In this document: one piece after another, positions 1-27,284 of the stretch
Numbering within the stretch: the stretch's first letter is position 1
Layout: each line of letters starts with the position of its first letter
From: a virus
DNA: 27,284 bases
IMG/VR virus record: IMGVR_UViG_3300025120_000434
Coordinates: 1 to 27,284 of that record
Strand: one strand, 5' to 3'
Translations under genes and position numbers: made by a program
Notes under the pieces: model-generated
The model's database searches: none
What the model was told of the DNA's origin: nothing
What the model saw: only the letters and a program-made list of their open reading frames with translations

Positions 1-67
1 TGATTGTTAATTTAGCTGTGTTAGTAAAGTGTTCTTTTTCACTAACTTCTAAGTTGATTGTTTTCAT
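1..67 (-). CDS. Partial early gene, hypothetical (N-terminus only)
   Basis: The first 22 codons of a leftward gene that runs off the left edge. The reverse strand starts ATG at 67-65 and the product begins MKTINLEV. It is supported by a promoter at 121-151 and by a conserved leader shared with the two neighbouring leftward genes. Too little is visible to assign a family. The open frame plus the shared upstream elements make it a real gene rather than chance. Confidence 0.6.
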   Translation of the reverse strand, partial: MKTINLEVSEKEHFTNTAKLTI

Positions 68-77
68 TTGTTTCTTT

Positions 78-114
78 ATTTAAATTTATACACATTGTTT
101 CAATGAACTTAATC
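78..114 (-). repeat. Conserved early leader, copy 1
   Basis: On the reverse strand this 5' untranslated stretch reads GATTAAGTTCATTGAAA, then CAATGTGTATAAATTTAAAT. It recurs before the next two leftward genes (578-608 and 1123-1159). It lies between the -7 promoter box and the ATG, so it is transcribed. It could be a translation enhancer or an operator; no known family is recognised. Confidence 0.65.
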
Positions 115-120
115 ATTACT

Positions 121-151
121 ATAATATAAGAACTTTTCTTCAAACTACAAA
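121..151 (-). promoter_or_regulatory. Leftward promoter (TTTG-N19-TATATTAT)
   Basis: The reverse complement has TTTG (151-148), 19 bases, then TATATTAT (128-121). This resembles the Bacteroidetes -33/-7 promoter (TTTG, TANNTTTG) and matches seven other sites in the window. It would start a transcript with a leader of about 50 nt before the gene at position 67. Confidence 0.6.
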
Positions 152-159
152 CTATACAT

Positions 160-187
160 AAAAAAAAAGAGAGTATCTCTACTCTCT
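160..187 (-). terminator. Leftward intrinsic terminator
   Basis: On the reverse strand AGAGAGT, a 6-base loop and ACTCTCT are followed by a run of T. The 7-bp stem is perfect (168-174 with 181-187). It lies just past the stop of the 204-566 gene and upstream of the next leftward promoter, so it separates two leftward units. Confidence 0.75.
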
Positions 188-203
188 CTTTCTCAATTTA
201 TGT

Positions 204-566
204 TTAAGTATTAAACTCGAACCAAAAGTTGTACTGGTGTTTCATATGTTGTTTCAAAGTTTCTTCTTCATCAAGTAACATACTTGTAAAGTTTAACTCT
301 TCATCAGTAAACTTACTTAGTAACTTTTTGAACAACGTTTTTACTTTTTGTTCTGTACCTTCTAGTTTGTTCATTGTACTACAAAACGTATGAATCGGTC
401 GACAAACGTACGATAAATCAACATCAGGAAAATTTTCTATGTTAAACTTAGAATCATTTTCTTTGTTATTAACACGTTGTTGTTCTTCGTAAAGTAATTC
501 ACGTACACCGTTTAATACTTCGTTAGTTACATAATTTTGTAACTTAGTTTCAAATGTTTGTTTCAT
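204..566 (-). CDS. Hypothetical early protein, 120 aa
   Basis: A leftward gene of 120 residues with its own promoter (618-648), conserved leader (578-608) and terminator (160-187). The product is charged, apparently helical and soluble, without a signal peptide or membrane segment. I recognise no family. Its segment around residues 73-92 (KTLFKKLLSKFTDEELNF) resembles residues 65-82 of the next leftward protein (KFETFLSRFTKDQFKKY), suggesting distant paralogy. Small, individually promoted leftward genes at the edge of a late operon are typical phage early genes, many of which modify or inhibit host functions. That role here is inference from position only. Confidence 0.7.
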   Translation of the reverse strand: MKQTFETKLQNYVTNEVLNGVRELLYEEQQRVNNKENDSKFNIENFPDVDLSYVCRPIHTFCSTMNKLEGTEQKVKTLFKKLLSKFTDEELNFTSMLLDEEETLKQHMKHQYNFWFEFNT

Positions 567-577
567 TTCTTAATTTT

Positions 578-608
578 TAATTTATACACTATGTTAAAGA
601 ACTTAATC
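578..608 (-). repeat. Conserved early leader, copy 2
   Basis: Reverse strand: GATTAAGTTCTTTAACA, then TAGTGTATAAATTAAAAATT. It is the same element as at 78-114 and 1123-1159, with a few substitutions. It lies between the promoter at 618-648 and the ATG at 566. Confidence 0.6.
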
Positions 609-617
609 TTATATAAT

Positions 618-648
618 ATAATATAGTAATAAATTTTGTAAAAAACAA
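618..648 (-). promoter_or_regulatory. Leftward promoter (TTG-N20-TATATTAT)
   Basis: Reverse complement: TTG (648-646), 20 bases, TATATTAT (625-618). It is the same class as the promoters at 121-151 and 1166-1197, and drives the 120-residue leftward gene. Confidence 0.6.
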
Positions 649-693
649 GTAATTTGTATATTACTTTCTTATAGTGTTATAAGTATAATTTAT

Positions 694-722
694 AAAAAAA
701 AAGAGCAACATTTCTGCTGCTC
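694..722 (-). terminator. Leftward intrinsic terminator
   Basis: On the reverse strand GAGCA pairs with TGCTC (722-718 with 707-703) around a ~10-base loop and is followed by nine T (702-694). It lies just beyond the stop of the 740-1114 gene and before the promoter at 618-648. Confidence 0.7.
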
Positions 723-739
723 CTTAATGTAAACTTGTT

Positions 740-1114
740 TTACCTTAGAATGTTTTCGTATTCATTCATTACTTCTACATAATGTTCTTCTTTAAAGTAA
801 TCTTGCTCAGAGTAAACTTCTTCAAAAAAGTGAATTAATGAATATTCTTTTAATCTTTCAAAATCATACTTCTTAAACTGATCTTTAGTAAAACGACTTA
901 AAAACGTTTCAAACTTTTGTTTTCTTGTTTCTATATCAAAGTACTTACTGTAAATGTAATCTAACATATCAACAAACACTTCTATAGTAGAAGTACTTTC
1001 AAGATGAATTAGTTCACTATTGTCATTGTACTGTTTGTCTAGATAGTTAATTAGATGTTCTGATTTAATAGTAAAATACTGTTCTTCAGAAACTTTTAGT
1101 TTTCTTTTATTCAT
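740..1114 (-). CDS. Hypothetical early protein, 124 aa
   Basis: A leftward gene of 124 residues, rich in Glu, Lys, Phe and Tyr and apparently all helical, with no membrane segment. It has its own promoter (1166-1197), conserved leader (1123-1159) and terminator (694-722). I do not recognise a family. A central segment (KFETFLSRFTKDQFKKY) resembles part of the 204-566 product. The gene is divergent from the rightward tail operon that begins at 1279. An early host-takeover or anti-defence role is possible from position only. Confidence 0.72.
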   Translation of the reverse strand: MNKRKLKVSEEQYFTIKSEHLINYLDKQYNDNSELIHLESTSTIEVFVDMLDYIYSKYFDIETRKQKFETFLSRFTKDQFKKYDFERLKEYSLIHFFEEVYSEQDYFKEEHYVEVMNEYENILR

Positions 1115-1122
1115 TTTTTTTT

Positions 1123-1159
1123 ATTTAAATTTATACACGTTATTTCAATGAACTTAATC
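1123..1159 (-). repeat. Conserved early leader, copy 3
   Basis: Reverse strand: GATTAAGTTCATTGAAA, then TAACGTGTATAAATTTAAAT. It is nearly identical to copy 1 and lies between the promoter at 1166-1197 and the ATG at 1114. Confidence 0.65.
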
Positions 1160-1165
1160 ATTATT

Positions 1166-1197
1166 ATAATATAGTAATATATTCTATAAAAATCAAA
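1166..1197 (-). promoter_or_regulatory. Leftward promoter (TTTG-N20-TATATTAT)
   Basis: Reverse complement: TTTG (1197-1194), 20 bases, TATATTAT (1173-1166). It drives the 124-residue early gene and lies in the 164-bp divergent gap before the tail operon. Confidence 0.6.
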
Positions 1198-1262
1198 TTA
1201 TTTCTATATTATTTTCTTATACTACTATAACGAAAACTAATGTGTAACTTCCCGACTTCACT

Positions 1263-1278
1263 AAACTATTTATAAAAT
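1263..1278 (+). promoter_or_regulatory. Start-proximal AACTATTTA element, copy 1
   Basis: AAACTATTTATAAAAT directly precedes the ATG of the first tail gene. Closely related elements precede the starts at 8147, 9694 and 18824. No TTG/TATNTTAT host-type promoter is visible here, so this may be part of a late promoter or a non-Shine-Dalgarno ribosome-loading site. Confidence 0.4.
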
Positions 1279-2016
1279 ATGAAGAAAAAATTTAATATTT
1301 CATTACCAGACTACCTTACCGTTGAGATGTTCAAACAAATTGTAACACATGAAGGGTCAGAAGTCGATAAACTCGTCAATACAATCGGAGCGATGGTTGG
1401 ACTGGATACTAAGACGGTTAAATCATACCCAGTTGACTTATTAAAAGAGGTATCTGAAGACTTAGAAGCTTTAGCTCTACCTAAAGAACAATTTCAAACG
1501 CTTGTAGACTTTAATGGAGTACTATATGGTTATTCCGATATCCATAAAATGAACTTAGGATCATTCGTAGATATGGAAGGATATTGTAAAGATACTAATA
1601 ATAACTTAGAAAAAATTGCAGCCTTACTTTACCGTCCTGTTACAGCCAATAGATTTGGCAACCTAAAATACCAAATTAAACAAGGTATAAGAGTTGGATT
1701 TGAAAAAGGCATTGAAAATCCTTTTGAGTATTATGACATAGAAGACTATGATTCAGAGAAAGTAAAAGAGAATTGGAACAATATGAAAGACTTTCCATCA
1801 CACATACTCTTAGGAGGACTTAGTTTTTTTTTGGCAGCCGCAAGTCTCTATTTGACAAGTACAGCCTTTTTGAACAAGACGATGTCGACAAGGATGAAGA
1901 AGAATCTAGACAAGATGGTACTAACAGGAGTTTCTCCTCTCATTGGGGATGGTGGGCAACCATTCACAGGTTATCAGAATCCGGTATACTATCAATCACC
2001 GGGGATACAAGTATAA
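1279..2016 (+). CDS. Tail assembly chaperone, zero-frame product (lambda gpG-like role)
   Basis: A 245-residue first gene of the tail operon, called by family resemblance and by its frameshift site. It has a helical N-terminal part, a central segment typical of marine phage chaperones (NLGSFVDMEGY, then LEKIAALLYRP), an acidic linker and a hydrophobic stretch (HILLGGLSFFLAAASLYL, about residues 175-192). The T-run at 1824-1832 lies in that stretch. Zero-frame reading gives a 61-residue tail after it; slipping gives a longer fusion. Tail chaperones in siphoviruses bind the tape measure during tail-tube assembly and are not in the finished virion. Here the tape measure (8147) is unusually far downstream. 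The start is preceded by the AACTATTTA element. The chaperone role is inferred from context and frameshift, not from a search. Confidence 0.6.
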   Translation: MKKKFNISLPDYLTVEMFKQIVTHEGSEVDKLVNTIGAMVGLDTKTVKSYPVDLLKEVSEDLEALALPKEQFQTLVDFNGVLYGYSDIHKMNLGSFVDMEGYCKDTNNNLEKIAALLYRPVTANRFGNLKYQIKQGIRVGFEKGIENPFEYYDIEDYDSEKVKENWNNMKDFPSHILLGGLSFFLAAASLYLTSTAFLNKTMSTRMKKNLDKMVLTGVSPLIGDGGQPFTGYQNPVYYQSPGIQV

Positions 2017-2126
2017 CAGACGTTAACTTTATTACAGTGCTAAACTATTTAGAAATACAGAAAGATATCGATGAAATTAAACAGCGTCAGGAAAGAATAG
2101 CAATGTCAAGACAAAAAATAAGATAA
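1279..2126 (+). CDS. Tail assembly chaperone, -1 frameshift fusion (gpGT-like), ~282 aa
   Basis: Residues 1-184 are shared with the 245-residue product. After a -1 slip in the T-run, translation continues from 1830 to the TAA at 2124-2126, adding about 98 residues. The extension begins FGSRKSLFDKYS. It contains an acidic linker, a segment HWGWWATIHRLSESGI, and a helical end (VLNYLEIQKDIDEIKQRQER). This Trp-rich then helical pattern is what I know from C-terminal extensions of phage tail chaperones. The -1 frame carries a TAG at 1821-1823, immediately before the run, so the shift can only occur within 1824-1832. It ends 1 nt before the next ATG. An uncorrected homopolymer error is the alternative. 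Confidence 0.65.
1824..1832 (+). other. Programmed -1 ribosomal frameshift site (nine T)
   Basis: Nine consecutive T, with zero-frame codons AGT TTT TTT TTG, giving the heptamer T TTT TTT (1824-1830) and overlapping T TTT TTG (1827-1833). Both are canonical X XXY YYZ slip sites allowing re-pairing in P and A sites. No strong downstream pseudoknot was found by eye. Confidence 0.65.
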
Positions 2127-2127
2127 T

Positions 2128-2334
2128 ATGGCAAAAAGTAAAAAAATTACTACAGAAAAAGAATTAGTCTCTAACATAAAAGAAATGACAGGTGATATAA
2201 CATTACCAGTCAAAGATGAAATAGAGAGAGAGATGATCTTAGACTTAAGAGCGAAAGGGTTTGATACAAATCGTATTGCAGCTAGACTAGAGATACAAAA
2301 AGATATAGTAGAAAAAATATTAAATCAAGAATAA
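2128..2334 (+). CDS. Small hypothetical protein with HTH-like C-terminus, 68 aa
   Basis: The ATG lies 1 nt after the stop of the frameshift product. The 68-residue protein is charged. Its second half (LRAKGFDTNRIAARLEIQKDIVEKIL) has the helix-turn-helix rhythm of small DNA-binding proteins, but it may simply be a helical tail-assembly factor, since it lies inside the tail operon. No family is recognised. Its stop overlaps the next start (TAATG), implying translational coupling. Confidence 0.7.
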   Translation: MAKSKKITTEKELVSNIKEMTGDITLPVKDEIEREMILDLRAKGFDTNRIAARLEIQKDIVEKILNQE

Positions 2335-2498
2335 TGGATACAATAATAGTAATAGTATTGCTTGTTGGTAGTTTAATCTACAACATGAAACAATACAAAG
2401 AATTAAATAGTTCAAAACAACCTGCTAAAAAATCAACGTATAAAAAGAGCTGGGAGAATGGCGGTAAAGCAAAAAAGAACTGGAAAGCTAAAAAATAA
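2334..2498 (+). CDS. Small single-pass membrane protein, 54 aa
   Basis: The start ATG overlaps the previous stop and the stop TAA overlaps the next ATG, both as TAATG. The product has an N-terminal hydrophobic helix (residues 3-15, TIIVIVLLVGSLI). A strongly basic tail of Lys, Trp and Asn follows (KKSWENGGKAKKNWKAKK). One membrane segment with a positive cytoplasmic tail could fit a lysis accessory or a tail-assembly membrane anchor. No family is recognised. The double coupled overlaps are good evidence it is translated. Confidence 0.7.
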   Translation: MDTIIVIVLLVGSLIYNMKQYKELNSSKQPAKKSTYKKSWENGGKAKKNWKAKK

Positions 2499-2971
2499 TG
2501 GCACTATACTCACCCAATCGTCTACATAATCTAACCTATCAAGAGATAATCAATCAGTTTTCTGATGCATGTTCTGCTCATGAAGCTATAAATTCTTTTG
2601 ATACCGGTACTATAGATTTTTTAGATGCCAATGCAGTAAATAAGAAATACCCTTATGTCTATTTAAGACCAATTGTAAGTCAGGGTGTGGTAGATAAGAT
2701 GAGAGGTTTAACATTTGAATTATATTCAATGGATGTACCTAAACTATCAGATGAGTCGCCAGTAGAAACATTATCTAAGACTGAGATGTATATCTATGAC
2801 TTAGTGTCGTATTTTGTTCAAGGTCCAGCTAACAGACAACAAATATATAACATCGACATGACTGCTTTAACACCAGTCAATGAAGCTTTTCAAGATAGAG
2901 TGTTTGGTTGGGTAGCTAATATAGACGTACTAACTCCATGGAAATGGGATTATTGTGATTTTCCTTCCTAA
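2498..2971 (+). CDS. Putative tail completion / terminator-like protein, 157 aa
   Basis: A 157-residue protein coupled by TAATG to both neighbours. The C-terminal pattern VNEAFQDRVFGWVANIDVLTPWKWDYCDFP resembles small tail-terminator or completion proteins of Bacteroidetes siphoviruses. Such proteins have an alpha/beta fold and sit beside the gp10-like gene, as here. It would cap the tail tube or join it to the head. The family assignment comes from recalled resemblance and synteny and is tentative. No signal peptide or membrane helix is visible. Confidence 0.5.
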   Translation: MALYSPNRLHNLTYQEIINQFSDACSAHEAINSFDTGTIDFLDANAVNKKYPYVYLRPIVSQGVVDKMRGLTFELYSMDVPKLSDESPVETLSKTEMYIYDLVSYFVQGPANRQQIYNIDMTALTPVNEAFQDRVFGWVANIDVLTPWKWDYCDFPS

Positions 2972-3315
2972 TGAGTATACAAAAAGGATTACAGAGATTT
3001 GCTAAGACATGGGTTAAAAACATGCAATCAATAGTTCCTGTAAGAACAGGGACTCTTAAAAGATCAATTAAAAGTGTAGCCAGACCAGCTCCAGTAATTA
3101 CTATGGAAGGTTATGGACAATTCGTAGATAGTGGACATCGTGCTTTTGGTAAAAAAGGTACAAAGGTTCCACCTAATCCACAACCAGATGGATTTATTAA
3201 CCCATCAGCAGATAAAACATTTGAAGAAATGGAAGAAGCTTTACCAGAAGAAATCTACAAAGAAGTAGTAGTGGAGTTTGATCAAGTGTTCAATAAATTT
3301 AGAAATATAGGATAA
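2971..3315 (+). CDS. HK97 gp10-like head-tail/tail completion protein, 114 aa
   Basis: A 114-residue basic protein. The early motif VPVRTGTLKRSIKS (around residues 20-33) is the signature of the HK97-gp10-like family, whose members usually read V-x-T-G-x-L-R-x-S-I, followed by a beta-rich middle (MEGYGQFVDSGH) and a helical C-terminus. These proteins help join head and tail or complete the tail in siphoviruses and myoviruses. It is coupled by TAATG to the completion-like gene before it and to the gene after it, the usual pairing. Confidence 0.72.
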   Translation: MSIQKGLQRFAKTWVKNMQSIVPVRTGTLKRSIKSVARPAPVITMEGYGQFVDSGHRAFGKKGTKVPPNPQPDGFINPSADKTFEEMEEALPEEIYKEVVVEFDQVFNKFRNIG

Positions 3316-4415
3316 TGGCTTATACAATTAAAACACAACCAACAACACCTAACGTTACTTATACAAGTTTAATTTATAACGTAAGTAGTAGTAATGCTGT
3401 TAACCCTCAATACAACTACATAATGGATGTTTATTTATCTGGTAGTGCTGATAGATTAGCAAGAATAAGACAGTTTCCTAACCCAATTAATGAAGCAGTA
3501 TTTGATCCATCTAGAATCTTTAACGATAACATCGATTACTCTCTTAACTTTAATACAACAGCACAATTAACTGACAATCATGTTAGAACGTTTAGTGTTG
3601 AGTTTGGAGAAGAGTATGGAACTTCTTCGTCATCAAGTTTAGCTGTTACTGCTTCTATTCAAACAGATGTTATAGAAGTATTTCCTGGACAAATAGACCC
3701 TAACAATGGAACGTCGTTTAACTATCTTAATTCAGCTTCTGCTGTCATACTATCTGATCGTCCTACTAATACGGTTGAGTATGAGACTGTAAGAGAAAGA
3801 TTATCAGTATATAATGGTACAGGTTCACCATCTAATATAACTTTTACTTACACATCACCTTCTACTTCTTCAGTAGTACCTATACCGGCTGGTGAATTTT
3901 ATTTACTTAACTACCCTATAACAGCTCCTAGCACAGGACAAGTCACAGTTGACTTTGGTGGTAATAGTTTTGTAAAAACTTACGAACCAAGATGTAATTA
4001 CCCAATATACAATTTCTGCTTTATAAATAAGTACGGCATGTGGGATAACTTTTCTACTAACCTACCTGTAAGAGGTAATACAAGTGTAGATAAACAAACA
4101 TATAATCAATCTTTTGTAGACTATTCATACAGTGGTACTTATAGCTCTACCAGAAGAGGTGAAACAAATTATAATACTAACTTAACAGATAACTTAACAG
4201 TATCTACTAATTGGTTGTCTAAAGAAGAAGCAGTGTGGGTATCACAAATGATAGAATCAGATGAAGTGTATTTACAGGTACTTCCAGATAATGCTGGTTT
4301 TTTACCAATTGTAATTACTAATGGTTCTTATGTACAAAATACAGGAAGAAAAGATCAAAAGACGTTTATGTATGATATAACGTTTAGATATGCAAATCAA
4401 AGAAACGGCAGATAA
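3315..4415 (+). CDS. Tail/virion protein of unknown function, 366 aa
   Basis: A 366-residue protein rich in Ser, Thr, Asn and Tyr, without Cys clusters, signal peptide or membrane helix, as expected for a beta-rich virion protein. It is coupled by TAATG to the gp10-like gene and to the 1234-residue hub protein. The C-terminal third (LTDNLTVSTNWLSKEEAVWVSQMIESDEVYLQ and onward) looks like the distal-tail or baseplate-associated proteins that pair with a large hub. I cannot name a family. The distal-tail role is inferred from neighbours and composition. Confidence 0.55.
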   Translation: MAYTIKTQPTTPNVTYTSLIYNVSSSNAVNPQYNYIMDVYLSGSADRLARIRQFPNPINEAVFDPSRIFNDNIDYSLNFNTTAQLTDNHVRTFSVEFGEEYGTSSSSSLAVTASIQTDVIEVFPGQIDPNNGTSFNYLNSASAVILSDRPTNTVEYETVRERLSVYNGTGSPSNITFTYTSPSTSSVVPIPAGEFYLLNYPITAPSTGQVTVDFGGNSFVKTYEPRCNYPIYNFCFINKYGMWDNFSTNLPVRGNTSVDKQTYNQSFVDYSYSGTYSSTRRGETNYNTNLTDNLTVSTNWLSKEEAVWVSQMIESDEVYLQVLPDNAGFLPIVITNGSYVQNTGRKDQKTFMYDITFRYANQRNGR

Positions 4416-7400
4416 TGGATGTTATACTTAGAGTAGTCTACGATGGTACAACCTATGATTTAGACATAAATCAAGATATACCTTTACGAGTTGATATTTC
4501 AAAAGTAGATAACTCTAAGATTGGAGCAGTATATGGAGTGGGTTCTCAAACCTTTGACTTACCAGGTAGTAAAGAAAACAATAAATTTTTTAAACATGCA
4601 TATAACGTAGGAGCAGATGATGTACCTGCTTTTTATAATACTATAGATGCATATGTAATTTATTTAGGAGAGACACTCTTAGAAGGAGAGTTACAGTTAA
4701 ATGAAATTATAACCGATGAGAGTGGTTACATAACCTATAAAGTACAAATATACGACACTTCAGTACAGTTTAACACAGCTATAAATGGTCTAGACATTAA
4801 AGATGCTGATTGGTCAGCTTATGACCATACATTAACAGCAAACAATATAACAGGTAGTTGGATTAACCAAGGACCTTTAGCAGCACCATATAGTTCTTCT
4901 ATTTTTTACCCAATAGTTGATTATGGGTTTGATAATCCAGATCAAGCTAATATTATTTACCCTAGAGTTCAGTTTGAAAACATTAGCTCTAGTGTTACAC
5001 CATTAAACTTTGCTCAGTTTTTACCTGCAATAAGATTAAAAGATACCCTTGATGTTATTTTTGATCAAGTAGGATTTACTTATACTGGTAGTTTTCAACA
5101 CACAGAAGGTTTTGATGAATTATATATTCTACCTAAACCTAAAGATGAATTAGGAGTTGGAGCAGGGACTTTAAATACTTTTAATGCCAATAAGACATTT
5201 TTACAAACAGTAACCTCACCGCAGACAGGAACACCAAATACATTTGCTACTGTAGCATTCCAAAATGAAGTATCTGACCCTGGTGGTAATTATTCCACAC
5301 CTACTTACACTGTACCTGAAACAGGTCAATATAGTTTTAGTAGTACGGTACATTATGTAAGAGATTACGGTTCAGATACAGTAGTTAGAGAAGGTTTAAA
5401 AATAAAGAAGAACGGTCTAGTTGTAGCTAATACTTTTTTTGAAGCAGATAGAAACGATCCTTTAACTGGTAGTTTAGGAGTGTCTTATACTAATCAATCA
5501 TTAACGGCTACAGACACTATTGAAGTACAGTTTACTTTAGACTACATAAGTGGTACTGATACTATAAATGACGACTATATTATATTCGGTTCAGATAATG
5601 GATTTAATACTTTCTTTAGTTCTGATTTAGCTCCTACTACTTTTATTAATGCATCAGTAGATATGTCTCAGCAATGGGAGCCTTTAACTAAAACTTTAGA
5701 TGTATTAAAAGGTATTATAGATTTATTTAACTTAGTTATTATACCTGTAGATGGGAGTAAGACTGAATTAGAGATACACACGTTTGATGATTGGTTTACT
5801 TCTGGTACAAAAGTAGATTGGACTAGTAAGTGGAATGAAGCTGTAAGAAAGTCTATAACTCATCCAGTAATTGAACAACCTAAAAAATTATTATTCCAAA
5901 ACGTAGAAGATGAAGATAGAATAAGTAAACTAGCTTTAGATAGTGACCCTAACTACCAATATGGTACATTAGAGGTTATAGCTGGTAATACAGTTAGTCA
6001 AGGAGAAGAAGAAGTAGGTAGTTATTTTGGACCTACCGTACTAGCTTCACAAACAGAAAGTGGTAGTGCTAATTTAATATTTGACCAAGGAAATGATTTC
6101 TTCTTTCCTCATTTATATAAATTTGAAAACTCAGAACAAGAGGCATATAAGTTTAAACCTAGAGTAGGTTATAGAGTTGGTAATAGTTTACCAGGTACAA
6201 TATATATTGGTTCAGCAGTTGCTAACATACCTGTTACTGGTGATTATTATACTTTAGCTAACGTTCAAGACCTTAACGTAACTTCTACTACTAAAAATTT
6301 ACACTTTAACACAACATATACTTCTTATATACCTCAAGGGTATAATATATCTAGTTCTTTGTCTCAGTTTGACTCTAATTGGAAAACTTACATAGATAGT
6401 TTATACTGGGAAGATGGTAGAAAAGTGACACTAGATGTAAAGTTTGAACAAAACGAATACAGAGACATAAAGTTAAACGATATAATCTTTATAAAAGATA
6501 CTCAGTATAGAATAAATAAAATTAAAGGGTTTAATTTAACAGATGATGATATAGCAACAGTAGAGCTGTTAAAACTTTACCCTGCATATGTTAATGTGCA
6601 AACACCGGCAGTTGTTCCGCCTACACCAACACCAACACCAGGGCCAACACCAACCCCAACGGCAACACCAACACCTACACCAACACCTACACCAAGTCCG
6701 ACACCTACTCCGACTCCAACACCGACTCCAACACCGACTCCGGTTTACTATAGTCTTTTAAGGTGTACAGATAGTGCAACTGGATTTAGAACAGGTCAAG
6801 AAACAAGTGCAATAGCTTTAAGTGTTAACGATAGAGTTCAGGATGCTTCTTTAGTTAACTATAGAGTATTAGGGACAACTACAACAGGTACATCAGTTGG
6901 TAATGTAACAGATACAGGTTTAACAGGATGTCCAGCAGTACCTACTCCTACACCAACACCTACTCCAACTCCAACTCCAACACCTACTCCATTACCATAT
7001 AGAGTAATATACTTAGGTCCAGGTGTAAGTTCGGCAGATGCTTGTGATGGTTGTCCAGGGCCAACTAATACAACAGCTTACATATCACCAAGTAAGACAA
7101 TAGCAACATTATCAACTGCTGATTCTATATACAGTAATACTTCACTAACTACTAACTATAACGGTGGATTAAAATGGTATAGTTTAAGTAATACTTTAGG
7201 GTTAATAAGTGGTAGTAGAACAGCATTAATAAACGCATCTACAGCTCCAACAAGTAACATAGACGCTTTACAGTCTTGTCCATGTCCAACACCTACTCCT
7301 ACTCCAACTCCTACTCCAACTCCTGGAACTCAGGAAATATCAGTAGTAGCATGTGGAACAGCAAGTCCTACATATCACGTAGAGGTTAGTGGAGCAACTG

Positions 7401-8119
7401 GATTAACAGTAGGTTTAGGTATACAATTTAGTTCAGGGGGTACAACAGGAGGATGTCCAACATTTAGTAGTAGTCAATGTTACGAGATTACAGCAGTTAA
7501 TATAGGATACCACAACTGTCAAGCAGTATTCCATGCAGTAAGTAGTAACTGTGGAGGATTATCTGGGTGTGCTACTCCTACTCCAACACCGACACCGGGT
7601 CCTACGCCTACACCAACACCGACTCCAACTCCGACTCCAACTCCGAGTATAATATATAAGAGGTATTTAGATTGTACTGATCCAACTAATATATTAGACG
7701 TAAGTGGTCCATTTGGTGCAACATTCCCTAACGTACTTAAAGATGGAGCAGTATGTTATGAATTTAATTCTAACGCAGGTAGTGGTGTTGATGGTTCATA
7801 TACTTTATATACAGGGTTTGCTACTTGTGTTGCTTGTGCTGGTCCAACACCAACTCCTACACCGACTCCTACTCCTACACCAGTACCATGTAATGCTGTT
7901 AATTTACGTTTAGAAGGAACATTAGTAGATCCTGTCGATTGTTCATCTAGTGGTACATTCTATATTAATACAGCTAACTTCTCAACAGCAACAGACTTAC
8001 ACAGAGTAAGTGATTGTACAAGACAAGCATTACCAGGTTACTACTACGAATCTAATTTTTATAGATACTGGGACCCAACATCAGGATTTGGAGCAAGTGG
8101 AACTGTAACATGTATATAA
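4415..8119 (+). CDS. Large tail hub/adhesin with five Pro-Thr linkers, 1234 aa
   Basis: Residues 1 to about 730 form a beta-rich tail protein (start MDVILRVVYDGTTYDLDINQ) that probably sits at the tail tip. From residue 735 it becomes beads on a string: five Pro-Thr dipeptide linkers (about 42, 17, 13, 24 and 13 residues) alternate with five small domains of 60-100 residues. The domains carry paired cysteines (for example GCP, CPCP, CVAC, CSS). The second and last share a motif with an aromatic-rich strand and a GYY/WYS element. Similar PT-linked arrays occur in marine phage tail proteins. They probably project receptor-binding domains from the tail tip and may be disulfide-stabilised. TAATG coupling upstream and the tape measure downstream support a tail role. 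Confidence 0.65.
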   Translation: MDVILRVVYDGTTYDLDINQDIPLRVDISKVDNSKIGAVYGVGSQTFDLPGSKENNKFFKHAYNVGADDVPAFYNTIDAYVIYLGETLLEGELQLNEIITDESGYITYKVQIYDTSVQFNTAINGLDIKDADWSAYDHTLTANNITGSWINQGPLAAPYSSSIFYPIVDYGFDNPDQANIIYPRVQFENISSSVTPLNFAQFLPAIRLKDTLDVIFDQVGFTYTGSFQHTEGFDELYILPKPKDELGVGAGTLNTFNANKTFLQTVTSPQTGTPNTFATVAFQNEVSDPGGNYSTPTYTVPETGQYSFSSTVHYVRDYGSDTVVREGLKIKKNGLVVANTFFEADRNDPLTGSLGVSYTNQSLTATDTIEVQFTLDYISGTDTINDDYIIFGSDNGFNTFFSSDLAPTTFINASVDMSQQWEPLTKTLDVLKGIIDLFNLVIIPVDGSKTELEIHTFDDWFTSGTKVDWTSKWNEAVRKSITHPVIEQPKKLLFQNVEDEDRISKLALDSDPNYQYGTLEVIAGNTVSQGEEEVGSYFGPTVLASQTESGSANLIFDQGNDFFFPHLYKFENSEQEAYKFKPRVGYRVGNSLPGTIYIGSAVANIPVTGDYYTLANVQDLNVTSTTKNLHFNTTYTSYIPQGYNISSSLSQFDSNWKTYIDSLYWEDGRKVTLDVKFEQNEYRDIKLNDIIFIKDTQYRINKIKGFNLTDDDIATVELLKLYPAYVNVQTPAVVPPTPTPTPGPTPTPTATPTPTPTPTPSPTPTPTPTPTPTPTPVYYSLLRCTDSATGFRTGQETSAIALSVNDRVQDASLVNYRVLGTTTTGTSVGNVTDTGLTGCPAVPTPTPTPTPTPTPTPTPLPYRVIYLGPGVSSADACDGCPGPTNTTAYISPSKTIATLSTADSIYSNTSLTTNYNGGLKWYSLSNTLGLISGSRTALINASTAPTSNIDALQSCPCPTPTPTPTPTPTPGTQEISVVACGTASPTYHVEVSGATGLTVGLGIQFSSGGTTGGCPTFSSSQCYEITAVNIGYHNCQAVFHAVSSNCGGLSGCATPTPTPTPGPTPTPTPTPTPTPTPSIIYKRYLDCTDPTNILDVSGPFGATFPNVLKDGAVCYEFNSNAGSGVDGSYTLYTGFATCVACAGPTPTPTPTPTPTPVPCNAVNLRLEGTLVDPVDCSSSGTFYINTANFSTATDLHRVSDCTRQALPGYYYESNFYRYWDPTSGFGASGTVTCI
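6617..7882 (+). repeat. Five Pro-Thr coding tandem-repeat tracts
   Basis: Tracts of CCN-ACN hexamers at 6617-6742, 6941-6991, 7286-7324, 7574-7645 and 7844-7882. Each encodes a Pro-Thr linker between small domains. Third positions vary, so this is selected protein repetition rather than a fresh simple repeat, but the tracts are prone to recombination and to assembly collapse. Confidence 0.85.
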
Positions 8120-8131
8120 CATATAAACTAG

Positions 8132-8146
8132 AAACTATTTAATAGT
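8132..8146 (+). promoter_or_regulatory. Start-proximal AACTATTTAATA element, copy 2
   Basis: AAACTATTTAATAGT sits directly before the tape-measure ATG. It is nearly identical to the elements before 9694 and 18824. It could serve translation initiation without Shine-Dalgarno pairing, or be a late promoter box. Confidence 0.45.
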
Positions 8147-9679
8147 ATGGCAACTAAGACATATAATATCGACATTAACGTTCAAAGTAAGACTTTAGGT
8201 CAACTAGAGACTCAGTTGGCTGAGGTTAATGAAGAACTAAAACAGGTTGATAGAAATAGTGAAGCTTTTAAAAACTTAACCACACAAGCTCAAGCTCTTA
8301 ATAAAGAAATAAATAAAACCAATAAAGAAATTGAAGGTTTTACTATGGAGAAGAAAATAGATGCTGCTAATGGAGCTGCTATGGCATTCTCAGGTACTTT
8401 AAATACTGTAGTAGGTAGTTTAGGTTTATTGGGTATAGAATCAGAGAAGTTTGGGGAGTTTGAAAAGAAAGCTGCATCAGCTATTGCTGCTGGTATAGGT
8501 ATTAAAGATATGACTGAAGGTCTGTCTAAAGTAGGTCCAGCATTTGCTTCAGCAGGTAAGGCTGCAGTTGCATTTGGTAGAACAACTAAAGGAGCATTAA
8601 TTGCAACCGGAGTAGGTGCATTTGTGGTATTAGTAGGGGTATTAGTAGCAAATTGGGATAACGTTACCAAAGCCATAAAGAAGTTTGGGGAATCCGTACC
8701 ATTAGTAGGTAAAGCTTTAACATTCCTTACCGATGCATTTAATAAAGTAAAAGAATCTTTAAGAGGAGTTACAGATGCTTTAGGTATAACAATGACTGAA
8801 GAAGAGTTATTCCAACAGAGTCAACAAGAGTCTTTAGAGCAAGACATAAGAATAGCTAATGAAAAGCTTGCAATAAGAACTGCTGAAAAAGCAGATATAA
8901 GGGAATTATACAATCTTAAGAAAAGTATTTTAGAACAAGAGATAGCTCTTTTACAAATGCAAGAAGATAAAGAAGAAGAGTTTCTTGCAAAACGTACAGA
9001 GTTAAGAGTATTAGAAGCAGCAGAAAGAACTAGATTACATGAAGAAGAAATGCTTAGAAGGCAAGAAGAAATGGCTTCTATGGATGAGATTAGTAGTATT
9101 ACAGCTCAAAAGGCTACTTCAGAAGTTGAGATTACTTCAATGGCAGCTACTGACATTAACAATATACTTGCTAATAAGTTAGCTAAAGATAAAGCAACAT
9201 CAGATGCATCGGTAGCTATATCAGATGCTGAACAAGAAGAGAAGAGAAAGAATCTTATGCTTACCGGTATTGCATTAGAGACGTTAAGTAATATAGCAGG
9301 TCAAGAAACACAAGCAGGTAAAGCATTAGCATCAGCAGGAGCATTAATAAATACTTATTTAGCAGCTTCAGATGCATTAAAGTCAGTACCGTTTCCATTT
9401 AACTTTGTAGCTGCAGCAGCAGTTGTAGCAAATGGTTTAGCCACTGTTAAAAGAATTAACGAAACAGAAGTACCAGGAGAGAGCGGAGGAGGTATGGCGT
9501 CGGCATCACCTACTTCTTTCGTTGCTCCTAATACACAAGACTTACAAGCAGCTCAATCTGTAGCACCTAATATAGCTCCAGCAACACCAATGGTACAGGC
9601 TTATGTGGTAGCAGGAGATACTAGATCAGCTGATGAAGCAGAGGCTAAAATACAAACTAGGAGAACCTTTGGGTCCTAA
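8147..9679 (+). CDS. Tape measure protein (short tail), 510 aa
   Basis: The N-terminal 70 residues are coiled coil (LGQLETQLAEVNEELKQV). A Gly/Ala-rich region and a hydrophobic segment (GALIATGVGAFVVLVGVLVA, about residues 148-167) end in NWD, the layout of phage tape measures. A second long charged coiled coil spans roughly 215-330, then a hydrophobic Ala-rich stretch and a low-complexity Ala/Pro/Gln tail. Tape measures occupy the tail tube, set its length and help DNA entry. At 510 residues it predicts a short tail, of the order of 75 nm by the usual 1.5 angstrom per residue rule. It lies downstream of the tail-tip genes, which is unusual. Start chosen at the ATG after the AACTATTTAATA element. 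Confidence 0.72.
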   Translation: MATKTYNIDINVQSKTLGQLETQLAEVNEELKQVDRNSEAFKNLTTQAQALNKEINKTNKEIEGFTMEKKIDAANGAAMAFSGTLNTVVGSLGLLGIESEKFGEFEKKAASAIAAGIGIKDMTEGLSKVGPAFASAGKAAVAFGRTTKGALIATGVGAFVVLVGVLVANWDNVTKAIKKFGESVPLVGKALTFLTDAFNKVKESLRGVTDALGITMTEEELFQQSQQESLEQDIRIANEKLAIRTAEKADIRELYNLKKSILEQEIALLQMQEDKEEEFLAKRTELRVLEAAERTRLHEEEMLRRQEEMASMDEISSITAQKATSEVEITSMAATDINNILANKLAKDKATSDASVAISDAEQEEKRKNLMLTGIALETLSNIAGQETQAGKALASAGALINTYLAASDALKSVPFPFNFVAAAAVVANGLATVKRINETEVPGESGGGMASASPTSFVAPNTQDLQAAQSVAPNIAPATPMVQAYVVAGDTRSADEAEAKIQTRRTFGS

Positions 9680-9693
9680 AACTATTTAATAAT
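9680..9693 (+). promoter_or_regulatory. Start-proximal AACTATTTAATA element, copy 3
   Basis: AACTATTTAATAAT directly before the protease ATG. Upstream GAACCTTT (9663-9670) also occurs at nearly the same distance before copy 4, though both lie in coding sequence and may be chance. Confidence 0.45.
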
Positions 9694-11022
9694 ATGAAAA
9701 TTGTAGAATTACTTATAGACGAATTAGATAAATTATCAGGTTTTGATGCTGTAGCGTTAGTAGAACAACCAGCTATTGAATCAGATTTTTATGCATTTAA
9801 AAACCAAGACTTAGAAGACATAATTACTTTTGAGTTAATTAAACAGGCAATGTCAGAAAACTTTGAAGGGTTTGACAACCATCCAACAGAGTCTTATTCT
9901 AACCATGATTTACACTTTGACGTCTCTGTTATTAAAACAGATGAAGGTAATAAGTATATTATGAATGGAGAGTTAACACCAGATTTACATTTAGTTACCG
10001 GTAATACCTACTGTTTCGATCAAAGTAATCCTACTAACGACACACACAATATAAGAATCAGTCTTACTAAAGACGGTACTTGGGGTGGAGGAAAAGAATT
10101 TAATAAGGGTGTAGCTGTAATGGGTGATAAGTTATACTTACAAATAACTGACTCTACTCCAAAAGAATTGTACTACTACTGTGTTAATCATGCAGGTATG
10201 GCTAATGATGCAAGAATATATGTAGATACAGAACAAAGAGAAAACTTTGCAAGCTATACAGACTATCCTCAAGGAGCTACAAACAATGCTAAAAGAGCAT
10301 TAAAGTATGCAGAAAAAGAAGGATGGGGATCTTGTGGTACACCAGTAGGTAAAGCTAGAGCTAATCAATTAGCAAAAAGAGAGCCAATATCAGAAGATAC
10401 TATTTCAAGAATGGCATCATTTGAAAGACACAGAAGAAATTCAGATACTCCTTATGGTGAAGGGTGTGGTAAATTAATGTGGGATGCATGGGGTGGAGAT
10501 TCAGGCATAGCATGGGCTCAGAGAAAGTTAAAACAAATTCGTAAAGAAGAACAGTCAAAGCAAAATATCTTTCAGGAGAGCTTCTCTATTACAGGTAAAA
10601 ACGATGCATATAAGTTTGCTTTAGATACAGATGAAATGAGAGTTACAGGTGCATTAATGGTACCAGACAAGCTTATAAAAAGATACGATCAAGAAGGTAA
10701 TGAATACTTTGTTTATTTTTCTAAAAATACAATTAAGCAGATAGCTGATAAGATGATGAAGAATAAATTACTTGATAAAATGAATTTAGAACACGATCCA
10801 AATCAACCGGTAGAAGGGTTTATGACCGAAACGTGGATTGTTGAAGATAGTATGAAAGATAAATCTAGATCTTATGGTTTTGATTTCCCAGAAGGAACAT
10901 GGGTTGGTACTTACCAAATAGAGAATGAAGACATATGGGAGTTAGTAAAAAATAAAACAGTAAAAGGTTTCAGTATTGAAGGTTTCTTTTCTGATAAACT
11001 AATACAAGCTAAAAAAGCTTAA
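9694..11022 (+). CDS. XkdF-type prohead protease with inserted cupredoxin-like and second modules, 442 aa
   Basis: The N-terminus (residues 1-35, ELLIDELDKLSGFDAVALVE, then QPAIESDF) and C-terminus (about 300-442) match XkdF-like phage prohead serine proteases. Candidate catalytic residues are His367 in NLEHD and Ser427 in GFSIEG. This enzyme would cut scaffold and capsid N-termini during head maturation. Two modules interrupt it. Residues ~90-178 look like a cupredoxin: His118, then Cys163, His166 and Met169 in YYYCVNHAGM, the ligand set and C-x2-H-x2-M spacing of amicyanin-type copper sites. Residues ~190-283 form a Cys/Trp-rich module (KRALKYAEKEGWGSCGTPVG, then EGCGKLMWDAWGG) that I recognise from other phage proteins but whose function I do not know. 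A TAA at 11020-11022 ends it. Confidence 0.75.
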   Translation: MKIVELLIDELDKLSGFDAVALVEQPAIESDFYAFKNQDLEDIITFELIKQAMSENFEGFDNHPTESYSNHDLHFDVSVIKTDEGNKYIMNGELTPDLHLVTGNTYCFDQSNPTNDTHNIRISLTKDGTWGGGKEFNKGVAVMGDKLYLQITDSTPKELYYYCVNHAGMANDARIYVDTEQRENFASYTDYPQGATNNAKRALKYAEKEGWGSCGTPVGKARANQLAKREPISEDTISRMASFERHRRNSDTPYGEGCGKLMWDAWGGDSGIAWAQRKLKQIRKEEQSKQNIFQESFSITGKNDAYKFALDTDEMRVTGALMVPDKLIKRYDQEGNEYFVYFSKNTIKQIADKMMKNKLLDKMNLEHDPNQPVEGFMTETWIVEDSMKDKSRSYGFDFPEGTWVGTYQIENEDIWELVKNKTVKGFSIEGFFSDKLIQAKKA

Positions 11023-11037
11023 TATATATATATATAT
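11022..11037 (+). repeat. AT dinucleotide tract
   Basis: Eight AT units bridging the protease stop and the ATG of the small membrane gene (the final AT is part of that ATG). The tract is unpaired and AU-rich in RNA, which would favour ribosome loading without a Shine-Dalgarno sequence. Confidence 0.7.
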
Positions 11038-11212
11038 GAACCCATATACAACTTCTGAGTATGAACTAGCAGGATTCTTTTCCTCTGGTTTAATAGGATT
11101 TTTACACTTTCAAGACTTAATAATGGCAATACTTTTAGGTTTCTTCGGAGCTTTAGGAGCATGGTGCTTCCAACGTATTGTAAATAAAATAAAAAAGGGC
11201 AAAGACCAATAA
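11036..11212 (+). CDS. Small membrane protein, holin candidate, 58 aa
   Basis: The ATG at 11036 follows the protease with only an AT tract between. The 58-residue product has a short polar N-terminus, two hydrophobic stretches (about 12-23 and 28-46, the second ILLGFFGALGAWCF) and a basic tail (RIVNKIKKGKDQ). Size, one or two membrane helices and a positive C-terminus match small phage holins, but no endolysin is seen nearby. The stop codon lies inside the stem of the hairpin at 11195-11251. The gene ends the rightward tail module and faces the leftward endonuclease island. Confidence 0.55.
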   Translation: MNPYTTSEYELAGFFSSGLIGFLHFQDLIMAILLGFFGALGAWCFQRIVNKIKKGKDQ

Positions 11213-11251
11213 AACCTTTTCGTCCGTAACAGTGTCTTTACCCCTTCTTTT
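11195..11251. terminator. Candidate bidirectional terminator between convergent genes
   Basis: AAGGGCAAAGAC (11195-11206) pairs with GTCTTTACCCCTT (11234-11246) with one bulge or mismatch, around a ~27-base loop. A-rich sequence on the left and a short T run on the right are suitable for both strands. The long loop makes it weaker than a typical intrinsic terminator. Confidence 0.45.
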
Positions 11252-11282
11252 AAAAGTACATATAACTATGTGAACAGCATAA

Positions 11283-11777
11283 CTAGTTAGTACTTTTTTT
11301 GCTAGAGTGTATAAATCTAGTTGTATGTATTTGGTTTAGCATAGGATTAAGTCTTTTAATCCATTTTTTTTCTGCATCTAACCTATCTCTTTTATCGTTT
11401 TGTTCCTCTAAAACGAACCAAGTTATTATTTTAGCTCCTTTATGTCCAACATTACCTGGTTGTTGACCTCTATGCTGTAAAACTCTGGAGGTAATCTTAT
11501 CTGAAGCACCTACATATAATCCTTTAGTGGTAATAAGTAAGTAAACTCCTTTTTTTTGTCTCTTCCAATAATCTTTCTGAGCTTTATAAGCAGCTACATT
11601 CCATCTTTTAGGGTTATCTTTTCTCCATTTAGCTGAGGTATGTTTAGTCATCTTGTTATAGTGACATTTTCTACAGTAGGTATAAGTATACTTTTTTAAA
11701 GTTCTTTTGTTTATAATTGTATAAAAGTCTTCAATTGGTAACTCTTTACTACACTTAGTACATTCTCTAGTATTCAT
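11283..11777 (-). CDS. GIY-YIG homing-type endonuclease with zinc-finger N-terminus, 164 aa
   Basis: The N-terminal region has a four-cysteine zinc-binding pattern (Cys6-x2-Cys9 and Cys35-x2-Cys38), common in phage free-standing endonucleases. The C-terminal half is a GIY-YIG nuclease: GVYLL (77-81) for GIY, LYVG (87-90) for YIG, Arg98, Glu136 in DAEKKW and Asn144/Asn148 in LNPMLNQ. It would nick or cut DNA and promote its own spread into related phages lacking it. It lies opposite to the structural genes as an island between the protease and the glycosyltransferases and overlaps its upstream partner by 11 nt. Confidence 0.75.
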   Translation of the reverse strand: MNTRECTKCSKELPIEDFYTIINKRTLKKYTYTYCRKCHYNKMTKHTSAKWRKDNPKRWNVAAYKAQKDYWKRQKKGVYLLITTKGLYVGASDKITSRVLQHRGQQPGNVGHKGAKIITWFVLEEQNDKRDRLDAEKKWIKRLNPMLNQIHTTRFIHSSKKSTN

Positions 11778-12081
11778 CTGGACTGAGATTATGATCGTTT
11801 GCTATCTTAACAACGATGTCGTATTGACCTATTGTTAACGTATCATAACCATTGTTCAGTAAGTTTTCTAAGAAAGAAGTATTACTATTATTAGCTTTCT
11901 GTAATTGTATAAGCTTACTAATTAACTTACTATCTTTATCAACTAATTTTACTTCTTTATTTGTATTAACTACTTCTTTAGTACTATCTAAACTATCTTT
12001 TAACTGTTTAATTATACCTTCTATAGTAGTTAACTTGTTAAGTATTGTTTCTTTGTTCATATTATTCTTTTTGGTTAACAT
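11767..12081 (-). CDS. Hypothetical protein cotranscribed with the endonuclease, 104 aa
   Basis: A leftward protein with an N-terminal coiled coil (ILNKLTTIEGIIKQLKDSL). Its C-terminal part (FLENLLNNGYDTLTIGQYDIVVKIA) resembles a short helical module seen at the ends of various phage DNA-metabolism proteins. Its end overlaps the endonuclease start by 11 nt, suggesting coupling. Two starts are possible: ATG 12081, or ATG 12060 (MNKETIL), which has an A-rich upstream context. The promoter at 12095-12126 fits either. Function unknown. Confidence 0.6.
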   Translation of the reverse strand: MLTKKNNMNKETILNKLTTIEGIIKQLKDSLDSTKEVVNTNKEVKLVDKDSKLISKLIQLQKANNSNTSFLENLLNNGYDTLTIGQYDIVVKIANDHNLSPDEY

Positions 12082-12094
12082 TTATTATATATTA

Positions 12095-12126
12095 ATAATA
12101 TAGCTAGAAAATACCAAACCGCCAAA
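12095..12126 (-). promoter_or_regulatory. Leftward promoter (TTTG-N20-TATATTAT)
   Basis: Reverse complement: TTTG (12126-12123), 20 bases, TATATTAT (12102-12095). It is identical in both boxes and spacing to the promoter at 1166-1197. It drives the hypothetical-endonuclease pair. Confidence 0.6.
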
Positions 12127-12201
12127 TAAAATATACCTTTTTACGAATAATGTACCAAACACATAGGTTTTAGTACGGATTCAATAAAAATATGTATATA
12201 G

Positions 12202-12232
12202 TTGATTCTTTGAGTAAAATTCCTTACCTTAT
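12202..12232 (+). promoter_or_regulatory. Rightward promoter (TTG-N20-TACCTTAT) with overlapping operator candidate
   Basis: TTG (12202-12204), 20 bases, TACCTTAT (12225-12232). A perfect inverted repeat TTACC-N5-GGTAA (12224-12238) overlaps the -7 box, so a repressor site is possible. It precedes the glycosyltransferase cassette. A TATAAT at 12245-12250 is an alternative -10. Confidence 0.5.
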
Positions 12233-12267
12233 TGGTAATAAGTGTATAATTATATATAAAGAAGAGT

Positions 12268-12378
12268 ATGAGTAGAGATAAAGAGGATAGAGAGTTAACT
12301 TGGAAAGAGTTTGAAGAAAGATTAGATATAGTCTTTGAAGAAATAAAAAACCTTATAGAGGATACCTATGGCAGATAA
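12268..12378 (+). CDS. Leader micro-protein of the glycosyltransferase cassette, 36 aa
   Basis: The ATG at 12268 opens a 36-codon frame encoding a highly charged helical peptide (starts MSRDKEDREL, middle WKEFEERLDIVFEEIKNLIE). It ends at TAA 12376-12378, overlapping the next gene's start by 11 nt. The overlap and the promoter just upstream suggest translation and coupling to the glycosyltransferase. No family is recognised. Confidence 0.5.
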   Translation: MSRDKEDRELTWKEFEERLDIVFEEIKNLIEDTYGR

Positions 12379-13627
12379 AATATTTATACAGATTCCATCA
12401 TACAGGGATCCTGAACTTATACCCACAATAGAAGATTGTTTAGAAAAAGCTAAATACCCAGAAAGATTAACTTTTGGTATTTGTTGGCAACACCATAAAG
12501 AAGACGAGTGGGATAACTTAGACAGGTATAAAGACAATCCAAACTTTACAATTATAGACATACCATGGGATGAAAGTAAAGGATTATGTTGGGCAAGAGC
12601 ATCTATTCAAAAACTATGGAAAGGTGAGAAGTATACTTTACAGCTTGACTCACATCATAGGTTCTTACAGGATTGGGATGTAGAGTTAATAGAAATGATG
12701 AAGTTAACAGGTTCAGAAAAACCTATAATAACTTCTTATGCTGGAATGTATGACCCTAAGAACAATGTAAAGTTAAATCAAGACCCATATAAGATGGTAG
12801 CTAAACGTTTTACAGCAGGAGGTACTATTTTATTTTTTCCAGAATCAATACCAAACCATACCTTATTAACTAAACCAATACCGGGTAGATTTGTAAGTGG
12901 TCACTTTTACTTTACTTTAGGTATACACTGTAAGGAATACAAATATGATCCAGACTTATATTTTGCTGGTGATGAAATAAGTCTATCTATTAGGTCTTTT
13001 ACTTTAGGTTATGATATATTTCATCCACATAAGACAGTGGTATGGCATGAATATACAAGAGAGGGTAGAGTTAAACATTGGGATGACCATATATCAGAAA
13101 AAGTAGAACAAATATGGACTGATAGAAACAATATTAGTCTTAAAAGGTTAAGACAAATGCTACAGGAAGAAGATAATGGAACAGATATTGGTGAGTATGG
13201 ATTAGGTAGTGTAAGAACTCATAGAGAGTATGAAAATTATGCTGGTATAGACTTTGCTAATAGAGTATTGCATGAAAGAACAATTAAAGGTGAGACACCT
13301 CCTATAACACATGACAACGATGTTGAATGGAGAACCGTTAAACCACAAGACTACACTTTAGAGGTAGATTGGACTGAACATTGGCCTAAATTAAAATCTC
13401 AGACGAGTTGTACTTGCAACTTTGATTTTATTTACTTAGGTATAGAAAATAAAAATAACCAACTCTTACATAGACAAGATTTAACTAAAGAAGACTTTTT
13501 GAATGGTATCAATACTAAAACTACTCTTAAGTTTACAGCATTTAGTGAACCTTATAAAGTAGTATTATGGCCTCACAAGAAAGATGGAGAATGGTTACAA
13601 CGTATAGACTTTGATTTACCAGCTTAG
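12368..13627 (+). CDS. GlcNAc-transferase-like glycosyltransferase (PF11397-type), 419 aa
   Basis: The N-terminus KIFIQIPSYRDPELIPTI (4-21) followed by RLTFGICWQ (33-41) is typical of the Glycosyltransferase (GlcNAc) family related to Skp1 GlcNAc-transferase. Asp94-Ser-His96 in LQLDSHHRF stands where these GT-A enzymes have a metal-binding DXD/DXH motif. FAGDEISLSIRSFTLGYDIF (about 198-217) is the conserved acceptor-side region, and WHEY follows. It would transfer a sugar, probably N-acetylglucosamine from UDP-GlcNAc, to a protein or glycan. The ~120-residue C-terminal part is not assigned. It lies first in a three-gene sugar-transfer cassette, so virion or host-surface glycosylation is likely; the acceptor is unknown. 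Confidence 0.72.
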   Translation: MADKIFIQIPSYRDPELIPTIEDCLEKAKYPERLTFGICWQHHKEDEWDNLDRYKDNPNFTIIDIPWDESKGLCWARASIQKLWKGEKYTLQLDSHHRFLQDWDVELIEMMKLTGSEKPIITSYAGMYDPKNNVKLNQDPYKMVAKRFTAGGTILFFPESIPNHTLLTKPIPGRFVSGHFYFTLGIHCKEYKYDPDLYFAGDEISLSIRSFTLGYDIFHPHKTVVWHEYTREGRVKHWDDHISEKVEQIWTDRNNISLKRLRQMLQEEDNGTDIGEYGLGSVRTHREYENYAGIDFANRVLHERTIKGETPPITHDNDVEWRTVKPQDYTLEVDWTEHWPKLKSQTSCTCNFDFIYLGIENKNNQLLHRQDLTKEDFLNGINTKTTLKFTAFSEPYKVVLWPHKKDGEWLQRIDFDLPA

Positions 13628-13629
13628 AA

Positions 13630-14196
13630 TTGAACTTAGGTGATCAAATAATAGCATTTGCAACAGGCAAGAGAGTATTTAACAAAGAACTTCAGAAGTT
13701 ATACAACTACAAATACGAGTTTGATGTTTCTTCTAGACCAACCATACAACCTATAAACTATAAGTACAAACCATCTATTTTTAAAGGTAAATACCTAACT
13801 TACCAGTTTGATAAAAGTTTTAAACAAAGAACCTGGTGTAAAGAACACATATTTGACAATAGACAACTACAAGCTATATACAAGTACTACGAATCTCAAG
13901 GTTATAAAATGGTGGACATAGGTAATAACAAGTATTCGTTAACAGAAACTGCTGATATTATAAACAGTTCAGAAGGACATATAGGTTTATGTAGTGGAAT
14001 GGGTTGGTTTTCTTTAGCTTGTGGTAAAAAACCTGTAGTATGGTACTCAACTAACACTAACTGTAAGTATTTAACAAGTTTTAAGCAGTGGTGGTTACAT
14101 AATAATGCTATCGTTAAGTATTTTGATGAAAATTTTAATATAACAAATTGTAATATAGCTATAGATGGAAAAAAGTACAATTATACTGGTAGGTAA
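13630..14196 (+). CDS. Putative GT-B-type glycosyltransferase, short form, 188 aa
   Basis: Starts at TTG 13630, two bases after the previous stop; an in-frame stop lies at 13612-13614 and no ATG lies between. The segment ADIINSSEGHIGLCSGMGWF, then SLACGKKPVVWYS (about 109-142), resembles the sugar-nucleotide-binding C-terminal half of heptosyltransferase- or fucosyltransferase-like GT-B enzymes. At 188 residues it is only about half the usual length, so it may be a reduced enzyme or depend on a partner. It overlaps the next gene by 32 nt. The catalytic role is inferred. Confidence 0.5.
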   Translation: MNLGDQIIAFATGKRVFNKELQKLYNYKYEFDVSSRPTIQPINYKYKPSIFKGKYLTYQFDKSFKQRTWCKEHIFDNRQLQAIYKYYESQGYKMVDIGNNKYSLTETADIINSSEGHIGLCSGMGWFSLACGKKPVVWYSTNTNCKYLTSFKQWWLHNNAIVKYFDENFNITNCNIAIDGKKYNYTGR

Positions 14197-14719
14197 TGGA
14201 CCTTCTTTGTTAGACAATAAGAACGGTAGTAAAATAGATAGTTTTGACACAGTATTAAGGTTTAATTTATACAATACCGATAAACATTCTGAATATACCG
14301 GAGTTAAGACTAATATATGGTTTACAGTATCTAATGTAAGAATAACAAAAAGGAAAGTAGATGAGGTTTACTTTCATGGCTGGTATAAAGATAAAGAAAC
14401 CCACCCATACTATTTAAAACTACAAGAGTACTTTGACAACACTAAAGTAATCAGTGATGACCTATTGACAGAAATGAGAAGACATTTTGATACAAAATAC
14501 GGTATGTTTAGTACCGGTATGATTGCTATATATGTTATGTTAAAGCAATATAAGCAAATAACCCTAACAGGTTTTGACTGGTGGAATAAAGAATATAAAT
14601 TACACCATTACTTCGATTCTAATGAACCTCAGTTTAAAGAAGTTAAAGGGAATGGACATCAACCAAGTTTAGAAAAACAATTTATAAACTCATTTGGTGA
14701 TAGAATAAAATGGTTATAA
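14165..14719 (+). CDS. GT29 sialyltransferase-like glycosyltransferase, 184 aa
   Basis: The N-terminus has ILVGNGPSLL (7-16) and IDSFDTVLRFN (24-34), corresponding to the large sialylmotif of family GT29 (VGN-S/G pattern, then D-x-V-x-R-x-N). YGMFSTGMIAI (112-122) fits the small motif. GFDWW (136-140) followed by HHYF (147-150) fits the motif III region with its catalytic His. GT29 enzymes normally move sialic acid from CMP-sialic acid; distant bacterial and phage members may use other sugars. It overlaps the GT-B gene by 32 nt and ends the cassette. It is short relative to animal members because it lacks a membrane stem. Confidence 0.68.
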   Translation: MEKSTIILVGNGPSLLDNKNGSKIDSFDTVLRFNLYNTDKHSEYTGVKTNIWFTVSNVRITKRKVDEVYFHGWYKDKETHPYYLKLQEYFDNTKVISDDLLTEMRRHFDTKYGMFSTGMIAIYVMLKQYKQITLTGFDWWNKEYKLHHYFDSNEPQFKEVKGNGHQPSLEKQFINSFGDRIKWL

Positions 14720-14737
14720 TACACTGTATATATTCTA

Positions 14738-14787
14738 TTTAGGGTCAAGCCTATTTATTTTTATAGGAAATTACTTTTAACCCTAAA
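14738..14787 (+). terminator. Nested hairpin before the scaffold-capsid genes
   Basis: TTTAGGGT (14738-14745) pairs perfectly with ACCCTAAA (14780-14787). Inside, CCTAT (14750-14754) pairs with ATAGG (14763-14767). A short T-rich stretch follows. It could terminate the glycosyltransferase transcript, stabilise the capsid mRNA, or both. Confidence 0.5.
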
Positions 14788-14798
14788 AATCTTTTAAT

Positions 14799-15491
14799 AT
14801 GAACAAAGATCAATTAAAGGAGCTTGTAAAAAAGTATTTTTCACTTACCGAAATGACTGAAACGGAAAACTCTTCAGAGGAAAATCAAAACTTTGATTCA
14901 GCTACTTTAGTAGACGGAACAAAAATTACAAACAAGAAGGACTCTTCTTTCGCTGTTGGTGATGAATTGTACGTTATTACAGAAGCAGGAGAAGAAGTAT
15001 TGGCTCCATCTGGCGAACATACTACTGAAAGTGGTATAACTGTAACAGTAGACGGTGAAGGAAAAATCACTGGAATAGCTCGCCCAGACGGTGATGATTC
15101 TGGTTCATTAGCAGAACACGAAGAAGAAATGTCTTCAGAAGAAGCTACTGAATTATCAGAAGAATCAACAAAAGAGGTTAAGTTAGACGAAGATGAAATT
15201 ATCAATGAAGAAATCGTAGAGATGGATATCAAAGAAGAAATCATTGAAGCTATCATGACTGAAGTAGGACCTGCAATAGAGGAACTACGCAAAAAAATGA
15301 CTGAGCACGAAGATATGTTGACAGAACACGAGGAAAAAATGACAGAGTACATGAGTGCTCCATCATCTAAACCGACTGCAGAATCAAGATATGCTAAGTC
15401 TAGAAATAACTTCGAAAAACCTAAAGCAGTGTACAATCAAAAGAGGTACGAAAAAGCTTTATTTAAATTAACAAACTCTAAAAATCAATAA
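14799..15491 (+). CDS. Capsid scaffold protein, 230 aa
   Basis: An acidic protein directly before the capsid gene, 2 nt apart. After a short helix, residues ~30-100 form a beta-rich segment (DGTKITNKKDSSFAVGDELY, then GEHTTESGITVTVDGEGKIT) typical of scaffolds in this phage group. Next comes a very Glu-rich stretch and a coiled coil with the repeated pattern MTEHEDMLTEHEEKMTEYM. It ends with a basic tail (SRYAKSRNNFEKPKAVYNQK) that probably contacts the capsid protein. Scaffolds guide procapsid assembly and are then cleaved by the prohead protease (9694 here). Position and composition support the call; no catalytic motif is present. Confidence 0.7.
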   Translation: MNKDQLKELVKKYFSLTEMTETENSSEENQNFDSATLVDGTKITNKKDSSFAVGDELYVITEAGEEVLAPSGEHTTESGITVTVDGEGKITGIARPDGDDSGSLAEHEEEMSSEEATELSEESTKEVKLDEDEIINEEIVEMDIKEEIIEAIMTEVGPAIEELRKKMTEHEDMLTEHEEKMTEYMSAPSSKPTAESRYAKSRNNFEKPKAVYNQKRYEKALFKLTNSKNQ

Positions 15492-15493
15492 TT

Positions 15494-16444
15494 ATGGCAC
15501 TAGATGTATCAGCATTAAATGACTTTAATAATGAGTTAGCAGGTAAATTAGTCTTAGACTCAGTTTATACTGGTAACACAGCAGAGTACGTTAGCGTTCA
15601 GGAAGGCATCAAATTTCAAGAGCCTCTTAATCTTGTATCAGTAGCACCTTACTTCCAAGGAGGTAACGCCGTTTCAACTGCTTCAGGATCAGCTGACTTT
15701 ACTCAAAGAAACATAACAGTTACTAAAAGAACTGCTTATGACGCATGGAACTTGCAACTTCTTACTGAGAAGTATACAGGTAAAGCTTTCTTACCAGAAG
15801 GCTCTTACGAAGACACAATGACAATCTTAACAGAGATGTCAAGTGATCTAGTAAAAAAATCACAACAAAATAACGATGACTTCTTATGGAACTCAATTAG
15901 TGGATCTACATTCGCTAACTCTACAGTAACACCACAAGCAGATGGATTCAAGAAATTAATTTCAGGGTCTACTTCAGGTGTAAATGTAGCAACAGGTATT
16001 GGAGCAGATGCAATTGTAGCAGTTACAGCATACTCTCAGATAGCTAAAATGTTAGAATCAGTAGATGTAAACGTACTAGATGCTCCAGACCTAACAGTAT
16101 GGTGTGGTACTTCAGTATTCCAAAGAATAATTCACGGATTAACTACTCAAAACTTATTCCACTTCGATCCTACAACAGTAGCAACAAGAGGAGGTTTTTA
16201 TGAAGTCCCATTACCAGGATATCCAAATATAAAAATAATTGGAACTTATGGTTTAAGATCTTCAGAAAGAGTAATAATCGGCCCAGCATCTGATATGGTA
16301 GTAGGAACAGATTTATCTTCTGATACTACAAACTTCCAAATGTGGTACGATATCAATGGAGACGCATTGAAATATAGATTAAGAAACAAGTTAGGAGTTC
16401 AAGTAGGACACCCAGCATACTTCGTATCTAACGACCAAGCGTAA
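15494..16444 (+). CDS. Major capsid protein, HK97 fold, 316 aa
   Basis: A 316-residue protein after the scaffold, the standard place for the capsid gene. It has an N-terminal arm with FNNELAGKLVLDSVYTGNTAEY and a central region with ITVTKRTAYDAWNLQLL. The C-terminal part MVVGTDLSSDTTNFQMWYDI, then ALKYRLRNKLGVQVGHPAYF, is characteristic of HK97-fold capsid proteins. Its size is usual for a capsid protein with a separate scaffold. It forms the icosahedral shell. Glycosyltransferases just upstream make it a candidate acceptor. A strong hairpin-terminator follows at 16467-16498, which probably limits read-through into downstream genes. Confidence 0.8.
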   Translation: MALDVSALNDFNNELAGKLVLDSVYTGNTAEYVSVQEGIKFQEPLNLVSVAPYFQGGNAVSTASGSADFTQRNITVTKRTAYDAWNLQLLTEKYTGKAFLPEGSYEDTMTILTEMSSDLVKKSQQNNDDFLWNSISGSTFANSTVTPQADGFKKLISGSTSGVNVATGIGADAIVAVTAYSQIAKMLESVDVNVLDAPDLTVWCGTSVFQRIIHGLTTQNLFHFDPTTVATRGGFYEVPLPGYPNIKIIGTYGLRSSERVIIGPASDMVVGTDLSSDTTNFQMWYDINGDALKYRLRNKLGVQVGHPAYFVSNDQA

Positions 16445-16466
16445 GTAGAAGCTTTATACAGTATAT

Positions 16467-16498
16467 GGGGTTTTAATTAACCCCTAATACTTTTTTTT
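16467..16498 (+). terminator. Intrinsic terminator after the capsid gene
   Basis: GGGGTT (16467-16472) and AACCCC (16479-16484) form a 6-bp stem with a 6-base loop; after CTAATAC comes a run of eight T (16491-16498). It likely lets capsid mRNA exceed that of the genes downstream. Confidence 0.7.
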
Positions 16499-16518
16499 AA
16501 CCTTTAAAAAATAACATT

Positions 16519-17061
16519 ATGGCATGTAATTTAAGTAGCGGATTTTCTTTAGGATGTCGCGACAATATTGGCGGCATAAAAAACTTATACATATTATCTG
16601 GATCAGTATCTAGTGTTACAGCATCATCTGGTGCTATTAGTAACATAGCAGGTACAGGTACTTTCTTTAAGTTTGAGCTACCAAGAAACGTCGGTGACTT
16701 TACAGAGACTCCAACACCAAGTCTAGAAAATGGCACAGTTTTTTATTCTCAGGTAACAAATTTAGCTATGCATAAGTTACAAGCTTCTATAAGAAATCAA
16801 GTAAAAGTATTAGTTCAAAACCCTGATCTAAAGATTGTTGTTGAAACAAACAACGGTACAGACGATTATGTAGGACAATTCTTTTATGTAGGAAGATACA
16901 GAGGAAGCACTGTAACAGGTGGAACAGGTGGAACCGGAACAGCAATGGGAGATGCAAATCAATATGCATTAACTTTTGAAGCAATGGAACCTAACCCAGC
17001 AGAAGAGATTACCACTACTGGTAATTTAACTGATGCGTTAACTACTATCACAGTTAGCTAA
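16519..17061 (+). CDS. Putative tail tube (major tail) protein, 180 aa
   Basis: A 180-residue beta-rich protein. MACNLSSGFSLGCRDNIGGI at the start and GTAMGDANQYALTFEAMEP near the end match a family I know from Bacteroidetes phages as a likely tail tube protein. In that family a short Cys-containing start precedes a beta-sandwich. It follows the capsid gene, is bracketed by two hairpins and is preceded by an A-rich leader, consistent with a gene expressed at its own level, as a tube subunit needs. The tube assignment rests on recalled similarity, so another abundant virion protein remains possible. Confidence 0.5.
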   Translation: MACNLSSGFSLGCRDNIGGIKNLYILSGSVSSVTASSGAISNIAGTGTFFKFELPRNVGDFTETPTPSLENGTVFYSQVTNLAMHKLQASIRNQVKVLVQNPDLKIVVETNNGTDDYVGQFFYVGRYRGSTVTGGTGGTGTAMGDANQYALTFEAMEPNPAEEITTTGNLTDALTTITVS

Positions 17062-17075
17062 ACTGAATAAGAATA

Positions 17076-17100
17076 AGGGTTGGTTTAATTATCAACCCCT
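17076..17100 (+). terminator. Hairpin with partial T tract after the tube-like gene
   Basis: GGGTTG (17077-17082) pairs with CAACCC (17093-17098) around a 10-base AT-rich loop, followed by CTATTTTATT. It is probably an attenuating terminator similar to that after the capsid gene, though the T tract is broken. Confidence 0.5.
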
Positions 17101-17119
17101 ATTTTATTAATTTAAAGAT

Positions 17120-17569
17120 ATGTTAAACATATACCCTACTGAAGCAACAGGAAGTGTTGCAATATGGCCAGCAACTGGTAGTCGTACTGGTGCTAACTAT
17201 AAACTAGAGCTAATCAATGACATGAATATGAATTCATCGTCATTTTCTTTGTCTCTAACAAACACTCCTAATAACCTAAGTGAGTATATGCAGTTAGATT
17301 ATCTTTCAGGCTCTGCAGGTATACCAAGTGCTAGCGGTTTATATAGTTATAACTTAAAAGCAGATATAGCAGCAGGTCAATTAAAATGGACTGAAGCTTC
17401 TAATTTATGGACAGCTATTCAAAGTCAATGGACTAATGTTACAACAGCAAGTGGAATATTTGAAACAATAGACAGTGGTAGAGCATTTGTATATGGAACT
17501 AATGATCCAGAGTTTACAGAAAACATTACCTCAAATGAAAATGGTACATATATAACTTACTATTCATAA
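17120..17569 (+). CDS. Small virion protein of unknown role, 149 aa
   Basis: A 149-residue Ser/Thr-rich protein with predicted beta structure and no Cys. The C-terminal pattern AFVYGTNDPEFTENITSNEN, then GTYITY, is one I recognise from small proteins of marine phage structural modules, but their function is not known to me. It lies between the tube-like gene and the portal, 1 nt before the portal start. It is likely a virion component; alternatives include a head decoration or a small fibre protein. Confidence 0.5.
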   Translation: MLNIYPTEATGSVAIWPATGSRTGANYKLELINDMNMNSSSFSLSLTNTPNNLSEYMQLDYLSGSAGIPSASGLYSYNLKADIAAGQLKWTEASNLWTAIQSQWTNVTTASGIFETIDSGRAFVYGTNDPEFTENITSNENGTYITYYS

Positions 17570-17570
17570 A

Positions 17571-18809
17571 ATGGCAGATACTAATAAATTTAATTTTACA
17601 AAAATTAATAACTCCAAGTTAAGAGAATTTAACCATAAGGAGTATAAAAAAGATAAAAACGAGAAGTTCGTAAAAAATGGAGACGATAATATGTTTCCAC
17701 AACACTTAATTGAAATGTATAATAAAAGTTCTGTTAACGCAGCTTGTATTAATGCTATAGTTGAAGGTATTATAGGACAAGGGTTAACAGCTAACGATGA
17801 ATTATACTTAGAGAGAGCTAATTCAGCTGGTGAAAGTTGGAATGACTTATTCACTAAATGTTCTCTAGATTTTAAACTCCACGGTTCGTTCGCCATGGAA
17901 ATAGTTTACAGTAATGACAGAACTAGGCTAGAAGCTTATCATGTTGACTTTAGTTATTTAAGAGCTAAAGAAAAGAATAAGTACGGCCACATCCCTGGTT
18001 ATTTTATCTCAGAAGAATGGGACAGAAAAAATAGATTTTCAGGTATTGTTTATAAAAGCGAGGATAATATGGACTATCTGCCAGCGTACAATCCCGATAA
18101 AAAACAAGAAGAACCTCATCAAATCTATGTTCACAGAGACTACAGACCAGGGCAATCTTACTATCCTCTACCGGACTACGTAGGAGCATTAAGAATTATC
18201 GAACTAGATACCTCTATTGATGACTTTCACGTAAACAATATTAAGAATGGTTTAGCACCATCACTTAGTATTACCACTTTTACAAATGGTACTCCGGATC
18301 AATTAAGAGAGATAGAACAACAACTATTAGCAAATTATGGTGGTACTAACAATGCAGGTTCACTTATGTATATTGATGTACCAGAAAAAGAAATGGCACC
18401 AGTAATAACTCCAATACCTCAAAATGGAGCAGATGGTTATTATACAACCATTAATGATTTAGTAATGCAGAAGATTTTAACTGCACACAGAATTACTAGT
18501 CCAATGCTATTAGGTATCAAAACAGAAGGACAACTTGGAGGAAGAGCAGAGTTAATAGATGCTAATTTATTATTCATGAATTTAGTTATCTTACCTTTCC
18601 AGCAAGACCTATTAGGCTGTTTTGAAATGATAATGTCATTTAACTATCCTGATGTAGTATTAGGTATAGAGCAAAAAAGATTACTAGAAGATGGAGTACA
18701 GGATCAAGAAGTAATCGTTGGAACAGACACAACAGATGCAGAAGAAGAAGCAGTAAGTGAAGAAAACGTCACTGATACTGACACAGAAGGTGAACCTTTA
18801 TTAGCTTAA
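17571..18809 (+). CDS. Portal protein, 412 aa
   Basis: The N-terminal region (KNGDDNMFPQHLIEMYNKSS, then VNAACINAIVEGIIGQGL) is the typical entry of phage portal proteins: a start-point for the clip/stem region and a helix with N-x-A-V. HVNNIKNGLAPSLSI and the helix GQLGGRAELIDANLLFMNLV mark the later core. The C-terminal tail is very acidic (DTTDAEEEAVSEENVTDTDT). The portal forms the dodecameric vertex channel for DNA packaging and joins the connector encoded next. Length (412) is normal for the family. Placement after the capsid gene instead of before it is unusual. Confidence 0.75.
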   Translation: MADTNKFNFTKINNSKLREFNHKEYKKDKNEKFVKNGDDNMFPQHLIEMYNKSSVNAACINAIVEGIIGQGLTANDELYLERANSAGESWNDLFTKCSLDFKLHGSFAMEIVYSNDRTRLEAYHVDFSYLRAKEKNKYGHIPGYFISEEWDRKNRFSGIVYKSEDNMDYLPAYNPDKKQEEPHQIYVHRDYRPGQSYYPLPDYVGALRIIELDTSIDDFHVNNIKNGLAPSLSITTFTNGTPDQLREIEQQLLANYGGTNNAGSLMYIDVPEKEMAPVITPIPQNGADGYYTTINDLVMQKILTAHRITSPMLLGIKTEGQLGGRAELIDANLLFMNLVILPFQQDLLGCFEMIMSFNYPDVVLGIEQKRLLEDGVQDQEVIVGTDTTDAEEEAVSEENVTDTDTEGEPLLA

Positions 18810-18823
18810 ATCTATTTAATAGT
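18809..18823 (+). promoter_or_regulatory. Start-proximal CTATTTAATA element, copy 4
   Basis: AATCTATTTAATAGT directly precedes the connector ATG, matching the elements before 8147 and 9694. GAACCTTT lies 12 bases upstream, as before copy 3. Confidence 0.45.
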
Positions 18824-19411
18824 ATGACAACCACCTTTTTAATTTCAGAAGCAAAAATAAGAAGCTTTACTAGCTTGAATGATGCTGTTGATTCAGCACT
18901 TATAAAGAACTGTATAAGAACAGCTCAAGATGTATGGCTACAAAATATAATTGGTACCGTACTCTACAATAAACTTATATCTGATGTTGATGCAGGTACG
19001 TTAACAGGTAACTATAAAGGATTAGTAGATGACTACATACAAGACTTTTTATTGTATGCAGCTTATTACGAAACTTTAGAAGAGATTTACCTAAGACCAA
19101 GAAACAATGGTTTACTAAGACCTAATGGAGGAGAGAACTCTGACCCAGTTGAAAGAGATCTTTATGATATGAAAAGACAAAGTCTTAGAAACAAAATGGA
19201 CTATTACAGTCAAAGACTAACAGAATACATCTTAGAGGAAGATAATCTATTCCCAGAGTTATCACAAGATACTAAATTATACCAACAACTACCAGACTAT
19301 ACTAATAAGTATAAAAATCCATTTGTGATGAGAGGTAGTTACTATTTAGATTTTGCTAGAGAGTACGGAATTAGAACATACGATACAAGATACAAACAAT
19401 ACCCTCAATAA
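18824..19411 (+). CDS. Head-tail connector protein (gp6-like adaptor), 195 aa
   Basis: A 195-residue helical protein directly after the portal. The start LISEAKIRSFTSLNDAVDSA, then KNCIRTAQDVWLQNIIGT, is typical of a connector/adaptor family in Bacteroidetes phages: about five helices with a conserved GTxLYxKL motif. Connectors of this kind bind under the portal and extend the DNA channel. It overlaps the fibre gene by TAATG. The evidence is family resemblance plus position. Confidence 0.65.
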   Translation: MTTTFLISEAKIRSFTSLNDAVDSALIKNCIRTAQDVWLQNIIGTVLYNKLISDVDAGTLTGNYKGLVDDYIQDFLLYAAYYETLEEIYLRPRNNGLLRPNGGENSDPVERDLYDMKRQSLRNKMDYYSQRLTEYILEEDNLFPELSQDTKLYQQLPDYTNKYKNPFVMRGSYYLDFAREYGIRTYDTRYKQYPQ

Positions 19412-22014
19412 TGGCAGCAGATTTTAACTTAACCAATCAGTACATATCAGCAAGTTTTGACAACCTTATGCAAAACTCTGGTAGTATACCAGTTAATGGA
19501 TTAGGAACACAAATTAGTAACCTAACAGTTACTTCTTCTTATGCAACTACAGCATCTTTTGCTTTAAATTCAGAAGCACAAGTAAGTGCATCTTATGCTA
19601 ATAGAGCAGGAGTAGCAGATGCAGTAAGTGGTAGTAATGTAGTAGGTAACGTTGCAACAGCTTCTTTTGCTTTAACTGCCTCAGTAGTATTAGGAACCAT
19701 AACATCAGCTTCATATGCAATAAGTGCTTCACAAGCTGAATTATCTAATAATGCAATAAATGCTACTTCAGCAAGTCATGCTATTATAGCTAACAGTGCT
19801 TTAACAGCAACTTCTGCAAGTCATGCATTAGTAAGTAATACTTCAATAAGTGCTTCACATGCTTTACAGGCAAATAATGCTACAACTGCAACTACTGCAA
19901 CAACAGCTTCTTATGTAACAACAGCTCAAACAGCATCATATGTAGCAGCTGCTAATATAAACGGAACAGTAGCAACAGCAACTAGTGCATCACATGCATT
20001 GAGAGCAGATATAAGTGATAATGTAGCTTCTACTGCAAGATTAAATGTAACTGATATAACTGCAAGTAATGCAACATTTACTTCAGCTTCAATTGGGTAT
20101 TTAAAAACAGTAACAGGTTCAGCAACAATCATAGGAGACGAATACATTATTTTAAATGCAGATTCACCTACTAAAAGATTTGCTGGAATAAAAGTATACG
20201 ATAGTGGATCTGGTTTAACAGGGTCGTTTGAATGGGATAGTGTAGATGATAACTGGATACAAGTCGAAACAGGAGGAACATCAGCAGGTATGCTTACAGG
20301 TATATCTGGTAGTAAAGGATCAGAAGCTTATCCTTCTAACAATACAATATTAAAAGGTACAGGTAACCATACAGTACAAAATTCTATTATAACAGATAAT
20401 GGAACATTAGTACAGGTAACAGGTAATGTATCAGCATCAGCATTCTTAGGTGATGGTTCAGGCTTAACAAATATTTCACCAGCCTCATCTTCTTATGCAT
20501 TAAGTGCATCATTTGCACAAACAGCATCTTATGTAAATCCATTAACCCAAGATGTACAGATAACTGGTAGTTTAATCGTTAGTAGAAGTAGTGGTCAAGC
20601 ATTAACTTCAGATGGTAACTTTACTGCTAATTTATTTACACCTTCAGCATTTTCAGAACATAAAATACTTACAGCACCAGCATTTACTAAAACAGTAGGT
20701 GTAACAGAAACATATAATATCAACCAAATGGTTTACCAAAACTATGCATTTGGTTCAGGTCATTATGAAAATAACTGGATGGTATCTCAATGGGATAGTT
20801 CAGGTTTCAACTACGGTATGGACATGTTAATGGGTGCTACAAGAATTAATGCTAATGTAGTTGCAAGTGGTAGTGGAGCTGCTGCAGGAAGAAATGCTGC
20901 TTTCTCAGTATTAGATGATACACCAAACCATGCAGACGGAGCAGGAGATGCAGTAGCAAGGTATTATGGTAGAACGATGGAGCTTGGTTTATATAACAGT
21001 GAAACGATTGTTATAGGTAACAACATTAAAGCACCTAGTGGATATACAACTGCAAACACTCACTTAACTGCAAGAGACCAAATAATAATTGGTTCAGCAC
21101 AAGGAGCATCTTATCCTTATAAAGGAGGTACAAGAGCATGGGACGGTACTAGTAGTCCTACGAAAGATATAAACTTCTATTATACAGGATCAGCTAACTT
21201 TATACAGACAGGTTCAGCAACTGGACCAGCAGTAAAAATAACTGGTTCGTTAAACATAACAGGAAGTGGGTTAAATGAATCTACAATAATAGGTAACCTT
21301 AAACAAACATTCCCATCACCGGGTAATAATCAATCAGTAGGATTAGTAGAATTATCTGGGACTAACACTATAGGAGGTAAAAACTATACCAATAAAAACT
21401 TCTTTGTAGCAGACTTTAACACATTTGGAGAACAATTTAGAGATTACTACTCAATAGAGTACTACGATAGCTTTGCATATAATTATGGTACAGAGTTAAA
21501 CATAAACGGTAAAGCTACAAGATTAGCATTACAGGCTTCTGGTTCAGGAACTGGGTTTAATGCAGCAAGAGCAGCTAACTTTACTTTAAGAGATAATTAT
21601 GATGGTACAGGAGACGTTAGATTAGTTGCAGGAAATGATATAAATACTAAATTTATTTTAGGTAATAGAGGTTTAGAAGTTTCAGGATCTGTTAAAAGCA
21701 ATATAACTGGTTTAGCTATAGCATCAACTACTGCATCAATGGATTGTCAAGACGGTGATATGTTTGTTTTAACTCTTGCAAATGGAGTAGATACACATTT
21801 AGATGCAACAAACGTTCAAGCAGGACAGACAATATCTTTAGAGGTAACCAACAATGCAACAGGAGCTGGTACTTTATCATTTAGTCCAGACTTTAAGTTT
21901 GCAGGAGGTACAGCACCAACAGTAACAGCAACAACATCAGCTAAAGATATTATTACATTCCAAGCTTTTGATTCAACATCACTAAACGGAACAGCAGTAT
22001 TAAATTTAAGTTAA
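19411..22014 (+). CDS. Long tail fibre protein with Ala-Ser repeats, 867 aa
   Basis: About residues 40-225 are a repetitive Ala-Ser-Thr region with units such as ATASFALTAS, TSASHALVSN and TASYVTTAQ. This is the typical shaft of marine phage fibres, expected to form an elongated trimeric rod. FLGDGSGLTNI (around residue 348) is a fibre repeat motif found in many phages. The middle (about 400-760) is beta-rich, and the C-terminal ~100 residues (DGDMFVLTLANGVDTHLDAT, then AGTLSFSPDFKF) look like a compact beta-sandwich tip. No intramolecular-chaperone (peptidase S74) motif is seen. It probably contacts the host surface. Coupling to the connector and the following lectin supports this. Confidence 0.7.
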   Translation: MAADFNLTNQYISASFDNLMQNSGSIPVNGLGTQISNLTVTSSYATTASFALNSEAQVSASYANRAGVADAVSGSNVVGNVATASFALTASVVLGTITSASYAISASQAELSNNAINATSASHAIIANSALTATSASHALVSNTSISASHALQANNATTATTATTASYVTTAQTASYVAAANINGTVATATSASHALRADISDNVASTARLNVTDITASNATFTSASIGYLKTVTGSATIIGDEYIILNADSPTKRFAGIKVYDSGSGLTGSFEWDSVDDNWIQVETGGTSAGMLTGISGSKGSEAYPSNNTILKGTGNHTVQNSIITDNGTLVQVTGNVSASAFLGDGSGLTNISPASSSYALSASFAQTASYVNPLTQDVQITGSLIVSRSSGQALTSDGNFTANLFTPSAFSEHKILTAPAFTKTVGVTETYNINQMVYQNYAFGSGHYENNWMVSQWDSSGFNYGMDMLMGATRINANVVASGSGAAAGRNAAFSVLDDTPNHADGAGDAVARYYGRTMELGLYNSETIVIGNNIKAPSGYTTANTHLTARDQIIIGSAQGASYPYKGGTRAWDGTSSPTKDINFYYTGSANFIQTGSATGPAVKITGSLNITGSGLNESTIIGNLKQTFPSPGNNQSVGLVELSGTNTIGGKNYTNKNFFVADFNTFGEQFRDYYSIEYYDSFAYNYGTELNINGKATRLALQASGSGTGFNAARAANFTLRDNYDGTGDVRLVAGNDINTKFILGNRGLEVSGSVKSNITGLAIASTTASMDCQDGDMFVLTLANGVDTHLDATNVQAGQTISLEVTNNATGAGTLSFSPDFKFAGGTAPTVTATTSAKDIITFQAFDSTSLNGTAVLNLS
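19537..20080 (+). repeat. Imperfect Ala-Ser coding repeats in fibre shaft
   Basis: Short degenerate units coding S/T-A-S-Y/H/F-A with recurrent DNA strings such as ACTTCTGCAAGTCATGCA. Around ten or more units. They are a likely recombination site and would tolerate gain or loss of units. Confidence 0.6.
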
Positions 22015-22015
22015 C

Positions 22016-22783
22016 ATGGGATTAAGTAAACCATTTGCCTTTATGGGATCATCAGCAGCAGGTGAACTAGTCAATGACGGTTTAGTTCTTTACCTAGATG
22101 CAGGAGATACAGCAAGTTACCCAGGAACAGGAACTACGTGGACAGATTTAAGTAGTACTGCACAAAACTTTACACTTAATGGATCACCAACACCAGTACA
22201 TGTATCAGGTGATCAAGGATACTTTACTATGGATGGTAGTAGTCAGTACTTTGCAAATGGAGTTTCTAATGCATATATTACACCTGCATCTTCATCAGTA
22301 GAGTGGACTATAGAAACTATTGCAGAGTCTAATACACTATCAGGCTATAGAGGTTTAGCAACAGTATGGCATAGTGGTACTAATCAAGTATGGTGGCATG
22401 GTTTATCAGGTGCAACATCAGGAGGTGTACACTGGGCATTAAGAGAGGATCCAGCAACAGGTGGAGATTCAGACTTTTATAACAGTTCAGCTATATATTC
22501 TCTTAACACACTTACCCATATGATATGGAAAGTAAATTATACTGCTAAAACATTAAACTGCTGGTTAAACGGTACTCAAGTTATTACAGATGATGCAATA
22601 ACAGTAGATAGTATGGATACAGCAGGATCAGATTCTTACTTACAGATAGGTAAACAAAATTCAGGTAACTATTGGAGTGGTAAAATAGCAATGGTTAGAA
22701 TATATAACGAGTATGGATTCACTACAGCAAATGCAGAACAGAACTATGATTACTGGAAAAATACAAGAGGATACGCAATTTAA
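22016..22783 (+). CDS. LamG/concanavalin-like lectin domain protein, 255 aa
   Basis: After a short lead the protein reads NDGLVLYLDAGDTASYPGTG, then TWTDLSS and later YFTMDGSSQYFANG and WLNGTQVI. This is the classic series of a concanavalin A-like (LamG/laminin-G type) beta-sandwich found on phage tail fibres and bacterial adhesins. It ends with GKIAMVRIYNEYGFTTAN. Such domains bind sugars or glycan chains. The gene follows the fibre by 1 nt, so it probably forms the fibre tip or an accessory receptor-binding protein. Confidence 0.7.
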   Translation: MGLSKPFAFMGSSAAGELVNDGLVLYLDAGDTASYPGTGTTWTDLSSTAQNFTLNGSPTPVHVSGDQGYFTMDGSSQYFANGVSNAYITPASSSVEWTIETIAESNTLSGYRGLATVWHSGTNQVWWHGLSGATSGGVHWALREDPATGGDSDFYNSSAIYSLNTLTHMIWKVNYTAKTLNCWLNGTQVITDDAITVDSMDTAGSDSYLQIGKQNSGNYWSGKIAMVRIYNEYGFTTANAEQNYDYWKNTRGYAI

Positions 22784-22795
22784 CATTTATTAATT

Positions 22796-22930
22796 ATGAA
22801 AACATATACAAGAGAAGAACTTACAAACTTAACATCAGATCAATTTAATGCTTTATCTAAAGCAGAACAAGATGATGTAAGATCACAAGGTAGAGCTTTT
22901 TTAGTTGCTGACCAAGGAGACTTAGCATAA
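22796..22930 (+). CDS. Small hypothetical protein, 44 aa
   Basis: An ATG at 22796, 12 bases after the lectin stop, opens a 44-codon frame. The product is charged and helical (starts MKTYTREELTN, then TSDQFNALSKAEQDDVRSQG) and has no membrane segment. It is the last gene of the structural operon before the strong terminator. Function unknown; it could be a fibre chaperone or merely a small virion protein. Confidence 0.55.
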   Translation: MKTYTREELTNLTSDQFNALSKAEQDDVRSQGRAFLVADQGDLA

Positions 22931-23001
22931 TATTTAATTCCCATGATTAAATAAAAAAGGATTACTTTCCAAGTTTCAGCCACGGTACAATTCCTTTTTA
23001 T

Positions 23002-23026
23002 AGAGCCTTTATGGCTCTTTTTTTTT
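23002..23026 (+). terminator. Strong intrinsic terminator of the structural module
   Basis: AGAGCC (23002-23007), 5-base loop, GGCTCT (23013-23018), then nine T from 23018 and more pyrimidines. It is the best terminator in the window. An outer A5GGA/TCCT5 pairing (22954-22961 with 22992-22999) lies just before it. Confidence 0.9.
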
Positions 23027-23040
23027 CTTTTATGGTAAAA

Positions 23041-23072
23041 GTTGGATAGTTATAATAAAGTTCTTATTTTAT
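23041..23072 (+). promoter_or_regulatory. Rightward promoter (GTTG-N20-TATTTTAT)
   Basis: GTTG (23041-23044), 20 bases, TATTTTAT (23065-23072). The same boxes and spacing occur at 24794 and 25741. The ATG follows at 23081, so the transcript would have little or no leader. Confidence 0.6.
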
Positions 23073-23080
23073 AATAAACA

Positions 23081-23635
23081 ATGAAGGAAGATCAAAAAAG
23101 AAGATTAGTTACAGAAGAAATTGGTAACATTTACGAACAACTTGTAATTAACTGTAAAAAGACTTGTGGTGCAGGGTACGACAAATGGGGTGAAGACTTA
23201 TTAGCTATGTGTGTTGAAATGTTCTTAGAAAAGGAAACTGAATACATATATAAAGTTTACACAGATGGTAAGTTAGAAAATTTCTTAACATTTATGATGA
23301 GCTTTCAGTTAAAGTCTAGTACCACAAGGTTTTTTCATAGGTATAGAAAGCATATGAGTATGAATAGAGAGTTGTATGACAATATGGCTGTTGAACAACA
23401 AAGAGTAGCTAGGAATACTGCCTTTGAAGACGAACAGTCAGAAGTTTACACTTGTATGAAGAAAGTAATAGATAAGTTAAACCCTTATGAAAAGATGTTA
23501 GTTAATGAAATAATGATAGAAGGAGCTAGATACAATACAACATCAGAGAAGTATAAGATTAATTACCATTCATTAAAAGGTGACTATAAAAAAGTTCAAA
23601 TGAAAATAAAAAAATTATGCAAACACCTTATATAA
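23081..23635 (+). CDS. Sigma-70/ECF-like phage transcription factor, 184 aa
   Basis: The 184-residue protein has two helical halves. Residues ~12-100 (NIYEQLVINC, DLLAMCVEMFLEK, then FLTFMMSFQLKSSTTRFFHR) have the spacing of sigma region 2. Residues ~125-180 (KVIDKLNPYEKMLVNEIMIE, then YKINYHSLKGDYKKVQMKIK) resemble the helix-turn-helix of region 4. Such small sigma-like proteins occur in Bacteroidetes phages, and one could redirect host RNA polymerase to late promoters. It lies just after the structural terminator and is preceded by a host-type promoter, the order expected for a middle gene. Assignment is moderate because similarity to sigma factors is weak. Confidence 0.55.
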   Translation: MKEDQKRRLVTEEIGNIYEQLVINCKKTCGAGYDKWGEDLLAMCVEMFLEKETEYIYKVYTDGKLENFLTFMMSFQLKSSTTRFFHRYRKHMSMNRELYDNMAVEQQRVARNTAFEDEQSEVYTCMKKVIDKLNPYEKMLVNEIMIEGARYNTTSEKYKINYHSLKGDYKKVQMKIKKLCKHLI

Positions 23636-23805
23636 TATCTCTAATAGTTAACATAGGACTAATTATGTTAGTTCTCTCGTTAGTTTATCCTCGTTTAATA
23701 GCAAGATATAGGAGAAAGAAGAAACAAGGAGAGATACAAGAATACAATAGAGTAAAACGATATGTCAATGAATATTTAGATTCGTTAAGAACTGATGACA
23801 ATTGA
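23617..23805 (+). CDS. Single-pass membrane protein, 62 aa
   Basis: The start overlaps the sigma-like gene by 19 nt and the end overlaps the next gene by 11 nt. Residues 5-25 (YIISLIVNIGLIMLVLSLVY) are hydrophobic. A strongly basic stretch (RLIARYRRKKKQGE) and a charged helical tail follow. This N-out or N-in single helix with cytoplasmic tail resembles inner-membrane spanin or small lysis proteins, but no partner is recognised. It may equally be a membrane anchor. Confidence 0.6.
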   Translation: MQTPYIISLIVNIGLIMLVLSLVYPRLIARYRRKKKQGEIQEYNRVKRYVNEYLDSLRTDDN

Positions 23806-24067
23806 TCTATTTAATTTAATAGGATTGGCTTACTTATCAAATATGGTAGTAAGCGAGTTTAAACCAATACAACCTGCTAAGGAGAAGGTAGTCGAGTTTC
23901 TTTATACACATTTACCTCCCTTTTCGATCCTTCTTACGTGCAGCAAATGTCTGGCTTTTTGGTTAGGTCTGTTTATATACGTAGACATTTTCCATGCTGC
24001 ACTAGCAGGTTTCTTTGGTTATTTAGTTAAACACTTAATTGATAGAATAAATTTCTGGTATGAGTGA
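23795..24067 (+). CDS. Membrane protein with CxxC-FWxGL motif, 90 aa
   Basis: A 90-residue protein with hydrophobic stretches near 5-20, 45-65 and 66-82. The motif LLTCSKCLAFWLGL (about 46-59) matches a small phage/bacterial membrane family in which T-C-x-x-C-x-x-F-W lies at the end of a helix (DUF1360-like by recall). Function unknown; holin-like or membrane-anchoring roles are possible. Starts overlap the previous stop, and the stop overlaps the next start, indicating coupling. Confidence 0.55.
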   Translation: MTIDLFNLIGLAYLSNMVVSEFKPIQPAKEKVVEFLYTHLPPFSILLTCSKCLAFWLGLFIYVDIFHAALAGFFGYLVKHLIDRINFWYE

Positions 24068-24257
24068 ATGGTTATTAAATGATTTCCCTAAGTATCAAGG
24101 TAAGACCTTACGTAGTAGTGTAAAAGATGCTTATACTAAAGCAGAAACGATTATTTCCGGTGTAGTTACGTTACCTGATTGTGATTGTCAATATGGTTCT
24201 TATCAAAACAAAATAAATAAGTTATACGAAGAATGGGTTATAAAAAATACAAAGTAA
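24060..24257 (+). CDS. Hypothetical protein with CxC motif, 65 aa
   Basis: A 65-residue soluble protein overlapping the previous gene by 8 nt and the next by 25 nt. The middle has PDCDCQYGSYQNKINKLYEE, a C-x-C followed by a helix ending in an aromatic-rich segment. This pattern recurs in small phage proteins of unknown function. It is not assignable further. The overlaps argue that it is translated with its neighbours. Confidence 0.55.
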   Translation: MSEWLLNDFPKYQGKTLRSSVKDAYTKAETIISGVVTLPDCDCQYGSYQNKINKLYEEWVIKNTK

Positions 24258-24697
24258 ATAAAGGAGACTACATAACAGATAACTACATTAAAGATGTAGA
24301 GCATTACCTTTATAATGACTTACCAATAGATAAGTTTTATGAAGATGCTGCTGTGTCAAGGTTTAATCAAAGAGTTATAGAAGGTCTTCTAAAGAAAGGA
24401 GAGAAGTATACTAGATTAAAGCATGAAAGAGATCATATAGTACTTACTAGCTTTGGTAGATGTATAAACACTCATTTAGTTAAACAGTTTGCTATGAGGA
24501 TATCAGCTCATACTTTTCACTTATATGTAACAGGTAAGAAGATTAACTTACCAGAAATATTTAAACAAGAGAGTTGGGAGTATGACTTTCACCAAATAAA
24601 AAACAAGTATATAAAAAATAAATGGAAGTATCAAGACACTTCTAAGTATAGTTATTATGCAGGTAAAGCTAAAGAAAAAAGAACTAAGTATAAGTGA
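24233..24697 (+). CDS. Hypothetical protein, basic, 154 aa
   Basis: A 154-residue very basic, Tyr/Lys/His-rich protein. It begins inside the previous gene (25 nt overlap) and ends at TGA 24695-24697. The central part (LTSFGRCINTHLVKQFAMRI) looks like a helix pair, and the C-terminus is a lysine-rich tail (KAKEKRTKYK) that may bind nucleic acid. No catalytic pattern is evident and no family is recognised. Confidence 0.6.
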   Translation: MGYKKYKVNKGDYITDNYIKDVEHYLYNDLPIDKFYEDAAVSRFNQRVIEGLLKKGEKYTRLKHERDHIVLTSFGRCINTHLVKQFAMRISAHTFHLYVTGKKINLPEIFKQESWEYDFHQIKNKYIKNKWKYQDTSKYSYYAGKAKEKRTKYK

Positions 24698-24713
24698 GGG
24701 GTTATTCACTAGT

Positions 24714-24791
24714 GTGGTTTATATAAAAGGAGAAAATATACCTTTAGAAGTAGGTAGAGAAGTTACTAAGTTTCTAAAAAACTTTCATTAA
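24714..24791 (+). CDS. Possible small gene with GTG start, 25 aa
   Basis: The frame opens upstream of the previous stop; the first usable start is GTG 24714, and it runs to TAA 24789-24791. It encodes VVYIKGENIPLEVGREVTKF and a few more residues, with a protein-like composition. The lack of an ATG and its tiny size leave it uncertain; it could be a remnant. Confidence 0.25.
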   Translation: MVYIKGENIPLEVGREVTKFLKNFH

Positions 24792-24793
24792 AA

Positions 24794-24825
24794 GTTGTTG
24801 TTTCGGTATTTTTTGCCTATCTTAT
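24794..24825 (+). promoter_or_regulatory. Rightward promoter (GTTG-N20-TATCTTAT)
   Basis: GTTG (24794-24797), 20 bases, TATCTTAT (24818-24825). It matches the promoters at 23041 and 25741 in boxes and spacing. It precedes the P-loop kinase gene with a leader of about 20 nt. Confidence 0.6.
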
Positions 24826-24850
24826 ATATAATAACCAAAAAGTATAATAT

Positions 24851-25384
24851 ATGAAAATAGCAATAAGTGGAGCTCAATCCACTGGTAAGACAACCTTACT
24901 AAACTCAATCAAAAAAGACTTTCGAAGAAATGGTACGTTACCAAAGTACACATTCTTTGATGAGTTAACAAGAAAGATTCACCAAGAAGGTATAAAGATA
25001 AATGAAGACGGAGATAATATCACTCAGCTTCTTACACTAAACGTTCACGTAAATAATATAGTTCACCCTAATTTTGTTAGTGATAGAAGTATAATAGATG
25101 CAGTTTGTTATACACATTACCTATATTCAGAAGATAAGGTAAGTGAGTGGGTAATGAATTATGCAACTAATGTAATGAAACAGATAGTGTTTCTCTATGA
25201 TAGAATTTATTATCTACCGAATGAACTACCGATTAAAGATGATGGAGTAAGGAGTAGTAGTGAAACGTTTAGAGACGATATAGTTGAAGCATTTGAATAC
25301 TATATAGAAGAGTATAACCTACCGGTAATTAAATTAACAGGTACGGTAGCAGAAAGAACTAACCAATTTTATAATACATTATGA
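24851..25384 (+). CDS. AAA_28-type P-loop ATPase/kinase (NadR-kinase-like), 177 aa
   Basis: Walker A at GAQSTGKTT (7-15) near the N-terminus, FFDELTR (35-41) as a DE-containing strand, and VSDRSIIDAVCY (76-87) typical of the AAA_28/NadR ribosylnicotinamide-kinase-like family. A lid-type Arg-rich segment follows (RSSSETFRDD). Family members phosphorylate nucleosides or small metabolites; ribosylnicotinamide is one known substrate, but the phage protein could act on another. It is read from its own promoter and overlaps the next gene (ATGA), so the two are coupled. Substrate prediction is inference. Confidence 0.65.
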   Translation: MKIAISGAQSTGKTTLLNSIKKDFRRNGTLPKYTFFDELTRKIHQEGIKINEDGDNITQLLTLNVHVNNIVHPNFVSDRSIIDAVCYTHYLYSEDKVSEWVMNYATNVMKQIVFLYDRIYYLPNELPIKDDGVRSSSETFRDDIVEAFEYYIEEYNLPVIKLTGTVAERTNQFYNTL

Positions 25385-25737
25385 ACATAGATACATTAAA
25401 ATATTTTAACAAAGCAAACGAGTACTGGACAGAGAAAGGATATGATAAAGCAGATAATTGTGCAGTCATCAACTATAAAGATAAGTGTTGGTGTTGGATA
25501 AGAGAGAGTAAAGACGATAGCAGTCATGTACATATTAGTAGATTCGTATCAGATGAGAAGAAGAAAGGTTTAGGATCTAAGATGGTTTATATATTGAAGG
25601 ATGGGTATACAAGTATAAGTGCATGGGTTAAACCAGAGTTATTTTCTTTTTATACTAAACATGATTTTGTAGTTCAAGATGATAGTATGGATGAGTATGG
25701 TTATTATTATTTAACATTTGATAAATTACATAGGTAA
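25381..25737 (+). CDS. GNAT-like acetyltransferase domain protein, 118 aa
   Basis: The start ATG is shared with the previous stop (ATGA). The core VHISRFVSDEKKKGLGSKMV (about 50-69) shows the acetyl-CoA-binding R/Q-x-x-G-x-G/A turn, here KKGLGS, and FSFYTKHDFVV (about 87-97) is the closing aromatic strand of GNAT proteins. At 118 residues it is near the minimum for the fold. Possible substrates include proteins or small molecules. The pairing with an AAA_28 kinase suggests a small metabolite- or protein-modification unit, which is inference. Confidence 0.55.
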   Translation: MNIDTLKYFNKANEYWTEKGYDKADNCAVINYKDKCWCWIRESKDDSSHVHISRFVSDEKKKGLGSKMVYILKDGYTSISAWVKPELFSFYTKHDFVVQDDSMDEYGYYYLTFDKLHR

Positions 25738-25740
25738 ATA

Positions 25741-25772
25741 GTTGGTATTCTGAAGAAAAGTTCTTATCTTTA
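25741..25772 (+). promoter_or_regulatory. Rightward promoter (GTTG-N20-TATCTTTA)
   Basis: GTTG (25741-25744), 20 bases, TATCTTTA (25765-25772), closest of the set to TANNTTTG. It would give a leader of about 65 nt before the AAA+ gene. In that leader GGGCG (25785-25789) can pair with CGTCC (25803-25807), and CGATC (25807-25811) with GGTCG (25821-25825), so the RNA may be structured. Confidence 0.6.
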
Positions 25773-25843
25773 TTATAATAGATGGGCGTTTAACGACTTA
25801 GCGTCCGATCATAAAATTAGGTCGATAAATTAAATTATATTAA

Positions 25844-26719
25844 ATGATATTACAATTAAGTAGTAAACAGAAAGCTGCTATAGAAGCCGGAGCAGTAAAA
25901 AGAAACCGACTCATTAGAGCTACTAAACAAGCAGCATCAGGTAAAACCTTACCAGGAGCTAGAAAGCACACTTACATTTACGGACCTGCAGGAATAGGTA
26001 AAACTTATCTTTCAGAAACAGCAGTAAAAGATTCAGGTATTATTTGGAGAACAATAACAGGTAATGTTAGTATGTTTGCATTTGCAATCAATCTAGCAGT
26101 TATTAAGTATAAGTTTCCAGATCAACCAGTAGTTATTATTATTGATGACTGTGATGAGATACTAAAAGATGCTAAGACTATTAACCAAATGAAAGAGTTA
26201 TTAGGTAAAGATACTATGTCTTATAATAAAAGGTTTCACCTAAATAGTGTTGGTGAAGAGGGTAGTGATACTTATAATGCAGTTCAAGATTGTATGGTAA
26301 ACGGTCAAATGGGTTTTACAATAGATTGTAGTAATTTTATATTTGTTATTACTTCTAATGCTAAATTAAATTATGATAAAGACTCAGAAGAGATAGTATT
26401 AGGTAATGGAGGTATGGACAATAACAGAAGTATTAGAGCAAGACACTTATCGGCAATACGTAGACGTGTTAACTGTAAAGATTTAGATATGACTATGGAA
26501 GAGCAGTGGGGTAACTTAGCTTATGTAGCTCTTAATGAAAACTTATGTGAGGCTTGTGATGAACAAGAGACTATTTTTATACTAGATTATATTTGGAACA
26601 ATTGGGATAATATGAAAGAGAGAAATATAAGTACGGTAGAGTTTATGGGTAGTATTCTAAAGGAGGAAGGCGCAGATGGAATTAAAGATGCATTTGATGC
26701 TGATTTCTTAATAGGTTAA
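25844..26719 (+). CDS. AAA+ ATPase, 291 aa
   Basis: Walker A GPAGIGKT (47-54), Walker B VVIIIDDCDE (96-105), sensor-1-like FVITSNA (167-173) and an Arg-rich RARHLSAIRRRV stretch (198-209) with a likely arginine finger. The layout is that of a AAA+ ATPase with N-terminal lead and small C-terminal lid. It could serve in replication or DNA metabolism, for example clamp-loader-like loading or helicase loading, but no subfamily marker is visible. It has its own promoter and a structured leader, and is followed 2 nt later by the NUMOD protein. Confidence 0.7.
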   Translation: MILQLSSKQKAAIEAGAVKRNRLIRATKQAASGKTLPGARKHTYIYGPAGIGKTYLSETAVKDSGIIWRTITGNVSMFAFAINLAVIKYKFPDQPVVIIIDDCDEILKDAKTINQMKELLGKDTMSYNKRFHLNSVGEEGSDTYNAVQDCMVNGQMGFTIDCSNFIFVITSNAKLNYDKDSEEIVLGNGGMDNNRSIRARHLSAIRRRVNCKDLDMTMEEQWGNLAYVALNENLCEACDEQETIFILDYIWNNWDNMKERNISTVEFMGSILKEEGADGIKDAFDADFLIG

Positions 26720-26721
26720 TC

Positions 26722-27207
26722 ATGAGTAAATACACACAAGAAGACTTAGATAAGACTCTAGACCAGTTAATGTCAGGGCCGATAGGCCAAAGAAAAGAGT
26801 GGCAATGGGATAAGAGTATTTACGGTACTGTTCATTTAAGTTCTAAAGAAATTAGAGCAAAAGCTTCAAAGAAATCAGGTGATACTCAAAGAGGAAAGAA
26901 AAGAGGTCCTCGTTCACAAGAAACTATAGATAAACTGTCTAAAGCTCATAAAGGTAGAAAAATGCCTTGGCTTTATACTGAAGAAGTCATGCAAAAAAAA
27001 GCTAAGAGTGCAAATAAAGTACGTAAAGCAGTTAGTAAAGCTCAATCAGTAGGTTGTATTATTTCTAAGGACGGTAAAGATATTTACTTTTCAAGTTTTA
27101 CTAAAGCGGCAGAATTTATAGGTGTTTCAACTGCTAGGGTAGTATGGGTAGCAAAATACGGTAAACCTCATAATAAAACTGGTGGTTATAATGTTAGGTA
27201 TGCTTAG
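26722..27207 (+). CDS. NUMOD DNA-binding repeat protein without nuclease domain, 161 aa
   Basis: Residues ~54-83 (TQRGKKRGPRSQETIDKLSK, then AHKGRKMPW) match NUMOD3, a module of homing endonucleases. Residues ~118-160 (FSSFTKAAEFIGVSTARV, then GGYNVRY) match NUMOD1/IENR1. No HNH, GIY-YIG or LAGLIDADG catalytic motif is visible, so this is either a DNA-binding remnant of a homing endonuclease or a regulator. It starts 2 nt after the ATPase stop. The N-terminal ~50 residues are not assigned. Confidence 0.6.
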   Translation: MSKYTQEDLDKTLDQLMSGPIGQRKEWQWDKSIYGTVHLSSKEIRAKASKKSGDTQRGKKRGPRSQETIDKLSKAHKGRKMPWLYTEEVMQKKAKSANKVRKAVSKAQSVGCIISKDGKDIYFSSFTKAAEFIGVSTARVVWVAKYGKPHNKTGGYNVRYA

Positions 27208-27284
27208 AGAGGTAGTCATAGAGTAATAACAACTATAGCTTCAGTAATAAGAACAATAGGTAATCCAGTAAAAAGATAGATAGG
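27208..27284. other. Right-edge sequence without a supported gene
   Basis: After the NUMOD stop codon (TAG) the same frame stays open to a TAG near 27275-27280, but there is no ATG. Nothing further is supported. Confidence 0.4.

Follow-up and report, generated by a model that had tools for sequence, protein, structure and literature searches.

Prohead proteases of the HK97 type normally work inside the procapsid. XkdF proteases, cupredoxins and mobile virion domains are already known, each separately. Ig-like domains of phages occur in tail fibres, baseplate initiators, and tail and head proteins (PMC7602432), and anammox encapsulins, which are HK97-fold shells, hold cargo with copper-binding cupredoxin domains (PMC6934571). 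In the ligand loop of blue and red cupredoxins, two to four residues separate the Cys and the His (PMC4059628). We did not find, in the open-licence papers searched, a description of a cupredoxin-like domain in phages, nor of a widespread phage and microbial cupredoxin-like family that lacks a Pfam entry and is inserted in a maturation protease. Here we analyse a window of 27,284 nucleotides from a marine phage, positions 1 to 27,284 of the IMG/VR virus record IMGVR_UViG_3300025120_000434. We think it probable that its prohead protease has taken up, in a tolerant linker, a mobile cupredoxin-like accessory module that has an intact type-1 copper ligand set and would bind copper.

The protease ORF, at 9694..11022 on the + strand (as are all features below), encodes 442 residues and reads through without interruption. 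Residues 311-431 match Peptidase_S78_2 (XkdF, PF14550) with E=1.4e-16 and 61.1 bits against a Pfam cut-off of 24, and the ORF also matches head maturation protease families in PHROGs. The catalytic core spans residues ~309-437 (10618..11004). His367 (codon 10792-10794) and Ser427 (codon 10972-10974) are invariant in a 17-row protease alignment and are therefore taken as the catalytic residues, an assignment that this conservation supports; the XkdF-type protease looks intact from its sequence. A preliminary description, made from the letters of the window alone, had proposed an XkdF-like protease with these two residues as catalytic candidates. That proposal agrees with our results, and the six residues it singled out (H118, C163, H166, M169, H367 and S427) all stand where it placed them. 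Among phage records, the protease gene has no DNA relatives. Between the protease and portal genes, positions 12368-13627 of the window strongly match a GlcNAc-type glycosyltransferase (Pfam E=4.3e-66, phrog_24687).

The full-length AlphaFold2 model of the protease (pLDDT 74, pTM 0.44) runs from an N-terminal beta piece through an all-beta domain and an all-alpha domain to an alpha/beta core, with pLDDT below 50 between modules, at residues 30-72, 179-186 and 287-306. The N-terminal piece (residues 1-45, ELLIDEL...GFDAVALVEQPAIE, 9694..9828) is conserved in relatives and was found in nearly all of 56 protease-bearing ORFs. A variable linker follows at residues 46-75 (9829..9918), recognised from the low pLDDT over residues 30-72 and from a DNA gap relative to two close relatives, L003 and L086; the low-confidence linker at residues 287-306 lies at 10552..10611. 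Relatives that are free of inserts pass from the N-terminal piece to the core within 4-12 residues (L043, 47 to 51; L058, 68 to 74; L032, 40 to 52), and we therefore place the insertion point at the junction of these two parts. The protease had been described as split after ~90 residues, but its conserved N-terminal piece is only ~45 residues long, as the insert-free relatives agree.

The first inserted module, the cupredoxin-like domain, occupies residues ~76-176 (9919..10221), a span set by model confidence, by fold and profile matches and by the marine phage family to which it belongs. Residues 76-180, modelled with AlphaFold2 from a 72-row alignment of marine relatives, are all-beta with pLDDT 95.4, so that the beta-sandwich anticipated for this region is indeed what is predicted. 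DSSP assigns strands to domain residues 2-7, 10-15, 23-26, 30-34, 45-48, 65-68, 71-75, 83-88 and 96-101, in a predicted order that is the same as in plastocyanin. His118 (domain residue 43; 10045..10047), the first putative copper ligand, lies in the loop just before strand 45-48, a middle strand. The other putative ligands form the motif Cys163-x2-His166-x2-Met169 (10180..10200), in which Cys163 (domain residue 88) terminates the penultimate strand, 83-88, and His166 and Met169 (domain residues 91 and 94) are in the loop preceding the last strand. Type-1 copper ligands of cupredoxins sit at these very places, with a His before a strand and the Cys, His and Met at the final loop.

With the domain alone, the E-values of the PDB fold search were weak, and Ig-like proteins stood among the matches together with copper proteins. 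Among the matches listed, however, the highest TM-scores by query (0.52-0.54) belonged to plastocyanin, an engineered pseudoazurin and nitrite reductase, against mostly 0.33-0.41 for Ig domains; plastocyanin scored TM 0.54/0.57 against the domain model. With the full-length model, copper proteins made up about 32 of the 50 best listed PDB matches, counted from the list, and included nitrite reductase, rusticyanin, plastocyanin, amicyanin and multicopper oxidases. TM-scores of ~0.5 and the many Ig-like matches indicate that any relation to cupredoxins is distant. The predicted structure thus supports a Greek-key-type beta-sandwich at residues 76-176 that is cupredoxin-like, the cupredoxin fold having about eight strands, and distantly related to the solved cupredoxins.

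Conservation of the ligands was assessed in two sets. His118, Cys163, His166 and Met169 are invariant in all 17 copies of a diverse phage set, found by similarity and 33-80% identical, while mean column identity across this alignment is only 37%, and we therefore judge the ligand set not to be a product of chance. This invariance, which answers the earlier concern that the Cys, His and Met residues might vary among homologues, also leads us to think that the metal site matters. In a larger set of 253 distinct domains, all four ligands were kept in 246, although most of these domains were fetched with a DNA pattern for YYYCxxHxxMG and the counts for Cys, His and Met are biased accordingly. Only the His118 position, which lies outside the search pattern, provides an unbiased conservation test within this set, and it is His in 143 of 146 viral and 106 of 107 cellular copies.

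Neither the domain nor its 17 phage copies gave an above-chance match to PF00127 or any other Pfam family, and single-sequence and profile searches found no convincing sequence relatives of the domain in the PDB; matches to Ig heavy chains through a YYC motif had E >0.1 and were read as chance. When the domain family was compared by hhalign with a set of 30 PF00127 homologues that the same marine genomes encode, the score was 31.6 and the probability 75%, whereas 100 column shuffles gave a mean of 10.0 and a maximum of 18.1, and a reversed alignment gave 13.0. An earlier comparison that used five PF00127 rows had reached a probability of 24%. In the 30-row alignment, the His, Cys and His of the domain family fall in register with the known PF00127 ligands, His118 being aligned to the first His ligand. 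The Met is out of register, because the Cys-to-Met loop is longer in PF00127 members. As far as these alignments reach, the relation to PF00127 is visible at the profile-profile level only, and the register suggests that the four ligand side chains would converge on one site. The type-1 ligand set with amicyanin-like C-x2-H-x2-M spacing, as first noted, is thus upheld by both invariance and profile register. Convergence or chance, by which the domain would be a beta-sandwich of some other family whose Cys, His and Met residues agree with the ligands by accident, could be argued from the missing sequence-level database match and the modest TM-scores. We hold it to be extremely unlikely, given that the profile score lies far beyond the shuffles with the ligands in register, that copper proteins predominate in the full-model fold matches and that the ligands are invariant.

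The domain is not a peculiarity of the protease, as might have been supposed from a single gene, since it recurs in virion proteins of marine phages and in apparently secreted proteins of marine microbes. We found it in more than 100 marine viral contigs. In cyanophages, pelagiphages and Methylophilales phages it is carried by tail fibres, by the baseplate wedge gp7 and by further virion proteins; P-HM1 and P-HM2 have as many as five copies. These copies belong to the same family, being ~29-46% identical to the window copy with all ligands kept, and the window domain has a TM-score of ~0.9 to the S-TIM5 protein (AEZ65678.1). They differ from it in lying in tail, baseplate and other virion proteins, without a name or a Pfam family, and in being labelled Ig-like in some cases. 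The S-TIM5 copy was considered as another protease and rejected, since its PHROG matches are instead to tail fibre, baseplate and virion families. Viral fold matches in BFVD reached a TM-score of ~0.9; three further BFVD proteins from pithovirus-like and marseillevirus-like genomes (A0A481Z6J5, A0A481Z7Q7 and A0A481YVH3; TM 0.73-0.79 by query) are small or standalone beta-sandwich proteins.

The YYYCxxHxxMG DNA pattern occurs in at least 120 viral stretches and at least 116 stretches of bacterial or archaeal genomes, most of them marine, judged by title where one was given. Among the cellular carriers are SAR86 proteins that resemble lipoproteins, proteins of Marine Group II that have collagen-like repeats, a protein of a Cellvibrionales bacterium with three copies in tandem and, in Flavobacteriaceae and Photobacterium, very long proteins; apparently these are secreted or surface proteins. 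Three of them illustrate this look: a triple tandem with a C-terminal hydrophobic anchor (L326), collagen-like repeats with a C-terminal domain (L239) and a small lipoprotein-like form (L226).

Such a distribution bears on a further explanation, in which the domain would be a structural or adhesive beta-sandwich like the Ig-like domains of phages, and the conserved residues a zinc or copper site that stabilises the fold and has no redox role. Tail fibres and the baseplate wedge are classes of protein in which phage Ig-like domains have been reported (PMC7602432), some proteins that bear our domain are already labelled immunoglobulin in their records, and tandem copies exist. Yet a strict Cys-x2-His-x2-Met with a distant His is the ligand set of electron-transfer cupredoxins, and a site of purely structural use should have drifted further among copies that are 33-80% identical; we consider this explanation unlikely, if the strongest of the competing ones. 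An immunoglobulin label or PF07686 stands on two carriers, PHM2_106 of P-HM2 (L098) and M4QD42 of MED4-213 (BFVD), labels that may have arisen from the copper-ligand domain.

The same insertion was looked for in other prohead proteases, as the preliminary description had advised, and nine further IMG/VR contigs, in two sublineages, carry the cupredoxin-like domain inside an XkdF protease, always as a single copy per contig and within the protease. The protease copies group in a single supported clade; of its nine rows, one is a long-branched fragment of another protein. A single capture of the domain by the protease lineage is likely on this evidence. In one of the carrier contigs (L090, IMGVR_UViG_3300025508_000113), which is 29,157 bases long, both ends match the protease gene and show the domain copy, a hint that phages of this group have a circular genome of ~29 kb. 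Among the 56 protease ORFs, a set picked for similarity to the query in which some contigs are counted twice, 36 have the order N-terminal piece, alpha module, core; 11 have the cupredoxin-like domain between the N-terminal piece and the alpha module; four have the alpha module after the core, one has no module, and four are fragments.

Other modules are found in the related proteases as well. Some match DUF6884, DUF5824 or DUF3721, and a MuF-like segment, recognised by eye (GPxDxKxRxFCxxM...GSYNCRHxW), occurs in the same linker region, on one or the other side of the alpha module (L006:2719-4476, L087:873-2804). L003 and L086, which are 81% identical to the window, have an extra Cys-containing module of ~45 residues where the window shows a clean in-frame DNA gap. 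This module (PGESxxxxxxRCxxxLxxxGxxxDQAxAIC; in L003:4001-5461 and L086:1748-3208, opposite window 9829-9918) is also present in several other proteases and cleanly missing from the window lineage. The protease ORF L033:3836-5980 has a Cys-rich stretch (LCGNCAFF...MLDCI...GYCEAFDFKC) between the alpha module and the core; its spacing resembled by eye that of a HiPIP-like iron-sulphur protein, but the stretch matched neither Pfam nor the PDB. There had seemed to be no obvious reason for an electron-transfer fold in a capsid maturation protease. Unrelated modules have been inserted in the same linker, and so the linker is, on these comparisons, a tolerant module-swapping site, which is reason enough.

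Comparison of the window with L003 gave dN/dS values of 0.05 in the protease core, 0.12 in the cupredoxin-like domain and 0.15 in the alpha module, dS being close to saturation. These values point to purifying selection on the domain, weaker than that on the core. A copper or redox switch, by which metal binding to the domain would regulate the protease so that maturation follows redox state or copper, would suit a domain that shares one chain with the protease and has persisted in two sublineages and in nine further contigs. We regard such a switch as very unlikely: most related proteases in our similarity-chosen set do without the domain (the 36 ORFs against 11), the modules are connected by low-confidence linkers, and selection constrains the domain less tightly than it does the core.

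The second inserted module, which we call CysW, covers residues ~187-285 (10252..10548). A Cys/Trp-rich module had been noted after the first insert and is indeed present; to this we can add that it is predicted to be all-alpha, with five helices in the full-length model, and that it recurs. It stands before or after the protease core in related ORFs, and is also found in the prohead protease of HGTV-1, a portal-MuF protein of HRTV-28 and a protein of CRP-811 annotated as major capsid protein (MCP). It has no match in Pfam. Copies in these and other proteins of bacterial and archaeal tailed viruses (L380, L381, L382) share the invariant motifs C-G, P-Y, G-C-G and W-G-G. CysW is, on this distribution, a module in its own right that is widespread among phage head genes.

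These properties also allow a cargo explanation, in which cleavage of the linkers at maturation would free the cupredoxin-like and alpha modules in the capsid, to be kept with the DNA or ejected into the next host. Each module is flanked by low-confidence linkers, the protease is expected to act within the procapsid, as is established for the HK97 type, and the alpha module turns up in several head genes, encoding portal-MuF, protease and MCP-annotated proteins. However, we identified no cleavage site in the linkers, and the tail-fibre copies of the same domain are not cleaved cargo. Internal release is a real alternative, and one that we rate as improbable.

We therefore return to the mobile accessory module. 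The preliminary description had placed a cupredoxin-like fold with a type-1-like ligand set inside a prohead protease, and this is supported by the conservation and the predicted structure of the domain as well as by the fold search and the profile comparison. The computed support lies in the predicted fold and the invariance of the ligands, in the modular make-up, in the return of the domain in proteins that are otherwise unrelated, and in purifying selection. We suggest that the tolerant linker between the N-terminal piece and the catalytic core received two self-folding accessory modules, of which one would be the cupredoxin-like domain with its intact ligand set of His118, Cys163, His166 and Met169, and the other the all-alpha module of head genes. 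The former belongs to a large family, as yet uncatalogued, whose members recur much as phage Ig-like domains do. Its site may bind copper, probably being loaded once the particle exits the copper-poor cytosol, and the domain could give the particle stability, adhesion or redox chemistry; it would be a passenger with no part in the proteolytic mechanism. Surface display is less likely for the protease copy than for the tail proteins, because the protease is expected inside the procapsid. A bolder reading is that tailed marine phages equip their particles, and with them the head-maturation protease, with redox-capable type-1 copper centres that carry out chemistry or act as metal sensors in the course of infection; we offer it as a possibility that we doubt. 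In the same reading such centres would come from a mobile family of cupredoxins to which domains in secreted proteins of marine microbes also belong, and on this part we are equally tentative.

What emerges is a cupredoxin-like family that is large, uncatalogued and now unnamed or labelled Ig-like. Its members sit in the virion proteins of phages abundant in the ocean and also in proteins of SAR86, marine Bacteroidota and Poseidoniales that are apparently secreted. If the domain binds copper, ocean virus particles carry metal centres, linking phage particles, copper chemistry and host surfaces. The linker of the XkdF protease is at the same time revealed as a place where modules are exchanged.

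Compared with PF00127 cupredoxins such as plastocyanin, amicyanin and pseudoazurin, the window domain shares the strand order, the His...Cys-x2-His-xn-Met ligands in the same topological places, profile similarity and, with the amicyanin type, the x2 spacing. It differs from them in lying below Pfam detection, in its modest structural similarity, in being a module within virion proteins and in having a copper site that is putative. Like other XkdF / Peptidase_S78_2 proteases, the window protein has the catalytic core, the conserved His and Ser, and the N-terminal piece, but it bears the cupredoxin-like and alpha modules as insertions. The nearest published case of a cupredoxin and an HK97-type shell that we found in the open literature searched is the cargo of anammox encapsulins, in which cupredoxin domains are likewise tied to such a shell (PMC6934571). 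There, however, the domains lie within nitrite reductase or multicopper oxidase cargo and are not inserted in a protease, and the likeness is one without an established common origin. Ig-like domains of phages have, to our knowledge, no conserved metal ligands; moreover, the Ig fold scores of the window domain are lower than its cupredoxin scores, and neither it nor its 17 copies matched an Ig family in Pfam. Nevertheless, the Ig-like domains, among them Hoc, the C-terminal domain of the lambda tail tube and BIG2, are likewise beta-sandwich modules that recur in several classes of virion protein (PMC7602432), and by analogy they appear to be the closest functional parallel to the cupredoxin-like module.
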